DNA from: Psychrobacter immobilis
Lineage (GTDB): Bacteria; Pseudomonadota; Gammaproteobacteria; Pseudomonadales; Moraxellaceae
DNA: 64,000 nt
Direction: 5' to 3'
Assembly: GCA_904846265.1 (NCBI GenBank)
Contig: CAJHAA010000015.1
Span: forward strand, 1 to 64,000
In this document: one piece after another, positions 1-64,000 of the stretch
How positions within the stretch are numbered: the first letter of the stretch is position 1
How the letters are laid out: each line of letters starts with the position of its first letter
Made by a program: the position numbers and the translations under genes
Notes under the pieces: model-generated
Told to the model about the DNA's origin: nothing
The model's database searches: none
The model's input: only the letters and a program-made list of their open reading frames with translations

Positions 1-1
1 T

Positions 2-343
2 TATAAGAGTATTTATTATTTTATTATTTTTTATCAAAAATTAATAAGTCCACTATTACCTGCTCGTTGCCGCTATTACCCTACGTGCTCGAATTATGGT
101 AAACAAGCTTTGGCATGGCATGGTGTCCGAGCAGGCAGTTGGTTATTATTAAAACGTATCGGCAGTTGTCATCCTTTGGGTGGACACGGCATTGATTTTG
201 TGCCGCTACCGTTATCTTCTTATCATTATCAATATGTACCTTTTAGCGAACTAGCTACTAGTGTCAAAGTTCAAGGTTTATATGTTTTTAGAGATAATAA
301 AAGCTATGTGTCTCGCTTAAACCATATGATGAAAATAACGTAA
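2..343 (+). CDS. yidD: Membrane protein insertion efficiency factor YidD, 5' end cut by window
   Basis: The frame is open from base 2, so the start lies before the window. Codons before the first internal start-like codon (TTG at 110) already encode the family core: LISPLL, then [11 protein letters not shown] with its cysteines, followed by [12 protein letters not shown] with the third cysteine. YidD is a small membrane-associated protein that assists YidC-dependent membrane insertion. It normally sits between rnpA and yidC, and yidC follows here after 211 bp, matching the standard rpmH-rnpA-yidD-yidC order. The tail after [11 protein letters not shown] is longer than in minimal YidD proteins and is not recognisable. 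Identification is firm; the N-terminus is missing. Confidence 0.9.
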
Positions 344-364
344 CGTTCATCATAGACTGCGAAG

Positions 365-402
365 TTGTGGATATCTATTTAGTTACCCACAAGTTATCCA
401 CA
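365..402. promoter_or_regulatory. DnaA-box cluster upstream of yidC
   Basis: Three DnaA-box-like 9-mers lie within 38 bp: TTGTGGATA (365-373, reverse orientation), TTACCCACA (383-391) and the consensus TTATCCACA (394-402). The yidD-yidC gap is close to oriC in many gammaproteobacteria. The cluster could be part of the origin region, a DnaA-titrating site or DnaA control of yidC. No AT-rich 13-mer array was clearly seen, so I do not call it an origin. Confidence 0.5.
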
Positions 403-554
403 CTCTTGGTATCATTTAAGGCAGATTTTTAGTAAAATGATGCACATTTTATGTAAATGACTGGCAATACTGTTGTCACATACGATGATAATTGTACGGT
501 CATGACACATGCCCTAATTTTTCATTCCCTAATTTTTTAATCTAGGAAAGGTTT

Positions 555-2252
555 ATGCAAAAGATATTTCGGGTGATGATCATCATTGCGATGTTAATCA
601 CCGCTTATCTGCTGATTTTGGCATGGCGAGATGATTATGCCGATGCGCCAGCTGTAGATGCGGTGTCAGAAACCACTGCTTCAGTAGGTGCTGACATCCC
701 TTCGACAACTGGTGCCGCAGGTGATATTCCGGTACAGACATTGCCTGTTGATAACAATACAGTCGCTAATGATGCTGTGACGGCAACGCCTGCTAAAGAC
801 ACGGGATTAATCACGGTCACTACCGATCGCTATGATATAAAGATCAATCCAGAAGGCGGCGATATTGTTTATGCTGCTCTTAAGCAGTATGACGCAACGC
901 TCGATAGCGATAAGCCTTTCGTATTGCTAGAGAATAATAGTAATCGCGTGTATGTGGCTCAGTCTGGTCTTATTGGTCCTAACGGTATTGATACTGCAGA
1001 AGGTCGTGCCAAATACAGCCATACTGCTAATAATTACGTCATGGAAGCAGGGCAACAGACGCTGTCAGTACCGCTTACTTATAAAAAAGATGGCTTGACC
1101 GTTACTAAGACATTTACCTTTACTGAAAATAAATATCCGATTGATATTAGCTATCAAATACAAAATGCTTCTACACAACCGTGGCAAGGTCAGCTATTTG
1201 CCCAGTTGAAACGTGATGACAGTAAAGATCCAGGTATGTCTGATAAAGGTGCGCTTAGTATGGCGACTTATTTAGGCGGTGCTTGGGGTACTCCTGATGA
1301 TCCATACAATAAGCTCAAATTTAAAGACTTTAATGATGGTGAGCTAGCTGTTAGTAGCGATAAAGGTTGGGTTGGTGTTGTGCAGCATTATTTTGTATCA
1401 GCATGGATACCTGAAAACTTTACCGCTACTTTCTTTAGCCGTGAAACAGGCGATGATTACTTCATCGGTTTCAACAGTCAACCTGTCAATGTCGCGCCAA
1501 ATAAACAAGTGACATTAGATGCCACGTTATACGCTGGTCCTAAAGTACAATCTGAGCTAAAAGATGTGGCAGTAGGCCTTAATAAAACGGTTGATTATGG
1601 GTTGTTATGGCCAATATCGAAAATTTTATTTGCCATCTTGGACGGTATTCATAAAGTCATAGGTAACTGGGGTTGGTCAATCATTGTATTGACGATTTTA
1701 GTCAAAATTGCTCTGATGTGGTTCTCGAATAAGAGTTACTATTCAATGGCGAAGATGCGTGCGATTGCACCAAGATTAGCCGCACTTAAAGAAGAGCATG
1801 GCGACGATCGAATGAAGATGTCGCAAGAAATGATGGCTATTTATAAAGAAGAAAAAGTCAATCCAATGGCAGGTTGTTTGCCTATTTTGATGCAAATGCC
1901 TATCTTCTTAGCGCTATATTGGGTATTGGTTGAAAGTGTTGAGCTGCGTCATGCGCCTTGGATTTTATGGATTCAGGATTTATCGGCGATGGATCCTTGG
2001 TTTATTTTACCATTGCTGATGGGTGCCTCGATGTTTGTACAGCAGCAGCTAAACCCGCAGCCAGCTGATCCGATGCAAGCGAAAGTGATGAAGTTCTTAC
2101 CAATCATTTTTACTGCTTTCATGCTGTTTTTCCCAGCGGGTCTCGTACTATACTGGACAGTCAACAACTTGTTTAGTATGACTCAGCAATATATTGTCAA
2201 TAAAAAAGTCGAAGAAGAGCAAAAGCGTCGTACTGTTAAAGTATTGGACTAA
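555..2252 (+). CDS. yidC: Membrane protein insertase YidC
   Basis: YidC inserts and folds inner-membrane proteins, alone or with SecYEG. The 565-aa protein has a first transmembrane segment at about residues 7-23, a low-complexity Ala/Thr-rich linker (about 30-90), the large periplasmic P1 domain to about 340, and the conserved insertase core from about 350 (GLLWPISKILF, then KMRAIAPRLAALKEEHGDD, NPMAGCLPILMQMPIFLALY, DPWFILPLLMG, FFPAGLVLYWTVNN). Length is normal for gram-negative YidC. The start has a good ribosome site (GGAAAGG, 544-550). It follows yidD and precedes mnmE. A hairpin terminator lies just after it. Confidence 0.97.
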   Translation: MQKIFRVMIIIAMLITAYLLILAWRDDYADAPAVDAVSETTASVGADIPSTTGAAGDIPVQTLPVDNNTVANDAVTATPAKDTGLITVTTDRYDIKINPEGGDIVYAALKQYDATLDSDKPFVLLENNSNRVYVAQSGLIGPNGIDTAEGRAKYSHTANNYVMEAGQQTLSVPLTYKKDGLTVTKTFTFTENKYPIDISYQIQNASTQPWQGQLFAQLKRDDSKDPGMSDKGALSMATYLGGAWGTPDDPYNKLKFKDFNDGELAVSSDKGWVGVVQHYFVSAWIPENFTATFFSRETGDDYFIGFNSQPVNVAPNKQVTLDATLYAGPKVQSELKDVAVGLNKTVDYGLLWPISKILFAILDGIHKVIGNWGWSIIVLTILVKIALMWFSNKSYYSMAKMRAIAPRLAALKEEHGDDRMKMSQEMMAIYKEEKVNPMAGCLPILMQMPIFLALYWVLVESVELRHAPWILWIQDLSAMDPWFILPLLMGASMFVQQQLNPQPADPMQAKVMKFLPIIFTAFMLFFPAGLVLYWTVNNLFSMTQQYIVNKKVEEEQKRRTVKVLD

Positions 2253-2274
2253 GTAGCTCATCAATTGATAAAAG

Positions 2275-2300
2275 ACCATCGCTACGGCGGTGGTTTTTTT
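2275..2300 (+). terminator. Rho-independent terminator after yidC
   Basis: The stem ACCATCGC/GCGGTGGT (one mismatch, TAC loop) is followed by a run of seven T, 22 bp after the yidC stop. Confidence 0.8.
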
Positions 2301-2429
2301 ATGTGTGACATTTCTATTATCGCTCACTGATCTGAAATAAAATAAGCGCAAAGCATGGCTATTTAAAGTTTGCTTTGTCAGTCTGTGTCCAGCCGTCTAT
2401 AATGGAGTTTTTAGCTATTGAGAGTAATT

Positions 2430-3890
2430 GTGGATTCCCTAGAGATGGCGTCAAACGTACCTAAAGCATCTGAACCACCTAAAGCATCTGGCTTGGCCAC
2501 AATTGCGGCTATTGCCACACCGCTTGGAAGAGGTGGCGTTGGTGTTATACGTCTGTCGGGTGCGCGTGCTTATGACATTGCCTGTACACTAACGGGTAAG
2601 TCTGCTTTTACGCCACGTATGGCCAGTTTTTGTCGTTTTTATCAGGCTGATGGTACAGTAATTGATGAAGGGTTAGTGCTGTACTTTAAAGGCCCGCATT
2701 CGTTCACAGGGGAAGATGTGATTGAGCTGCAAGGGCATGGCGGCATGATTCTACAAAACCAACTGCTAGCAAGGGTATTTGAGCTGGGCGCAAAACAAGC
2801 GGGTGCTGGGGAATTCTCTTATCGTGCTTTTGATAATGATAAATTGGATTTGGTACAAGCAGAGGCTATCGCTGATGCCATTGATGCGACCAGTGCTGCC
2901 GCTGCGAGTAGTGCCATTCGCTCGCTAAGTGGTGAGTTTTCAAAGAAGATTAATCAGCTATTAGAGCAGCTTATTCATCTTCGCTTGCATGTTGAAGCGG
3001 CGATTGATTTCCCTGACGAAGAAGACGTGGATTTTTTATCAGACGGCGTCATACAAAGTAAACTGGAGCAAACGCAAGACAAGATACAGCAAGTATTGGC
3101 GACCGCCAAGCAGGGTCAGCTCCTACGTGATGGTATTCATGTGGTCTTAGCAGGTAGACCAAATGCGGGTAAATCAAGCTTGCTGAATCGTCTGGCAGGG
3201 CAAGAGCGCGCTATCGTTACTGACGTTGCAGGTACGACTCGTGATACGCTGCAAGAGACCGTGGTGCTCAACGGTTTGACACTTCATCTTACCGATACGG
3301 CGGGTCTGCGTGACACAGAAGACACGGTAGAGCGTATTGGAATTGAACGTGCGCGTACAGCCATTACCCAAGCTGATATGCTGCTGATGGTCTACGATGT
3401 GACTCGTGATCTTGAAGAAGAAAGTACGCCGCTACAGCTTGCAGAACAATTATTTGGTGAGTTACCAGAGGCCAAACGCTTATTGATTATTGCTAATAAG
3501 AGTGATTTGTTAAGTGACTTACTAGATGATAGTAGCAGTCAAATACCCTCTGTCTCGCAAATCGCAATAAAAGAACGTGGTTATGAACAAATTAATGTTT
3601 CATGTGAAACAGGTGCTGGTATCGATAATCTGGTCGAAGCCTTATGTGCTAAGGTCGGTTTTCATCCGCCAGAAAACAGCCTAATTGCTCGCACACGTCA
3701 TATAGATGCACTTAGACGCACAGCCGACTCTTTAGCAGAGGCGCACGAGCAGTTAACGGTGTTTCAAGCAGGTGAATTAGTCGCCGAAAGCTTACGTCAG
3801 GCTCAGAACAGTTTGGGTGAGATTACGGGAGCGTTTAGTGCGGATGACTTGTTGGGCAAAATCTTTGGTAGTTTCTGTATTGGAAAATAA
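2430..3890 (+). CDS. mnmE: tRNA modification GTPase MnmE (TrmE)
   Basis: MnmE acts with MnmG to install 5-carboxymethylaminomethyl groups on wobble U34 of several tRNAs. The sequence shows the N-terminal folate-binding domain ([21 protein letters not shown]), the central helical domain, an embedded Ras-like G domain with P-loop GRPNAGKSS, switch/G3 DTAGLRDT, G4 NKSD, and the C-terminal CIGK containing the family's essential cysteine. I favour GTG at 2430 because GAGAG lies 5 nt upstream. ATG at 2445 is possible but its purine run abuts the start; TTG at 2418 is less likely. Length (~486 aa) slightly exceeds the usual ~455 because of a short N-terminal extension. Confidence 0.96.
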
Positions 3891-3956
3891 CCAGCCGATT
3901 TTTTTGAATTGCTTGATACAACTCGTCAATTCTCAGAAAATTTGGTCTTATAAGTA

Positions 3957-4046
3957 GTGACTTGTGACTTGTGACTTGTGACTTGTGACTTGTGACTTGT
4001 GACTTGTGACTTGTGACTTGTGACTTGTGACTTGTGACTTGTGACT
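3957..4046. repeat. Heptanucleotide tandem repeat (GTGACTT) x 12.9
   Basis: Twelve perfect, uninterrupted GTGACTT units run from 3957 to 4040, followed by a partial GTGACT. The array fills most of the 187-bp mnmE-nrdR gap and ends 31 bp before the nrdR ATG. Perfect short arrays are prone to slipped-strand copy change. It lies in the likely promoter or leader of nrdR, so copy number could change promoter spacing or leader structure. Confidence 0.97.
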
Positions 4047-4077
4047 CTTGCGCTTAATATTAAAATAAGGAAACGCT

Positions 4078-4536
4078 ATGCACTGCCCATATTGTAACGC
4101 GTCAGAAACTAAAGTTATTGATTCGCGTCTGGCAGCAGAAGGTGCGCAAGTCCGTCGTCGCCGCTCATGCAATAGCTGCCAAGAGCGTTTCACTACTTTT
4201 GAGATGGTAGAAGTAGTGATGCCAAGAATCATCAAGTCAAGCGGTAAAATTGAGCCTTATGATAACGAAAAACTGCGCCGCTCTATTTTATTACCATTGC
4301 AAAAGCGCCCTATCACCATTGATGAACAAGAAGCGATGATCAGTCGTATTGAGAAGCGTGTCAGACAGATGGGTGAGCGCGAAATCAGTAGCAAGGTGTT
4401 GGGTGAGATCATCATGAGTGAGCTTAAAACGTTAGATGATGTTGCTTATGTGCGCTTTGCTAGTGTTTACCGCGACTTTCAAGATATTGATGCTTTTCAT
4501 CAAGAGATTGCAAATATTCGTCCAAATGATAAGTAA
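4078..4536 (+). CDS. nrdR: Transcriptional repressor NrdR
   Basis: NrdR is a zinc-ribbon/ATP-cone repressor of ribonucleotide reductase genes that senses ATP/dATP. The 152-aa protein has the rubredoxin-like zinc ribbon at the N-terminus (C3-P-Y-C6 and C31-N-S-C34, followed by ERFTTFE) and an ATP-cone domain from about 49 to 139 ([36 protein letters not shown]). Length is typical. The start follows AAGG (4067-4070). It precedes ribD, the common nrdR-ribD order. The 7-bp repeat directly upstream is unusual and could affect expression. No NrdR box was seen in this window. Confidence 0.96.
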
Positions 4537-4616
4537 ATTGATGAATACAATCGAATCTTACCTATTTACTCTTTAGTTCAATTTTTTTTCTTAGATAGAA
4601 TTTTCTGTAATCATTA

Positions 4617-5687
4617 ATGAAGTCTACTTTTATGCCAGTCTCAAACCATACTCAGAATGCGCAAGACCGCTACTTTATGATGCTTGCGATCGAACAAGCC
4701 AAACAGGGTTTATATACCACCAGACCTAATCCAGCGGTAGGCTGTGTCATCGTGCAAGCAGAAGCGATCGTCGGTCAAGGGTTTCATCCGAAAGCTGGTC
4801 AGCCTCATGCAGAAGTATTTGCGCTAAAAGAAGCGGGTGCGAGGGCTTTAGGTGCAACTGCCTATGTGACTTTAGAGCCTTGTAGTCATACGGGGCGTAC
4901 GCCACCTTGTGCTTTGGGTCTTATTAGTGCTGGTGTGAAACGTGTCGTAATCGCAGGGCTCGATCCCAATCCGCAAGTGGCAGGACGCGGTGTAAAACTG
5001 TTAGAGCAGGCTGGGATTCAAGTGACAGTCGGTATATTAACCGAGCAAGCAGAAGCTTTAAATCGTGGATTTTTAAAGGCAATGCGCACCCAGATGCCTT
5101 ATGTACGACTTAAAATTGCCACTAGCCTTGACGGTCGTACCGCGATGGCATCTGGCGAGTCAAAATGGATTACCTCAGCGGCTGCCCGCGAAGATGTGCA
5201 GAAGCTACGTGCACAAAGTGGCGCGATTATTACCGGTAGTGAGACGGTTATCGCGGATAATCCACAGCTTAATGTACGTTCCAACCAATTAGCTGTGCCA
5301 CCTGAACAAGTTCCTGCTCCTAAGGTTGTCGTACTCGATAGGCGGCAGCGCTTAGAACACAGCTTACAGTCTGACTATCAATTATGCCGTCGACCGGATA
5401 CGATTTATTGGCGCGAAGATAACTTGACTGAATTACTAAAAAAATTAGTCCGTGATCATCAGTGTTATGACGTGTTGGTAGAGGCAGGGGCTAGTGTTGC
5501 TGGTAGTTTCTTAAGCCAACAATTGGTAGATGAGTTGATTGTTTATCAGGCGCCTTGTTTGTTGGGCGCGCAAGCCAGACCGATGGTTGATTTTAACCCA
5601 TTGTCTCTAGCTCAGCAGTTGCGTTTTAATATTTATAGCCATGAAACATTAAGTCCTGACCTTAAACTAACTTTATTACCGCTATAA
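4617..5687 (+). CDS. ribD: Riboflavin biosynthesis protein RibD (deaminase/reductase)
   Basis: RibD performs the second and third steps of riboflavin synthesis: deamination of the pyrimidinone from GTP, then reduction of the ribose chain. The N-terminal deaminase domain shows the zinc ligands H64-A-E66 and PC(S)H...TPPC with C89 and C98. The C-terminal reductase domain begins near residue 160 (PYVRLKIATSLDGRTA, then SGESKWITS) and carries the typical D-NP-L-VR stretch. The 356-aa length is normal. No strong ribosome site precedes ATG 4617; an in-frame ATG at 4632 is an alternative. It lies 80 bp after nrdR; ribE follows after 420 bp. Confidence 0.95.
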   Translation: MKSTFMPVSNHTQNAQDRYFMMLAIEQAKQGLYTTRPNPAVGCVIVQAEAIVGQGFHPKAGQPHAEVFALKEAGARALGATAYVTLEPCSHTGRTPPCALGLISAGVKRVVIAGLDPNPQVAGRGVKLLEQAGIQVTVGILTEQAEALNRGFLKAMRTQMPYVRLKIATSLDGRTAMASGESKWITSAAAREDVQKLRAQSGAIITGSETVIADNPQLNVRSNQLAVPPEQVPAPKVVVLDRRQRLEHSLQSDYQLCRRPDTIYWREDNLTELLKKLVRDHQCYDVLVEAGASVAGSFLSQQLVDELIVYQAPCLLGAQARPMVDFNPLSLAQQLRFNIYSHETLSPDLKLTLLPL

Positions 5688-6107
5688 CTGGTTATTTATA
5701 AACAGATTATCCACAGTTTGTGCTAAATAATTGCTCAATTTGGATAAACAGCCAGTGTTGTGCAAGGTTCCACATGAAACTGTGCATAACTTTGTTTCAC
5801 ATGAAACAGAAAACTAGGTCTTTTATAAAAAAATTGATATTAATTCAATATAATCAGTAACTTAGGTTTTATTACTAAGCTTTATTGATGTTAGTCAATA
5901 TCTTGTTTTCTGTGGATAACTTAACGGAAATGCGTGTTTTAATACATTATGAGTTGATTTATCAGTACTTATCCACAATCTATCCCATCATAGGCTCAAT
6001 TAAGCCCAAGTTGCCATAAAAAACTGGCTTAGACAAATGCTGCCACAATCTTAATAGATCAAGATATGTTGTCTATAAAGACAATATCATAATGAAATGA
6101 GGTCGAT
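5688..6107. promoter_or_regulatory. ribD-ribE gap with three DnaA boxes
   Basis: This 420-bp gap has no credible gene. It holds three consensus DnaA boxes: TTATCCACA at 5707-5715 and 5969-5977, and its complement TGTGGATAA at 5911-5919. A near-consensus ParB site lies at 5793-5808 and a weaker one at 5766-5781. An AT-rich stretch (about 5818-5890) sits between boxes. The combination is typical of origin-proximal DNA and could bind or titrate DnaA. No FMN riboswitch core was recognised upstream of ribE. Confidence 0.6.
5793..5808. promoter_or_regulatory. parS-like ParB binding site
   Basis: TGTTTCACATGAAACA matches the parS palindrome TGTTTCACGTGAAACA at 15 of 16 positions. A weaker relative (GGTTCCACATGAAACT, 12/16) lies 27 bp upstream at 5766-5781. 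Confidence 0.75.
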
Positions 6108-6782
6108 ATGTTTACTGGAATTATAGAGAGTGTTGGAAAGGTTAAGTCCATGCAGCCTACGGGCGGTGATATACGTTTGACGATAGAGTCTGATGGTTTG
6201 GATTTTAGTGATGTGAAGCTAGGAGATTCTATTGCCTCCAATGGTATCTGCTTAACCGTCGTAGACCTAGGGAGTAATCATTACTCGGTCGATGTCTCAC
6301 GTGAAACTATCGCTCGTACCGCATTAGAAACTTTAAAAGCTGGTCACACAGTGAATTTAGAGAAAGCGATGCTACCAACCACGCGTTTTGGTGGTCATAT
6401 CGTCGCGGGTCACGTTGATGGCGTCGGCGTGGTCAGTAAGCTGCAACAAGATGCGCGCTCTATCTATATCGAGATTGAGATACCACAAGAGCTGGCGCAC
6501 TATACAGCGACCAAAGGCTCCATCACGGTTGATGGTATTAGTCTGACGACCAACATTGTACGAGACAATATTGTCTCTTTAAATATCATTCCACATACCG
6601 CACAAGTGACCAATATCGCTAAGCATTGGCTGGTTGGAAATAAAGTCAATATCGAAGTAGATATCGTCGCGCGCTATCTAGAACGTTTGTTAAATAAGTC
6701 GCAAACCAGTGGTATGAATACGCCAAGTCCGCAAAGCCAAATTACAGAAGCATTTTTAGCAGATAATGGTTTTATGAAATAG
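6108..6782 (+). CDS. ribE: Riboflavin synthase, alpha subunit
   Basis: The enzyme dismutates two 6,7-dimethyl-8-ribityllumazine molecules to riboflavin. The protein starts with MFTGIIE, the family signature, and contains the two lumazine-binding repeats: the first ends at GHTVNLEKAM and the second begins at FGGHIVAGHVDGVG (about residue 97). The final ~25 residues after RLL are a nonconserved tail. Length (224 aa) is typical. Known as ribE or ribC depending on nomenclature. A parS-like site (6293-6308) overlaps the coding sequence, and a small tandem repeat begins exactly at its stop codon. Confidence 0.95.
   Translation: MFTGIIESVGKVKSMQPTGGDIRLTIESDGLDFSDVKLGDSIASNGICLTVVDLGSNHYSVDVSRETIARTALETLKAGHTVNLEKAMLPTTRFGGHIVAGHVDGVGVVSKLQQDARSIYIEIEIPQELAHYTATKGSITVDGISLTTNIVRDNIVSLNIIPHTAQVTNIAKHWLVGNKVNIEVDIVARYLERLLNKSQTSGMNTPSPQSQITEAFLADNGFMK
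6293..6308. promoter_or_regulatory. parS-like site inside ribE
   Basis: TGTCTCACGTGAAACT matches the parS consensus at 14 of 16 positions with an intact CACGTGAAAC core. It is intragenic, so it could be partly fortuitous, but it is 0.5 kb from the 15/16 site. Confidence 0.5.
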
Positions 6783-6827
6783 CTGATTTATGAAGTAGCT
6801 GATTTATGAAGTAGCTGATTTATGAAT
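6780..6827. repeat. 16-bp direct tandem repeat, three copies
   Basis: TAGCTGATTTATGAAG occurs at 6780-6795 and 6796-6811, with a third nearly identical copy at 6812-6827. The first copy contains the ribE stop codon (TAG, 6780-6782). It looks like local slippage duplication of the gene end. Confidence 0.85.
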
Positions 6828-6865
6828 TAATTGGTTTAAACCTAAAAAGTAGGTTTTACAGATTG

Positions 6866-9697
6866 TCATGATTTTATGAAGCTCTGTAAAACCGACTCTA
6901 GTTCTTTTTTGTTGATAGGTTTGGCTAAAAACTCATCCATTCCTACTTCTATACAAGCGTCGCGATCTTCTTTGGTATTGTTCGCAGTCAGCGCCACAAT
7001 CGCAATTTTATCGCCTTGCGCACGAATCGCTTGGGTAGCCTGAAGCCCATCCATGACAGGCATGCGACAGTCCATCAAAATGAGTGAGATATCTTGACGC
7101 TGTTGTTGCAGCATATCTAACGCTTGCTGACCATCTTCTGCGACCACACTACGATAACCAAGTTTACTCAATATCTTGCACGTTATTTTCTGATTGGTTG
7201 GACTGTCTTCTACTACCAAGATAAGTGGCAATACATTCTCGTTGGCAGCTTTATCTGCTTCGTTTGCTAGCTGCTTATTCTCTTCTTTTATCTCTATGGT
7301 TTGAACCAGCTTCTGTCTCGCTGGTAAGGTTAAGCGCAGTAATTCAGAGAGCAATAAAGTCGCATCTAATGGTTTGCTCAAAAATCCTTCATATTTATCT
7401 AATAATATAGAGGGAATACGGCGCTCAGGTTTCATACTAAGTAGTATCTTTGGTAGCGACGGATTATCGAGTAGGGTATTTAATGCTTGTTGTCTATCAT
7501 CATTCCCTATCGCCTGATTAGCGGAAGCAATAGACAGGGTTTCATAATATTCGTAATCTAATAGCAAGATAGGGGCGTGTCTTTGCTCGTCTTGCGCCAG
7601 TTTTGCGTTTAATTGTTGTAGATCTAATTTATCTATAGAAGTATAGATAGTAGCTGGCATCGATAAATATGCGCAAAAATCGCGCAGATGTTTGGCACGT
7701 AGGGGTTGTTTAATCACTGCTATTAGATGGATATGAGTCAAATGCTGACTATGATGATAAATAGGCTGATAATTTGGACGTCTGCAAGGCAGATAAAGAT
7801 TCAGACTGCTGCCTTTAGTCATCGTGCTTTTTATTTCAATAAAACCACCCAATAATCGCGCAAAACTATTGACGTTATTTAACCCTAGGCCTTGCCCAGT
7901 CGTGTTCTTTTGAATGTAATTAACGTTTCGATGGGTGTTTTGATTGCTGCTTTTATTAAGCTGAACCAACAGTTGATGTTGCTTCGCTATATCGATGCCC
8001 ATACCGCTGTCTTTTATACTAAAACGAATCCAGTCGTGTGAGGCATGATTGGGATTGTCTTTATTGATTTGACTACTTTTAATCAGTGTAAGGTCTTTAT
8101 TAAGATTTACTAAGCTTCGGTTTTTTGTTGCTAATAGCTCTGCATTACTGACCGTTTCGATGGTCAGAGATACATAGCCAGAAGTGGTAAATTTCACTGC
8201 ATTATCTAATAAGTCGTACAAGATTTGCTGTAGGCGCTGATGGTCTGTATCAATACAACGCGGACTGTCAGGTGTAAAAAAATACAGCAGCTCAAGTCCT
8301 TGCTGCCTTATCCTTTCTATAAATGACTGACTGACTTGTTGCCCCAGTCTATAAATATCAACAGGCTCAATGCTTAGGCGGGTTTTTCTTACCGCTATCT
8401 CCTCGATGTCTAGCACATCATTAAGTGTCGTTAGCATACTCTGACTGCTTTTAATTAAAGATATTAAAATGTCATTCTGCGCAGCAGTCAATGTCTCAGG
8501 ATCAATCGGTTCTAGCGTGTCAATCATTGCTTCTAATGGAAGGCGCAAATCATGACCCATCGTCGATTTAATTGTATTAAACTCATCAATTTGGCGTTGT
8601 AGCCGTTGATTTTGTTGCTGTAATTGCCCTATTTGACTGGCAAATTCATTAACATTATTCAGCAGTACGGTAAAGCCGTGAACCTGACCATGTTCACCAA
8701 ACCATGGCGTAACGTGCAATTGGTAAGCCTGTTCATTTTCTAACCCATAGACTGTTAAGGTACGAGTGACGCGTAGGTTGGATAACGTTTGCAGCAATCG
8801 TTGCGTGGATTCATCTTTACCCGCGATAAAATCCGTCAGTTCATAGTTGCTATCGCTTTGCGGTAAAGACATGAATATTTGTTCAAAGCGTTTATTGAAA
8901 AAGCTGATTTGACCATGACGCATGATCATCAGCATTGGTAAAGGGGATTGATCAACCAAACGTTCAAGACGGTGTGTTAAAGTTTTAATGCGGCGATAGT
9001 CATTATGCAGCTGGTAGCTGACACGGCTCAGCGCATGGCCTAAACGCAGAAACTCAGGCGTAGATTTTTTTTGCAAAAAAGGCGGCGGACTATAGGCTTC
9101 TTTTGCGTGGCTACTTAGATTGTCCGTATAAATCAGTAGCTGTTCCCAATTGGTGCGACGATTGAGCATATACAGCAAAGCGATAATAAACAGCATGATC
9201 GCTGCCATCAATGGCAACCAGTAGCGATATGATATCCAGTCAATGATAAGCGGTTTATGGCGCAATATAATATAAAGCTGATGACCACTTTTGAGTTTAA
9301 TGGTGCCGGTTAAGTTGCGATTATTGAGCGTGTAAGCACTATGACTGCCATTATTAGAAGGGGATGAGCTAATGATAGGAAACGTAACGTTAGCAAAAGT
9401 ACGCTCATTGGGCTGAGTATGGCGATGGATATAAGTCTGCCCAGAGGGCATCATAAAAACCAGCTGATAGCTTATGTCTCCAAATACGGGTTTTTCTAAA
9501 ATCCTTTTAATGTCAGGGTTTAGAAGATCATCACGTTCAGTAACTTCATACTGCAATGTATGAAAAGTATCGATACTTTGCTGTTCACTTTGTTTTTTCA
9601 TCTCGTGAAACAGCGCAAAATAATAGATAGACAACATGACCAGCAAGGTCAGTGCATAAAATATGAGTAAGCGCTGTAAGGACTGAAACTGTTGCAT
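6866..9697 (-). CDS. Hybrid sensor histidine kinase/response regulator
   Basis: This is a membrane-bound phosphorelay kinase with unknown signal. The 943-aa protein has a transmembrane helix at about 9-29, a periplasmic domain (about 30-155), a second helix at about 158-178, a linker, a PAS-like segment (about 245-350), a coiled coil (about 355-378), the phosphoacceptor H-box with H382, and an ATPase domain (N-box LLDNAVKF, DSGMGID, TGQGLGL). A degenerate receiver-like region (about 680-800, LLLDYEY and FLSKPL) precedes a canonical receiver (824-943) with phosphoacceptor D876 (LILMDCRMPVMDG). No Hpt domain follows, so unlike BarA/GacS it needs a separate phosphotransfer protein. No partner regulator is adjacent. 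Confidence 0.9.
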   Translation of the reverse strand: MQQFQSLQRLLIFYALTLLVMLSIYYFALFHEMKKQSEQQSIDTFHTLQYEVTERDDLLNPDIKRILEKPVFGDISYQLVFMMPSGQTYIHRHTQPNERTFANVTFPIISSSPSNNGSHSAYTLNNRNLTGTIKLKSGHQLYIILRHKPLIIDWISYRYWLPLMAAIMLFIIALLYMLNRRTNWEQLLIYTDNLSSHAKEAYSPPPFLQKKSTPEFLRLGHALSRVSYQLHNDYRRIKTLTHRLERLVDQSPLPMLMIMRHGQISFFNKRFEQIFMSLPQSDSNYELTDFIAGKDESTQRLLQTLSNLRVTRTLTVYGLENEQAYQLHVTPWFGEHGQVHGFTVLLNNVNEFASQIGQLQQQNQRLQRQIDEFNTIKSTMGHDLRLPLEAMIDTLEPIDPETLTAAQNDILISLIKSSQSMLTTLNDVLDIEEIAVRKTRLSIEPVDIYRLGQQVSQSFIERIRQQGLELLYFFTPDSPRCIDTDHQRLQQILYDLLDNAVKFTTSGYVSLTIETVSNAELLATKNRSLVNLNKDLTLIKSSQINKDNPNHASHDWIRFSIKDSGMGIDIAKQHQLLVQLNKSSNQNTHRNVNYIQKNTTGQGLGLNNVNSFARLLGGFIEIKSTMTKGSSLNLYLPCRRPNYQPIYHHSQHLTHIHLIAVIKQPLRAKHLRDFCAYLSMPATIYTSIDKLDLQQLNAKLAQDEQRHAPILLLDYEYYETLSIASANQAIGNDDRQQALNTLLDNPSLPKILLSMKPERRIPSILLDKYEGFLSKPLDATLLLSELLRLTLPARQKLVQTIEIKEENKQLANEADKAANENVLPLILVVEDSPTNQKITCKILSKLGYRSVVAEDGQQALDMLQQQRQDISLILMDCRMPVMDGLQATQAIRAQGDKIAIVALTANNTKEDRDACIEVGMDEFLAKPINKKELESVLQSFIKS

Positions 9698-10013
9698 GAA
9701 AGCGTGGTCCTATATCGACACAAGAAACATAGTGAGTAAGTAATCAGTTTGGCACAGTAGTTGGTTTATTCAAGTCGTTTTAACTTTTACGGTTTTACAG
9801 CTATTATCTAGAAAAAAATGGTGAATGGCAGTGGAATATCGCTCAATCACGCATTGTTTTGTAAATAAACTCATCAATAAGAGCGCCCTGCTTGCTTTCT
9901 ATTATAAAGACAAACCGTATCATTGGTAACGCTCGATTACCGTTATTACAACCATGGCACAACATCGCAAACTCACCTATAATGAGTCAACCAACCCTAT
10001 ATAATGCCTGTTT
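9698..10013. other. Divergent intergenic region between histidine kinase and fmt
   Basis: This 316-bp region must hold promoters for both divergent genes. TATAAT-like hexamers occur close to fmt (within CCTATAATGAG near 9976 and CCTATATAATG near 9996). The second is so close to ATG 10014 that either the fmt transcript is nearly leaderless or translation begins at the later ATG 10047. Nothing else was recognised. Confidence 0.4.
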
Positions 10014-11099
10014 ATGACTATAATTGCTTCTGCCTTCGATTTATCCATGCCATCTACGACGAAAGATTGCTCATCTAGTAAGCGCTTAAGAGTTGCGTTT
10101 GCTGGCACTCCTGAGTTTGCCGCCGTTAGTCTTGAGGCTCTTATCAGCCAGCAAGAAGCGTTGAATATAGACATCGTCGCTGTGTATACGCAACCTGATC
10201 GCAAGGCAGGACGGGGTCAAAAATTATCAGCCTCTGCAGTAAAGCAAGTCGCATTGGCGCATGATATTGCAGTTGAGCAGCCTCTCACCTTTAAAAAATC
10301 TAGTAGTGAAGGGTTGATCGCACGTGAGACTCTGCGTAGTTATCAGCCAGATGTGATGATTGTCGCGGCTTATGGCTTGATATTGCCGATTGGTGTATTG
10401 ACCACACCGACTTATGGTTGCCTCAATATTCATGCGTCCTTATTACCACGCTGGCGCGGTGCAGCACCTATTCACCGTGCATTATTGGCGGGTGATAGCG
10501 AGACGGGCATTACCATTATGCAGATGGATAAAGGGCTTGATACTGGCGACATGCTTTATAAAGTCAGCGCACCTATTAAGGCTGATGATACGGCTGCCAG
10601 CCTCCATGATAAAATGGCTGAGCTTGGTGCAACGGCTATTATTACCGTGCTAAAGGACTTGCCACATTATCAAGCACAAGCAATCGCTCAAGATGACAGT
10701 CAAGCCAATTACGCTGAAAAACTCGTCAAAACTGAAGGTGAAATCGACTGGACACAATCAGCGACTATTATCGAACGACAAATTCGCGGTTTGACGCCAT
10801 GGCCAGGTGCTTATACTTTTTTGGCAGGGCAACGTGTCAAGATTTTAGCCAGCTTACCTGTGAATCCGTCGCAGCAAACCAATCAGCCTGCTGGTACGGT
10901 CATCAGCGTTGGACGCAAAGCGATATTGGTAGCTTGTGGTCATGACAGTAATATTGATAATGGTCTCGAAAAACCGCAAGCCAGCACTTTAGCTATCACC
11001 CAATTACAGTTTGCTGGTGGTAAACCAATGACAGCCGAGCAAATCTGCCATGGTAACCAATTGAATGATGGTGATCAGTTCACAGCAGACTCAAAATAA
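10014..11099 (+). CDS. fmt: Methionyl-tRNA formyltransferase
   Basis: Fmt formylates initiator Met-tRNA. The catalytic domain begins at about residue 27 with RVAFAGTPEFAAVSLEAL and continues with HASLLPRWRGAAPI, GITIMQMDKGLDTGDML, and the C-terminal OB-like domain with GLTPWPGAYTF. The usual protein starts only a few residues before the AGTPEFA motif, so 361 aa includes an atypical N-terminal extension; ATG 10047 would shorten it by 11 residues. def, its frequent neighbour, is not upstream here. rsmB follows in the same orientation after 119 bp, keeping the usual fmt-rsmB pairing. Confidence 0.95.
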   Translation: MTIIASAFDLSMPSTTKDCSSSKRLRVAFAGTPEFAAVSLEALISQQEALNIDIVAVYTQPDRKAGRGQKLSASAVKQVALAHDIAVEQPLTFKKSSSEGLIARETLRSYQPDVMIVAAYGLILPIGVLTTPTYGCLNIHASLLPRWRGAAPIHRALLAGDSETGITIMQMDKGLDTGDMLYKVSAPIKADDTAASLHDKMAELGATAIITVLKDLPHYQAQAIAQDDSQANYAEKLVKTEGEIDWTQSATIIERQIRGLTPWPGAYTFLAGQRVKILASLPVNPSQQTNQPAGTVISVGRKAILVACGHDSNIDNGLEKPQASTLAITQLQFAGGKPMTAEQICHGNQLNDGDQFTADSK

Positions 11100-11218
11100 T
11101 TGCTTCTAAATCAGTTTAATACCGCTTAACCTTATTTATTTTTATATTCGTCATTTAATACCAAACAATCCAACTTTTATCAGACGCTAACTATTAGGCG
11201 TCAAGGAAATTCAATTTA

Positions 11219-12787
11219 ATGAGAAGCACTGCACCAAGAAACAATAAGCTCAAACCGTCAAGCAACCTTATCATGAATGGTAGCGTCCGCGTCCGCGTCA
11301 TTCGCACTTTACTGGCGATTCAAAATGGTCAGTCGCTTGCAAGCGTCCTTGATCCGCTACTAAACAGTTTGCATGACGGGGATAAAGGTTTTGCTCATGC
11401 GCTATTGTTGACGACGTTGCGCCAATGGTACGCCCTTGAGCGTCTACTCGATAGTCTGGCTGATAACTCTATTGATGAAAAAGAAGTACGTACGACTATT
11501 CAAGTAGGTCTAACGCAGCTACTCTATTTGCAAGTGGCTGACCATGCGGCGATTCATGAAACGGTTGAAGCAGCAAAAGAAATTGAGTTTGCGCATGCGA
11601 CGGGTTTAATCAACGCCATTTTGCGTAAAGTTGCTAAGAACCCAAGTAAATTCCGTAAGAAGTGTGATAAAAAACACAGCTTACCGAATTGGCTTGCCTA
11701 TCAGCTTAAGCAAGACTGGAGTGAGCAGTATGACGACCTGATGCAGGGTTTACGTCAACCTGCACCAATGTTTTTGCGCGTGAATACAGCGGTGACTTCG
11801 ATAGAGGACTATCAGCAAGCATTGGTGGAATTTGAAGTTGAAGCAGATCTGGTTGAGCTAACAAGTGGTTTTAATTTAGCCAGCTCATCGGATGCAGCCG
11901 CATCTAATGGCATATTAACCAAAGGGTTAAGATTACATCAAAGTACCGCAGTCAATGCCTTACCGCAATTCGCTGAAGGTGCGGCTAGTGTACAAGATAT
12001 GCATGCTCAGCTTGCCGCGCCGCTTATTCATAACGCTTTAATTAATAAGCTGAGTGTTAAAAACGACGATGCAGACGGCGATATAGACACCAATAACAAC
12101 GAGATCCGCATTTTAGATGCTTGTGCAGCGCCGGGTGGTAAGCTTGCTCATTGGTTAGAATTAATCAGCTCAAATGAGTCTTCGTTGTTTCACGTGAAAC
12201 AAGACGATGCTGAAACGTCGCCTGTGATTTCGAAAGTTAAGATTACTGCGATAGATAATGAGGCGCCACGTATCGAGCGTATTCATACTAATTTACAGCG
12301 CTTAAACCTAAGTCAGCACGACTTGCAGCAAGCTGAGAAAAATATTGAGCTTAATATTGTCTGTGCTGACGCAACGACATGGCAAGGCGCTGGTAAGAAA
12401 AAGAGCAAACTCGTATTTGACGCTATATTATTAGATTCACCTTGTACAGCGACTGGCGTGATTCGTCGTCATCCTGATATCAGTATCTTGCGTACCGAAG
12501 AAGACGTTGAGCAAACGGCACTCTTACAAGCGGATATCTTGCACAATCTATGGCCACAACTTAAAGTTGGCGGTTATCTGTTGTATGTCACTTGCTCTAT
12601 CCTAAAGCAAGAGAACGTCGAGCAGATGCAAGATTTCATGACTCACTATAATAATGTAGTAGCCGTTGAATTTAGCGACGATTGCAATTGGGGTATCGAA
12701 CAAGCAATCGGTCGTCAGTGCTTACCAATAGATAGCGAGAGCGGCGATGGCTTTTATTATGCCTTGCTGCAAAAAACTGCTGAATAA
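11219..12787 (+). CDS. rsmB: 16S rRNA (cytosine-967-C5)-methyltransferase RsmB
   Basis: RsmB methylates C967 of 16S rRNA using S-adenosylmethionine. An N-terminal NusB-like RNA-binding domain (about 20-160) is followed by the Rossmann methyltransferase: motif I ILDACAAPGGKLAHWLEL, the Pro-Cys motif LLDSPCTATGVIRRHPDI and the catalytic-Cys motif YVTCSILKQENVEQM. At 522 aa it is about 90 residues longer than E. coli RsmB. Two acidic, low-conservation insertions account for much of this, one before motif I (about 280-297) and one directly after it (about 315-340). The second insertion contains a perfect ParB site at 12186-12201. Confidence 0.95.
   Translation: MRSTAPRNNKLKPSSNLIMNGSVRVRVIRTLLAIQNGQSLASVLDPLLNSLHDGDKGFAHALLLTTLRQWYALERLLDSLADNSIDEKEVRTTIQVGLTQLLYLQVADHAAIHETVEAAKEIEFAHATGLINAILRKVAKNPSKFRKKCDKKHSLPNWLAYQLKQDWSEQYDDLMQGLRQPAPMFLRVNTAVTSIEDYQQALVEFEVEADLVELTSGFNLASSSDAAASNGILTKGLRLHQSTAVNALPQFAEGAASVQDMHAQLAAPLIHNALINKLSVKNDDADGDIDTNNNEIRILDACAAPGGKLAHWLELISSNESSLFHVKQDDAETSPVISKVKITAIDNEAPRIERIHTNLQRLNLSQHDLQQAEKNIELNIVCADATTWQGAGKKKSKLVFDAILLDSPCTATGVIRRHPDISILRTEEDVEQTALLQADILHNLWPQLKVGGYLLYVTCSILKQENVEQMQDFMTHYNNVVAVEFSDDCNWGIEQAIGRQCLPIDSESGDGFYYALLQKTAE
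12186..12201. promoter_or_regulatory. Perfect parS (ParB centromere) site within rsmB
   Basis: TGTTTCACGTGAAACA is a perfect 16-bp palindrome identical to the classical bacterial parS consensus; the symmetry extends to 18 bp (12185-12202). It encodes LFHVKQ in a variable RsmB insertion between motif I and the next beta strand, so it can be conserved at DNA level without disturbing the fold. Confidence 0.9.
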
Positions 12788-12828
12788 ACCGTTTTAACTA
12801 ATAATCTCATTATAGACAGGACAATCTA

Positions 12829-14250
12829 ATGAAATATATCAGTACCCGTGGTCAGACAGCGCCGATGGATTTTAGTGATGTGTTATTAATGGGTCTTGCC
12901 CCAGACGGTGGTTTGATGTTGCCTGAGCACTATCCGAATATTGATAGTGCGACGCTTACTGAGTGGCGCACGCTAAGCTATCCACAGCTGGCGATGGCGA
13001 TTATGCAGCGCTTTGCGACTGATATTCCTGTGGCTGATTTGCAAGACATTATTAAGCGCACTTATACCGCTGAGGTATTTGGCTCTGATGAGATTGTTCC
13101 TGTCCGTAAGCTTGAAGACAATTTATATATTCTAGGATTATCAAACGGTCCGACGTTAGCGTTTAAAGATGTTGCCATGCAGTTTTTGGGTAATGCTTTC
13201 GAATATGTGCTTAAAAGAAAAGACGCGCGTATTACCATCATTGGTGCCACCAGTGGGGATACAGGTAGTGCGGCAGAATATGCTTTGCGTGGTAAAGAAA
13301 ATATCGAAGTCTTTATGCTGTCACCGCATGGCAAAATGAGTGAATTCCAGCGTGCGCAAATGTATAGTTTGACTGATAAAAACATCCATAATATTGCCAT
13401 CGACGGCATGTTTGATGATTGCCAAGACATCGTCAAAGCCCTACAGCAAGATGCTGAGTTTAAAGCGGCTTATAATTTAGGTACGGTTAATTCTATTAAC
13501 TGGGGTCGTATCCTAGCGCAGATTGTTTATTACTTTAAAGCCTATTTTGCGGTCACTACAAGCAACGATGAAAAAGTCAGTTTTAGCGTGCCATCAGGCA
13601 ACTTTGGTAATATTTGTGCCGGTCACATTGCACGTGAAATGGGGCTGCCAGTTGATCGTCTAATCGTCGCAACCAACGAAAACGACGTGCTTAACGACTT
13701 CTTTAATCAAGGTGCTTATCAGCCGCGTCCGACTGATAAAACTTATATCACTTCAAGCCCATCGATGGATATCTCTAAAGCCTCTAACTTTGAGCGTTTT
13801 GTTTATCTCTTATTAGATAAAGACAGCGCCCGCGTTCATGAGTTATTTGAAGGGGTGAAATCTGGTCAAGGCTTTGATTTGTCTGACCTAATGGAGGCGG
13901 TCAACACTCGCTACGGTTTTGCTGCGGGTAAATCGACCCATAGTGACCGCTTACAAACCATTAAAGCGCTGTATGAGCAGCATGGAGAGTTGGTTGATCC
14001 GCATACCGCTGATGGTATCAAGGTTGCCAAAGAGCTACAGCGCGAAGGTGAGGTGATTGTTTGTGCCGAAACCGCACTGCCAGTGAAATTTGCCGATACG
14101 ATCATCGAAGCTATTGGACCGATAGAAATCGCACGCCCAGCCCATACCGAAGGCTTAGAAGCGTTACCGCAGCATGTGGTGGTGCTTGATAATGATGCCG
14201 AATTAGTCGCTGAGCAAATTCGTCAGCATGTGATACCAAATCCAGCATAA
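12829..14250 (+). CDS. thrC: Threonine synthase
   Basis: This PLP enzyme converts O-phosphohomoserine to threonine and phosphate. The protein begins with MKYISTRGQ, as in class-1 bacterial enzymes, has the PLP-lysine motif GPTLAFKDVAMQF (about 104-116), the serine/glycine-rich GATSGDTGSAAEYAL motif, and SVPSGNFGNICAGH for phosphate binding. The 473-aa length is typical. The ribosome site AGGACA lies 5-10 nt upstream. It is not next to thrA or thrB here. A terminator follows at 14399. Confidence 0.96.
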   Translation: MKYISTRGQTAPMDFSDVLLMGLAPDGGLMLPEHYPNIDSATLTEWRTLSYPQLAMAIMQRFATDIPVADLQDIIKRTYTAEVFGSDEIVPVRKLEDNLYILGLSNGPTLAFKDVAMQFLGNAFEYVLKRKDARITIIGATSGDTGSAAEYALRGKENIEVFMLSPHGKMSEFQRAQMYSLTDKNIHNIAIDGMFDDCQDIVKALQQDAEFKAAYNLGTVNSINWGRILAQIVYYFKAYFAVTTSNDEKVSFSVPSGNFGNICAGHIAREMGLPVDRLIVATNENDVLNDFFNQGAYQPRPTDKTYITSSPSMDISKASNFERFVYLLLDKDSARVHELFEGVKSGQGFDLSDLMEAVNTRYGFAAGKSTHSDRLQTIKALYEQHGELVDPHTADGIKVAKELQREGEVIVCAETALPVKFADTIIEAIGPIEIARPAHTEGLEALPQHVVVLDNDAELVAEQIRQHVIPNPA

Positions 14251-14622
14251 ATCAGAGTTGATTTTAATGCTTATTTTCATGAGGAACTCTACAAATTTCA
14301 ATGACGAACTATAGAAATAATATTCATATAAAAGTTACGCCATTGTAATAAAGTGTTTATGATTGTGTTATGGTAGATATAATTGTAATATTAGAAACAG
14401 CGTCGGCGACTCATCATTTTGCTAGACGCTTTTTTAGTAATCATACCAGCCAATTACACTGAACAGCTGCCCTATAAGCGTCATGATAATCGTACGATTA
14501 AGTCTTTTTACGACCCTCATTGCTTGTCACTATTTTAATGACAGTCAAAGATTAAGGTTAAGTAATAGATCTCAATGGTACTAATTGTGGCGACAACAGC
14601 GGTACATATTGTGGATATAACA
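14251..14622. other. thrC-LysM intergenic region
   Basis: About 370 bp without a convincing gene. It contains a terminator (14399-14436) that could end the thrC transcript, leaving about 190 bp for the promoter of the LysM gene. No other conserved element was recognised. Confidence 0.4.
14399..14436 (+). terminator. Rho-independent terminator after thrC
   Basis: Stem AGCGTC (14399-14404) pairs with GACGCT (14425-14430), followed by seven T. It lies about 150 bp after the thrC stop. Confidence 0.65.
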
Positions 14623-15720
14623 ATGAAGATGAGCTTAAAAACGATAGCAAAAGCACTGTTAATCACGACATTTAGTAGTGCAATGCTAATGAGTACTGCC
14701 CACGCTAACAATCCACCACCAGCCATCAAAGCGGATGCGCCCAATCGCTATATCGTCAAAAAAGGCGATACGTTGTGGGACATATCAGGACGTTATTTAG
14801 ACAGTCCGTGGCGCTGGAAAGAAATCTGGGCAACCAATAAGCAAATCAAAAACCCCAATCTTATTTATCCTAACGACATCCTTATCTTATGTGTGATTCA
14901 AGGTAAAACCTTAATTGGTGTTGATACTGGCGAAGGTTGTGCTGGAGTTGAAAAGCAGTTAACGGGTAACGTGGTATCTAGCACAGTCTCAGTCACTTCA
15001 ACAGCCAACAGTATTCCACCACTTCCGTGGTCTGCTATTCAACACTGGTTAGATAAGACAGTCATCGTTAATCCACAAGATTTTAATACCACCCCTTATA
15101 TATTGGCCTCTAAAAAAGGCAATTTAATTACCGCCAGTGGCGATAAAGTATATGCCAAAGGTGTGCCACTGATCGTCGGTCAGCGTTATGGTATCTACCG
15201 TGAAGGAGAGCTATATGTTGAGCCAAAGACCCAAGAAGTTATCGGTTTAGAGGTCACGCAAGTTGCGACGGGTTTGGTTACTTCGACAGAAACCAACGGC
15301 GTCAGCAGTTTGCAGCTCACCGACAGTTACGACAAAGAAGTGCGTGAAGGTGATCGCGTATTTGTTGAATTGAATAACTCTATTCCACCTGTGTTTTATC
15401 CAGCCCCTGCAACGGTCAGTCGTGGTGGCATGATTGTCCGCGTCATGGACTCAATCAGCTCAGCAGCGAAGGGTAGTGTTGTTGCTATCAACTTAGGTAG
15501 TACCCATGGTGCTAAGCCTGGTGATGTATTGACTGTCTATCAAAAAGGGGCTTTGATCCGCGATACCAAAGACAATGACACGCCAGTACGCTTACCAAAT
15601 GAGCCAAGCGGTATGGTCATGGTATTCAATACTTTCGATAATATTAGCTATGCTTATGTGCTTGATTCAGAGCTACCATTAAACGTCGGCGACCAGCTGT
15701 TACCACCGCCATATCTATAA
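14623..15720 (+). CDS. Exported LysM-domain protein
   Basis: The likely product is a periplasmic protein with one LysM peptidoglycan-binding domain (YIVKKGDTLWDISGRYL and NPNLIYPNDIL) just after a signal peptide. The frame is open from ATG 14575, but the preferred start is ATG 14623: it gives a clean signal peptide (MKMSLKTIAKALLITTFSS then a cut after AHA), whereas the longer form puts 16 residues in front. The rest is a beta-rich domain without recognised catalytic residues. A LysM protein immediately before dprA is a common gammaproteobacterial arrangement. The function is probably envelope-related, but the partner is unknown. Confidence 0.88.
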   Translation: MKMSLKTIAKALLITTFSSAMLMSTAHANNPPPAIKADAPNRYIVKKGDTLWDISGRYLDSPWRWKEIWATNKQIKNPNLIYPNDILILCVIQGKTLIGVDTGEGCAGVEKQLTGNVVSSTVSVTSTANSIPPLPWSAIQHWLDKTVIVNPQDFNTTPYILASKKGNLITASGDKVYAKGVPLIVGQRYGIYREGELYVEPKTQEVIGLEVTQVATGLVTSTETNGVSSLQLTDSYDKEVREGDRVFVELNNSIPPVFYPAPATVSRGGMIVRVMDSISSAAKGSVVAINLGSTHGAKPGDVLTVYQKGALIRDTKDNDTPVRLPNEPSGMVMVFNTFDNISYAYVLDSELPLNVGDQLLPPPYL

Positions 15721-15790
15721 ATGAGTACACTATAAGTGAGAACATGCTTATTTTTGGACGGGACACACTAACTTAGCCTATACGAGCTAG

Positions 15791-17032
15791 ATGATTATGA
15801 TGGCAGTTACTTCTTCTTTATCAGATGAGCAACGCGCAGTACTGGCGCTGTGGACTGAGGTGAATGCATCATTATCTGCTTATCATAAGCTCATTACTTC
15901 TTTTGGCACGGCAGAGCTTGCTTGGTACGCCAAAGTAGATGCGTGGCGGCAATTGGGTATTCATCATACCCATCTTGCCCGTCATGAACAGTCAGAGCAA
16001 ACGCAAGCCAGTATTGATAAAATTCAGCAAGCGCTCATCGAAGGACGCTACGGTCTGCTATTTTCTGACCAGCCTGATTATCCCGTACAGCTCTCGCAAA
16101 TCTATGACCCACCGCCTGTATTATTTTACCGAGGCAATAAAGCTCGCTTGCACCAGGCACAAGTCGCTATTGTTGGCAGCCGAAAACCCACCGCCCATGC
16201 CCAAAAAATTACCTTTGATATCGCGCAATATTTGGCGCAAGCTGGTTATATCATTACCAGCGGTCTTGCCATGGGTGTCGATAAGCGAGCACATCTAGGC
16301 GCGTTAGCACAGGCGAATGCTGAATATCAAGGTCGAACAATTGGAGTCATGGGTACAGGTATTGAGGTCAATTATCCCAATCATCATGATAAATTGTTTG
16401 CCCAGATAATTGAACAAGGCGGCTGTATTATTAGTGAATTGTTGCCGCATACAATGCCACATAAGCATACGTTTCCACGGCGTAATCGTTTGGTCGCTGG
16501 ATTGAGCTTAGCAACGATTGTGACGGAGGCAACCATTCAGAGTGGTTCGCTGATTACCGCGCGTTTAACCTCGGAACAGGGTAAGCAAGTTTTTGCCATT
16601 CCAAGTCATATTGAGAATAGCAATGCAGAAGGTTGTCATCATTTGATACGTGAAGGCGCGACCTTAATTTATCATCCGCAGCAAGTGCTAGAGGATATCA
16701 ATAGTCAGTTGCCATATAACAGTCATTCATTTCAATCAAATGTCTTATCTACATTGAATCTTAGTCAGAAAGAAAACCCTTCAGAAAACATTAGTAGTTC
16801 TACTGCAGATACTGGCAAGCTAGCATCATCCAATATTAAACCTTCTCCCAGCGCTATCGTCGTACCAGAGCATTTGATGCTTGTGTATGAGCAGCTTGAT
16901 TGGCACGGGCAGGATTTAGATGCGCTGATTATCGCTACCAAACTTGCCACACCGCAGCTGATTGGACAGTTAATGGAGCTTGAATTATTAGGCGTCATTA
17001 GTGTGCAAGGCGGAAGGTATTTGCGCGTCTAA
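15791..17032 (+). CDS. dprA: DNA processing protein DprA (Smf)
   Basis: DprA binds incoming single-stranded DNA and loads RecA during natural transformation. The protein has the N-terminal helical region, the Rossmann-like DprA domain with the nucleotide-binding motif VAIVGSRKPT (GSR at 129-131), the signature SGLAMGVDKRAHLGAL, GTGIEVNYPNHH, and SGSLITARLTSEQGKQVFAIP. A C-terminal winged-helix-like segment (about 355-413) follows a Ser-rich linker. The 413-aa length is usual for gammaproteobacteria. It sits 70 bp after the LysM gene, probably co-transcribed. With comM in this window it fits the natural competence known for Moraxellaceae. Confidence 0.95.
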   Translation: MIMMAVTSSLSDEQRAVLALWTEVNASLSAYHKLITSFGTAELAWYAKVDAWRQLGIHHTHLARHEQSEQTQASIDKIQQALIEGRYGLLFSDQPDYPVQLSQIYDPPPVLFYRGNKARLHQAQVAIVGSRKPTAHAQKITFDIAQYLAQAGYIITSGLAMGVDKRAHLGALAQANAEYQGRTIGVMGTGIEVNYPNHHDKLFAQIIEQGGCIISELLPHTMPHKHTFPRRNRLVAGLSLATIVTEATIQSGSLITARLTSEQGKQVFAIPSHIENSNAEGCHHLIREGATLIYHPQQVLEDINSQLPYNSHSFQSNVLSTLNLSQKENPSENISSSTADTGKLASSNIKPSPSAIVVPEHLMLVYEQLDWHGQDLDALIIATKLATPQLIGQLMELELLGVISVQGGRYLRV

Positions 17033-17100
17033 AATCGTACTTTCTATCGCTTTAGGCTTTTCACTTATCTACTGCCAAGTGATTGACTACAGTACAATCT

Positions 17101-17272
17101 AGGGCGTGTCATCAATTAGATTGTGAGGCTTAAAATGAGAAAAATTGTAGATAAACAAGGAAGTAATTGCCGTTAATATGAACATATTGACAAAATTGCT
17201 GACGATGTTTAGCAAAATTTAGCCATTTTAAGACCACTAAACGTACTAATGTGCTAATTGATGACACGCCCT
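17101..17272. mobile_element. MITE copy A (about 170 bp)
   Basis: A perfect 19-bp terminal inverted repeat, AGGGCGTGTCATCAATTAG, bounds the element at 17101-17119 and 17254-17272. The dinucleotide TA lies at both junctions, consistent with a TA target. There is no coding capacity. Its reverse complement aligns with copies B (38191-38361) and C (49819-49990), sharing AAAATGGCTAAAT, CCTTGTTT and CTCATTTT. It is in opposite orientation and the most diverged copy. Together with it, the dprA-tsaC gap is 344 bp with no gene. Confidence 0.85.
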
Positions 17273-17376
17273 AGGTAGCTGCTAATAAGGTCGCTTTAAA
17301 CTTCGCTGCCCTAATTTTTCTTAGTCTTATGTTATGATGAGTGCTTAAATTTCTACCTTTTTGAAGCCTTCAAGCC

Positions 17377-18006
17377 ATGGAAAAATACACATCTTTTACT
17401 ACTGACTCTGTCATTCAAGCTGCCAAATGGCTTAAAGAAGGACAGCTACTTGCTTATCCCACCGAAAGCGTTTGGGGTATTGGTTGTGACGCTTATGACG
17501 AAGCAGCCGTTCAATGTATTTTATCCATTAAACAGCGTCCACAAGCCAAAGGCATGATCGTCATTACTGACAGCGCTGAGCGTTTAAAGCCGTTACTAGA
17601 GCCTTTAGAAGAAGGTCTGCGCCAACAAATCATCAAGAGTTGGCAGGCAGATACTGACAGTATAGAGCTACAAGGTAAGCAAGCCCATACATGGCTACTG
17701 CCTATCCCTCAGAAACTTGAAACGACTATCCCTCCTTGGATCAAAGGGCAGCATCAAACAGTGGCGGTTAGAGTTATTGCGCATCCTATGATTCGTCAAT
17801 TGTGCCAACAACTGGTCGACGTTCAAAACCCATTTGGGCTATTGGTTTCCACAAGCTGTAATCCATCAGGACAACCGCCTGCTATGACTTTCACTGATGC
17901 TTATGGATATTTCGGCGAGCAAATCAGCTACTTGCAGGCTAACACTCTAGGCTATACTTTACCGAGCCAAATTCGTGACGCAACCACGGGTTTAGTGATT
18001 CGTTAG
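17377..18006 (+). CDS. tsaC: L-threonylcarbamoyladenylate synthase TsaC/YrdC
   Basis: TsaC makes threonylcarbamoyl-AMP from threonine, bicarbonate and ATP for the t6A37 tRNA modification. The protein shows the YrdC fold signatures: LLAYPTESVWGIGCDAYDE, KQRPQAKGMIVI, VAVRVIAHP and STSCNPSGQPP. At 209 aa it is the short TsaC form, not the Sua5 fusion. Linkage dprA-tsaC is widely conserved; here the two are separated by a MITE, so tsaC probably uses its own promoter. Confidence 0.94.
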   Translation: MEKYTSFTTDSVIQAAKWLKEGQLLAYPTESVWGIGCDAYDEAAVQCILSIKQRPQAKGMIVITDSAERLKPLLEPLEEGLRQQIIKSWQADTDSIELQGKQAHTWLLPIPQKLETTIPPWIKGQHQTVAVRVIAHPMIRQLCQQLVDVQNPFGLLVSTSCNPSGQPPAMTFTDAYGYFGEQISYLQANTLGYTLPSQIRDATTGLVIR

Positions 18007-18044
18007 CGCATGACAGTCAACCAAGCGATGAGTGTTATCTATTG

Positions 18045-18064
18045 ATTTCACTATTGACAGAAAT
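18045..18064. promoter_or_regulatory. Shared operator-like site upstream of the GbsR-type regulator
   Basis: ATTTCACTATTGACAGAAAT overlaps a TTGACA -35 hexamer (18054-18059), 66 bp before the regulator ATG. The same 20-bp arrangement occurs before both desaturase genes. Its location suggests autoregulation. The matching -10 hexamer is weak here. Confidence 0.6.
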
Positions 18065-18129
18065 AAAAGAATAGCGCAAGATAAGTAGATAAAATAATCA
18101 AAACTTATGAAGTAGAGTACATATTAATC

Positions 18130-18648
18130 ATGAAACTAAATCCTGTGACCGAAAAATTTATCTTACATTGGGGTGAAATGGGCTCGCAGTGGGGCGTCAA
18201 TCGCACCATGTCACAGATTCATGCGTTGTTATTCATAATTGGTAAGCCACTAAATGCTGAAGAAATTACCGAAACACTTGGTGTTGCTCGCTCTAACGTC
18301 TCAAACAGTATTAAAGAGTTGCAGCATTGGGGCTTAGTACAAAAGGTCTCGATATTGGGTGATCGTCGCGATCACTTCACGACCAATACTGACGTTTGGG
18401 AGCTGGCACGCATCATTGTGGTTGAACGACAAAAGCGTGAGCTTGAGCCAACTGTACAGTTTTTACAAGAACTCATGGACAGTCCTGAATTTGAACATGA
18501 AAATAATGAGGTAAAGTCACGTATTCGTGATACCCAAGAATTCGTTAGTACCCTAACCACATGGTCATCTGAGATGCTTAAACTGCCCACAAGCATCCTC
18601 AAAAAAGTCCTAAAACTAGGCGCTAGTATTAAAAAGGTTTTACGTTAA
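18130..18648 (+). CDS. GbsR/MarR-family transcriptional regulator
   Basis: This 172-aa DNA-binding protein has a winged helix-turn-helix at about 28-90 (MSQIHALLFIIGKPLNAEEI, then TLGVARSNVSNSIKELQHWG, then wing VSILGDRRDHF) and a C-terminal helical dimerisation region. The start FILHWGEMGSQWGVNRT is characteristic of the GbsR group. It is immediately upstream of the lipid-desaturation cluster, and its own promoter and both desaturase promoters carry the same ATTTC-N8-GACAGAAA sequence over a -35 element. I infer that it represses or tunes membrane-lipid genes and itself; the effector is unknown. Confidence 0.88.
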   Translation: MKLNPVTEKFILHWGEMGSQWGVNRTMSQIHALLFIIGKPLNAEEITETLGVARSNVSNSIKELQHWGLVQKVSILGDRRDHFTTNTDVWELARIIVVERQKRELEPTVQFLQELMDSPEFEHENNEVKSRIRDTQEFVSTLTTWSSEMLKLPTSILKKVLKLGASIKKVLR

Positions 18649-18684
18649 TAGCTGTGTAATTTAAAATAAAAAATTTGCAATACA

Positions 18685-18704
18685 ATTTCTGTTTTGACAG
18701 AAAT
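18685..18704. promoter_or_regulatory. Palindromic operator upstream of desaturase 1
   Basis: ATTTCTGTTTTGACAGAAAT is a perfect inverted repeat (8-bp arms ATTTCTGT/ACAGAAAT, 4-bp spacer). It covers the -35 element of the adjacent promoter. Related sites lie at 18045-18064 and 21929-21948. This is the most symmetric of the three. Confidence 0.75.
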
Positions 18705-18722
18705 ATATGTAATAAATATAAA
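18694..18722 (+). promoter_or_regulatory. Sigma-70 promoter for desaturase 1
   Basis: Consensus -35 TTGACA (18694-18699), 17-bp spacer and -10 TATAAA (18717-18722). Transcription should start near 18730, leaving a ~70-nt leader before ATG 18801 and ruling out translation from the upstream in-frame start at 18675. Confidence 0.75.
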
Positions 18723-18800
18723 AGCCAGTTAAGTTTAAGTGAGATAAGTTTCTATAAAATAGCAGTAACAAAAAATAGTAATAACAAATGGATGTGTAAA

Positions 18801-19748
18801 ATGACAGTCAATCAGACACACGCTAATAAAGAGCCAGCCATTAAAAAGGCTGTTGCTGCAGTCGAGTGGCAGGATTTGCGCCAGTTAACGCGCGGTCAAA
18901 TCGCTTACAACGTTATTTTGCCTTATCCATTTTTGTTGTTGTCTTGGTGGTTTACTAGTCAATCATGGTATGTATTGGCGTGCGGGGCTTCTTATTTGTT
19001 TTTTGCTGCCGCATTTCGCCAAGCGCACGATGGCTATCATCATAGTTTGGGTACAGGAAAACGTACAACCACCGCCATATTATTATTGCTCAGCGTACTA
19101 TTAATGACCAGTTTGCACAGCATTCGAGCCACGCACATGGCGCATCATCGTGACCCATTGGGCGATAGTGATATTGAAGGCAGTCTAGCAAAAGACTCAT
19201 GGTGGCAAGCGCTGCTCGGCGGAATAACTTATCGACTCGATATTTATCGTCAAGGATTGCGCTTAAGTAGCCGTCGCAATAAAAGCTTGGCTTGGCTAGA
19301 ATTTGGCTTGATTGCTTTAGTCGTCTTGGTTACCTTCGTACTGACCGTATTTACTATTCCTACTCTTACGATATTAGCGCAAGTATTGATGTACCACATA
19401 TTGACCATGATGTTGGCGAATGCCAGTGTCGGCATCATTGCGGTGTGGGGCGTACACCATGATTGTGATGAGACAATCGCTCGCACCGAGCGCAATCCTT
19501 TGGTCAACTTGCTGACCTTTAATTTGCTTTATCACGTAGAGCATCATCTCTTTCCTGCTGTGCCATCCAATCATTTACCTGAGCTTGCCAAGCGTTTAGA
19601 TGCAACAGCGCCACATCTGACCAAAGCACATGTATTGCCAAGTATGGTTAACGTCATAGATTTTATTAATTATCGTTGGAACAAATTAAAGAATAAATCT
19701 CAAAATAGTAATGATAGTGACTGTCCTATTCGTAAGCGTTTTGCTTAA
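18801..19748 (+). CDS. Membrane fatty acid desaturase 1
   Basis: An integral-membrane di-iron desaturase of the fatty acid desaturase superfamily, probably introducing double bonds into acyl chains for membrane fluidity. Three histidine boxes are visible: HDGYHH (76-81), H106...H112-MA-HH116 and HVEHH (245-249). Hydrophobic segments lie at about 36-72, 90-105 and 165-215. The frame is open from 18675, but that start would fall inside the operator; ATG 18801 follows the promoter and gives 315 aa starting MTVNQTHANK. It is clearly paralogous to the gene at 22032. Regiospecificity cannot be read from the sequence, and carotenoid or sterol modification remains possible. Confidence 0.88.
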   Translation: MTVNQTHANKEPAIKKAVAAVEWQDLRQLTRGQIAYNVILPYPFLLLSWWFTSQSWYVLACGASYLFFAAAFRQAHDGYHHSLGTGKRTTTAILLLLSVLLMTSLHSIRATHMAHHRDPLGDSDIEGSLAKDSWWQALLGGITYRLDIYRQGLRLSSRRNKSLAWLEFGLIALVVLVTFVLTVFTIPTLTILAQVLMYHILTMMLANASVGIIAVWGVHHDCDETIARTERNPLVNLLTFNLLYHVEHHLFPAVPSNHLPELAKRLDATAPHLTKAHVLPSMVNVIDFINYRWNKLKNKSQNSNDSDCPIRKRFA

Positions 19749-19775
19749 TCAGTAGGCTAAATAAAATCAAGATAC

Positions 19776-19795
19776 TTATCCACCAATTATCCACA
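19776..19795. promoter_or_regulatory. Pair of DnaA boxes
   Basis: TTATCCACC (19776-19784) and the consensus TTATCCACA (19787-19795) are in tandem, 2 bp apart, in the gap before the small membrane protein. They could be DnaA binding or titration sites, or control of the next gene. Confidence 0.45.
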
Positions 19796-19841
19796 GGAAT
19801 TTCATTGGCTTTGGCAACGCCGTATTTATACTGAATTAACG

Positions 19842-20366
19842 ATGAATGTTAATGGGATAAATAGAATGAAAACGAATAATGAGTTAGGTGCGTATCCTTA
19901 TCTACAAGTGATTATTTTGTTTGCAGGGTTTGGTAGCTTAGTTGGTGGAGTGATTGCAGAGCTGGCTTTATTGTTCATTTTTAGGAATGCGGATTTTGCC
20001 CAAATTGGTTACCAGCCATTACTCTATGTTGGTCTGCTTGGTTTTATTCCTGCTTTATTAACGGGTGTTATCGTCGCTTATAAGAAGATATGGCGCGGTG
20101 ATCACAAGAGTCTACGCACGACATTTTTAGTGGGGTTTATAACGTCAGCAGGTTATATGGGTGCAATCATCCTATATTTAGGCATCAACTCATGGATGGA
20201 GGTTGGCGTGCTACTGGCCTTTATGATTGGTATAGGATTGTTTGGCGCAATCAATTCAGCGATTGCCAGCCGCATTGCTTTACCAAAAGTACGTAAAAGT
20301 CATTTTGATCTTAGTACTAAAAAAGTAGACGATGGCTATAACGGATTAAGTTTTACTAAACGATAA
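19842..20366 (+). CDS. Four-helix membrane protein of unknown function (copy 1)
   Basis: A 174-aa polytopic protein with hydrophobic segments at about 21-48, 58-80, 98-118 and 124-148, ending in a charged tail. No enzymatic motif was recognised. It resembles the protein at 21439: both share a GG[AV]I region after a first helix, L[GL][LF][IL]P[AS]L[LF]TG in the second and an IALPK near the end. The in-frame ATG at 19866 is an alternative start. It follows desaturase 1 by 93 bp, mirroring copy 2, which precedes desaturase 2. A role beside the desaturases is inferred only from position. Confidence 0.75.
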   Translation: MNVNGINRMKTNNELGAYPYLQVIILFAGFGSLVGGVIAELALLFIFRNADFAQIGYQPLLYVGLLGFIPALLTGVIVAYKKIWRGDHKSLRTTFLVGFITSAGYMGAIILYLGINSWMEVGVLLAFMIGIGLFGAINSAIASRIALPKVRKSHFDLSTKKVDDGYNGLSFTKR

Positions 20367-20389
20367 GCGAAAAATATAGGGAGTAGGAC

Positions 20390-21355
20390 ATGAATATTTT
20401 AATCAGTGGTGGCTCAGGCTTTTTAGGCAGTGCTTTTAGTGACGAGCTGATCAAACGCTATCGTACGCAGGATAAGGACTTACACATTACATGGCTAACA
20501 CGCGATAGCAGCCAAACGCATCCTGACGCGATCAGCATGATGACCTACGATGAGCTAGCGAGTTCGGATAAAAGCTTTGATGTTATCTTAAATCTAGCAG
20601 GCGCAGGCATTGCTGACTCGCGCTGGAGCGATGCGCGCAAAGAGCAGTTGCTCGCCAGCCGTATCAAGCCTACCGAATCCTTATTGGCATTTATTAAGCG
20701 CACCAGTATTAAGCCCAAGCTAATGGTCAGCGGCTCTGCGATTGGCTGGTATGGCGCACAAGGCGATAAACCTCTTACCGAAAGCAGTGGTTTTGAAACT
20801 GATTTTGCCCATCAATTATGTCATGAATGGGAGCAGTTAGCGCTCAAAGCCACTAAACATGGCGTGCCTGTGGCTATCGTGCGCACTGGGGTGGTTATCC
20901 ATCCTGATGGCGGGATGCTTGGTAAGTTATTAACCCCATTTAAAATGGGCGTTGGTGGGCAGTTAGGTGATGGCAAACAAATCATGAGCTGGATCAGTCG
21001 TGAAGACTGGGTTGGGGCGGTGATATTCATCATTGAAAAGCATCTTGCTAATTATGCGGACACTCAGACTATCGATGATCACTCGTTAGAAACTATCAAT
21101 GATACGCCGGTGCTGGTGTATAACCTCACTGCGCCTAATCCAGTGACCAATCATGCTTTTACCAAAACGCTTGGAGCATGGCTACACCGTCCTACCTTTT
21201 TTACTTTACCCAATTTTCTGCTTAAGCTGATATTTGGTGAGATGTCGACGCTACTAATTGATGGTCAAAAGGTAGTGCCGCAAGCATTACAGGACGCAGG
21301 TTATGATTTTAAACAGCCAACACTGAAGCAAGCTTTAGAAGAGCAAAAGTCATAG
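20390..21355 (+). CDS. TIGR01777-family NAD(P)-dependent epimerase/dehydratase (YfcH-like)
   Basis: An extended short-chain dehydrogenase-like protein of 321 aa. The N-terminal Rossmann motif ILISGGSGFLGSAF binds NAD(P), followed by VILNLAGAGIADSRW, SGSAIGWYG and VRTGVVIHPDGGMLGKLL, all typical of the YfcH/SulA-type family, and a C-terminal domain with LNPVT-like YNLTAPNPVTN and LP. The substrate is unknown for the family. The start has the site GGGAGTAGG 5-13 nt upstream. It separates the two membrane-protein/desaturase pairs and is probably co-transcribed with the gene before it (23-bp gap). Confidence 0.9.
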   Translation: MNILISGGSGFLGSAFSDELIKRYRTQDKDLHITWLTRDSSQTHPDAISMMTYDELASSDKSFDVILNLAGAGIADSRWSDARKEQLLASRIKPTESLLAFIKRTSIKPKLMVSGSAIGWYGAQGDKPLTESSGFETDFAHQLCHEWEQLALKATKHGVPVAIVRTGVVIHPDGGMLGKLLTPFKMGVGGQLGDGKQIMSWISREDWVGAVIFIIEKHLANYADTQTIDDHSLETINDTPVLVYNLTAPNPVTNHAFTKTLGAWLHRPTFFTLPNFLLKLIFGEMSTLLIDGQKVVPQALQDAGYDFKQPTLKQALEEQKS

Positions 21356-21369
21356 ATACTTATGAAGGT

Positions 21370-21423
21370 TGTTTCATGTGAAATGTAGTTGTCATCATAG
21401 GATTCTTTGTTTCATGTGAAACC
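21370..21423. promoter_or_regulatory. Two degenerate parS-like sites
   Basis: TGTTTCATGTGAAATG (21370-21385, 13/16) and TGTTTCATGTGAAACC (21408-21423, 14/16) lie 38 bp apart in the 83-bp gap after the epimerase. Both replace the central CACGTG by CATGTG. They may be weak ParB sites or a remnant of a duplicated hairpin. Confidence 0.45.
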
Positions 21424-21438
21424 TAAAGAGGGGTTTTT

Positions 21439-21915
21439 ATGAGTAAAGTTTATATCAACGCTACAATTACTGTAACCAACTATCCTAAAGGTAAGGTGAT
21501 AGGAACTTATGGATTATTAGGCGGTGCGATAGGTGGGATATTTCTATGGTTAAGCGTAGCAGTACCTGATGTCTTGTTTAATGATTATAATTTTGGTGCG
21601 CCCGAAATGTTCAATATTACTAACGTCTATTTCATCACTGCATTTAATGTAGTTTGGCTACTAGGGTTTGCGCTGATTTTCTATATAATTTTTAGATTTA
21701 TATTAGGACTGTTACCTTCGTTATTTACAGGCTGGATTCTTGCGCAAGTAAATGCTTACTGTAATTATAAAGGCCTTCTTATCTCTTTAATTACGGGTGG
21801 TTTTATGGGCTTTGCCTTTCTATCTTTACTAGAGCTACCTCTTATTATGCAGGTTTTGACAGGCGGTGTCAGCGCTATCATCACGGGTCTGATCGCACTA
21901 CCTAAACATAAATAA
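21439..21915 (+). CDS. Four-helix membrane protein of unknown function (copy 2)
   Basis: A 158-aa membrane protein with about four hydrophobic segments (about 21-42, 60-98, 105-135 and 138-152), ending IALPKHK. Likely a diverged paralogue of the protein at 19842, judged from helix order and the shared LPSLFTG-like and IALPK motifs. A ribosome site AAAGAGGGG lies 5-14 nt upstream of ATG. Function is unknown. It precedes desaturase 2, but that gene has its own operator and probable promoter. Confidence 0.72.
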   Translation: MSKVYINATITVTNYPKGKVIGTYGLLGGAIGGIFLWLSVAVPDVLFNDYNFGAPEMFNITNVYFITAFNVVWLLGFALIFYIIFRFILGLLPSLFTGWILAQVNAYCNYKGLLISLITGGFMGFAFLSLLELPLIMQVLTGGVSAIITGLIALPKHK

Positions 21916-21928
21916 AGTTTACCTAAGT

Positions 21929-21948
21929 ATTTCATTTTTGACAGAAAC
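21929..21948. promoter_or_regulatory. Shared operator-like site upstream of desaturase 2
   Basis: ATTTCATTTTTGACAGAAAC matches the sites at 18045 and 18685 and again overlaps TTGACA (21938-21943). The left arm is less symmetric and the -10 hexamer is weak, suggesting a promoter of different strength under the same regulator. Confidence 0.65.
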
Positions 21949-22031
21949 AAAATAAATCAAAACTATGTAGCTAAATTAAGTAGTCGCGCCAGCAAGACAG
22001 TTACTGCTTATCACTAAGTAAGGAGAACATC

Positions 22032-22880
22032 ATGCGTCATCCTTCGTTAGCCAGTGTTGAATGGCAAGATTTGCGTCAGCTTAGTCTGAGCGAGACCGTT
22101 TATAATATTTTTTTATCGTTACCTTTTTTATTGCTGTCATGGTGGAGCGCGTGGCAGGAGTTTTGGCTACTTGCGCTGGCTGCGACATTTTTCTTTTTTA
22201 CCGCCGCACTTAGACAAGCCCATGATTGCTATCACCGCACTTTAGGTGTGAGTAAAGTCGCCACAGAGCTCATGCTATTTATGCTGAGTATCACGATGCT
22301 CTGTAGTACGCATGCCATTCGTCATACTCATCTTAACCATCATAGAGATCCGCTTGGAGACAGTGATGTCGAAGGTAACTGGGCACGCCTGCCGTGGTAT
22401 CAGGCGATATTAGGTGGTGGTGTTTTTTCGATTATGATTCAGTGGTTTGGTTTGACGCATGGTAGCCGCCGCAATCGTATGCTCGTTGCCTTTGACATAT
22501 TGCTTATTTTTGCAGTGATTGCCGCTGCTTGTATCACGATGCATCCAGTTTTGATGTATCACGTATTGGTGATGATATTGGCCAATACGATGGTTGGTTT
22601 CTTTGCGGTATGGAGCGTCCATCATGGCTGTGATGAGGTGGTATATGCCCGCAGTGAGCGTCATCCGTTGATTAATCTACTGACCTTTAACTTGCTCTAT
22701 CACATCGAGCATCATCTATTCCCAGCAGTGCCGACCAATCACTTACCAATACTGGCTAAGCGCTTAGATACCGCTGCACCGCAGTGGACACAGCAGTCCG
22801 TCATTCCTTTTTTAGCGCCAGTCAATAAGTATCCAGTAGTACACATGATTGAACATAGTGAGCATGAACGAAAAATCTAA
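22032..22880 (+). CDS. Membrane fatty acid desaturase 2
   Basis: Second integral-membrane desaturase (282 aa), a paralogue of desaturase 1 throughout: both start with VEWQDLRQL and share RQAHD, HHRDPLGDSD, EGN/S, SRRN and HHLFPAVP. Histidine clusters: H64-DCYH68, H94...H98-H100..HH104 and HIEHH (224-228). The first box reads HDCYHR where copy 1 has HDGYHH, so the last histidine is absent. It has its own operator-like site 84 bp upstream. A strong ribosome site (AAGGAGAA) precedes the ATG. The two may differ in chain position or temperature response; that is inference. Confidence 0.88.
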   Translation: MRHPSLASVEWQDLRQLSLSETVYNIFLSLPFLLLSWWSAWQEFWLLALAATFFFFTAALRQAHDCYHRTLGVSKVATELMLFMLSITMLCSTHAIRHTHLNHHRDPLGDSDVEGNWARLPWYQAILGGGVFSIMIQWFGLTHGSRRNRMLVAFDILLIFAVIAAACITMHPVLMYHVLVMILANTMVGFFAVWSVHHGCDEVVYARSERHPLINLLTFNLLYHIEHHLFPAVPTNHLPILAKRLDTAAPQWTQQSVIPFLAPVNKYPVVHMIEHSEHERKI

Positions 22881-22921
22881 TAGCCTCGATGCTGAGGTAT
22901 CACTTATAAAGGAGTTCTAAC

Positions 22922-23383
22922 ATGATTATTCAAAATCATATCAACAGTTATAGAGAGCAAGCACATTTATCCATCACCATGTACTACGATGATGCTTGCG
23001 TCATATGCAGTACCGAGGCACACAATATGCAAATTCGTAAGCCCGAGAAGATACGCTTAGTTCCTGTAGAAGAGGGGCTTGATGAGTTGGCCGTCGCAGG
23101 ATTCAGCCGTGAGGATGCGATGACTTATATGTGTGTGCAAGACAGCTACGGCAATTGGTATACGCACATGGATGCCGTGCGGCTGCTCTACAGGACTGGC
23201 GGCGTTAAATGGTCACCGTTATTGTTTTTGCCAGTGGTCAAACAACTTGGCGACTTGGCTTATCCTTATGTCGCGCGCAATCGTTATAGAATTCCGAATT
23301 GGGTGACCAAGTTGGTCTATGGCAAAGCGCTGATGCAAGCTTGTGACAATGGCGTTTGTAAAATAGCACCAGATAAACGTTAA
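22922..23383 (+). CDS. DCC-family (DUF393) thiol-disulfide oxidoreductase-like protein
   Basis: A 153-aa soluble protein with the DUF393 signature near its N-terminus: YYDDACVIC with C26 and C29 forming CxxC after an aspartate, then a thioredoxin-like fold ending with a conserved-type Cys-rich tail (CDNGVCK). DCC proteins are predicted redox proteins of unknown substrate. A strong ribosome site (AAGGAG, 22910-22915) precedes it. It lies 41 bp after desaturase 2, so it is probably in its transcript; it might serve the redox needs of lipid modification, but that is only positional. Confidence 0.85.
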   Translation: MIIQNHINSYREQAHLSITMYYDDACVICSTEAHNMQIRKPEKIRLVPVEEGLDELAVAGFSREDAMTYMCVQDSYGNWYTHMDAVRLLYRTGGVKWSPLLFLPVVKQLGDLAYPYVARNRYRIPNWVTKLVYGKALMQACDNGVCKIAPDKR

Positions 23384-23531
23384 AGGGCTTTTATTGGCCA
23401 TAATTTAGTTTTGCGATAACAGCACTTTAGAAGAAAAGCATATGAAGTTTTCGTGAAAAAAAAGACGCTATGTTCAGAGCATTCAGCTTTTAACGTAAGA
23501 TAGCATCCTCTTTATCTGATTAGACCTTATT

Positions 23532-24605
23532 ATGTGGTTCTTTATCATTTTCACTCAGTTGCTAGCTGTTATGACCAGCGTTCTTCTCTGCTGGTTTGTA
23601 AAGCCAAAAACTACGTCTGCTAAAATCGCGCTGATAGCTGCTGTCTTTATTCTTAATAATGTGGCTCTCATTTATGGTTTGACTGAGTTTTGGGGTGAGC
23701 GCTTTCATGTCTATCTGGTCGTTAGTATTTTACAAGGTTTTATGCTTTATGCTGGTTTGATGACCGCTACGGTGGCGCTACTCGTTTATCAGGTCATCAA
23801 GCGAAAATCTCGTCCAATGCTTTTGCGCGCCTTTGCTATTACGACTTATGTCGCCATTGTTAGCTTAGCGGTATTTAATGCTTACTCGCCCGTCGTACAT
23901 CGTCTAACAGTCATTATAGATAAGCCGCTAGCTAAGCCAATGGATATCGCGCTTGTCTCTGATACGCATCTGGGTAGATGGTTTGGTAATCGACAGATAA
24001 AAAAGATGGTAAGCCTTATCGATGCGCAACATCCCGATGTCGTGTTGATCGCTGGTGACATTATGAATGACAATACTATTGCTTACGATAATACCAATAT
24101 GCATGAGCAGTTATCAAAGCTAAAGGCACCGCTTGGCGTCTATGCGACTTTAGGCAATCACGATTATTTCGGTTATGACCAACAGATCACACAGGCGGTG
24201 GAAGAGGCTGGCATCAAAGCGCTTGATAATGAGAGTGTGCTATTAGATGATTCAGTATGGCTGGTGGGGCGCTCAGACGATATTGATCGTACCAGACTGT
24301 CAGCCGAGGAATTATTGACACAAGTAGAAACAGATAAACCAGTGATATTTTTGGAGCATCGTCCTAGCGCGATGGATGAGGTCAGCGCCCTGCCAGTCGA
24401 TTTGCATCTGTCTGGGCATACCCATGGCGGGCAGATATTTCCACTAACGCTATTGATGAATTGGTTGACACAGCTAAACTATGGCAGCAAAAAAATAGTC
24501 GATACGCAGTTTTTGGTGACCTCTGGTTATGGTATCGGTCCCGTACCATTTAGACTGGGAACGCGTTCTGAGATTTGGATAATTACGTTGCAGTCTGGTG
24601 TATGA
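23532..24605 (+). CDS. Membrane-anchored metallophosphoesterase 1
   Basis: Calcineurin-like phosphoesterase of the YkuE-like type (357 aa). The N-terminal ~120 residues form about four transmembrane helices. The catalytic domain follows with all metal-binding motifs: D144-T-H146, G-D176 (GDIMND), GNH210-D and SGH296-T-H298-GGQ. Substrate unknown; relatives act on phospholipid-like or nucleotide phosphodiesters at the membrane. It is a tandem paralogue of the next gene (similar KPLAKP..IA...D.H.GR and LSGHTH.GQIFP). A terminator separates the two, so each has its own transcript. Confidence 0.88.
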   Translation: MWFFIIFTQLLAVMTSVLLCWFVKPKTTSAKIALIAAVFILNNVALIYGLTEFWGERFHVYLVVSILQGFMLYAGLMTATVALLVYQVIKRKSRPMLLRAFAITTYVAIVSLAVFNAYSPVVHRLTVIIDKPLAKPMDIALVSDTHLGRWFGNRQIKKMVSLIDAQHPDVVLIAGDIMNDNTIAYDNTNMHEQLSKLKAPLGVYATLGNHDYFGYDQQITQAVEEAGIKALDNESVLLDDSVWLVGRSDDIDRTRLSAEELLTQVETDKPVIFLEHRPSAMDEVSALPVDLHLSGHTHGGQIFPLTLLMNWLTQLNYGSKKIVDTQFLVTSGYGIGPVPFRLGTRSEIWIITLQSGV

Positions 24606-24637
24606 GCCATTTAAATAAACAGTGTTACCCCTATGAT

Positions 24638-24675
24638 AAAGCCTTTACCATATCTAAATGGTAGAGGCTTTTATT
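24638..24675 (+). terminator. Rho-independent terminator after metallophosphoesterase 1
   Basis: The hairpin AAAGCCTTTACCAT with its complement ATGGTAGAGGCTTTT (ATCTA loop, one mismatch) ends in a T-rich run, 33 bp after the stop. Confidence 0.8.
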
Positions 24676-24734
24676 TGCTCTTCTAATTAGCTAAAAGCAT
24701 ACTGCATTGACGCCATCATACTCAAGGATTCTTC

Positions 24735-25877
24735 ATGCGCTACGCATTTTTTATCACCATTTTTGCGCTATTGCAGTTGTTTAGTGTCGGTGCAGCTCTA
24801 AGCGTGCAATGGTGGTTACAGCCTTGGCAGACAGCAGGTTTGCAAACTTCGGTATGGGTCATCATATTCATTATTACCAACGGTTTGCTGCTACTCAGTG
24901 TCAATAGAGCATTTGCCAATAGCTATCGCTGGATCAGTGGTTGGATGTTGGTCATGCATTTTATGTTATTGACAGCATTAGTTACCAGCCTATTTTATGG
25001 TGGATATTGGTTGGTCACATCGCTAACCGGTGATGTACTCGCTACATCTGCGCCAGTCGATTTTGGATTGCGCATATTGGCATTGGCAGTGTTTATCGGA
25101 TTGTTTGTTTATGCCCTATATAGCGCTTATGCGCCTGTGGTACGTGAGTTATCTATTTATATTGATAAGCCTTTGGCTAAGCCGCTACGTATTGCGGTCG
25201 CTAGCGATTTGCATATCGGGAGATTGTTTGGGATTGGCGCAATAGATAGACTGCATCGTCTGATTGTGCAGCATAAAGCAGACATATTGCTGATGCCGGG
25301 CGACATCATGGATGACAATATACAGGCATTTACTAAATATAAAATGGCAGAAAGCTTGGCTGAGTTATGCAAAAGCTTGCCGTATGGGGTCTATGCGACT
25401 TTAGGTAATCATGATTTATACGGGCACGAGCAGCCGATTGTCCAAGCGTTGCGTGCTGCTGGCGTGCAGTTGTTAAATGATGAAGTCATACGTCTCACAC
25501 ACCAAGGGCAAGTACTTTGGTTGATGGGACGCTTCGACAACCATAAGCGTCAGCGCGTCCCGACGACTGAGCTGTTGACGCAGGTCAATAGCGCTGAGCC
25601 ATTGATATTGTTAGACCACAGACCAAGTGATATTGCCGAGCACAGCCAAATGCCGATTGATTTGCAGCTCTCTGGGCATACCCATAACGGTCAGATATTC
25701 CCCGCCAACTTCATTGTCAGTGCTATCAATCGCTTGGGCTATGGCTATGAGGTTATCGATAATAGTCACTTTGTGGTGTCGTCTGGTTACGGCTTTTGGG
25801 GCATTCCATTTCGCTTGGGTTCGCGCTCAGAGATTTGGCTGATCACTTTGAATGGTCAGGTTGAAGATAACGTTTAA
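24735..25877 (+). CDS. Membrane-anchored metallophosphoesterase 2
   Basis: Paralogue of the preceding gene (380 aa), with an N-terminal membrane region of about four helices followed by the calcineurin-like domain: SDLHIGR, GDIMDDN, LGNHDLYG and LSGHTHNGQIFP. All metal ligands of the fold appear present (D, H, D, N, H, HxH). The membrane part is much more diverged than the enzyme domain. It has a clear start (AAGGATTCTTC before ATG). A 15-bp degenerate tandem repeat begins across its stop codon. Confidence 0.88.
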   Translation: MRYAFFITIFALLQLFSVGAALSVQWWLQPWQTAGLQTSVWVIIFIITNGLLLLSVNRAFANSYRWISGWMLVMHFMLLTALVTSLFYGGYWLVTSLTGDVLATSAPVDFGLRILALAVFIGLFVYALYSAYAPVVRELSIYIDKPLAKPLRIAVASDLHIGRLFGIGAIDRLHRLIVQHKADILLMPGDIMDDNIQAFTKYKMAESLAELCKSLPYGVYATLGNHDLYGHEQPIVQALRAAGVQLLNDEVIRLTHQGQVLWLMGRFDNHKRQRVPTTELLTQVNSAEPLILLDHRPSDIAEHSQMPIDLQLSGHTHNGQIFPANFIVSAINRLGYGYEVIDNSHFVVSSGYGFWGIPFRLGSRSEIWLITLNGQVEDNV

Positions 25878-25927
25878 GAAAGTAATATTTAAGAAAACAA
25901 TGCTTAAAAAAGTAACGTTTAAATAAT
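25868..25927. repeat. 15-bp degenerate tandem repeat across stop codon
   Basis: Four units begin at 25868, 25883, 25898 and 25913, each a variant of TAACGTTTAAGAAAG (others TAATATTTAAGAAAA, CAATGCTTAAAAAAG, and a partial TAACGTTTAAA). The first contains the TAA stop of metallophosphoesterase 2. Confidence 0.8.
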
Positions 25928-25986
25928 GGCAGTACCATTCTATTTTATAAATAAACCAGCACTCTCTTATACAACTGTGTTGATAA

Positions 25987-27390
25987 CTATGCCGCTAATT
26001 GTGACTGGGTATTGATAACGTCACGCACAAAGCTCGCAAACCCTTTAATAATATCGTCTGTTGCTTGTCCGATACCTTGATGAATACTCATAAAATGAAT
26101 AAAACCATGCGGCGCACCCAGAATGGTATGAGTCTCGACTGCTATACCATGCACCTTTAATTGCTTTGCATAAGCAAATGCTTCATCACGTAATACGTCT
26201 AATTCTGCGGCGACAATATAAGTCGGGCATACTTTACTATTATCACCAAGCATCGGACAGTTAAGGATATGCTGGCGTGGCAAGGGGCTGTTATCTAAAC
26301 AAGCAGCATCAAATACAGCCACATCGGCATGATCCAATAATAATCCCTCACCATATAACTCCCAACTTGGATAATCCGTTTCGATATCCGTCACAGGATA
26401 TAAAGGCATTTGTGCAAGCGGCTTTGGTAAGCGCTCTAATAAATCGAACATTTTTTGACCTGTACTGCCCAGATCTGACCATGCGACTTGCGAGGGCGCA
26501 GTAAGTTGTTGGGCAATCAAAGTGGACAATCCGCCGCCAGCACTATCGCCTGCTAGCACGATTCGCGAGGGTAAAGCGCCTAAGGTATGGCAGTGCTCAG
26601 CCAGCCAAGCGTAGGCAGTGATACAGTCTTTTAATGCGGCTGGTGTTGGATGCTCAGGTGCTAAGCGATAATCAACACTGACTATCGGCCAGCCCGTCTG
26701 CTCACAAACCGTGTGGCAAAATTCATGATGGGTATTGACATCACCAATACAAAATCCACCCCCATGAAAATATAACAGTACTGTTTCATCAGAATTATGA
26801 GTATCCGCTTTTTTGAACCCTAAGCCATGAGAGCTCGCGTCTGATTGATAACAGCGAATGGTCATATCGCCATCATCAGCGTTGGCAATCACTTTGTCTT
26901 CCCAATGCACAAGTTTCTGATTTTTTTTCGTAAATCGTTTCATGTTGCCGATGACATTGTCACTTGTTTGCTGCCATACGTACGGCGCTTGCATCGCCAC
27001 GGCGTCAGCGGCGAACCTTTCGCGCAGCTCATGCATTGGTGTCAGCTCAAGAGGCGTTTTAAGCTTACTATTCACAGCGAGAATCAAACGCAGGTGAGCA
27101 TCGGCGTGCAGGTATTGTTTTGAGGTCGGTCCTTTTAAATACCCAACCAAGCTCTCTAATAGTGGCGTTGGCAGATAGCCGACTCCTTTCATGGCATAGT
27201 GCAAGGTATGCGGCTGGCAAGTCGTCAACGGGTTATAGCTAAGCACTTTTTGTTTGACGGTCAAACGATTCTCTTGAGTGCCATTTTCTTCTCTTATACC
27301 CTTATCTATACGATCTGTTGATGCGAGCTTTATCGTCATCAGCGCTTTATTTAATAGCGCGTTGATTGATAACACGGTTGATTTAGACAT
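25987..27390 (-). CDS. Alpha/beta-hydrolase esterase, HSL (family IV)
   Basis: Hydrolyses carboxylic esters, probably of short or medium acyl chains. The 467-aa protein has the oxyanion-hole motif H209-GGG and nucleophile motif G-D-S283-A-G-G, with likely D398 (AELDVLRDE) and H428 (APHGFIHF) completing the triad. The DYRLAPEHP motif is characteristic of the hormone-sensitive-lipase group. An N-terminal ~190-residue extension resembles the helical cap of cold-adapted Moraxellaceae Lip2-type enzymes. No signal peptide was seen, so the location is probably cytoplasmic. It converges with metallophosphoesterase 2 and is divergent from grpE. Confidence 0.9.
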   Translation of the reverse strand: MSKSTVLSINALLNKALMTIKLASTDRIDKGIREENGTQENRLTVKQKVLSYNPLTTCQPHTLHYAMKGVGYLPTPLLESLVGYLKGPTSKQYLHADAHLRLILAVNSKLKTPLELTPMHELRERFAADAVAMQAPYVWQQTSDNVIGNMKRFTKKNQKLVHWEDKVIANADDGDMTIRCYQSDASSHGLGFKKADTHNSDETVLLYFHGGGFCIGDVNTHHEFCHTVCEQTGWPIVSVDYRLAPEHPTPAALKDCITAYAWLAEHCHTLGALPSRIVLAGDSAGGGLSTLIAQQLTAPSQVAWSDLGSTGQKMFDLLERLPKPLAQMPLYPVTDIETDYPSWELYGEGLLLDHADVAVFDAACLDNSPLPRQHILNCPMLGDNSKVCPTYIVAAELDVLRDEAFAYAKQLKVHGIAVETHTILGAPHGFIHFMSIHQGIGQATDDIIKGFASFVRDVINTQSQLAA

Positions 27391-27844
27391 AACACTTCTC
27401 GTTAAGGATTGTCAGTATGCGTTGTCATATATGAGCGTTCACTTTGACATGAGCCATACTGTTTGTAGCAATAATAGAGTAATCAAAAATAAAGTTGAGT
27501 ATTGTTTGGTAATGGCTTATGTACCAATGGTAAGTTTTTTGGAATAAGTACTGCTTTCTTGTAGCTTGTGTTAACGAACATGGGTAGCCATTTACCACCT
27601 ATAAAATTATGTTTTGAGCACTTTAGTCCAGATTTAGGCAATATTTGTTGTAAATTAGAAAAATTCCCTTGGCTTAGGCTTGAAATTTACCTTCATCACC
27701 TTTATCAAACAGCTAGTAGAAGGTACTCATAAAAACAATGTGTAAGACGGGTTAATTCCTTAATAAGAGCATAGTATCCCTAGCAAATAGTGAACTTGTT
27801 GCCTCTTATATAAATTGTCATTATTAAAATTCTAAGGAGCTATC
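27391..27844. promoter_or_regulatory. Divergent region upstream of grpE, with possible heat-shock promoter
   Basis: This 454-bp gap separates the esterase and grpE. The sequence CTTGAAA (27679-27685) followed after about 11 bp by TCACCTTT (27696-27703) loosely matches a sigma-32 promoter (-35 CTTGAAA, -10 CCCCATNT); the -10 match is only 5 of 8. It would leave a ~130-nt leader. No gene was recognised in the gap. Confidence 0.3.
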
Positions 27845-28444
27845 ATGAGCGAGCAAAATACCAACCACGAATCGCCTGAGCAAAATGTGGCGCATGACAA
27901 TATTGAACACAGTGACAGTATTTTAGAAGAAACTATGAAAGAGTTTGATCCAAAGCATAACTCAGGTGAAGAGATGACCATCGAAAATGAAATCGATCTC
28001 GACACCTTTAAAGCGCGTATCGCTGAGCTAGAAGGTGAAGTAAAGCAAGCTAAAGAAGTCACCGCCCGTGCCAATGCTGAAGCTTACAATGCACAAAAAC
28101 GCATGGAGCAAGAGGCGGATAAGAGTAAGCGTTTTGCCTTGCAGAAATTTGCCAAAGAGCTATTAGAAGTGGTCGATAATTTAGAACGCGCCATTGAAAG
28201 CGCCCATGCCGATGACCCTGTTACAGAAGGGGTGAGACTAACGCACAAAGCGTTATTGGACGTATTAAATAAGAACGGCGTCGAAATGGTTGACCCACAA
28301 GGCGAGAAATTCAACGCGGATCTGCATGAAGCTGTCGGTATCGATGAAGAAGCGGAAGCTGATACTGTCGGTACTGTATTACAAAAAGGCTATAGCTTGA
28401 ACGGTCGTTTATTACGCCCAGCCATGGTACGTGTTGGACAGTAG
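27845..28444 (+). CDS. grpE: Nucleotide exchange factor GrpE
   Basis: GrpE releases ADP from DnaK. The 199-aa protein has an acidic disordered N-terminus, a long coiled-coil (about 55-100, ELEGEVKQAKEVTARANAEA), then a helical/beta head with FAKELLEVVDNLERAI, the conserved VEMVDPQGEKFNADLHEAVG and a C-terminal LQKGYSLNGRLLRPAMVRVG. Length and motifs are standard. A strong ribosome site (AAGGAG) precedes ATG. dnaK follows after 192 bp with its own terminator and promoter-like elements between, so the two can be expressed separately. Confidence 0.97.
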   Translation: MSEQNTNHESPEQNVAHDNIEHSDSILEETMKEFDPKHNSGEEMTIENEIDLDTFKARIAELEGEVKQAKEVTARANAEAYNAQKRMEQEADKSKRFALQKFAKELLEVVDNLERAIESAHADDPVTEGVRLTHKALLDVLNKNGVEMVDPQGEKFNADLHEAVGIDEEAEADTVGTVLQKGYSLNGRLLRPAMVRVGQ

Positions 28445-28471
28445 TACTAAAAATTGGATTTTTAATGTGCT

Positions 28472-28497
28472 AAACCCTACTATTATTAAGGGTTTTC
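28472..28497 (+). terminator. Hairpin terminator after grpE
   Basis: AAACCCT (28472-28478) pairs with AGGGTTT (28489-28495) across a 10-nt loop, ending TTTT. A weak terminator, possibly attenuating read-through to dnaK. Confidence 0.5.
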
Positions 28498-28538
28498 ACA
28501 AAAAGTCACACGAAAGACAAATTTTGCATCATGATTGA

Positions 28539-28568
28539 CTTGAAAAAATCCATAAGTAAACCGATATA
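28539..28568 (+). promoter_or_regulatory. Possible sigma-32 promoter of dnaK
   Basis: CTTGAAA (28539-28545) is followed 14 bp later by ACCGATAT (28560-28567), 6/8 with the heat-shock -10 CCCCATNT. It lies 70 bp before the dnaK ATG. Family expectation (dnaK is heat-shock controlled) makes it plausible. Confidence 0.45.
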
Positions 28569-28636
28569 TATAGCAACAAGAGATCAACCACGGTCTGAAT
28601 AGATAAATACTTAAAACAAATTAGGAGCAAATAATT

Positions 28637-30580
28637 ATGGGTAAAGTAATTGGTATTGATTTAGGTACGACTAACTCGTGTGTCGCAGTGATGGAAGGTG
28701 ACAAAGTCAAAGTCATCGAAAATGCTGAAGGTACTCGTACAACGCCATCTATCGTTGCTTATAAAAACGATGAAATTTTGGTGGGTCAGTCAGCCAAACG
28801 TCAAGCGGTCACCAATCCAAACAATACGTTGTTTGCGATTAAGCGTTTGATTGGTCGTCGTTTTGATGACAAAGTCGTGCAAAAAGACATCGGCATGGTA
28901 CCTTACAAAATCGCCAAAGCGGATAACGGTGATGCATGGGTAGAAATTAACGGTAAAAAATTAGCACCACCACAGGTTTCTGCTGAAATCTTGAAAAAAA
29001 TGAAAAAAACAGCAGAAGACTATCTTGGTGAAACTGTTACTGAAGCGGTTGTAACCGTACCAGCTTATTTTAATGACTCACAACGTCAAGCAACCAAAGA
29101 CGCGGGTAAAATTGCGGGTCTTGATGTAAAACGTATCATCAACGAACCAACAGCTGCGGCTCTTGCCTATGGTATGGACAAGAAGCAAGGCGATAGCACT
29201 GTTGCTGTTTATGACTTGGGTGGTGGTACTTTTGACGTATCAATCATCGAAATCGCTGACGTTGATGGCGAGCAGCAGTTTGAAGTTTTAGCAACCAATG
29301 GTGATACATTCCTTGGTGGTGAAGACTTTGACTCAGCATTGATTGATTATTTGGTTGATGAGTTCAAAAAAGACCAAGATGTCAACTTGAAAGGTGACTC
29401 ATTGGCGATGCAGCGTCTAAAAGAAGCGGCAGAAAAAGCGAAAATTGAGTTATCAAGTGCCCAAAGCACTGAAGTGAACTTGCCTTATATTACTGCAGAC
29501 AGCAATGGTCCTAAGCATTTGGTGGTCACTATCAGTCGCTCAAAACTTGAGAGCTTAACTGAAGAGTTGGTACAACGTACCATGGGTCCTTGTAAGATTG
29601 CGCTTGAAGATGCTGGCATAAAAATTGGTGACATCGATGATGTTATCTTAGTTGGTGGTCAGACTCGTATGCCACTGGTACAGCAAAAAGTACAAGAGTT
29701 CTTCGGTCAGGAGCCACGTAAAGATGTGAACCCTGATGAAGCAGTAGCGGCAGGGGCTGCGATTCAAGGCGCGGTATTGTCTGGTGAAAAAACAGACGTA
29801 TTGCTACTTGATGTGACGCCACTAACGCTTGGTATCGAAACGATGGGTGGTGTCATGACACCAGTTATTGAGAAAAACACCATGATTCCTACTAAGAAAT
29901 CACAGGTATTCTCAACGGCGGAAGACAACCAACCAGCTGTGACCATCCAGGTTTATCAAGGTGAGCGTAAAATCGCTAACCAAAATAAACAGCTTGGTCG
30001 TTTTGATTTGACGGATATTCCACCAGCACCACGTGGTCTACCTCAAATTGAAGTTACTTTTGACATCAATGCTGACGGTATCATGAATATCTCAGCAACT
30101 GACAAAGGTACGGGTAAAGCGCAAAGCATCCAGATCAAAGCAGATTCTGGCTTGACGGATGAAGAAATCGAGCAAATGGTTCGTGATGCAGAAGCCAATG
30201 CTGCAGAAGACGAAAAATTCGCTAACTTAGCGCAAGTTCGTAACGAAGCAGATGGTCGTATTCATGCGGTACAAAAAGCGTTGAAAGACGCTGAAGATAA
30301 GGTAACTGCTGAAGAGAAATCAACAGTAGAAGCTGCTATCTCTGAGCTTGAAGCGGTAATGAAAGAAGATGATCATGATGACATCAAAGCCAAGCTTGAA
30401 GCATTAGACAATGCTTTCTTGCCAGTTAGTCAGAAGATTTATGCTGATGCAGGCGCAGGTAGCGAGGGCATGGATCCAAGCCAGTTCCAACAAGGCGCGG
30501 ACAATGCAGCAGATAACAACCAAGCTGATGATGACGTCGTTGATGCTGAGTTTACTGAAGTAGACGAAGACAAAAAATAA
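28637..30580 (+). CDS. dnaK: Molecular chaperone DnaK (Hsp70)
   Basis: ATP-dependent Hsp70 chaperone of 647 aa. The nucleotide-binding domain starts [14 protein letters not shown] and includes [11 protein letters not shown] and the VGGQTRMP motif; the linker [10 protein letters not shown] joins the substrate-binding domain, followed by the lid and the acidic tail [12 protein letters not shown]. All parts are complete. It follows grpE; dnaJ is not in the window after it, since bioC is convergent on the other side. The ribosome site TTAGGAG lies 11-17 nt upstream of ATG. Confidence 0.98.
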
Positions 30581-30611
30581 TTGTGATTTAGTAACTAAAC
30601 GCAGTTAAAAC

Positions 30612-30642
30612 AAAAAACGCATCCTTCGGGATGCGTTTTTTT
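30612..30642. terminator. Bidirectional terminator between dnaK and bioC
   Basis: A GC-rich hairpin AACGCATCC-TTCG-GGATGCGTT is flanked by A6 on the left and T7 on the right, so it can end transcription from both convergent genes. Confidence 0.9.
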
Positions 30643-30688
30643 ATGGCTGTTATTTATAAGAAATATACTACCAGTCTATATCTTGTCT

Positions 30689-31498
30689 TCATGATTTAAA
30701 GGCACTCACTATCAGTACTTCATAAGTCAAATGAACGATAGGCTGACCGGCGTCATCTTGCGCCGAAAAATGTTGCCAATAATCAGACTCAAACTGTTGC
30801 AAGCGTGCCTTGGTCCACATAAAGGGCTGGGTGCTGTTGGCTTTTACTTGCGTCTGATTGGTCGATACGCCCGTCAACTTCATATGTTTTAGGATGGCGT
30901 AAGGACTGGCAAACGGTAACTCGAAACGCTCAGTGGACAGTTCAATTTTCTCAAAACCCGCACTGATCAGTGCCAGTCGCCACTCAATGATATCTGGGTA
31001 ATAGAGTCCTTGACCGGTCAAACTTTTAATTTGCAAAAAGTTATTTGGCGTAAAAGTGTTAAACAGCAGTTGACCTCCAGCTCGCAAAAGCATTGCTGAT
31101 TGCGCAACAAAGTTTAAGGGGTCATCAAACCACTGCACAGCATTGGCACTGATTATTAAGCTATGCTCATCCTCAAAGTCCATCGTTTCAGCATCGCCAA
31201 TTGCTATGTCAGCATTGGGCAATATGGACTGTAAAGTAGCCGCTTGTTCAGCGCATAATTCATTGATTAGCCAATATTGACTTTGAATGTGTGCTTCGAG
31301 TAGGCGCGTCATTTGACCGGTTCCTGCACCGACTTCAAGCACACTGTCGTGTTCAGTGTGAGTGAGTTTGTCTATTAAATATTGACAGACTTGCTGCTGA
31401 ACATTGGCATGCTGATCATAGTCGCCGGCATTGGCAAAATGACGAGCGATAGTTTGTTTTCTGGTGCTAAAGTTATCAGGCGTGGCGAGTGTTTTCAT
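30689..31498 (-). CDS. bioC: Malonyl-ACP O-methyltransferase BioC
   Basis: BioC methylates malonyl-ACP to start pimelate synthesis for biotin. The protein has the SAM-binding motif VLEVGAGTGQMTRLL, then the acidic and post-I motifs (NADIAIGDAETMDF, ISANAVQWFDDP) typical of BioC. The reading frame extends upstream to TTG 31525, but ATG 31498 gives the family-like start MKTLATPDNFSTRKQ (269 aa). It is 74 bp downstream of bioF on the same strand, supporting the assignment and a biotin operon. No bioH or bioD is in the window. Confidence 0.87.
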   Translation of the reverse strand: MKTLATPDNFSTRKQTIARHFANAGDYDQHANVQQQVCQYLIDKLTHTEHDSVLEVGAGTGQMTRLLEAHIQSQYWLINELCAEQAATLQSILPNADIAIGDAETMDFEDEHSLIISANAVQWFDDPLNFVAQSAMLLRAGGQLLFNTFTPNNFLQIKSLTGQGLYYPDIIEWRLALISAGFEKIELSTERFELPFASPYAILKHMKLTGVSTNQTQVKANSTQPFMWTKARLQQFESDYWQHFSAQDDAGQPIVHLTYEVLIVSAFKS

Positions 31499-31572
31499 AC
31501 GGTTTATTATATCCAAGTGAGCCAATTATCAATCGATAGCAGGACTGACGTCGCTGATGTCTAACAACAGAT

Positions 31573-32805
31573 TTATAATTGTTGTATCAATTGTTCGCAG
31601 TCTTCATCTGTCAGCTTGGCGTTCATGACCAAACGGATACGAGCGGTGTTTGCAGGCACAGTGGGTGGCCTAATAGGCAGGGCGTAAAAACCTCCTGCTT
31701 GCAATTGTTGTGCTTTGGCAAGCGTGCTGGCATTGTCACCCAAGATGTAAGGCACAATCGGTGATTCATAGTGTGGATGCTGGGTGTTCTGGGACACACG
31801 GTATCTTGGGTCGATGGCTTGACTAAGCTTGGTAGACAACCGCGCTAAATGCGCCCGTTGATTATTTAGCATTGGCATTTTTGCTAAAATAAATCGCGTC
31901 CATGCGTGATTGATAGGGGGTAGTGCAGTACTAAAAATTAGTGGACGCATGCGGTTAATTAGCCATTGCTTGACGACATCATCGCACATGATATAAGCAC
32001 CCACCGAGGCAAACGCTTTGCCAAAAGTACCGACCAAATAGTCAATATCAGCCAATGTCTGCGTTTCTTCCGCTAGCCCCAATCCTGTATGACCTAATAC
32101 ACCGATGGCATGAGCCTCATCGACATACAGTTCGATACGAGCATCGCTACCTTTTAATTGTACCAGTTGACATAAATCCGCACGATCACCATCCATACTA
32201 AAGATGCTCTCAGTGACAATAATGATGCGCTCAATGTCTGGCGCTGCTTGCTCAATAAACATAGCCAAATGTTCATAATCATTGTGACGATAACGACGAT
32301 AGCTGACCAGTTTGCTTTGGCTCAAACGCAACCCATCGATAATGCTGGCGTGTACCAGTTTGTCAGCTAAGATCAGTGTTTTGACTGGCAAGGCTGTGAG
32401 GGCTGGCAATATACCAAGATTGGCATGATAGCCGCTATTCAATACCAATACCGATTTTGAGGCAGAGATATCACGTTTGCCGACAGCGGTTTGATACCAT
32501 TCCTGCAGCTCAGACTCTAGCGCTTGTAGCTGTGCATCATTTCCAGTGAGCAAGCGTGAGGACGTCGCACTCATCTTAGGCATTTGTGCGACTGATAGCA
32601 GTGTTAGTTGACTGAGAAATTCGTTTTGTAATTCGGTGTCGCCGCCTAAGCCCAGATAATCGTTACTGGCGATATTGAGTAAGGTTTTACCACCGCTAAT
32701 AACGTATCGCCCATGATGATGGAGATTGGGTAATTGACGGTATTGTTGGGTGGCTTTGAGTACTGTAAGCGCTTCTTGTAGGCGGCTAGTTATACGTCCA
32801 GTCAT
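31573..32805 (-). CDS. bioF: 8-amino-7-oxononanoate synthase
   Basis: PLP enzyme condensing pimeloyl-ACP with alanine in biotin synthesis. Features: NDYLGLG near the N-terminus, ESIFSMDGD, VDEAHAIGVLG and GTFGKAFASVGAY, where the lysine binds PLP. The frame is open to 32913, but ATG 32805 is preferred because AAGG lies 8-11 nt upstream and the protein then begins MTGRITSRLQEAL, the family-like N-terminus (410 aa). It is the first gene of the bioF-bioC pair. Confidence 0.94.
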   Translation of the reverse strand: MTGRITSRLQEALTVLKATQQYRQLPNLHHHGRYVISGGKTLLNIASNDYLGLGGDTELQNEFLSQLTLLSVAQMPKMSATSSRLLTGNDAQLQALESELQEWYQTAVGKRDISASKSVLVLNSGYHANLGILPALTALPVKTLILADKLVHASIIDGLRLSQSKLVSYRRYRHNDYEHLAMFIEQAAPDIERIIIVTESIFSMDGDRADLCQLVQLKGSDARIELYVDEAHAIGVLGHTGLGLAEETQTLADIDYLVGTFGKAFASVGAYIMCDDVVKQWLINRMRPLIFSTALPPINHAWTRFILAKMPMLNNQRAHLARLSTKLSQAIDPRYRVSQNTQHPHYESPIVPYILGDNASTLAKAQQLQAGGFYALPIRPPTVPANTARIRLVMNAKLTDEDCEQLIQQL

Positions 32806-33112
32806 TATTTTTACCTTAAAATATTCGGTATCTCTTATTGTTTTATGTTTATTTCTGCGAGAAAGGCGATGAAATGAGTAGGGATTATTGCATAAACTCA
32901 GTGGTTGTAACAAAAGATTTCATATCTTTGCCTTTGTAACCCAAGCACTGATAAATACTTGCAAATCTTAACTCTCATACCATCAAACACTGACAGACGA
33001 CTTGAAATAGTTTGTTACTATATACCCATCGTTAGCAAACAAGGCGATAGGGCTATAAAAGCCAATATAAATAGATAACTTGTTTGTCCAAATTGATTTT
33101 AAGGAGCTAATA
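32806..33112. other. bioF / outer-membrane protein divergent gap
   Basis: 307 bp holding the divergent promoters of bioF and the first beta-barrel gene. No operator or repeat was recognised. Confidence 0.3.
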
Positions 33113-33658
33113 ATGAAAACTCTACAAAAAACGCTACTTGCACTAGCAGCTGGTTCTTTGTTAACTGTTGGCGCACAGGCCGCTACTTCTTATAGCAACG
33201 GTTACACTGGTCAGCCGTATGTCGGCGTCAAAGTCGGTCAGTTTGATCTAGATATTGACAATGCAGATGATCCAACTGCTTATGGTGTCTACGGTGGTTA
33301 TAACTTCGATCAAAACTTCGGTGTCGAAGCAGAGTATGTAGGTTCAGATGATGCTGATTACAGAAACGGTGATCTTGATGCCAAAACTTATGGCGCGTAC
33401 GGTACTGCACGCTACCAGTTCCCAAACACTGGCTTATACGCCAAAGGTAAGCTAGGGGTTGCTAAAACTGAAGTAGAAGGTGATTACACCGTTGGCCCAG
33501 TCAAAGTTTCGAACTCTAGCAGCGACACAGGTCTTGCTGGTGGTGTAGGTCTTGGTTACTCAGTGAATCCTAACTTTGGTGTCGAAGCTGAATACTCAAT
33601 GATGGACAGTGATGTCGATGCCAAACTACTTACTGTTGGCGCTCAGTTGAAGTTCTAA
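33113..33658 (+). CDS. Outer-membrane beta-barrel protein, copy 1
   Basis: A 181-aa porin-family (OMP_b-brl-like) protein with signal peptide MKTLQKTLLALAAGSLLTVG and a likely cut after AQA. Repeating amphipathic beta strands include QPYVGVKVGQFDLD, YGVYGGYNFDQNFGVEAEY and GLYAKGKLGVAKTE; it ends in F, as expected of BAM substrates (VGAQLKF). ATG 33113 is preferred to the upstream start at 33080 because AAGGAG (33101-33106) lies just before it. It is the first of three tandem paralogues. Its function is unknown; small eight-stranded barrels can be adhesins, resistance factors or structural. Confidence 0.88.
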   Translation: MKTLQKTLLALAAGSLLTVGAQAATSYSNGYTGQPYVGVKVGQFDLDIDNADDPTAYGVYGGYNFDQNFGVEAEYVGSDDADYRNGDLDAKTYGAYGTARYQFPNTGLYAKGKLGVAKTEVEGDYTVGPVKVSNSSSDTGLAGGVGLGYSVNPNFGVEAEYSMMDSDVDAKLLTVGAQLKF

Positions 33659-33769
33659 AGCCAAAACGATTTATCAGCTAAACGAGTGAGAGAAGATGGC
33701 AATAATAATCTTTTCTCATCCAGATACTTTATAGACAAATAATTAAAAATATAACCCTAGGGGAATACT

Positions 33770-34312
33770 ATGAAAACTTTACAAAAAACGTTACTTGCAT
33801 TAGCAGCTGGTTCTTTATTAAGCATGGGTGCACAAGCCGCCGTATCTTATGGCAACGGTTACACTGGTCAGCCATACGTTGGTGTAAAAGTCGGTCAGTT
33901 TGACCTAGATGTAAACGGTGCTGACAAGCCAACTGCTTATGGTGTCTATGGTGGTTACAACTTTGATCCTAACTTTGGTATCGAAGCAGAATATGTAGGT
34001 TCAGGCGATGCCGATTATTATAACGGTGATATCGATGCCAAGAGCTATGGCGCGTATGGTACTTATCGTTATCAGTTCCCAAATACTGCGCTATATGCCA
34101 AAGGTAAGCTGGGTGTTGCTAAGACTGAAATCGAAGGTAACTATATCGTTGAAGACTCTAATAGAAAAACCATTTCTAACGATGATACCAGCCTTGCAGG
34201 TGGTGTAGGCCTTGGTTATTCGGTTAACCCAAACTTCAGTGTCGAAGCTGAATATGACATGTTAGGTAGCGACGCAGATCTAATGACTGTTGGTGCTCAG
34301 CTAAAATTCTAA
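33770..34312 (+). CDS. Outer-membrane beta-barrel protein, copy 2
   Basis: A close paralogue of copy 1 (180 aa), nearly identical in signal peptide and strands and differing mainly in surface-loop segments (DVNGADKP and the IEGNYIVEDSNRKTIS region). It ends in the same VGAQLKF. The 111-bp gap from copy 1 has no terminator, so both may share one transcript. Nucleotide-level similarity is high, indicating recent duplication. A terminator follows at 34338. Confidence 0.88.
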   Translation: MKTLQKTLLALAAGSLLSMGAQAAVSYGNGYTGQPYVGVKVGQFDLDVNGADKPTAYGVYGGYNFDPNFGIEAEYVGSGDADYYNGDIDAKSYGAYGTYRYQFPNTALYAKGKLGVAKTEIEGNYIVEDSNRKTISNDDTSLAGGVGLGYSVNPNFSVEAEYDMLGSDADLMTVGAQLKF

Positions 34313-34337
34313 GTTTTTGATTAGCAGTATGATAACT

Positions 34338-34368
34338 AAAAAACGCACCTCGAAGGGTGCGTTTTTTT
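34338..34368 (+). terminator. Terminator after barrel copy 2
   Basis: AAACGCACC-TCGA-AGGGTGCGTTT hairpin followed by a T7 run, 25 bp after the stop. Confidence 0.85.
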
Positions 34369-34521
34369 GTACGATAAAAAGCACTGTAAGCGTCATTAAA
34401 AAAGAGTGCATTTGAAATAATGTTCTGTTAATATCTCGAATTCGACAATAGTTCAGCTAACTTATATGCTCTGTTATTTTCATTCAGATGGTATTTTTAG
34501 TTTTATTTAACAGGAAGATAT

Positions 34522-35070
34522 ATGAATACTTTACAAAAAGCTTTGATCGCCCTATCAGTTGGCTCTTTATTGAGTGTCAGCGCGCAAGCGGCAGTTAACT
34601 ATGCAGGTCAGCCGTATGTTGGCGTAAAAGCTGGTAAGTTAATGGTAGATGCTGATGGTCTAGATGATCCTACTGCTTATGGTATTTATGCTGGTTATAA
34701 CTTTGATCCTAACTTTGGTGCTGAAGTTGAATATGTAGGCTCTAGTGACACTGATGTTGATACAGGTACCAGACTTCTTAAGGGTGAATATGACCTTAAA
34801 ACTTATGGTGCTTACGGTACTTACCGTTATCAATTCCCTAATACTGGTTTATATGCCAAAGGTAAGTTAGGGTTTGCTAAAGCTGAGATTGATGCGTCTT
34901 TAAGTGACGTACTTGGAAACACTGTTAGTGAAAGCGATAGCGATAGTGGTGTTGCTGGTGGTATTGGTTTGGGTTACAACTTTAATCCTAGCATGAGCGT
35001 CGAAGCTGAATATGATTATGTTGCTGAAGATATTACTCTATTGACTTTAGGTGCTCACATTAAGTTTTAA
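34522..35070 (+). CDS. Outer-membrane beta-barrel protein, copy 3
   Basis: The third, most diverged paralogue (182 aa): signal peptide MNTLQKALIALSVGSLLSVS then AQA, the same QPYVGVKAGK and GLYAKGKLGFAKAEID strands, but with different loops (TGTRLLKGEY, SLSDVLGNTVSESD) and the end LGAHIKF. It has its own leader (AT-rich, with AGGAAG before ATG) and terminator. Separate expression from copies 1-2 is likely. Confidence 0.87.
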   Translation: MNTLQKALIALSVGSLLSVSAQAAVNYAGQPYVGVKAGKLMVDADGLDDPTAYGIYAGYNFDPNFGAEVEYVGSSDTDVDTGTRLLKGEYDLKTYGAYGTYRYQFPNTGLYAKGKLGFAKAEIDASLSDVLGNTVSESDSDSGVAGGIGLGYNFNPSMSVEAEYDYVAEDITLLTLGAHIKF

Positions 35071-35091
35071 TAAGTTGATTAAAGAAAAGAG

Positions 35092-35118
35092 AAACGATCG
35101 CTTTGGCGGTCGTTTTTT
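35092..35118 (+). terminator. Terminator after barrel copy 3
   Basis: Hairpin ACGATCGC-TTTG-GCGGTCGT, followed by T6. Confidence 0.8.
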
Positions 35119-35253
35119 TATGCTCTAAGTTTAATATGTGTTTCTCATATTTTTCGAAGTACACACATCATATATTGATGATTTTTAAGAAATTATTAAT
35201 ACTAAAAATGTGCTACATTAAAAGTTAGAATGATAAAGATAGGGAATGTAGTG

Positions 35254-35751
35254 ATGATGGAGATGCTGTGGCTGATTGAACCTTGGCACTGGTTAGTCTT
35301 AGGTTTTATATTGCTGATCATTGAGATGTTTGTGCCGACATTCGCCAGCCTTTGGTTTGGTGCCGCTGCCATCATCGTTGCCGCGCTTTCGTGGCTATTG
35401 CCTATTTCTGTCTCTGTGCAAATTATTATTTGGTTGGTGCTTTCTGCCATATTCTTGCTGGCATGGTTCAAGTTTATTAGACCCTTATCAGTAGATCGCA
35501 CCAAAGCAGGCTTGGGTGGTAGTGTTATCGTTGGTGAAACTGGCATGATTATCGTCCAGCCGCAGCCAGATAGAGCGGGCACCGTCAGATTCAGTGTTCC
35601 TATTGTTGGGGCAGCGGAGTGGATGTGCCGCACTACGGGTGAGCCGGTGGCGGTCGGCGATCGAGTGGTGGTGACCGATATTGTCGGTAATGAGCTGATT
35701 GTGAGCAGTATGAAATCGCAGGCAGCGATTAATAAAGAGATGCAATTATAA
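35254..35751 (+). CDS. NfeD-like membrane protein
   Basis: NfeD proteins are partners of SPFH/stomatin proteins. The N-terminal region has two or three transmembrane helices (about 10-28, 30-45 and 52-70); the C-terminal half is an OB-fold with GGSVIVGETGMIIVQP and GDRVVVTDIVGNEL, as in the family. The frame is open to ATG 35230, but AGGGAATG at 35240-35247 favours ATG 35254. The SPFH gene follows 15 bp later, confirming the nfeD-SPFH operon. Confidence 0.85.
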   Translation: MMEMLWLIEPWHWLVLGFILLIIEMFVPTFASLWFGAAAIIVAALSWLLPISVSVQIIIWLVLSAIFLLAWFKFIRPLSVDRTKAGLGGSVIVGETGMIIVQPQPDRAGTVRFSVPIVGAAEWMCRTTGEPVAVGDRVVVTDIVGNELIVSSMKSQAAINKEMQL

Positions 35752-35766
35752 TAATAGGGAAGAATT

Positions 35767-36627
35767 ATGGAAAGCTTTAGCATTGTCATGGTAGTTTTGG
35801 TTGCACTGGTTGTCTTTACGGTTTTCAAAGGCGTTCGAATCGTGCCACAAGGCTATAAGTGGGTGGTGCAGCGATTGGGCAAATATAGCCAAACACTAGA
35901 GCCGGGTTTAAACCTTATTATTCCTTTCGTTGATGATGTCGCTTATAAAGTGACGACCAAAGACATTGTTCTTGATATTCCCTCACAAGAGGTCATTACG
36001 CGAGACAACGTCGTTATTATTGCCAACGCCGTGGCTTATATTAATATCGTGCGCCCAGATAAGGCCGTTTATGGCATTGAAGATTATGAATATGGTATTC
36101 GTAATTTGGTGCAGACGTCACTACGTTCAATTATTGGTGAGATGGATCTTGATAGTGCATTGTCTAGCCGTGATGAAATCAAAATGAAGCTAAAGCATGC
36201 GATATCAGAAGATATTGCGGACTGGGGTATCACCCTAAAGACAGTAGAAATTCAAGATATTAATCCATCGCAAACGATGCAAGCATCAATGGAAGAGCAG
36301 GCGGCGGCAGAGCGCCTACGCCGTGCGACAGTGACTCGTGCTGATGGTCAAAAGCAAGCTGCTATCTTGGAAGCAGATGGACGTCTAGAGGCGTCACGTC
36401 GTGATGCCGAAGCACAAGTGGTATTGGCGAGAGGTTCTGAAGAGTCTATTCGCTTGATTACTAATGCAATGGGCGAGGAAGAGATGCCTATTGTCTACTT
36501 ACTTGGTGAGCAATATATTAAGGCGATTCGTGAGCTGGCAGAGTCTGACAATGCAAAAATGGTGGTATTACCTGCTGATATTTTAAGTACCATCAAAGGT
36601 ATGGTGGGTGACAAGCTTAAGGTTTAA
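35767..36627 (+). CDS. SPFH-domain (stomatin/QmcA-like) membrane protease-associated protein
   Basis: A 286-aa SPFH/band-7 protein with an N-terminal hydrophobic anchor (about 5-21) and the SPFH domain starting VPQGYKWVVQRLGKYSQTLEPGLN. The following coiled coil (about 170-225) carries the ASMEEQAAAERLRRA motif. SPFH proteins form rings in the inner membrane and modulate protease access or membrane microdomains. It is coupled to nfeD (15-bp gap), supporting joint membrane quality control. Closest by motif to stomatin/QmcA-type proteins. Confidence 0.92.
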   Translation: MESFSIVMVVLVALVVFTVFKGVRIVPQGYKWVVQRLGKYSQTLEPGLNLIIPFVDDVAYKVTTKDIVLDIPSQEVITRDNVVIIANAVAYINIVRPDKAVYGIEDYEYGIRNLVQTSLRSIIGEMDLDSALSSRDEIKMKLKHAISEDIADWGITLKTVEIQDINPSQTMQASMEEQAAAERLRRATVTRADGQKQAAILEADGRLEASRRDAEAQVVLARGSEESIRLITNAMGEEEMPIVYLLGEQYIKAIRELAESDNAKMVVLPADILSTIKGMVGDKLKV

Positions 36628-36791
36628 TCAGTCATGTATAGCCATGTGCTATAGCATTAATGTTTAAAATGGTCAGTGAGCTTATTAGGCGCTGGCTATT
36701 TTTTCGACTGTCAATTGTGCTGAACGCTACATCTAATAAATAACTCATATGGTTCGTTTAACAAGAATAAAATATATATCAGGGATAAAAA

Positions 36792-38183
36792 ATGACGATA
36801 CAAAATATTAATACAGAAATTATTCAAATAAAAGACTTTATCCAAGGCATTGCACTACCTTATACCGTGCTCGATGATACGCATATCAATGCTGCGTATC
36901 CTGAGAGGAAGCTTGAGATTAGAGGGGGTGGTTTTGGCTCAGATGCAGCGGCTCATCCAACCAATGCCAATCAATTTTATGTGCTCACTGATCGCGGTCC
37001 CAATGCGGAGTTCGAAGGTAGTGCAGGCAAGGGTAAACAGTTTTTAGTACCTGACTATACACCGCGCATCGGATTGTTTGAGCTACAAGCAACTGGGCAG
37101 ATTATTAAGATCAAAGAGATACTGCTAAAGGACGCAAATGGCAATCCTATCTCTGGGCTACCGAATCCACAAGCACTCGGCGGAACTAATGAAGTCCCTT
37201 ACGATGTCGACGGCCAGCCGATGACCATGAATCCCAACCTACCTTTTGATGCAGTGACCAATCCTATCAAAAACGATATCAATGGTTTAGATCCTGAAGG
37301 TCTTGCTGCGCTCACAGATGGTAGTTTTTGGATCAGTGATGAGTATGGTCCTCATTTGGTTCATTATAATGCGCAGGGGGTGGAGATTGAGCGTATCAAT
37401 GCCTTTGCGAGCGATGAGCGCAATAATGTGATGGCTAATGGTCAGCCGATTTTACTACCAGCAGAATTTACCAAACGTCGTGCAAATCGTGGTATGGAAG
37501 CATTAACGATTACTCCAGATCAGAGCACACTGGTGGGTATTATGGAGTCTTCTATGGACAACCCTGATCACTCAGGTCGTGTCGCCAGTTTGACGCGCGT
37601 CGTCACTATCAATCTATACTCTGGTCAAATAGCACAGTATTTGTATCGTCTCGATCATGCTCACCATGTGACTTCGGGTATCGTTGCGATTAACAATCAC
37701 GAGTTTTATTTGATTGAACATGATCGCAAGTTTCCGCTACAAGACAAGTCTGCGCAAAAGCTCATTTATAAAATTGATCTCTCGCAGGCGACTGATATTG
37801 AGAATATTTTAAATACAGATAATATCAAGCAAGATCATGTATTGGGTTTAACGATCAATGGACAAACACTTGAGCAGCTTATTGCAGCCGATGAAAAAAA
37901 TTGGCAATTGCTGAAGGAGTTGGCAATCAAACCAGTCAAGAAAACCTTGGTGGTCGACGTTCTCGCGACTGTAGAGTATCCGCATGATAAGTTAGAAGGT
38001 TTGTGGTTGCGTCAAGACGGCTCATTGGGTTTGCTGAATGACGATGACTTTGCGATGACGGATTCGATGATTGCCAATGCTAAAAGCACAATTGAGCAAA
38101 AATATTTAGACAGTGAAAAAACAATAGAAGATGCAAATAGGCTATATATGGTGATGCCTTTTGAATGTGGTGATGGCTACTAA
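36792..38183 (+). CDS. Esterase-like activity of phytase family protein
   Basis: A 463-aa beta-propeller-like protein of the phytase-like (Pfam Phytase-like) family. Motifs: LTDRGPNAEF near 80 and DPEGLAALTDGSFWISDEYGPHLVHYNAQG near 175, which mark the family and its probable Ca/phosphate site. No signal peptide is evident (start MTIQNINTEIIQ), which is odd because many relatives are exported. The substrate is unknown; phosphoester or lactone hydrolysis is possible. It stands alone, followed by MITE copy B. Confidence 0.8.
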   Translation: MTIQNINTEIIQIKDFIQGIALPYTVLDDTHINAAYPERKLEIRGGGFGSDAAAHPTNANQFYVLTDRGPNAEFEGSAGKGKQFLVPDYTPRIGLFELQATGQIIKIKEILLKDANGNPISGLPNPQALGGTNEVPYDVDGQPMTMNPNLPFDAVTNPIKNDINGLDPEGLAALTDGSFWISDEYGPHLVHYNAQGVEIERINAFASDERNNVMANGQPILLPAEFTKRRANRGMEALTITPDQSTLVGIMESSMDNPDHSGRVASLTRVVTINLYSGQIAQYLYRLDHAHHVTSGIVAINNHEFYLIEHDRKFPLQDKSAQKLIYKIDLSQATDIENILNTDNIKQDHVLGLTINGQTLEQLIAADEKNWQLLKELAIKPVKKTLVVDVLATVEYPHDKLEGLWLRQDGSLGLLNDDDFAMTDSMIANAKSTIEQKYLDSEKTIEDANRLYMVMPFECGDGY

Positions 38184-38190
38184 GTAGGCG

Positions 38191-38361
38191 AGGGCATGTC
38201 CTCAATTCAATTGATCATATCTAAACGGGCTAAAAATGGCTAAATTTTGCCAAACATCGTTAAATAGCTGGATAATATCCCGATATTATCTGCGATATTT
38301 TCCTCGTTTGACTGCAATTTAACTCATTTTTATCACCATTTTTGAAACGAGGACACGCCCT
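38191..38361. mobile_element. MITE copy B (about 170 bp)
   Basis: Terminal inverted repeats AGGGCATGTCCTC (38191-38203) and GAGGACACGCCCT (38349-38361) differ at one base. The interior (TAAAAATGGCTAAATTTTGC, ATATTATCTGCGATATTTTC) closely matches copy C in the same orientation and copy A in reverse. The right junction has TA; the left has been altered (GCG before the repeat). It is noncoding. It fills most of the 278-bp gap between the phytase-like gene and hemN. Confidence 0.88.
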
Positions 38362-38402
38362 AGAGGTATTTTTCGTCAATCATCAGCTTTATTAAACACC
38401 AT

Positions 38403-38431
38403 AAAAAAGACCTCAAGTGAGGTCTTTTTTA
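38403..38431. terminator. Bidirectional terminator before hemN end
   Basis: AAAAAAGACCTCA-AG-TGAGGTCTTTTTT, symmetric with A and T tracts; it serves hemN (minus) and possibly the phytase-like gene (plus). Confidence 0.85.
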
Positions 38432-38461
38432 TGACTGCTTTTAATTTATGGAATCACTCAA

Positions 38462-40003
38462 TCAAATAACTTTTGAGAAACGATTCTTATGTTTTTTCTC
38501 AAGATACTCATCAAATACCATGGCGACATTACGACCTAATAATCGACCTTTTGGTAGCACGCGAATACCAGCCGCGTCCATATCGATGAGCTTGTCTTCT
38601 TGCATGGCGCCAAGCTGTTGAATCTCATTGATAAAGTAAGTGATGGCATCGATACCGAATTTTTGATTGACGTCTTTAAAGTCGATATAGTCGTGACAGA
38701 GTAGATTCATAATCACATATTCACGCAAGCGATCTTTGATAGATGTTTTGATAACTTTTACCGCAGGCATGGCAGCCGAGTTACTTTGTGCAGCATCGAT
38801 GCTCGCTTGATAAACTGATAAATCTGTATCATTTTGCAAAATATAGCGGGTATTGGCATTGGCAATTTGACTGATAGAGGAGACGCCGAAGCCCAATAAA
38901 TCACAATCGCCCATGATGGTATAACCTTGAAAGTTACGATGCAGTTTGCCCTCACGCTGCGCCACGGCTAATTCATCATCAGGCTTGGCGAAGTGATCAA
39001 TACCGATATATTGATAGCCAGCTTCGGTCAGCGTATTGATGGTATTGCCAAGCATCGTAAGCTTGGCTGCTGGGTCTGGCAAATCGGCTTCTTTAATCTG
39101 GCGCTGGGCTTTAAAACGTTCTGGCAAGTGTGCGTAATTAAATACTGACAAGCGATCCGGCGACATCTCGATGATACGGCGTACCGTTTTATCCAAGGTT
39201 GCGGGTGTTTGATGCGGCAAACCATAAATTAGGTCGATATTGATAGAGTGAAAACCTAGATCACGCGCCTCATTTAACACATTTTCAATGAGCTCTGCTG
39301 AATGTACACGGTTGACGGCGATTTGTACCGTTTCATCGAGGTCTTGTACGCCTAAACTGACACGGTTAAAGCCAAGGTTGCGTAATACTTTCAATGTCTC
39401 GCCACTCAGCTCACGTGGGTCAATTTCAATAGAGTAATCGCCTTTGTCTTCAGGTAAGAATTCAAACTGAGTTTGTAAAAACTGCCACAGTTGAACCATT
39501 TCTTCATCACTCAAAAATGTTGGCGTACCCCCACCCAAATGCAGCTGTTTAACGAGGGGTTTACTACTACCTTCTGGGACAGATAGCAGGCGGCGTTTGT
39601 GCTTAATCTCAGCGATTAAATACTGCAAATAATCGCCTGAGTCGCTATTTTTCTTGGTGATAATTTTATTGCAAGCGCAGTAATAGCAGAGGTGACGACA
39701 AAAAGGAATATGAAAATATAAAGACAGTGGTGCACGAGCTTCACGGTTCTGAAGGATCTTTGCCTCAAGACCATCAGAGATGGGTGAGAACTCTAAAGCG
39801 GTCGGATAGGAGGTATAACGTGGTCCTGAACGATTGTATTTATTAATAATAGCTTCATCAAAGGCAGGTAGCTGCTTACTCATCATACTGCCACGCGTAC
39901 TGGCATAAGGACTTTCTGATTGCATAACAGGGCGTGTCGTGGTCGGTTGCTCTCCTGCACGATTGTAAGGTTGCTGAGTATTTGATTCTGAATGTTCTGT
40001 CAT
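38462..40003 (-). CDS. hemN: Oxygen-independent coproporphyrinogen III oxidase
   Basis: A radical-SAM enzyme that oxidatively decarboxylates coproporphyrinogen III in anaerobic heme synthesis. The iron-sulfur motif is HIPFCRHLCYYCAC (C102, C106, C109, with C111 following), and RYTSYPTALEF (63-73) is the HemN-specific N-terminal motif. LHLGGGTPTFLS, GVQDLDETVQIAVNR and IDHFAKPDDELAVAQR are present. At 513 aa it has a ~45-residue nonconserved N-terminal extension; ATG codons at M41/M42 are alternative starts. No convincing FNR/ANR box was found upstream. Confidence 0.95.
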   Translation of the reverse strand: MTEHSESNTQQPYNRAGEQPTTTRPVMQSESPYASTRGSMMSKQLPAFDEAIINKYNRSGPRYTSYPTALEFSPISDGLEAKILQNREARAPLSLYFHIPFCRHLCYYCACNKIITKKNSDSGDYLQYLIAEIKHKRRLLSVPEGSSKPLVKQLHLGGGTPTFLSDEEMVQLWQFLQTQFEFLPEDKGDYSIEIDPRELSGETLKVLRNLGFNRVSLGVQDLDETVQIAVNRVHSAELIENVLNEARDLGFHSINIDLIYGLPHQTPATLDKTVRRIIEMSPDRLSVFNYAHLPERFKAQRQIKEADLPDPAAKLTMLGNTINTLTEAGYQYIGIDHFAKPDDELAVAQREGKLHRNFQGYTIMGDCDLLGFGVSSISQIANANTRYILQNDTDLSVYQASIDAAQSNSAAMPAVKVIKTSIKDRLREYVIMNLLCHDYIDFKDVNQKFGIDAITYFINEIQQLGAMQEDKLIDMDAAGIRVLPKGRLLGRNVAMVFDEYLEKKHKNRFSKVI

Positions 40004-40424
40004 GCGGTACTCCTCGTTTTGACCTTGAGTATTACTGTTCTTACATCTCTAACGACCAAATATTTAAAAGCCAGTAGGTGTTTGATAGATCGTTAATAAC
40101 CATAATAACTTTGTTATCAATAATAATTTTCACAGCGCTATATGGTGCTAAAGTTATAGCCATCAATAAGCACTAGTATAACAAATCCTTGTTTACAGTG
40201 GGGTGGTCGGTGAGTTTTCTTACATACAGACTGTCTATGATAAGTCCATTTGATTTTGGCAATTATACTCATACCCCTATTGCGGTTAGCTGGCTAAGTG
40301 CTAGCATCATGATGAATCGACGATATTCAAACAGGCTGCTTCCATAGAATAAAAAAGACCTCAGCATATATCTGAGGTCTTTTTATCACTAATTTAAGCT
40401 ATCACTAATTAAGTTATATCAAGC
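40004..40424. other. hemN-acylase intergenic region
   Basis: 421 bp with the hemN promoter on the left and a terminator at 40350-40384 on the right. No operator, RNA or gene was recognised. A partial TTGAT-like half-site at 40083 does not make a full FNR box. Confidence 0.4.
40350..40384 (-). terminator. Terminator of the acylase gene
   Basis: AAAAAAGACCTCAG-CATATAT-CTGAGGTCTTTTT hairpin, 40 bp after the acylase stop on the minus strand; symmetric. Confidence 0.85.
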
Positions 40425-42908
40425 TTATTCTTTTAGCTGGATTTTATTGCCAACGGCTTGGTTGCTAACGTCACTAGCACTGAATGGTAGACGAATCCAT
40501 TCTTTAGCTGAATAGCGACGACTCTGGTCACGATGGAACGGTCGAGTAGTATCAGAAGCTTGCGAGTAACCTAATAAGGCTTCTGCTACAGGGCCAGCGC
40601 TATCAAAGGTAACGCTTTGCATATATGTCGGACCAAAATTAATGAGGTAGTTTGCGCCATCATTAGCGCTTGTGCCTCTCGTTTCTGCAACATTGAATAT
40701 ACCTTCACGACCAAAGCCACCATGCATAGCAATACGCTCATCGTTTTTATTAGCATCAACGATATACTGCAAATCAGATAAAGACGCATCAAGAGCGATG
40801 TTTTTATCTTGGAAGAACTTAATGGAATCTCCTAAAGCAGTACGTGTATCCGCACTAATAATTAAACCACGAGGCGTATTGACTGGGTCTTTTGCATCAA
40901 ATTTAACACTGAATATCGTATCCGTCGTTTCATTGAAATCCACATTACGCCAAAACTCTCTAAAGACATGAGCGCCTTTACTATCTAAATTATTACGACG
41001 ATCCCAATTACTCAAGATATTACAAGCATTGGTTGCATCAATAGTAGAGCCACCCGTCAAAGGCATGCTAGCATTCGCTCGACAATCTGCTAATACGTCG
41101 TTGAGTACCAACTCAGCGACATAACTGCGGTTACCATAGACGACCTCTTGCATATTGTTTAAATTGAAGTTAGTACCGCCTAAGTTATCTTTATTACTGA
41201 ATCGATCTTGTATTTGAACCAGTCCCATACGTGAGCGCATAAGCAATGGAACACCATCTGCTGGACTAGCACCTAAGAAGGGGGCTAAACGACGACGTAG
41301 GAGCGGTGAAAATCCAGTCAGTGGTTGCTCTAAATTGCTTAACCAATAGCTATCATTCGAGTTAGCAACATAATCATCGCGGATCAAGAAAGGTAAGTTT
41401 GAGCGCCCAAAGATACCTGCTTGCGGTGAGTCTGTATCAACTCCCCATTCACAGGCAGCGGTACTACCATTCAGTGCTGGCAAGTCAGAGGCAATTAACG
41501 CACCAAGGAAGGGGCCAGATGCAGCACTACTACAAGCTTCAAGCTTAGCTTTGGTCACATTTGGTACGGTTGAGATGTCAGCATAGAGTGCCTTACCATT
41601 ACGGTCGGTAGCAATAGTATTAACAAATCCAAGACCAAGGACGCTTTGCATTCTATCGACTAAGTCCTCAACGCTCGTAGCCTTATTCATACTACGCCAC
41701 TGATTGAGTGCTCTTGGGTTTTCAGAGGCGGCATCACGAATAGTATAAGCTAGATTATTAGCGCCCCATGCTGGTAATTGACCATTGAGCAAATTGACCG
41801 CTAACATAGGTCCATATTGTGAGACATAAATATTGTGAACCTGCGTCTGATTATTTGGTAGCTGAATAGTGACAGGAACGGTTTCGATATCGCGCTGCTC
41901 AGTCACACCAGCGCTATTAGTATAATTGTATTTGAGAGGATCTCCATCAACTAGGCTCAGCTGATAAAGCGTAAAACGTTTGGCAGTGGATACGGTATGG
42001 CTCCAAGCTACGTCTTTATTAAAACCGATGTTAGGGAAAGGCTGACCTTGCTGAGCTGCACCCATCACATCCAGCTCACCTGGCATCGTTAAGTGAAATT
42101 GATAGAAGCGTTGGACGCCATCCCATGGCTCATGCGGATTGCCATACATGACCCCGCTATTAGTACCGGTCACCTCCTTACCAAAGGCATAGGCATTACT
42201 ACCGCCACTCATCGCATTAATCGTATCCATATTGAATGCAGGTGCTGACTCTACGACAGGGTTTGCGACTGGAACACTACGCATTCTTGAGCTACCCTGA
42301 ACGCCAGTAATAGAAGGCGGTGCCGCTGCTACAATGGGACCGACGAAATTAGATAAGCCACCACGTAGATTGGCTTTACCGTAGACCGTCAATAAATCAT
42401 CGAGAGTAATCTCTCGTACCCATTCAGCATTGGCACAAGCGGGATCGATATTAGCCACGCCTTTGTCACGTAAATAACGGCTATAGCCTGCAGCATAACC
42501 TGTCACAGCATCAATGACTTCAGGGTCTTGAGCTGCTAAAAATTCAGCTTTTCGCTTGTCAGTGTTGTACCACGTATAAAAAGCATCGCTAGCCAAATTA
42601 CCGTCAGCGCCTAGATACAGCATACTCTGACCGCTAGCGACTACAACTTCACGCGCTAGTGAGCAGAAATTATCTTCTGCGAATGCATAACCGACGCCAT
42701 AACCAAGGCCTTTGTAATCCTTTGCGGTGATGTGCGGTATACCGAACTCAGTGCGCTGAATATCGGCTTCATAATTAGTGGAAGGTAGTATGACATCATC
42801 GTCATTGAAATTATTGTCGCTGTCTGAGCAGCCGAATAGTCCTAAAGAGACTGCTACTGTCAGTAGCGTGAGTGTGGGCACACGCCGATTATGCATCTTT
42901 ATGCTCAT
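40425..42908 (-). CDS. Penicillin acylase family (S45) lipoprotein
   Basis: An Ntn-hydrolase amide-cleaving enzyme of the penicillin amidase family, whose members include AHL acylases. The 827-aa precursor starts with a lipoprotein signal (LFGC, C27), so it is probably anchored in an envelope membrane. The alpha chain (about 45-200) has the family IPHITAKDYKGLGYGVGYAFAEDN; the self-cleaved linker (about 205-236, ending GG) precedes the nucleophile S237-N238-AYAFG. The beta chain follows with YGNPHEPW. Autoprocessing before Ser237 is expected. Substrate is unknown: penicillin, acyl-homoserine lactones or acyl-peptides are options. Confidence 0.9.
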   Translation of the reverse strand: MSIKMHNRRVPTLTLLTVAVSLGLFGCSDSDNNFNDDDVILPSTNYEADIQRTEFGIPHITAKDYKGLGYGVGYAFAEDNFCSLAREVVVASGQSMLYLGADGNLASDAFYTWYNTDKRKAEFLAAQDPEVIDAVTGYAAGYSRYLRDKGVANIDPACANAEWVREITLDDLLTVYGKANLRGGLSNFVGPIVAAAPPSITGVQGSSRMRSVPVANPVVESAPAFNMDTINAMSGGSNAYAFGKEVTGTNSGVMYGNPHEPWDGVQRFYQFHLTMPGELDVMGAAQQGQPFPNIGFNKDVAWSHTVSTAKRFTLYQLSLVDGDPLKYNYTNSAGVTEQRDIETVPVTIQLPNNQTQVHNIYVSQYGPMLAVNLLNGQLPAWGANNLAYTIRDAASENPRALNQWRSMNKATSVEDLVDRMQSVLGLGFVNTIATDRNGKALYADISTVPNVTKAKLEACSSAASGPFLGALIASDLPALNGSTAACEWGVDTDSPQAGIFGRSNLPFLIRDDYVANSNDSYWLSNLEQPLTGFSPLLRRRLAPFLGASPADGVPLLMRSRMGLVQIQDRFSNKDNLGGTNFNLNNMQEVVYGNRSYVAELVLNDVLADCRANASMPLTGGSTIDATNACNILSNWDRRNNLDSKGAHVFREFWRNVDFNETTDTIFSVKFDAKDPVNTPRGLIISADTRTALGDSIKFFQDKNIALDASLSDLQYIVDANKNDERIAMHGGFGREGIFNVAETRGTSANDGANYLINFGPTYMQSVTFDSAGPVAEALLGYSQASDTTRPFHRDQSRRYSAKEWIRLPFSASDVSNQAVGNKIQLKE

Positions 42909-43262
42909 AAGCTTATCCGTCCATGGTAGTAGGTATTATATAAATCTGCAGCAAAAAGCCGCCAGTAAACTTTATATGATCAATAAAATCCTTTTATTGC
43001 CAATACTCTTGCTAATCTTTAATGCTTTATAGCACGATTAAAATTATCCAATACGTTAATAATGTGGTTAACAGGCGTGAGAATTTTTGGATAATCTTTG
43101 GAGCAGCATAGCCGAATAAGACTGAGCGAAAGAGCATCCGTTTATCATATAACAACTGTTGATAACTATGCTAGTAAATAAAATGAGACAATAAAACACG
43201 ACATTTGCGCACTGATACATAATGCTCTATTATCAATTATTCCCTATATTAGGAAAATGCTG
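42909..43262. other. Divergent gap between acylase and comM
   Basis: 354 bp for two divergent promoters. It holds a 9-bp inverted repeat, ATTATCCAA (43043-43051) and TTGGATAAT (43087-43095), separated by 35 bp. It is short and AT-rich, and not convincing as an operator. Confidence 0.3.
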
Positions 43263-44840
43263 ATGTCGTTTGCCCAAGTCTATACCCGTTCAGTCGTCGG
43301 ACTGCATGCGCCCAAGGTCATTATTGAAGTGCATCTGTCACAAGGGTTGCCAGCATTGACCATCGTCGGTTTGCCGGAGGCGGCGGTACGTGAGAGTAAA
43401 GACCGTGTACGCTCTGCGATTCTGAACTCTGGCTTTCAATTTCCTAATCGTCGTCTCACTATCAATTTAGCCCCCGCTGATTTGCCTAAAGATGGCGCGC
43501 GTCTTGATTTACCGATTGCTATCGGAATCTTGGCAGCCAGTGATCAATTGGATCCAGAAGTATTATCAGGGTTTGAGTTTATCGGTGAGTTAGCGCTCAA
43601 TGGGAATTTACGGCAAGTGACAGGCAGCTTATCGGTGGCACGAGCGATCAAAGCTGAGGCGCTGGCGTCCAAAGTATTGCAGGTGGCAAATATCACTGAA
43701 CAGGAGCTGATCGAGCCACGGCAAAAACCACAAACACCGCAGCTTATCGTACCGATTGATAATGGTGCTGAGGCCAGCCGTGTGGATGGCGTGACGATAC
43801 TAGCCGCGCAAAGCTTAAAGACAGTTTGTGACCACTTACAGTCGTTAGCGAACCCAAGCGCAGCCTATGACTCTTTGGACGTTGTACAACCGAGTCCAGC
43901 ACAGCAGTATGTTGGCTATCAAGTGGATTTGGCTGATGTCAAAGGACAGCATCATGCACGGCGCGCGCTAGAGATTGCCGCCGCTGGTGGACATTCGCTG
44001 TTATTTACAGGGCCACCCGGCTCAGGCAAGACGTTAATGGCGTCACGGCTACCGACTATCTTGCCGGATTTGAGTGATGAAGATGCATTAGAGGTTGCCA
44101 GCACTTATTCAGTGGCAGACAGCGATTACGATTATGGGACAAGACCGTTTAGGCAGGTTCATCACACTATATCAGCCGTGGCTTTGGTGGGTGGTGGCTC
44201 ACGACCAAAACCGGGTGAAATTACCCTTGCCAATAAAGGCGTATTATTCCTTGACGAATTGCCAGAGTTTGATCGGAGTGTGCTCGAGGTATTGCGTCAG
44301 CCATTAGAAGCCAAGCAAATCACTATTAGCCGTGCCAACTCGCAGATGACTTTTCCAGCAAATTTCCAATTGGTCGCTGCCATGAATCCATGTCCATGCG
44401 GCTATGATGGCGATACCTCAGGGCGTTGTCGCTGCCGACCTGAACAGATTAAACGTTACCAAGATAAACTATCAGGTCCACTGCTTGATCGCATTGATTT
44501 GCATATCACTGTACCTGCGCTGCCAATTGCCGATTTGCAAAATGCTCAAGCTGGCGAAACCTCCGAACAAGTGCGCGTTCGAGTTATTGCCGCACATAAA
44601 CGTCAGATGCAGCGGCAACAAAAGGTCAATAATGAGCTTAGCCCTAGCGAGATTGATAAATATATCCAACTAGGAGAGGGTGAACAGCAACTATTACAGC
44701 TCGCTCAGCAGCGTCTGAATTTATCGGCACGCGGTTATCATCGAGTATTGCGAGTGGCGCGTACCATTGCTGATTTGGCTGACAGTATCGATATTACAAG
44801 CGCTCATGTGTCTGAGGCGCTCAGTTATCGGAGCAAATAA
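43263..44840 (+). CDS. comM: ComM/YifB-type Mg-chelatase-like ATPase
   Basis: ComM is a hexameric branch-migration AAA+ helicase for natural transformation. The sequence has the N-terminal ChlI-like region (GLPALTIVGLPEAAVRES), Walker A GPPGSGKT (about 250-257), Walker B VLFLDELPEF, the MNPCPCGY motif with cysteines, and a C-terminal region ending ALSYR. ATG 43263 is preferred to 43257 because AGGA is then about 9 bp upstream rather than 3. Length (525 aa) is standard. With dprA, it supports natural competence of this organism. Confidence 0.95.
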   Translation: MSFAQVYTRSVVGLHAPKVIIEVHLSQGLPALTIVGLPEAAVRESKDRVRSAILNSGFQFPNRRLTINLAPADLPKDGARLDLPIAIGILAASDQLDPEVLSGFEFIGELALNGNLRQVTGSLSVARAIKAEALASKVLQVANITEQELIEPRQKPQTPQLIVPIDNGAEASRVDGVTILAAQSLKTVCDHLQSLANPSAAYDSLDVVQPSPAQQYVGYQVDLADVKGQHHARRALEIAAAGGHSLLFTGPPGSGKTLMASRLPTILPDLSDEDALEVASTYSVADSDYDYGTRPFRQVHHTISAVALVGGGSRPKPGEITLANKGVLFLDELPEFDRSVLEVLRQPLEAKQITISRANSQMTFPANFQLVAAMNPCPCGYDGDTSGRCRCRPEQIKRYQDKLSGPLLDRIDLHITVPALPIADLQNAQAGETSEQVRVRVIAAHKRQMQRQQKVNNELSPSEIDKYIQLGEGEQQLLQLAQQRLNLSARGYHRVLRVARTIADLADSIDITSAHVSEALSYRSK

Positions 44841-44885
44841 TGATTTCAAAGAATGGCTTAAATGAATCATTCTAATGTTCAAATT

Positions 44886-45587
44886 TTAGCTGTCTATCTT
44901 ATAATTTTCGAAAATATATTCTACTAATGCCGCAAAATCATCAAAGGCTTCGGTCGGGTTTAGCTCACGGATATCTTGTCCGTAGTTGTAGCCATAAGAC
45001 AGCCCGAAAGTATCCATATTGGCGTTTTGTCCGGCTAAGATATCGTTTCTAGAATCGCCAATCATCACAGCTTTTTCTGGAGTGACGTTCAACGCTTTAC
45101 AGACATGCAGTAGCGGTGCTGGATCAGGCTTTTTAGTTGAGAGACTATCACCGCCTAATACTTCACTGAATAAGTCCTGCCAGCCAAAGGATTGCAATAT
45201 TTTTGGTACAAAACGAATCGGCTTATTGGTCACTAAGGCCAGCGTAAATCCTGCTGCTTTTAGCTTTTTTAGTCCGCTATCGACATCTGGGTAAGCAACG
45301 GTTTTGCTACCACTGAGATTTTTGTAAGCCTCAAAAAACAGGTGCTCTGCGTGATTGGCTTCCTCGACCGTAAACTCGCCTTCTAACACGTCTACCTTAC
45401 CTACTAGTGCGCGCTCTACCAGCAATCTTGAGCCGTTGCCTATCCAGTTTCGTATGGTCTCGATAGGGTAAGTCTCTTTGCCCAGCGTGGCTAACATCGC
45501 ATTAGTCGCATCAGCCAAATCTGGCACACTATCAATGAGCGTGCCATCGAAATCAAAAATCAAAAGTTGCTTAATACCTACAGTCAT
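44886..45587 (-). CDS. gph: Phosphoglycolate phosphatase
   Basis: A HAD-superfamily hydrolase of 233 aa. Motif I FDFDGTLIDS, motif II VTNKP, motif III/IV KPDPAPLLHVC and MIGDSRNDILAGQNA are all intact, and the cap domain lies between motifs I and II. Gph hydrolyses 2-phosphoglycolate arising from DNA repair; other HAD substrates cannot be excluded. The gene stands alone, convergent with comM. The start MTVGIKQLLIFDFDGT is a standard length. Confidence 0.88.
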   Translation of the reverse strand: MTVGIKQLLIFDFDGTLIDSVPDLADATNAMLATLGKETYPIETIRNWIGNGSRLLVERALVGKVDVLEGEFTVEEANHAEHLFFEAYKNLSGSKTVAYPDVDSGLKKLKAAGFTLALVTNKPIRFVPKILQSFGWQDLFSEVLGGDSLSTKKPDPAPLLHVCKALNVTPEKAVMIGDSRNDILAGQNANMDTFGLSYGYNYGQDIRELNPTEAFDDFAALVEYIFENYKIDS

Positions 45588-45752
45588 TATTACTTACCCA
45601 CGCTATATATTTTATACTTTTTTGGAGTGTTAGCTCCAAGCCCTCATTACCTTAGCACAGCAAATCATGAATTCAATTATTTAACAGTCTGTCATTATAA
45701 ATGTTTCTATCTTTTCAGGCTGAGGGTAATGTTTTATTGATATATTTTATGC

Positions 45753-46253
45753 TTATTCAACCTCTTTATAACGTTCGCGATGTTCCTTTTTCATTCTTAA
45801 ATAATCTTCGTTCTCACGACACTCGTCCCATTTTTGTTTAAATATGCGTGCTGACTCTGCTTTGACTGGGTCTTCGATTTGTCGTGGCAACTCTTCACGA
45901 CCATGTGCGCCGCTCTGACCTTTTTTATCATCGGGTACTGGTCCTTTATACTTTTTGCCGCCTTTGTGATTGGCATAACGACGGGCGCGGGTATAGCCCA
46001 TTTGAATAAATTTGCGCGCCATATCAGCACCGACAAAGTCATCGGCCACCAGATAATCTAAAAACATCTGATAAATTGTCTCGCTGCTCTCAAGCGCAAT
46101 GTCAGGGGTCGCAAAGCGCCAGTGTGGCAGGATTTCGGATTTGTATGGCTCTACCAATAATACGCCTTGCTCGCCGCGACCGACCCGATAAAGCTCTGGC
46201 TGCGCGCGCAAATCTAGGTTTTTATAATCCAAATCGTAATCGAATGCTCTCAT
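45753..46253 (-). CDS. DUF4385 family protein
   Basis: A 166-aa soluble protein with the family's conserved features: MRAFDYDLDYKNLDLRAQPELY, RVGRGEQGVLLVEPYKSEILPHWRF, and a basic segment ARRYANHKGGKKY. There is no known catalytic function. The C-terminus is Lys/Glu-rich. It is divergent from the small exported protein at 46436 with a 182-bp gap. Confidence 0.85.
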   Translation of the reverse strand: MRAFDYDLDYKNLDLRAQPELYRVGRGEQGVLLVEPYKSEILPHWRFATPDIALESSETIYQMFLDYLVADDFVGADMARKFIQMGYTRARRYANHKGGKKYKGPVPDDKKGQSGAHGREELPRQIEDPVKAESARIFKQKWDECRENEDYLRMKKEHRERYKEVE

Positions 46254-46435
46254 CGCTTTTCCCTATTAGTATTCGTCATCTGTCAAATTTATCATTATCA
46301 ATACTATCGAGTATACTGAGCGCCGCTGTCTAAAAAACAGCACAAAAATGTTATGCAACCGTGACAGTAAGCGTTTAGCATGAGAAGCATAGCAAAGAGA
46401 ATTAATCATTGAGCAGGTCTGAGTAGGTTAAAGTT

Positions 46436-46804
46436 ATGACAGTTAATAAAAACATCCTCAATAGAATCAGTCTAGCTGGCTCGACTGTTACGATATCGTT
46501 AAAAAGTATATTTATGATATCGGTGCTGCTGCTCATAAGCGTATTAAGCACCAATGCTGCCCATAGCGCATGGTTTGAGCAGTTGATTCCGCAAGGAGAA
46601 ACTTATACGGTACGTGAGATAGATCGTGATTTGGCGTTCGTGATTGATGGTTTCATTTATGATGCGCGCACGTCTTGTTTTTTAGCAGTGGGCGATAGAG
46701 TGATATTTTTTGAAGGGCGTCATGGTATCGATTACCGCGCGACGGTTTATGACTTAGACTCGCGTGAACGTTGCGAGGTGTTGCTACGTAATAAGGTGAA
46801 TTGA
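46436..46804 (+). CDS. Small exported protein of unknown function
   Basis: A 122-aa protein with an N-terminal hydrophobic segment (about 24-45, ISVLLLISVLSTNAAHSA), giving a likely signal peptide cut after AHSA, and a compact C-terminal domain of ~75 residues containing two cysteines (C80 and C114) that may form a disulfide. No family was recognised. The start has weak ribosome-site support; internal ATGs near residue 27 would leave a shorter signal sequence. Isolated, with no operon partner. Confidence 0.55.
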   Translation: MTVNKNILNRISLAGSTVTISLKSIFMISVLLLISVLSTNAAHSAWFEQLIPQGETYTVREIDRDLAFVIDGFIYDARTSCFLAVGDRVIFFEGRHGIDYRATVYDLDSRERCEVLLRNKVN

Positions 46805-46870
46805 TCAGTTTTCTATAGGGATAGGCGCAAGAATTGTATTTAATTTATAAATTAACAATAAGACTATAAA

Positions 46871-46909
46871 ACGAAACTTTTTTAAGTTAAAATACAATTA
46901 ACGAAACTT
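46871..46909 (+). promoter_or_regulatory. Promoter with repeated ACGAAACTT motif before the XRE module
   Basis: The 9-mer ACGAAACTT occurs at 46871-46879 and 46901-46909, exactly 30 bp apart (about three DNA turns), bracketing a -10-like TAAAAT (46888-46893). This is a likely operator for the XRE protein encoded two genes downstream. The first gene has the ribosome site GGAGG at 46914-46918. Confidence 0.5.
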
Positions 46910-46925
46910 GCATGGAGGCACTTTA

Positions 46926-47654
46926 ATGAATGAAATCCTTAGAAACGACATCCTTAATTTACTGGCGATTGAACTCAAACCTAAGTTTTTAGACGACTTT
47001 AACCAGCTACTTAATCTTAAATATAGGGCATGTATCGATAGTATTCGAGATATTTTTTACACCCACAATCATGATCATGCTGCTCAAAGGATGTTCGCTA
47101 ATGCTCAGTTATACCTTGCTGAAGCTGCTCTTCATCAAGTAGCAGAGAAACATAAGTTAAAGCCTGTTTTGTTATCTAACGAACACCTTAGTGATAAATA
47201 TATAATTTTATCATCAAAGTCGTTTAATCTGCTTTTGGTTAGAGGCCAAGCGGCAAACAAGCATAGAGGAAAATATAAAAGTTTATGGGCTAGTATGAAT
47301 AAAATTTTAGAAGATAAACAGCTAAGACTAGATTACGATGATGAGATGTATTCTAAAGCTTTGGATTCAACAGATATAGATGACAAAATAACTATTGTTA
47401 TTGAAGCTTTCTACACAATGAGTGAAATTAAAGAAAACCCTTCTTCTATCATCAATCCTCACGCATTTTTTAAGTTTAGTATACCTAATTCTAGGAATAC
47501 AGGATTTCTAACTTCGCTTAGCTACAAAGAGCTTATGAGTATATCGCAGTCTTCTGAAGAGTTTTTGTCGAACAATGAAGCAGTAACTAAACATAGTCTA
47601 ATTAATATCAAGAAAAGACTTAGTAAAGCTACAGATGAAGCAGTCAATGAATAA
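46926..47654 (+). CDS. Unknown protein, partner of XRE-ImmA/IrrE gene
   Basis: A 242-aa soluble, Lys/Glu-rich protein with no recognised domain. ATG 46926 is preferred to TTG 46908 because GGAGG lies 7 nt upstream. Its AT-rich codon use differs from neighbouring housekeeping genes. It appears mostly helical, with a hydrophobic stretch YIILSSKSFNLLLVRG in the middle. The XRE-peptidase gene follows after 20 bp, suggesting translation from one transcript. It could be a substrate or partner toxin/antitoxin of that protease, which is inference from context. Not an obvious transposase or phage protein. Confidence 0.65.
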   Translation: MNEILRNDILNLLAIELKPKFLDDFNQLLNLKYRACIDSIRDIFYTHNHDHAAQRMFANAQLYLAEAALHQVAEKHKLKPVLLSNEHLSDKYIILSSKSFNLLLVRGQAANKHRGKYKSLWASMNKILEDKQLRLDYDDEMYSKALDSTDIDDKITIVIEAFYTMSEIKENPSSIINPHAFFKFSIPNSRNTGFLTSLSYKELMSISQSSEEFLSNNEAVTKHSLINIKKRLSKATDEAVNE

Positions 47655-47674
47655 TAGGAGATAATTGTATAATT

Positions 47675-48808
47675 ATGCTCAATCCTCGAAGATTAGAAAA
47701 CGCTATGAATGCAAGAGGCCTTACACAGATTGCTATGGCTTCCATTCTTGATGTTAGCAAAGGAACCATTAGCAAGTGGATTAATGGTAATCATAGTCCT
47801 AGAAATGCTAATGAACGTCTTGGAGATATATCTAATATTTTGAATGTTCCTATAGAGTGGTTAGTGTCAGAAGATTTAGGTGAAACTTCTGTATCTTTTT
47901 TTAGAACTAATACTAGCTCAACTAAAATGGGAAGAGAAGTTGCAGAAGCTCGTTTGAAATGGGCAGCAGAGATATTATTCTCTTTTTCAGAATGGGTCGA
48001 TTATCCAGAAGTTAACTTACCCAAAGTTTATTCCTATAAAGAATGGGTTAGATTAGATGACGAAGATATAATTCAAATAGCTAAAGACTGTAGAAGGCTA
48101 TGGAATTTAGATAATAAGCCAATTTCCGATCTAATGTTTACTTGTGAAATGGCAGGTATATGTATAGTCCAAGAGGAGCTAGGCTATCCAAAGATGGATG
48201 GTCTGTCATTTTGGTACAATAATAAGCCTTTTATTTATTTAAATACTGACAAGTATAGTGCTTGCAGAGGACGTTTTAATTTAGCTCATGAATTATTCCA
48301 TTTGATAGCTCACAAGTATGTACCAGAATCAGATTATAAAAAACCTGAGATTTACAAATTAATTGAATCCCAAGCGAATCTTTTTGCATCTGAACTTATT
48401 TACCCATCAAGTCAATTTATTGATGATTTAATCTACCCTTCAATAGACTCCCTGTTAATTTTAAAGCGTAAATGGAAACTTTCACTCGCTGCTATGTTGT
48501 TCAAAGCTCAGCAATTAGATTTAATAGATGAAGCTAGAGCAACTAATGCATGGCGAACATTAGCTAGGAAAAAATGGAGAAAAATTGAACCTTATGATAA
48601 CGAGATTCCTCTAGAAACTCCTGTTCTATTTCGGCAAGTTATTGACGGATTAATAGAACAAGGTGATTTCAGTAAATCGGAGATTTTGAGTACAACTAAG
48701 CTAAGTAGAAATGATGTAGAAGATATATTATCTTTACCTAGTCGTTATCTTGAAAACGATTTCGGTAAGATTATTAATTTCAAAGATAAAGGGTTGAAGA
48801 AAGCCTAG
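47675..48808 (+). CDS. XRE-family HTH regulator with ImmA/IrrE metallopeptidase domain
   Basis: A 377-aa protein with an N-terminal XRE helix-turn-helix (about 5-62, GLTQIAMASILDVSKGTISKW) fused to an ImmA/IrrE (DUF955) zinc peptidase domain with H205-E-L-F-H209 and supporting Glu downstream (EANLFASELIYP-like segment). Such fusions include regulators cleaving repressors in mobile elements and partners in toxin-antitoxin-type antiphage pairs. The C-terminal ~70 residues (about 310-377) are a separate helical domain of unknown role. The gene is AT-rich, lies next to tRNA-Phe, and its upstream partner is unknown. Confidence 0.86.
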   Translation: MLNPRRLENAMNARGLTQIAMASILDVSKGTISKWINGNHSPRNANERLGDISNILNVPIEWLVSEDLGETSVSFFRTNTSSTKMGREVAEARLKWAAEILFSFSEWVDYPEVNLPKVYSYKEWVRLDDEDIIQIAKDCRRLWNLDNKPISDLMFTCEMAGICIVQEELGYPKMDGLSFWYNNKPFIYLNTDKYSACRGRFNLAHELFHLIAHKYVPESDYKKPEIYKLIESQANLFASELIYPSSQFIDDLIYPSIDSLLILKRKWKLSLAAMLFKAQQLDLIDEARATNAWRTLARKKWRKIEPYDNEIPLETPVLFRQVIDGLIEQGDFSKSEILSTTKLSRNDVEDILSLPSRYLENDFGKIINFKDKGLKKA

Positions 48809-48886
48809 TTAATATTTTAGATTTTTGCTGACCTGACCGAATCCAATAGCTCGCTTTGGGTTCGGTAGCGAGTTAAGAAAAACATA

Positions 48887-48922
48887 AAAAAAGCCCCGAA
48901 CATTGCTGTTTGGGGCTTTTTA
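48887..48922. terminator. Bidirectional terminator between XRE module and tRNA-Phe
   Basis: A7-GCCCCGAACA-TTGC-TGTTTGGGGC-T5 forms a strong hairpin with tracts on both sides; it serves the XRE gene (plus) and tRNA-Phe (minus). Confidence 0.9.
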
Positions 48923-48937
48923 GAATTCTTAAACGAA

Positions 48938-49013
48938 TGGTGGCTCGAGGCAGGTTCGAACTGCCGACACACGGATTTTCAATCCGTTGCTCTACCGACT
49001 GAGCTATCGAGCC
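48938..49013 (-). tRNA. tRNA-Phe (GAA)
   Basis: Reading the minus strand gives a 76-nt cloverleaf: acceptor GGCTCGA/TCGAGCC, D arm GCTC-AGTCGGTA-GAGC, anticodon stem-loop ACGGA-TTGAAAA-TCCGT with anticodon GAA, T arm with GTTCGAAC, and encoded CCA at 48938-48940. All arms pair. Its 3' end faces the AT-rich XRE module, but no duplicated tRNA end or integrase was seen there. Confidence 0.97.
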
Positions 49014-49135
49014 GTCTTCGTTGAGGCGCTATTAAACTAAATATAGGCGTTGCTGTCAAGTAGTTTTTGCATAATAGAAGATAAAAGACGATAAATAATC
49101 AAATATTGGCAAAATTAACTGTTTCTGCTCTCGAT

Positions 49136-49558
49136 TTAATCTTTAACACGCAGTAAATCATACTCGCTCATAATACGATGAATATCTGCATCGGCAGGGA
49201 CAAACTCACGCACACCTTTTTTGACCTCGGCATCATAGACCAGTTTGATAAACTTAGCATCGATCGCGCGACCGCGATTTTGCTGATGCACCGTTAAATA
49301 TTGCAAACGCTTGGCATCGGTTTGCCCATCATCAAAACAGCCAACAGCGGCGATAGGTTTATCATTAAACATACCGACGTATAGATACTGACCACGCTTA
49401 AAACCTTGCTCAACGATATTTAATACCTCGATACCATCAGGCTGCGCGTCATCGCTATCGTATAATGCCTGCAAGCGCTCTGCTAGCTCATTGTCACGAG
49501 CAGGTTTTTTGATAAGTGGTACATCCAAGCTATTAATGGCGATCGCTTCTAAAGGCAT
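49136..49558 (-). CDS. PanZ/PanM-like acetyl-CoA-binding protein
   Basis: A 140-aa GNAT-like fold protein resembling PanZ (PanM), which promotes maturation of aspartate decarboxylase PanD and responds to acetyl-CoA. Support: GQYLYVGMFNDKPIAAVGCF (central strands) and YLTVHQQNRGRAI, corresponding to the acetyl-CoA binding loop R-x-R-G-region. The frame extends to 49633, but ATG 49558 is preferred because AGGAAC sits 5-10 nt upstream. No panD is in the window. Assignment rests on fold-level motif similarity. Confidence 0.6.
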   Translation of the reverse strand: MPLEAIAINSLDVPLIKKPARDNELAERLQALYDSDDAQPDGIEVLNIVEQGFKRGQYLYVGMFNDKPIAAVGCFDDGQTDAKRLQYLTVHQQNRGRAIDAKFIKLVYDAEVKKGVREFVPADADIHRIMSEYDLLRVKD

Positions 49559-50130
49559 AGCAGTTCCTATAAACAGAGAGTTTCTATCGTATAAAGTAGC
49601 AGTATGACACAGCACAAAGTTATAACACGGCAAAAGTCATAGAAAGTAGGCTGTAGAATATGATATCTAAAAGTCAGTGCAAATCATGATTAATAATACT
49701 GAACACACTATTTTAGCAGAATGAGGTAATTTTGTGCGTGGTTTACCGCTTGGTCGTGGCAGTAAATGTTAGGGTTTGCTATGATGAGGCTAGATGATAT
49801 TTAGTACGTACAAACCCTAGGGCGTGTCCTCAATTCAATCGATAGTTATCTAAATGGGTTAAAAATGGCTAAATCTTGCCAAACGGCGTCAAATAGCTGA
49901 CTAATATCTCGATATTATCTGCGCTATTTTCCTTGTTTGACTGCAATTTACCTCATTTTTATCGCCATTTTTAAAATGAGGACACGCCCTAATACCTTGA
50001 TATCTTTTGTATATATCATTTTCTAATACATTTTTTGCTAGCGCTGACCCAGACACTAGTAAAATATTTAGACATGTTTCGCCTTATTTATTGACCGCTT
50101 TTCACTGATAAAAACTGATAGAGAGTAGCC
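49559..50130. other. Intergenic region with MITE C and inverted repeat
   Basis: 572 bp with no gene. It holds MITE copy C and, just left, a 9-bp inverted repeat TAGGGTTTG (49770-49778) / CAAACCCTA (49811-49819), whose right arm abuts the MITE junction. The hisB promoter must lie between 49991 and 50130. No other element was recognised. Confidence 0.5.
49819..49990. mobile_element. MITE copy C (about 170 bp)
   Basis: Perfect 13-bp terminal inverted repeats AGGGCGTGTCCTC (49819-49831) and GAGGACACGCCCT (49978-49990), with TA at both junctions. The internal sequence is highly similar to copy B in the same orientation, including AAAAATGGCTAAAT and TTTGACTGCAATTTA. It is noncoding, so movement would need a transposase supplied elsewhere in the genome. 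Confidence 0.92.
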
Positions 50131-50796
50131 ATGACCGCCAATGCAATGACGACTGCTGATACACCTGAGCAAAATGCACCAAAAAACCTAAATCTACATG
50201 GTCGCCCTGAACGTATTGCGACCGTTGAGCGCATTACTGCTGAGACCCAAGTGACTTGTACCGTCAATCTTGATGGTACGGGTCAAGGGGTTGTAGATAC
50301 TGGCGTACCGTTTTTGGATCATATGATTGACCAAATCAAGCGTCACGGTTTGTTTGACTTAGAAATTAAATGCAACGGTGATACCTTTATCGATGACCAT
50401 CATAGCGTTGAAGACACTGGTATTACCCTTGGACAAGCATTTAACAAAGCATTGGGCGATAAAAAGGGCATTCGTCGTTATGGGCACTTTTATGCGCCGC
50501 TAGATGAGGCATTGACCCGCGCTGTCGTCGATCTATCAGGACGTCCGGGTTTACACATGGACATTCCCTTTACCCGCTCGCACGTCGGTAATTTCGATGT
50601 TGACCTGTTTAGTGAATTCTTTTATGGTTTTGTGAACCATTCTTGGATGACGGTGCATTTAGACAATCTAAAAGGCAAAAATAGCCATCATCAAATCGAG
50701 TCTACCTTTAAAGCGTTTGCTCGTGCGCTACGTATGGCCTGTGAATATGATGAGCGTGCACTCAATACTCTGCCATCGACTAAAGAGGCGTTTTAA
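50131..50796 (+). CDS. hisB: Imidazoleglycerol-phosphate dehydratase
   Basis: HisB dehydrates imidazole glycerol phosphate in histidine synthesis. Metal-binding motifs [25 protein letters not shown] and [23 protein letters not shown] are complete. At 221 aa it is the monofunctional dehydratase without the N-terminal phosphatase of E. coli HisB. The ~20 N-terminal residues are a nonconserved leader. Its stop overlaps the hisH start (TAATG), implying translational coupling. Confidence 0.96.
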
Positions 50797-51440
50797 TGGC
50801 TAAAGTAACCAAAGTAGCGCTACTAGATTATGGCATGGGTAATTTGCACTCTGCTAGCAAAGCACTATCGGTAGTTGGGGCGGATGTTTCTATTACCAAT
50901 GATCCTAAAGTCGTCGCGGCAGCAGACAAGATCGTCTTCCCCGGTGTTGGTGCGATGCGTGACTGTATCGCTGGCATGCATGAAGCAGGGATTGATGACG
51001 TCATACGCCATGCGGTGTTTAATAAGCCTGTTATGGCCATCTGTGTGGGCATGCAGGCATTGTTTGAGCAGTCCGCTGAAAATGGTGGTACAGACTGCTT
51101 GGGTATCTTAAACGGCACTGTAGAAGCGTTTGACCCTACGTGGAAGGATCAACAGGGCACTACCATCAAAGTGCCACACATGGGCTGGAACACCATTAGC
51201 GGTATGGATTTTGACCATCCATTGTGGCATGGTATTCAAAACAACGCGCATTTTTACTTTGTGCACAGCTATTACTGCGAGCCTACTGATAGCTCACAAG
51301 TGGCGGCGATATGTGACTATGGTCAACCGTTTTGTGCCAGTGTCATCCAAGACAATTTATTTGCCACCCAGTTTCACCCAGAAAAAAGTCATACTGCTGG
51401 CTTGCAGTTGTTGAAAAATTTCGTCGAGTGGAATGTGTAA
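50796..51440 (+). CDS. hisH: Imidazole glycerol phosphate synthase glutaminase subunit
   Basis: HisH supplies ammonia from glutamine to HisF. The class-I amidotransferase triad is visible: C83 in [11 protein letters not shown], and H194 and E196 in FHPEKSH. N-terminal [12 protein letters not shown] is typical. Length 214 aa is normal. It overlaps hisB by one base; hisA/hisF are not in the window, so the his genes are split. A terminator follows at 51479. Confidence 0.96.
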
Positions 51441-51478
51441 ATAGACGATAAATGTGAATTGAATATTTAATTTAGTAG

Positions 51479-51515
51479 AAGGTAGATTATCAATTGTATA
51501 ATCTGCCTTTTTTAT
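51479..51515 (+). terminator. Terminator after hisH
   Basis: AAGGTAGATTAT/ATAATCTGCCTT hairpin (loop CAATTGT), then T6. Confidence 0.85.
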
Positions 51516-51555
51516 GCTCAGCCATCACTTTGTAGCTGCCACTCTTTAGTTATTA

Positions 51556-51663
51556 TATAGTCAAGGAATTTTAGAATCGCTACAAGGCTATCGACCGAAG
51601 ATAGCACACTGAGTACATCTAGGGCGGGTAACACCGTAGCGGTTTAAAAGTGCTCTGACTATA
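51556..51663. mobile_element. 108-bp inverted-repeat element (candidate MITE)
   Basis: The ends TATAGTCA (51556-51563) and TGACTATA (51656-51663) are perfect 8-bp inverted repeats. The similarity continues imperfectly inwards to CGCTAC (51577-51582) and its inverse GTAGCG (51635-51640 area), giving ~28-bp diverged arms. A small internal hairpin (CTATC/GATAG) is present. Single copy in this window, noncoding, unrelated to the AGGGCGTGTC MITE family. Confidence 0.6.
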
Positions 51664-51729
51664 GTTTAGCCATCATGGTTTAGTGATACTCTCAGTCGTT
51701 TTCTACTTGCTTATATTTGGAATATCTCA

Positions 51730-52104
51730 GTGGATTTTACCGCTTTTAAAATCAATGTTATTGAAGTGTCTGGACTTGCCAAAGATGCCTTACATATCTA
51801 TGTCGGCGTCGGCATCTATCTTTTGTGTCTGCTTGTGCTGCGTCCTATCATTAAAAACCGAAGCATCAGATCATTCATGGCTTTAGTCGTCGTGACGGGC
51901 ATTGCTTTATTGGGCGAGTATTTAGATAATCGAAATACGATTGAAGCGTCAGGCATGGTGGGCTTAAGCCACGAACAGCTGGTCGCCAGCCTCCGTGATT
52001 TGATCAATACCTGCCTGCTGCCTTACGTGCTCTATGCGCTGAATAAGTGGACGAAGATATTCAGTTCATTCAATCCGTCTACTAAACTGTTAAAGCAGCG
52101 CTAA
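51730..52104 (+). CDS. Small membrane protein of unknown function
   Basis: A 124-aa protein from a GTG start (51730), with three hydrophobic segments: about 20-42 (HIYVGVGIYLLCLLVL), 48-64 (FMALVVVTGIALLGEYL) and 95-105. No family was recognised and the GTG start is not supported by a good ribosome site. It lies 66 bp after the 108-bp inverted-repeat element; 98 bp precede the next gene. It could be a real small inner-membrane protein, but confidence is moderate. Confidence 0.5.
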   Translation: MDFTAFKINVIEVSGLAKDALHIYVGVGIYLLCLLVLRPIIKNRSIRSFMALVVVTGIALLGEYLDNRNTIEASGMVGLSHEQLVASLRDLINTCLLPYVLYALNKWTKIFSSFNPSTKLLKQR

Positions 52105-52202
52105 TATTCTGAAGTGATTTTATTTCAGATATCAAAAAAGTAAACTTAAGTAGGATTTTATGGTGTAAAATTTATAATATAAAATATATAGCAGACCATA
52201 TT

Positions 52203-53324
52203 ATGTCTTCATTTAAAATATCTACTTACATTTTTTCTTCTATCATTCTATCCCTAACGACGTTTAGCTATCATTCAGCAGTGGCAAGTCAAAACGTCAT
52301 CATTGACCTAAACAAACCCATATCGGCAGCACTTTTGGCGCAGTATAATCGTGATGGTATCGAGATTGACTACGATGATACGACTGTATTGAAGCAAGTC
52401 TACGTGACGGCAAAAGATGGGGCAATCGCACGTCAGTTACCAAGCGGCGCTGCTCGAAAGGTGAAAAGCTATGCATTTGGTGAGAAATTAGAAGTCATTG
52501 AAGATAGAAAGGACTGGTATGCGGTGCAAGACAGAATTCGTAGAGAGTATGACGAGGACAATGATGGCATTGTAGAGACAGACGTTGTTAAATGGGAAAA
52601 GGTCTTTGTGAGAAAAGAGCAAACGGGTTCTACTATACCTGCCTCGCTAACGTCCAAAGATTTAAACATACTAGCGTATCTATCCGTCGGCGAAGATTAC
52701 GAGTCTTTTGAAAATGGCAAAGTACTTAACGACTACCTGAAAATAGAGCTGATTGATAAGGCTTTTTTTGAGAAAAAACGTCCACTTGCCGTTGATTTTT
52801 TATCAAAAGATGAAAGTATTAAAAAGAGAAATGGGGTGATATCTATTCCAACTGCTGGCAAGGTAGTAACGTTCACTGATAAGAATGTAGATAATGATGG
52901 GTATCAGATTTTTGAGTATGTAGGTCAGATTGCCCCGTTAAATCAGTATTTGGTCAGTGGAGGTTACTGGGAAAGCGGTGACTATAAGATGATTGATAAA
53001 AATTCGGGTGAGACGACGCAGACGTTTATAGATTATCCTCATATCTCGCCCAATAAAAAATATATCATCTCAGCCTATACCAACCCATATGAGCAATACA
53101 CCGATCTAGAGCTGTATAGAATTAAGGGAACAGACATCATCCCGGTTATGGGTGCAGGCTTTAGGCATTGGATGCCTATGGAGGAGCCAAGAGACATATT
53201 TTGGGCAAGAGACGGCTATTTATATTTAGCGGTTACTCATAGCGCTGCCTTCTGGAAAGAAAACGGCAACTTTAATGATCTTAATGATACTTTTCAATAT
53301 ATTAGGATAAAGGTAGATTTATAA
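52203..53324 (+). CDS. Exported protein with SH3-like N-terminal domain
   Basis: A 373-aa protein with a signal peptide (TM-like about 8-27, likely cut after AVA) and no lipobox. The N-terminal half includes a segment (YVTAKDGAIARQLPSGAARKVKSYAFGEKLEVIEDRKDWYAV) split here as an SH3-like domain: GAIARQ..G....YAFGEKLEVIE..KDWYAV is characteristic of bacterial SH3 folds. The C-terminal half resembles a propeller-like region (YPHISPNKKYIISAY). Specific function unknown; probably periplasmic. Confidence 0.65.
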   Translation: MSSFKISTYIFSSIILSLTTFSYHSAVASQNVIIDLNKPISAALLAQYNRDGIEIDYDDTTVLKQVYVTAKDGAIARQLPSGAARKVKSYAFGEKLEVIEDRKDWYAVQDRIRREYDEDNDGIVETDVVKWEKVFVRKEQTGSTIPASLTSKDLNILAYLSVGEDYESFENGKVLNDYLKIELIDKAFFEKKRPLAVDFLSKDESIKKRNGVISIPTAGKVVTFTDKNVDNDGYQIFEYVGQIAPLNQYLVSGGYWESGDYKMIDKNSGETTQTFIDYPHISPNKKYIISAYTNPYEQYTDLELYRIKGTDIIPVMGAGFRHWMPMEEPRDIFWARDGYLYLAVTHSAAFWKENGNFNDLNDTFQYIRIKVDL

Positions 53325-53339
53325 TTGTTAGGCTAAATA

Positions 53340-53771
53340 CTAGCGAGTAGCATCGTAAATACGCTCAAAGTTGTTTTCAGTAAACTCAAAACAGAAGTAT
53401 CCACTATCCTCATCACGATAAGCGGAGATATCTCCCTCTATACAGAATTCGTTAGAATCTTTAGAAAAAATTAGTTTTTTATAATTAACTAAGTATCCAA
53501 AAGGATAAGCTATTTGAGTTTCTGGGTTTATAACAACTAAATAACCAAAGTTATCTTCCGGAAACACTAAAACTTTATCTTTATCAAAATTGACAGTCTT
53601 GTCAGTATTTTTATAGGATATTTGATTATATTCGTCGCAAAAGTCTTCTACACCATAGTCATAGTTGCATTCCTCATTGCCATGAATCAAAACTTTATAG
53701 TTGGCGTCATCGGAATGTACAGCGCTACAACCAGACATTAGAAGTAAGACTATAGCTGACATAAGTCTCAT
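53340..53771 (-). CDS. Small lipoprotein of unknown function
   Basis: A 143-aa protein with signal peptide and lipobox LLMSGC (C15), so a predicted lipoprotein. Four or five further cysteines (near C36, C42 and in the EFCIEG and YFCFEF segments) may form disulfides. No family was recognised. It converges on the exported protein at 52203 (15-bp gap) and is separated from avtA by 100 bp on the same strand. Composition is AT-rich. Confidence 0.6.
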   Translation of the reverse strand: MRLMSAIVLLLMSGCSAVHSDDANYKVLIHGNEECNYDYGVEDFCDEYNQISYKNTDKTVNFDKDKVLVFPEDNFGYLVVINPETQIAYPFGYLVNYKKLIFSKDSNEFCIEGDISAYRDEDSGYFCFEFTENNFERIYDATR

Positions 53772-53871
53772 TTAATTATTCCTAAAATAATGTGATGGCT
53801 GTAACTGGCGTAGAGACTTTCGAATACTTTTACACTAGACCTAACTATAATTCTCAGCTCACTTGCAAAAC

Positions 53872-55203
53872 CTACCGACCATCATACAACTCACGCACTA
53901 CTTCACCAATCGCTGCAATACCATCAGTCAGCGTCTGCTCATCAGCCGCAATACTCATACGAATACATTCATGCGCATGCTGATAATCGCTGACATCGAC
54001 ACCAGGGAAGAAATACTGACTTGGTACGATGAGTGTGCCTTTTTCTTTTAAAATCTCGTACAGCTCAACCGTAGTAATCGGTAAGTCTTTAAACCACAGC
54101 CATAAAAATATCGCGCCTTCAGGCTTATGAATCATCAACGGGTAATCGCCCAATGCTTCTTTTAACAGCTTCACGGCAAGGGTCGCCTGTTTTTGATAAA
54201 ACGGCTTGATCTCATTATCGGCTAACTGCTTGATACGGTCATCTTTTACCAATGGCGTGGCAATCGCTGCACCAAAACGTGTTGGGGCTAGATTCACGAC
54301 CGCATTCATCGCGCTGACCGCTTCGATCACTTTTGCATCGGCAACGATAATACCGGTACGCATACCTGGCAGGCCAATTTTAGACAGGCTAAAGCACAGA
54401 ATCGTATTGTCATCCCACGTCAAATGCGCGTCAGAATAGATGATATTCGGGAAGGGCATACCGTAGGCATTATCGATGATAAGCGGTATGTCATAACGTT
54501 TGGCAATCTCGGCCAAATGCGCCATTTCTTCATCGGTCAGCACGTTGCCAGTCGGGTTGGTCGGGCGTGAGCAGCAAATCGCGCCGATACGGCCTTTCTT
54601 TAGCGCTGGCAAGTTCTCTAATGCGTCAAAATCGACACGATATTTAAAGAAACCTTCCTCACCATCATGAGTCACTTCATCGATATGTGGCAATACCGCT
54701 GCGAAATGCTGACCTTCGACATGCACGTCGCTATAGCCGATATACTCAGGGGTCAATGGCAGTAGAATGGATTTGTCGATAGATTCGCTTGTTTTATCTT
54801 GACTGTTTTCATCAGCGAAAGCACCGCCAAATAGATTAAATAGATAGAAAAACGCATTCTGTGAGCCATTGGTCAGGGCGATATTTTCTGAGGTGAGGTT
54901 CCAATCATAATGACGGTTAAAGAAGCCAACCAAGGCATCGATAAATGCCGCATCACCTTGTGGGTTAGAGTAGTTCGCCATGCTGATAATCGCACTACTA
55001 TTGGGTACGCCAGCATCATTGTCATTACCAAGCGCTTTATAAGTCTCCAAAAACAGCTCATTGACGGCATCAATTTTGGCAGGGTTACCACCGCCCAGCA
55101 TATTAACTGGCTGATCGCTTTTTAGTGCATCGCCCAAATCGTCCATTAATTGTGAGATGCCAGTGGGCTGGGTAAATTTTTGACCGAACTTCGAGAATTT
55201 CAT
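53872..55203 (-). CDS. avtA: Valine-pyruvate aminotransferase
   Basis: A PLP class-I aminotransferase (443 aa) interconverting valine/2-oxoisovalerate with alanine/pyruvate. N-terminal MKFSKFGQKFTQPTGISQLMDDLG is the AvtA-type start, NPTGNVL and LIIDNAYGMPFP precede the PLP lysine K275 (FSLSKIGLPG), and R-TGI follows. Length is typical. It is probably monocistronic. Confidence 0.94.
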   Translation of the reverse strand: MKFSKFGQKFTQPTGISQLMDDLGDALKSDQPVNMLGGGNPAKIDAVNELFLETYKALGNDNDAGVPNSSAIISMANYSNPQGDAAFIDALVGFFNRHYDWNLTSENIALTNGSQNAFFYLFNLFGGAFADENSQDKTSESIDKSILLPLTPEYIGYSDVHVEGQHFAAVLPHIDEVTHDGEEGFFKYRVDFDALENLPALKKGRIGAICCSRPTNPTGNVLTDEEMAHLAEIAKRYDIPLIIDNAYGMPFPNIIYSDAHLTWDDNTILCFSLSKIGLPGMRTGIIVADAKVIEAVSAMNAVVNLAPTRFGAAIATPLVKDDRIKQLADNEIKPFYQKQATLAVKLLKEALGDYPLMIHKPEGAIFLWLWFKDLPITTVELYEILKEKGTLIVPSQYFFPGVDVSDYQHAHECIRMSIAADEQTLTDGIAAIGEVVRELYDGR

Positions 55204-55581
55204 AAGGCTACCATGCTGTTTTGGAGAGAGTTATAAGGGGTTATTAATCGATAAAGTTGGGCTAGTATAGCAAATGAGGGCTATAAAATAAGCAAAGTGC
55301 GGGGCAGATATTGACTTATATGTCTATACAGCTTATGAAGCAAAAAAAGCCTTCTAGGTGAGTAGAAGGCTTTTTGGTTTGAGTAGTAAGAGGGTTGATA
55401 GCTAATCCCGCTTTATGCTTATAGTTGGCAGTCTATGGCGTACAATACCTACAAACAAAGTAATTGATAAATATAAACAAAACCTGTCAAGTATAGAAAA
55501 TAGTGTTTGAAGCTAGAGTGTATTATAATAATTTTTTTCTTCATATTTTTACTTATCATCTAATAAAATAATTGGATTATC
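55204..55581. other. Gap between avtA and membrane protein, with orphan terminator
   Basis: 378 bp. It contains the avtA promoter and a terminator hairpin (55344-55375) that is not downstream of any annotated gene, since avtA points away from it and the next gene starts after it. A short RNA ending there is possible. Confidence 0.5.
55344..55375. terminator. Orphan rho-independent terminator
   Basis: AAAAAGCCTTCT-A-GGTGAG-T-AGAAGGCTTTTT is a 12-bp stem with A and T tracts on both sides, a strong bidirectional terminator in a divergent gap. Confidence 0.8.
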
Positions 55582-56049
55582 ATGTTAAGTTATTTTTTCA
55601 AAGAAGCTAATTTTGAAATCCCAATGTATATAATAAATACAGTGGTATTTTTCTTCATTTCGATTTTATATGCTATTGTGTTTCAGAGTTCAGGAGGGAT
55701 TATTAATATTCATAATTTATATATTAATGGAGAGTCTCCCTATCATGCTATTGGAGCCATAGTTATATATGTTATCATAGCTTTAGTAATAAGGTTTTTT
55801 ATTAAAGATAAAAAAATAGGTATAATGAAAAACAGTCTTGATAATATTGTTAGGAGTACTCCTCAATTAGTCTTTAGTTTAGGTTCTACTTTATCTGGGA
55901 TATTACTTGCGACATCTGTTTTAATCCTAGTTGATTATGGTTTTAATAAATTATTCTATAAATATGCTTTAATTACTTTGGTTTATTTCTTTGTATTTAT
56001 TTTTTTTGGTTCGATAACGAAGTATATTCTTAATGAATTAAAAAAATAG
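55582..56049 (+). CDS. AT-rich membrane protein of unknown function
   Basis: A 155-aa protein with four hydrophobic segments (about 12-30, 50-68, 88-112 and 125-145) and a basic, Lys-rich cytoplasmic loop (RFFIKDKKIGIMK). No family was recognised. Base composition is markedly AT-rich and Ile-rich compared with neighbours, suggesting horizontal acquisition. It is isolated. The ATG at 55582 has no strong ribosome site. Confidence 0.55.
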   Translation: MLSYFFKEANFEIPMYIINTVVFFFISILYAIVFQSSGGIINIHNLYINGESPYHAIGAIVIYVIIALVIRFFIKDKKIGIMKNSLDNIVRSTPQLVFSLGSTLSGILLATSVLILVDYGFNKLFYKYALITLVYFFVFIFFGSITKYILNELKK

Positions 56050-56401
56050 TTCTAATAGGAAGTGTTAATTTTTATGTATACTGAATAAGTAGTGTGTACA
56101 TTACGGTAATAGATTTTCTCGTCTACTATATGATGTTTTTGTAGTAGGGTAAGACTTCTTTAATCGAGAAAAACCAGCCAGTACGCAAGAGTACTTCTGA
56201 TGAAGAAATTCATCTTTGTATATTGAGTGATTTACGGTCAGTAGGCTTTAGTAGGGCTACGTAAGTATGAGATTCATCAAACTATAGTTAATACTTCACT
56301 CATACTGTTAGATAATACATAATTGAAAAACTCCCAATCAAGGGGTTTTTCTTTATAAAGCCAAAAATAAGTGCAGTTTCATAAAATTTTTGCTACTAAT
56401 C
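56050..56401. other. Intergenic region with terminator
   Basis: 352 bp without a gene. A terminator lies at 56323-56352 (next entry). Small hairpins (AGTAC-GCAAG-GTACT near 56176) were noted but no known RNA was recognised. Confidence 0.35.
56323..56352. terminator. Terminator of the ybbP-type gene
   Basis: AAAAACTCCC-AATCAA-GGGGTTTTT, bidirectional tracts; it lies about 50 bp after the permease gene end on the minus strand. Confidence 0.8.
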
Positions 56402-59047
56402 CTAAACCATCGCCCTAACTCTCGCCATAATCCCGCGTCCAATCACCAATCTCACATAAATAATGGCAATTGCAAACAGCAATACGATTAATGCCGCGCC
56501 GCCAATAGCCAAGCTCGTCCAGGGCACACTAAACTGTAGATTAAACCATTGCGTGATAGCCGCCCATGCGCCAACACTGGCAATGACAACCGCAAAGGTC
56601 GCCGCGCTAATACCAAGTACGCCCAGCTCTAAGATATTGAGCATATATAGGTCACGCTTTTGCATGCCTAGTAATCTAAATGACGCGCTGTCCTTCATAC
56701 GATCTTGTGAGGTAGACAGCAGCGAGCTGATCAGCACCATGACGCCAGTGAGTAGGGCAAGCAAGGTAAACACATAGACCAAGCGGCTCATTTGTACCAC
56801 CAGCTCTTGGATTTGCTTGGCAATGGCAGTGCCGTCAATCGTGGTGACAGCAGGGAACTCACGTACCAGTTTGCCTTGTAGTTCTGGAATTGCATCTTCT
56901 GGTACGTGGGCGGTAGCAAACTGAATCTGCGGGGCAGCGGACAGTACAGACGGCTCAAATAAGAAATAGAAATACGGGCTTGGGCCACGCTCATAGCGCT
57001 TGCGAATACTGGTAATCTGCCCGACAATTTCGATACCTTGAATATTAAATCGTACCTGATCACCCATGCCGACATTGAGCATACTGGCGGCAGTATCTAA
57101 AATAGACAAGGGTTTGACTTGCTCATCTGTCGCATCGATAGGGGTGTATAGCGCGTCATCTGTGAGTGATTCAGTGATGTATTCGGTCTCCATGACCGTA
57201 TCTGCGTAGCTCAAATTAAAGACACGCGTGGGATCATCAAACCCATCTTCAGGCACAATATCTTTTGCCGCTACGTCATTTGCCGTTTCCACACGCGCAC
57301 GAATGACGGGATAATAAGTGACGGGTGCTTTAAGAATACTATTTATCTTGTCGTGCTGATCGGTCTGCACGTCGAGCAAAAACAAATTGGGCGCATCTTC
57401 AGGATAAGCATTAATAAACTGCGCATTGATACTGTGATTGAGTGTGGTGATGAGCGTCAGCACTGCGACCGATAGCGATAAGGTGACAAAGAACAACGCT
57501 GATTGGTTGCCTTTACGCGCAAGGTTATGAATAGCGATACGCTGCATCCAACTGACCTTGGTATTGCTCGCCAATTTGGCAAGTAGCCAGAGCCACCCAC
57601 GAGCCAGTAGCCAAAATATAGCCACGAAGCCGATCAAGCCACCCAATAACTGCGCCCCTAATGACAGCGAGCCCACTTCATAAGCAAAGAACGCATATAG
57701 CCCTACCAGTACCAAGCCATACCAGAGTAGCGGCACGCGTCGATACCAAGGCAGGTTTTGTGTCTGGGTGCTCGCCCCTTGATTGAGTAGGGTAGCGGGT
57801 TTAGTCGTGCTTAGCGCGCTCAAACCACGCTGCGCAATCAGTAACGTCAGGGCTAAGGCAATCACAATGGTCTTGATGGCACTGATTGGATTGATGGACA
57901 GCCCAACGTCGGCAGGCAAGATAGCCACCAGATAAGGCTGACCAATTTTAAGCAAACCTAGACTCAGTATAATCGCGGCGACACAAGCAATGGCAGTCGT
58001 GATGATAAGCAATTGATAGTAGCTGCGCTTGAGTGAGCCAAGCGGTTCACCTAATGCCAAACGAATGGCATTATTAGACTGCTGCTTGGTGACAAACGCG
58101 CTAATGACGCCGTACATGGCGACCGCAGAAAGTAGCAACACTGCGATGACCAGTAACTTTAAAAACATCAGTACATTATCAGAGATACGCGAGACCGAAG
58201 TGTCTGCGGACTCTGCGTCAGAGAGCTCGATATCAGGATAGTTGGTCAGGATGTCTGTGAGCGCATCACGCTGCGTCGTTATCAGTTCGGGATCGCCTGC
58301 CATCTCAATACGATAGTTTATGCGGCTACGTTGACCCAACAGATTGGTCGCTGCAAGCGAGTCTTGATGCATTAAGACACGCCCACCAAACCCAAAGGTG
58401 GTCAGCGGGCGATCAGGTTCTTTTGTCAGCACATCACTTATTGTGAACTGCGCATCGCCAATGGTAATGTGGTCGCCGACCTTGGCCTGTAGACTACTGA
58501 GCACTTCTGGCGCGACGATGACACTGTCAGAGGTTAGCTGCTCCCACAGCGGCTGTCCTGAGGCAAGCTCCGCTTTACCGTATAAGGGATACGACGGCGA
58601 GACCGCTTTAATGCTGGCAAGCAAGGTTTGCTCATCATTGACCAGCATGGCGCTAAACTGATAGTCATACACCGTCTGCGTATCGGGGATTGTTTCTACC
58701 TGCGTCAATACTTCACTTGGCCAGTCTTGCTTACTGTTTAGAATCAAATCGCCACCAACGAGCGCGCGCTGATTGTCATTGATATAGCGATCGACAGACT
58801 GCTGCACAGAATCGAGGGTTAAATAAGTGGCAAGCGACAGGGTTAATGTCAGCAGAAACAACACGGGATACACCCAGCGCTGCCACCAACTACGGCTGAG
58901 TGCCTGTGAGCCCAGTGTTTGAAAACCTAGGGTACGGGTAAATAATTGGTTTAGGATACCGCTAGGATAGCTGGACTCTTGACGCATACTGGTATCAGTC
59001 TTTTTTGTATCAGCTGGTGGTTTATTGTCTGTGGGCTTACTATTCAT
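56402..59047 (-). CDS. ABC transporter permease, YbbP/FtsX-type
   Basis: An 881-aa permease with ten hydrophobic segments in the MacB/FtsX-like arrangement: one helix near 55-75, a large periplasmic domain (~75-300), helices near 300-420, a second helix group around 455-550, another periplasmic region (~555-750) and helices near 760-870. FtsX-like domains (LLVIAVLLLSAVAMYGVISAF and LVYVFTLLALLTGVMVLISSLLS) are visible. The ATPase gene is 19 bp upstream and the tesA-type gene before it. E. coli ybbAP is divergent from tesA; here all three are co-directional. Substrate is unknown, possibly a lipid or lipoprotein. Confidence 0.9.
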   Translation of the reverse strand: MNSKPTDNKPPADTKKTDTSMRQESSYPSGILNQLFTRTLGFQTLGSQALSRSWWQRWVYPVLFLLTLTLSLATYLTLDSVQQSVDRYINDNQRALVGGDLILNSKQDWPSEVLTQVETIPDTQTVYDYQFSAMLVNDEQTLLASIKAVSPSYPLYGKAELASGQPLWEQLTSDSVIVAPEVLSSLQAKVGDHITIGDAQFTISDVLTKEPDRPLTTFGFGGRVLMHQDSLAATNLLGQRSRINYRIEMAGDPELITTQRDALTDILTNYPDIELSDAESADTSVSRISDNVLMFLKLLVIAVLLLSAVAMYGVISAFVTKQQSNNAIRLALGEPLGSLKRSYYQLLIITTAIACVAAIILSLGLLKIGQPYLVAILPADVGLSINPISAIKTIVIALALTLLIAQRGLSALSTTKPATLLNQGASTQTQNLPWYRRVPLLWYGLVLVGLYAFFAYEVGSLSLGAQLLGGLIGFVAIFWLLARGWLWLLAKLASNTKVSWMQRIAIHNLARKGNQSALFFVTLSLSVAVLTLITTLNHSINAQFINAYPEDAPNLFLLDVQTDQHDKINSILKAPVTYYPVIRARVETANDVAAKDIVPEDGFDDPTRVFNLSYADTVMETEYITESLTDDALYTPIDATDEQVKPLSILDTAASMLNVGMGDQVRFNIQGIEIVGQITSIRKRYERGPSPYFYFLFEPSVLSAAPQIQFATAHVPEDAIPELQGKLVREFPAVTTIDGTAIAKQIQELVVQMSRLVYVFTLLALLTGVMVLISSLLSTSQDRMKDSASFRLLGMQKRDLYMLNILELGVLGISAATFAVVIASVGAWAAITQWFNLQFSVPWTSLAIGGAALIVLLFAIAIIYVRLVIGRGIMARVRAMV

Positions 59048-59066
59048 TAAGATACAATCCAGTTAT

Positions 59067-59786
59067 TCATGTAGGTACAATTCGACCATCATGCATGGTG
59101 ATGACACGATCTGCCATTTCGGCAAGTGCAGGGTCATGAGTCACCACCACTAGTGCCGAGCCAACCTGTTGGCGTAAGTCCAATAGCAGCTGCATGACTT
59201 GGTCGGCATTTTGCTCATCTAAGTTACCGGTTGGCTCGTCAGCAAAGACAATCTTTGGATGCGATACCAGTGCGCGTGCCACCGCTGTACGTTGCTGCTC
59301 ACCACCTGACAACTGATTGGGCAAGCTATGACGGCGATGACCCAAATCAACGGCATCAATTAGCTCGTCTACTCGTGCTGGGTTTGGACGTCTGGCAATA
59401 TCAAGTGGAAAGGCGATGTTCTCGGCGACTGTCAAGGTTGGTAGTAAATGAAACGACTGAAAGACAAAACCCATGTCGTGTTGACGAATGACCGCCAGCG
59501 CATCTTCGTCAAGACTGCTGAGCATTTGACCTGCTAGCGACACCGTACCGCTATCGGGATAGTCTAATGCTGCCAGTAAACCTAACAAGGTGGATTTACC
59601 TGAGCCTGATTTGCCCATGATGACTACAAACTCGCTAGCGTTGACATACATATCTACGTCTTTGATGATGGACAGCTTTTGCTCACCGACTTGCACAGTT
59701 TTATTGAGTTTATTAGCGGTGAGTAGGACTTCTTTTTTATAATCTGCTTGTGGCGTTGAAGCGGCAATCGAAGGTGATGATGTCAT
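59067..59786 (-). CDS. ABC transporter ATP-binding protein, YbbA-type
   Basis: A 239-aa ATPase of the LolD/MacB-related group. Walker A GKSGSGKST (58-66), Q-loop VFQSFHLLP, signature LSGGEQQRTAVARAL (159-172), Walker B IVFADEPTGNLD and H-loop VVTHD are all intact. It pairs with the permease downstream. A ~20-residue N-terminal extension is nonconserved. Confidence 0.93.
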   Translation of the reverse strand: MTSSPSIAASTPQADYKKEVLLTANKLNKTVQVGEQKLSIIKDVDMYVNASEFVVIMGKSGSGKSTLLGLLAALDYPDSGTVSLAGQMLSSLDEDALAVIRQHDMGFVFQSFHLLPTLTVAENIAFPLDIARRPNPARVDELIDAVDLGHRRHSLPNQLSGGEQQRTAVARALVSHPKIVFADEPTGNLDEQNADQVMQLLLDLRQQVGSALVVVTHDPALAEMADRVITMHDGRIVPT

Positions 59787-59798
59787 TACAGTGTCTCG

Positions 59799-60623
59799 TT
59801 AAGTAGTCTCATTTATCGTATTTTTTGTCGTTTCATCTTGAGCATTTTCAGTTGTATTGTCTGCATCAGCTGTTCTTAGCTCTTCTAGTTTAGGCGCTAG
59901 AATAGGTAGGATATTGTCATTGACGATAATCTCGTAGCCCTCTTTCGTCGGATGAATGGCATCGGCTTGATTGAGCGCAGGATCACCGCCCACACCATCC
60001 AAAAAGAAAGGAATCAGCGTCACGTTCATGTCTTTGGCGACGCGAGGATATATCGCTGCAAATGACTTCACATACTCAGAGCCAAGGTTGTCATAGATTT
60101 GCATGCCGCCCAAAATGACGATACTGCCATTATCCTGTAGACGTTTGACCGCGGTACTAATATTGGCTTCAACTGTCGCCACATTGATACCGCGTATGGC
60201 ATCGTTAGCACCAATGGTCAAAATTGTCACATCAGGCTTAGTTTGCAACACCCAGTCTAAGCGATTGACCAATCCCGTGCTGGTTTCACCACTCAATCCT
60301 GAATTGATAACTTTGGCATTGTCGTAACCCATTACTTGCAGACGATCTTCTAACTGAGCAGGATAGTTGTCATCTTTATCCACCCCAAGACCTTCTGTCA
60401 GGGAGTCGCCCAATGCCAAGATCGTTAATGGCGCTTGCTGTGCAGTGGATGTTACCGGTTGCTCAGATTTTGTCGTTTGAGGTTCGGCAGTTTGAGTGCT
60501 ATTTTGCATGCCATTATCGGTGCTAGGTTCAGATGGTTTTTGGCAACCACCGAGCGCCATTACGGCTGTTAAAATAGCCAATGTTGGTAAGTGTCGAGCG
60601 AAACTAATGGATAAATTCATCAT
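59799..60623 (-). CDS. tesA: Lipoprotein arylesterase/thioesterase TesA (SGNH hydrolase)
   Basis: A GDSL/SGNH hydrolase of 274 aa: block I LGDSLTEGLG (S74), block III GAND (N140), block V DAIHPTKEGY. TesA-type enzymes hydrolyse acyl-CoA thioesters, lysophospholipids and aryl esters in the periplasm. The N-terminus is a lipoprotein signal with lipobox LGGC (C27) followed by a Thr/Gln-rich linker, so here it is predicted membrane-anchored, unlike soluble E. coli TesA. The C-terminal ~25 residues are Thr/Asn-rich and low complexity. It is first in the tesA-ybbA-ybbP operon; gaps are 12 and 19 bp. Confidence 0.9.
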   Translation of the reverse strand: MMNLSISFARHLPTLAILTAVMALGGCQKPSEPSTDNGMQNSTQTAEPQTTKSEQPVTSTAQQAPLTILALGDSLTEGLGVDKDDNYPAQLEDRLQVMGYDNAKVINSGLSGETSTGLVNRLDWVLQTKPDVTILTIGANDAIRGINVATVEANISTAVKRLQDNGSIVILGGMQIYDNLGSEYVKSFAAIYPRVAKDMNVTLIPFFLDGVGGDPALNQADAIHPTKEGYEIIVNDNILPILAPKLEELRTADADNTTENAQDETTKNTINETT

Positions 60624-60710
60624 GATTATTCTGTCCTATAAGCAATCAAACCAGTGTAGCAAAATAAGACAGACACCAATATTATCCTAAGGTTACTGTA
60701 GTTTTTGATA

Positions 60711-61979
60711 TTAAAGCTTTTTGCCATCGACCATCACTGGACGACTCACTACCCAAGCAATGACGACGTTGATAACCATCAAAATGAGCATAATGAATAG
60801 CGGTAAATCCCAGCTGCCAGTCGCTTCATGTAGCCAACCTGTCCCTAAGGGACCAAAAAATGCAATCAAATAACCGACGAATTGCGCCATACCCGACAGC
60901 TCACTAGATTGGTTGGTCGTATAAGTACGTAAGGAGAACAGCATCATGCTCAAGGTGAAAATAGCGGAGCAGCCAATGCCCATCAGACCTGACCACAACC
61001 ACGCGAGGTCGGTAGATAAATAATTGATTCCTAAAATACCAATAACATTCAGCACCGCTGCAAACACCGCCAGCGCCTGAATAGGGCGGCCACGATTGAT
61101 CAGCCACGTCAGGCTCAAAATAGAGACTGGCGCCATAAACTGAAACACTGAAGCCATTTGTCCTGCTTGCACTGCAGATAGCCCTTTGCTGACCCAAATA
61201 GAGGGTAAGAAACTGGCAACGGTATAAAATAATAGTGATTGCAGCCCCATAAATACCGCAATTTGCCAAGCAAAAGGCGTACGCCACATGGAGATGTCAG
61301 AAGATCCAGAGGTAGGTGGCACAATTGCTTGATGACTAGACGAACCCAGACGCAACCGCAAAAATATCCAAATAATGATCGCAAAAATGCCCAATAGCGA
61401 CCACCCACCCAGTGCCCATTGCCAGCCCACTTGCTCAGATAATGGCAGTACAACTCCAGCGACGATGCCTGCCGTTACCGTCATCGTTAGACTAAATAGC
61501 CCTGTTATGAGTGGAATATGCTGGGGCGTACGCTGTTTAATAACAGGGGCAGCTAAGGTATTCGCAAAACCGATAGCCAAGGTCAACAATAACGTACCAA
61601 TCAAAAACCCAGACCAAGTGGGAATAACGGTACGAATCATCATACCAGTGGTTAATAACGCAATCATCGCAATGAGCGTATTCTCAAGCCCAAAACGCTT
61701 ACCAATGGCTGGCGCGATCAGTGCGCCCACTGCAAAAGTCAGCATGGGCACTGCTCCTAGCCAACCAATCTGCGTCTCAGAGATATTGAGTGCATCTTGT
61801 ACGACAGGGGCAATAGAGCCAAGAGCAACAATAGGCGCACGCATATTGGTGGCGAGCAAGATCATGGCACATAAGATGAGCCAAAAAGTGAAGCGTGAGG
61901 AGGGCAGCTCAAACGGTGACGGCGTATCTGAATGAGACTGTAATGGCACATCAGGTGGCAAATCAGCAGAGGTAGACAT
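60711..61979 (-). CDS. MFS transporter, CynX/NimT-like
   Basis: A 12-helix major-facilitator protein of 422 aa with LLATNMRAPIVALGSIAPVV near the start and repeated hydrophobic helices, resembling the CynX/NimT (cyanate/2-nitroimidazole-like) group. The frame extends upstream to GTG 62069; ATG 61979 gives the expected short cytoplasmic N-terminus, but in-frame ATGs at 62018 and 62036 are possible. No ribosome site is clear. Substrate cannot be assigned. Confidence 0.83.
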   Translation of the reverse strand: MSTSADLPPDVPLQSHSDTPSPFELPSSRFTFWLILCAMILLATNMRAPIVALGSIAPVVQDALNISETQIGWLGAVPMLTFAVGALIAPAIGKRFGLENTLIAMIALLTTGMMIRTVIPTWSGFLIGTLLLTLAIGFANTLAAPVIKQRTPQHIPLITGLFSLTMTVTAGIVAGVVLPLSEQVGWQWALGGWSLLGIFAIIIWIFLRLRLGSSSHQAIVPPTSGSSDISMWRTPFAWQIAVFMGLQSLLFYTVASFLPSIWVSKGLSAVQAGQMASVFQFMAPVSILSLTWLINRGRPIQALAVFAAVLNVIGILGINYLSTDLAWLWSGLMGIGCSAIFTLSMMLFSLRTYTTNQSSELSGMAQFVGYLIAFFGPLGTGWLHEATGSWDLPLFIMLILMVINVVIAWVVSRPVMVDGKKL

Positions 61980-62069
61980 AGCAGCACGACTATTAGAATA
62001 AGAAAAAGGACACGTCATTAAACAGCGCCGAAGCATCGTCGCTTGTAAATAACACCAAAGAAAACGCAC

Positions 62070-62412
62070 CTAGACGGTGACTAAAATCATTAATTAGAAT
62101 CGTAAATTAGAACTAGAGATTACTTGCAGAATACAAGATATATGAGTAACCATTTTGAAAGCGCGCTTATCTTCAATCGCCTATCAACTGGATACGGTAT
62201 TAGATTTATTTAGTCTACTATTATTAACAGGCCTTGCACGTGCCGTATTTATATCCAAGATATCTTAAAGCGATGCTAACTAGATACGTCGCGGCTGGCA
62301 CAACTAAAAATAGCGCCAGTCCCTTGCAAAGGACTAGACGCTATTATAAGAACAGATGTTAGGTAAATACTACCAGCGTATAGTAACAAACGCGGTATTT
62401 ATACAATTTAGT
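62070..62412. other. Intergenic region holding the nqrM terminator
   Basis: 343 bp. The only feature seen is the hairpin at 62304-62345, plus the MFS promoter which must lie here on the minus strand. Confidence 0.4.
62304..62345 (-). terminator. Terminator after nqrM
   Basis: An imperfect 14-bp hairpin AATAGCGCCAGTCC with GGACTAGACGCTATT (loop CTTGCAAA), preceded on the plus strand by AAAAA (a U tract on the minus-strand transcript). Confidence 0.65.
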
Positions 62413-62658
62413 TTATACAGGTTTGCCTAGCTGAGCGGCTTTAAGGGCATTTTCTTGCTGTTCTGCCACGATTGAATCACACTTATTGGGATCATTTCCA
62501 CAAAACGAGCAATTTTCATCACCCATTAGTTTAGCAACGCCGCCACAAGATCCTCTAAGCGGCTTCTTTTTAACCATATAACCGATACCCATAAAGATAA
62601 AGAACAGGACGAATACGGTAAAGGTAATGGCAAGCATGGGAAGCAATTGACTAAGCAT
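62413..62658 (-). CDS. nqrM: Na+-translocating NADH:quinone reductase maturation protein NqrM
   Basis: An 81-aa protein with one transmembrane helix (about 9-29) and a four-cysteine cluster C38, C50, C53 and C60 (GSCGG..ENCSFCGNDPNKC), the NqrM (DUF539) signature. It assists the iron-sulfur/flavin maturation of Na+-NQR. It follows apbE on the same strand, the canonical apbE-nqrM order downstream of nqrABCDEF, which would lie beyond the right edge. Confidence 0.93.
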   Translation of the reverse strand: MLSQLLPMLAITFTVFVLFFIFMGIGYMVKKKPLRGSCGGVAKLMGDENCSFCGNDPNKCDSIVAEQQENALKAAQLGKPV

Positions 62659-62811
62659 AGAGGAAACCTCGATTTTTAAAAATAGTGTGGCTATTTACTA
62701 GGGTAATACCTTAATAGTATAGCAAGATCAGTATAGCAAATTTTTGTATGGCTCGTTGATGGTTATAGAGCCGTTTACAGTATTGCGACTAAGCTCTATT
62801 GCGACTAGGTT

Positions 62812-63966
62812 CTAAGGCTGTTTGTCAGCACGTAATGCTTGCATTGCTGGTGTTTGTACCACTTGCCACTGGTCAGTATTCTTATCAGAATCCGTCGCCT
62901 TTGCATCATCAGCTAAAACAACAAACAAGGCAGATATATCTTGTGCTTTGGCTGTTGCAAGGGCTTTTTTATAAGGCATTGCAGTGAGGGCGGTTGCCCA
63001 CGCATCTGCTAGTGCGACTGAGTCTGCTGCAACGGTTACCGATGGTGCGCCGTTCGCGATAGGCTTGCCAGTGGTTGGGTCAATCGTATGACTGTAGCGC
63101 TGACCGTCGAATATGACGGAATTACGATAGTTGCCAGAAGTTGCCAAATACATCTGATTATCAGTATTGATTGGTTGACGAATCGCTGATATTGTCTGAC
63201 GCTCGCTGACCGTACTGTCCTCAATAGGCGCATCAATCGCAATTTGCCACGGCTGCTGTTGGTTATTGACCCCAGAGGTTGCAATTTCACCCCCTATCTC
63301 TACCATGTAGTTGCGAATTTGATAGTCATCTCTGAGCACATCGGCAATCACATCGACGCCATAACCTTTAGCAACTGCTGAGAAATCAAGCCCGACCCCG
63401 TCTTTAGTTTTATAAATGCTCTGCTCTTTTTGTATAATGCTCTCAAAATCTACCAAGGCTTTTGCTTGAGCAATCTCAAGTGCTGTTGGCGGACTTTGCA
63501 AGCGCTCAACGGTCATGGTGCTACCAAAGCCCCAAGTCTCTACCAATGGCATGACGGTAGGATCAAAGGCGCCACCAGATTGCTGATAGACGATTCGTGA
63601 CACATCAAGCACGTGAGCAAAATCTGCATCGATAGTGAGGGGGATGTCTTTACCTAACTGGTTGAACTTAGAGATAGTAGAGTCTGCTTGATAGGTAGAC
63701 ATACTGTCATTGATTTGCTGCAAGCGCTTATCAATCGACGCTTGGATGGCCGCTTCATCTGCATCCGCAGGTAGCTGATAACTGATATGGTAGCTCGTTC
63801 CCATGGTCTCACCGCTGAGATAATCATAATCTGGCGTTTGCTGGCAAGCACTAAGACTGAATACAGCACTGATAGCCATAACGGGCAATAAGGTGGTTTT
63901 CATCGATTTGTTAGACAATGAGAGTGGGGCTAATTTTTGCATTATTGGTTTTCTCATATTAATCAT
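62812..63966 (-). CDS. apbE: FAD:protein FMN transferase ApbE
   Basis: ApbE covalently attaches FMN to threonines of Na+-NQR subunits NqrB/NqrC. The protein is a predicted lipoprotein (LSAC, C41) and has the family motifs GTSYHISY, DFSAVAKGYGVDVIAD (Mg/FAD binding), GGEIATSG and the SHTIDPTTGKPIANG motif with ADA near the C-terminus. Length (384 aa) is typical. Internal ATGs (63957, 63942) are alternative starts. nqrM follows after 153 bp; nqrF is expected just upstream, off the window. Confidence 0.94.
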   Translation of the reverse strand: MINMRKPIMQKLAPLSLSNKSMKTTLLPVMAISAVFSLSACQQTPDYDYLSGETMGTSYHISYQLPADADEAAIQASIDKRLQQINDSMSTYQADSTISKFNQLGKDIPLTIDADFAHVLDVSRIVYQQSGGAFDPTVMPLVETWGFGSTMTVERLQSPPTALEIAQAKALVDFESIIQKEQSIYKTKDGVGLDFSAVAKGYGVDVIADVLRDDYQIRNYMVEIGGEIATSGVNNQQQPWQIAIDAPIEDSTVSERQTISAIRQPINTDNQMYLATSGNYRNSVIFDGQRYSHTIDPTTGKPIANGAPSVTVAADSVALADAWATALTAMPYKKALATAKAQDISALFVVLADDAKATDSDKNTDQWQVVQTPAMQALRADKQP

Positions 63967-64000
63967 AATGGCTTTTATGGCAAAAGGGTGAGTGGCACGT

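Follow-up and report, generated by a model that had tools for sequence, protein, structure and literature searches.

In the Psychrobacter immobilis window (the whole stretch of 64,000 nucleotides analyzed here), a mirrored site precedes a gene for a GbsR-type regulator and two desaturase-like genes, and the regulator very probably binds there. Relatives of the regulator gene, gbsR, are accompanied by sites of this kind in three bacterial phyla. The features of the cluster, with operators and promoters being predictions, are:

18045..18064, + strand: putative operator O1, upstream of gbsR; fits the palindrome fully in its right arm and with 2 mismatches in its left; overlaps the -35 box TTGACA at 18054-18059
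18077-18082, + strand: conserved -10 CAAGAT of the O1 promoter, N17 from the -35 box; weaker than the -10 of desaturase 1
18130..18648, + strand: gbsR, GbsR/MarR-type winged-helix regulator, 172 aa (profiles, structure-database sequence match, predicted fold)
18685..18704, + strand: putative operator O2, before desaturase 1; perfect ATTTCTGT-N4-ACAGAAAT; overlaps the -35 box TTGACA at 18694-18699, with -10 TATAAA at 18717-18722
18801..19748, + strand: desaturase-like gene 1 (PF00487), 315 aa from ATG
19842..20366, + strand: predicted membrane protein, by appearance; no Pfam/NCBIfam match
20390..21355, + strand: TIGR01777-family oxidoreductase (Epimerase + DUF1731)
21439..21915, + strand: predicted membrane protein, by appearance; no Pfam/NCBIfam match
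21929..21948, + strand: putative operator O3, upstream of desaturase 2; departs from the palindrome by 3 mismatches; TTGACA at 21938-21943
22032..22880, + strand: desaturase-like gene 2 (PF00487), 282 aa
22922..23383, + strand: DCC1-like thiol-disulfide oxidoreductase (PF04134), separated from desaturase 2 by 41 bp

The 20-mers ATTTCACTATTGACAGAAAT, ATTTCTGTTTTGACAGAAAT and ATTTCATTTTTGACAGAAAC were found at 18045, 18685 and 21929, where the sequence-only reading had placed them, and TTGACA is present at all three, overlapped by the right arm as it had stated. The gap which that reading gave between ATTTC and TTGACAGAAA had to be corrected: N5 leaves 2–3 mismatches at all three sites, whereas N4 is exact. 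The site before desaturase 1 is indeed a perfect palindrome with 8-bp arms and a 4-bp spacer, joined to a TTGACA-N17-TATAAA promoter. In a scan of the whole 3.44-Mb genome, ATTTC-N4-TTGACAGAAA-Y matched exactly at these three places and nowhere else, compared with 0.0075 matches expected from the base composition of the window. No conserved -10 box was found at N15–N19 for desaturase 2. A general promoter scan adds nothing to the case, because it found fewer promoters than in shuffled sequence (12 vs. 15.7) and its list lacks the three operator promoters.

Looser matches away from the cluster mean little, since the reversed pattern outnumbers the real one both in this genome (128 vs. 101 matches) and across gbsR-containing Psychrobacter genomes (4.9 vs. 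3.1 matches per genome). The best further match (C5:157646, 1 mismatch) precedes a gene of SCP2-like appearance that is present in 103 of 105 Psychrobacter genomes. This gene was rejected as a fourth target: among the 12 of 30 loci read (six with and six without gbsR), the left arm varies in genomes with gbsR, and genomes that lack gbsR conserve the right part as well. The match looks like chance. Five sites of this genome with 2 mismatches were inspected by eye; three (L005, L007 and L009) lie within open reading frames, one (L006) has its nearest same-direction start about 360 bp away, and one (L008) has none near.

Distribution of the site and of gbsR

Of 80 loci with gbsR or a relative, 79 have a site with up to 3 mismatches within 260 bp before that gene. 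The proteins encoded share 43–100% identity and reach Verrucomicrobiota and Planctomycetota. Within 200 bp, a site was present in 35/36 Psychrobacter, 2/2 Neisseria and 41/42 distant loci; the same was reached by 3/360, 0/20 and 0/420 dinucleotide shuffles, and by 11/360, 0/20 and 1/420 random 200-bp pieces taken elsewhere in the same loci. Matches in the random pieces may include true cluster sites. Allowing up to 2 mismatches, the 36 Psychrobacter loci contain 92 sites, against a mean of 0.5 (maximum 30) for 200 shuffled arms. The Psychrobacter scan proposed by the sequence-only reading, covering these loci and the window, placed a site before 25/25 desaturase 1 and 25/25 desaturase 2 genes.

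The site also disappears with the regulator. It is missing from 19 of 20 Psychrobacter loci that lack gbsR but have SUA5 and the TIGR01777 gene in place, and at least two sites with up to 1 mismatch occur in 48/50 genomes with gbsR vs. 6/55 without it. Two loci would fit the idea that the site belongs to a different transcription factor and that its proximity to gbsR is incidental. L171, from a different Moraxellaceae genome, carries gbsR and a desaturase 1 relative, but the surrounding 3.5 kb showed no site even at 4 mismatches (the sequence before gbsR covers 303 bp), and L179 keeps a site without gbsR within 4.5 kb. We consider this idea very unlikely, given the breadth of gbsR relatives preceded by the site, its coupling to gbsR presence and absence within the genus, and its resemblance to the footprint of the GbsR-type protein CydE (PMC6096048).

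What is conserved is the palindrome ATTTCTGT-N4-ACAGAAAT, not the -35 box. In Psychrobacter, TTGACA is absent from 8/25 desaturase 1 and 5/25 desaturase 2 sites, and ACAGAAA is kept in 50/50; most sites before gbsR and desaturase 2 deviate from the palindrome in the left arm. The TTGACA overlap was therefore rejected as a defining feature, since the arms persist where TTGACA is lost, and it is a feature of the lineage. The paralogy of desaturases 1 and 2 (55% identical) might suggest that the sites are alike because TTGACA promoters were copied along with duplicated genes. This is extremely improbable, as the palindrome also precedes non-homologous gbsR, DUF2269, DCC1 and TIGR01777 genes, the flanks differ, and the arms outlast TTGACA.

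Among 11 loci from other Moraxellaceae genera, a site precedes gbsR in ten, and a further site precedes a DCC1-like, DUF2269, TIGR01777 or desaturase gene in eight; a desaturase gene is preceded in one locus. Outside Moraxellaceae, gbsR adjoins epimerase, DoxX_3, DUF2269, DUF4166, DCC1-like or DUF2071 genes in five of nine annotated loci (L065, L080, L085, L093 and L106), and the neighbor proteins tested there included no desaturase.

The regulator and its proposed action

GbsR matches the MarR_2 profile (1.4e-10) and the CudC model (3e-10, yet far below the cut-off of that model). Its nearest solved structure is Mj223 (PDB 1ku9), both by sequence (2.8e-12) and by fold (2.8e-8). The single-sequence fold has a pLDDT of 78.5, and full-length superpositions gave rmsd values of 15–17 in the best PDB rows; because of this modest fold and the poor superpositions, only the winged helix was used, with the recognition helix at residues 54–66 of the predicted model. 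The winged helix and the likeness to GbsR/Mj223, together with a predicted inverted-repeat operator of 4-bp spacing beside its own and target genes, place the protein in the GbsR-type class of the MarR superfamily. With regard to the osmoprotectant group (GbsR/OpuAR/OpcR), no glycine betaine synthesis or Opu transporter genes adjoin it; the neighbors are SUA5, desaturases, TIGR01777 and DCC1-like genes. With regard to the CydE/CioR group, marked by neighboring cydAB, no CydA was present among the genes tested beside gbsR.

It is likely, judging from these sequence comparisons, that the palindrome is the operator of the regulator encoded at 18130-18648, which would repress its own promoter and those of desaturases 1 and 2 until a signal releases a membrane-modification set. 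In the model that we infer, which takes in direct binding, repression rather than activation, the transcription units, an inducer and a physiological role, a GbsR dimer would occupy ATTTCTGT-N4-ACAGAAAT, and since the right half of the palindrome lies on the -35 box, the bound dimer would block RNA polymerase. Three units would be silenced: gbsR itself, whose autorepression would limit the regulator; desaturase 1 with the first membrane protein, the TIGR01777 oxidoreductase and the second membrane protein; and desaturase 2 with DCC1. A signal would then free the operators of GbsR, and the whole set would be made.

The lack of a recognizable -10 box before desaturase 2 might instead point to activation of the desaturase promoters by a GbsR bound at the site. 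This also appears very improbable, as the site lies on the -35 box, not upstream of it, and the characterized relatives GbsR, CydE and CioR are described as repressors (PMC7396694, PMC6096048 and PMC11837568). From the earlier proposal of a single autoregulated GbsR-type repressor with one operator common to three promoters, the repressor and its operator find good indirect support in conservation, in loss together with gbsR and in likeness to the CydE footprint; the membrane-unsaturation role does not.

The cluster genes and the proposed cold switch

Both desaturase-like proteins belong to the FA_desaturase family (PF00487; 83.0 and 69.8 bits vs. a cut-off of 29.7). Neither reached the cut-off of any curated subfamily model, and a search for a solved relative of desaturase 1 found none. 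Among the best 120 of 809 matches in a protein search, only names such as 'fatty acid desaturase' occurred. The TIGR01777-family oxidoreductase is present in 101/105 Psychrobacter genomes, including some without gbsR.

Psychrobacter is a genus with cold-adapted members, and two PF00487 genes lie under the site, both of which would suit the cold-adaptation switch proposed earlier, in which GbsR represses membrane unsaturation and is released at low temperature. On the other hand, the loci of the two other PF00487 genes in the genome contain no site even at 4 mismatches, the regulator is absent from 55/105 and the small desaturases from 59/105 Psychrobacter genomes, and in Neisseria sicca the regulator has other neighbors. 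None of the 80 kept loci is titled P. arcticus or P. cryohalolentis, either of which may be outside the collection. With site-free PF00487 genes, a patchy regulator and other genes adjoining it outside Moraxellaceae where these were identified, a cold switch is unlikely, and no result of the analysis links the site to low temperature.

Recognition helix, operator base and closest known systems

CydA, which we took to be marked by a GRQPW motif in a long frame, was found near seven relatives in the fetched loci examined, all with an S-RSN helix; cytochrome-bd flags for L078, L096 and L098 proved false on rechecking. These relatives have the helix S-RSNVS-M/V, and five of the seven have a site of the form TTTCAGTAATT-N2-TGAAA. 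The remaining relatives have an A-RSN helix and mostly the ATTTCTGT-N4-ACAGAAAT site, the exceptions being one with the other base and two with neither. No good site was found in L104 or, among the fetched S-helix relatives, in L144, L146 and L156. In the tree, S-helix rows form one clade (support 100/99). The two clades differ both in the recognition helix and in one base of the operator, a joint difference that falls on one branch. Fisher's test gave p = 1.9e-8 for the pairing, a value that overstates it because it rests on a single tree split, and the underlying count omits four S-helix rows with poor sites and four proteins without the helix pattern and uses sites picked by likeness to the T-type.

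A broader reading, which we put forward tentatively and hold to be possible rather than probable, is that an ancient, phylum-crossing GbsR-type branch reads ATTTCTGT-N4-ACAGAAAT and governs a membrane-modification regulon (epimerase/TIGR01777, DCC1, DoxX_3, DUF2269 and DUF4166, in Moraxellaceae also oxygen-dependent small desaturases). Its signal might be redox or membrane stress, as for the cytochrome-bd sister CydE, and not cold, and a helix change might have re-set the operator base at the branch split. In the open-licence literature searched, outside which most subscription-journal papers lie, we found no description of this branch, of GbsR in Psychrobacter, of GbsR in connection with desaturases (judged by titles and abstracts), of a MarR-type repressor of fatty acid desaturase genes, or of two or more of TIGR01777, DCC1, DUF393, DUF4166 and DoxX-like proteins together. 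For the branch, the analysis provides a putative operator defined to the base, a regulon open to testing and a contrast with the sister clade; the operator could be used to collect the regulon and, with it, probable partners for several domains whose function is unknown.

DesT and FabR, which repress desaturase or unsaturated fatty acid genes, are TetR-type proteins with other operators. Mj223, the nearest protein in sequence and fold, is archaeal. Bacillus subtilis GbsR and OpcR are likewise MarR-superfamily repressors (PMC7396694); the GbsR operator is an A/T-rich inverted repeat whose half-sites are spaced by 4 bp, as here, and OpcR blocks a promoter, the mode suggested for the present GbsR. 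They differ in controlling choline and osmoprotectant genes, and in B. subtilis the transcription start precedes the operator of GbsR. CioR of Chromobacterium violaceum is a GbsR-type direct autorepressor of its own operon, which encodes cytochrome bd, and 1 mM iron and zinc abolish its binding in vitro (PMC11837568).

CydE of Alishewanella sp. WH16-1, a GbsR-type repressor of cytochrome bd reported to be derepressed by sulfate, was footprinted on TATTTCAGAAATTTCTGAAAGTTCA (PMC6096048). It represses the operon to which it belongs and binds the promoter region of its own gene, as is likely for the present GbsR. On the CydE side, the helix comparison above is confined to relatives beside CydA. 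Within footprinted site 1 of CydE lies TTTCAGAAATTTCTGAAA, a palindrome of the form TTTCxG...CxGAAA spaced as in the present operator; positions 6 and 15 are A/T, against T/A in the present operator, and the target of CydE is cytochrome bd (PMC6096048).

Proposed operator sequence and promoter elements

The three 20-mers that the sequence-only reading had placed before the GbsR-type regulator gene and two desaturase genes were recovered, with a spacer between ATTTC and TTGACAGAAA of four bases instead of the claimed five.

18045-18064, operator O1
18130-18648, gbsR, GbsR-type regulator gene
18685-18704, operator O2
18801-19748, desaturase 1 (PF00487)
20390-21355, TIGR01777 oxidoreductase
21439, start of a gene for a predicted membrane protein
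21929-21948, operator O3
22032-22880, desaturase 2 (PF00487)
23532-24605, metallophosphoesterase (PF00149), first of two adjacent genes after the cluster
24735-25877, second of these genes, alike by appearance

Exact matches (N4 spacer) in the 3,444,614-base genome were limited to these three, with 0.0075 expected from the base composition of the window. Looser matching (up to three mismatches) gave no excess genome-wide (101 real matches versus 128 for the reversed pattern); therefore, the signal is limited to this cluster.

Conservation was counted over 36 Psychrobacter loci plus the window. The overlap with a TTGACA -35 hexamer, claimed for all three promoters, held at every gbsR site (37/37) but was lost at 8/25 desaturase 1 and 5/25 desaturase 2 sites (intact in 17/25 and 20/25), and in several lineages the box disappeared while the arms stayed perfect, e.g., ATTTCTGTTTAAACAGAAAT. 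ACAGAAA was intact throughout (gbsR, 37/37; desaturase 1, 25/25; desaturase 2, 25/25). Because ACAGAAA and the arms are kept where TTGACA is lost, the conserved unit is a palindrome of 8-4-8 layout, whose overlap with the -35 box reflects how promoters are built in this lineage. Conservation is looser in the left arm: ATTTC was intact at 34/37 gbsR, 23/25 desaturase 1 and 23/25 desaturase 2 sites, and the full arm, with GT at its end, at 9, 22 and 7, respectively. The gbsR promoter has a weak, conserved -10 element at N17 (CAAGAT and variants, all CANNNT), and TATAAA lies at N17 in 16/25 desaturase 1 promoters; no conserved -10 was found among the 25 desaturase 2 sites compared.

The window also contains six matches (up to three mismatches) to the parS consensus, which we take to be TGTTTCACGTGAAACA, versus 0.38 expected; the window may lie near the replication origin. 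Two of the matches (21370 and 21408) fall in the intergenic stretch preceding the gene that starts at 21439.

parS-like matches in the window
12186-12201, exact
3596, up to three mismatches
5793, up to three mismatches
6293, up to three mismatches
21370, up to three mismatches
21408, up to three mismatches

Co-occurrence of site and regulator

Among regulator relatives, 82 were confirmed and 80 kept. A site with up to three mismatches was detected within 260 bp before gbsR in 79/80 loci, the sole miss being L104, and within 200 bp in 35/36 Psychrobacter, 2/2 Neisseria and 41/42 distant loci, the last including Chromatiales, sphingomonads, Opitutales and Planctomycetota. Three mismatches were reached by 3/360, 0/20 and 0/420 dinucleotide shuffles, respectively, and by 11/360, 0/20 and 1/420 random 200-bp segments drawn from these loci, which possibly include other true sites. 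The 36 Psychrobacter loci contain 92 sites with up to two mismatches (200 shuffled arms: mean 0.5, maximum 30), and the best site of each of the 42 distant loci starts 30-73 bp upstream of where the gbsR match begins. Two of the 80 loci, L100 and L104, belong to the clade with the S-type recognition helix; both are CydE-like regulators in Chromatiales, with no CydA motif within the stretch searched.

Psychrobacter itself offers a natural control. Among 105 genomes, the regulator was found in 50, the desaturases in 46 (all within the 50) and the TIGR01777 gene in 101. At least two sites (up to one mismatch) occurred in 48/50 genomes with gbsR versus 6/55 without it (mean per genome, 3.14 versus 0.58; reversed pattern, 4.86 versus 4.84). 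P-values on presence or absence of the cluster would overstate independence because genomes have it, or lack it, as a whole through common descent. In 20 of the 55 genomes lacking gbsR, we analyzed the stretch at the TIGR01777 gene: SUA5 precedes it in 20/20, phosphoesterases follow in 18/20, and no site (up to two mismatches) was present in 19/20. The exception, L179, from an incomplete genome (83% complete), has one site at -703. This gbsR-type operator, ATTTCACTATTGACAGAAAT, has SUA5 on one side and the MEM1 gene on the other, and the 4.5-kb stretch contains no gbsR, possibly reflecting its recent loss.

Genes behind the site

The motif was expected at orthologous promoters and was indeed present, both before the regulator relatives (79/80) and within 330 bp upstream of every desaturase 1 and desaturase 2 identified in the window or a Psychrobacter locus (25/25 for each). 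The proposed role as a cold-adaptation switch, in which a GbsR repressor of membrane unsaturation is released at low temperature, fared worse and appears unlikely: no site (up to four mismatches) lies in the loci of the remaining two PF00487 genes of the genome, whose histidine boxes suggest ordinary acyl-CoA and acyl-lipid desaturases, and the regulator is absent from about half of Psychrobacter, yet present in Neisseria sicca.

In 11 loci fetched from other Moraxellaceae genera, the site precedes gbsR in 10, and an additional site precedes a DCC1-like, DUF2269, TIGR01777 or desaturase gene in 8 (a desaturase in L165 only); in L167 and L175 it precedes an ORF of no assigned family. L171 is an exception to the pairing of gbsR and site, with no site, even at four mismatches, in its first 3.5 kb despite gbsR (67%) and a desaturase 1 relative (45%). 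Beyond this family, Pfam was run on some neighbours in nine loci.

Pfam assignments of neighbours in distant loci
L080, epimerase-DoxX_3, DUF2269, DUF4166
L065, DoxX_3, DUF2269, epimerase
L085 and L106, DUF4166
L093, DCC1-like, DUF2071
L100, OmpA/BON (also adjacent: a protein with only a weak coiled-coil match)
L069, L087 and L094, one or two proteins each, none above the Pfam cut-off

Since epimerase, DoxX_3, DUF2269, DUF4166 and DCC1-like genes are among the neighbours in five of these distant loci, the desaturases appear to have joined a broader gene set, as far as some neighbours in nine loci indicate. In many of L068-L084, and in L093, L147, L154, L158 and L159, a second operator directly follows gbsR, before the next gene; thus, the regulator gene and those adjoining it may form distinct units that share a single type of site.

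Considering L171 and the few distant neighbourhoods annotated, the site is very probably the operator of an autoregulated GbsR-type repressor encoded beside it. That another transcription factor reads it, the gbsR neighbourhood being incidental, is favoured by L171, where gbsR is present and the site is not, and seems highly improbable. The same two considerations leave as a tentative suggestion that an ancient, phylum-crossing GbsR branch governs a membrane-modification regulon in response to a redox or membrane-stress signal, not cold.

Recognition helix and known GbsR systems

Regulator relatives occurred in 25/274 genomes of the host's class; 17 stretches from the class and 3 from the family were fetched, one of which (L152) gave no match. 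CydA, of the cytochrome bd system, was near the regulator in seven (L142, L143, L144, L145, L146, L148 and L157), although in L144 it is encoded on the opposite strand. All seven regulators carry the S-RSNVS-M/V helix (7/7), and a site such as ATTTCAGTAATTACTGAAAC accompanies five, L144 and L146 having none. The remaining relatives have an A-RSN helix, mostly with ATTTCTGT-N4-ACAGAAAT. When distinct proteins whose sites had up to three mismatches were counted, the right arm was T-type in 76, A-type in 1 and had another base in 2 for the A-helix, and was A-type in 6/6 for the S-helix. This count omits four poor sites (all S-helix) and four proteins without the pattern, and its sites were chosen for their resemblance to the T-type. 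A 70-row tree, for which Psychrobacter was thinned and five rows were removed, places the 11 S-helix rows in a single clade (support 100/99). The predicted helix 54-66 of the structure model starts at the R of RSN.

The available part of a GbsR review distinguishes osmoprotectant, cytochrome bd, other-transporter and unknown classes, with no desaturase or TIGR01777 class among them (PMC6207618). Our search of open-licence literature likewise found no such class. The published footprint of the GbsR-type repressor CydE lies on TATTTCAGAAATTTCTGAAAGTTCA (PMC6096048), which has both the TTTCxG...CxGAAA plan and the spacing in common with the present operator.
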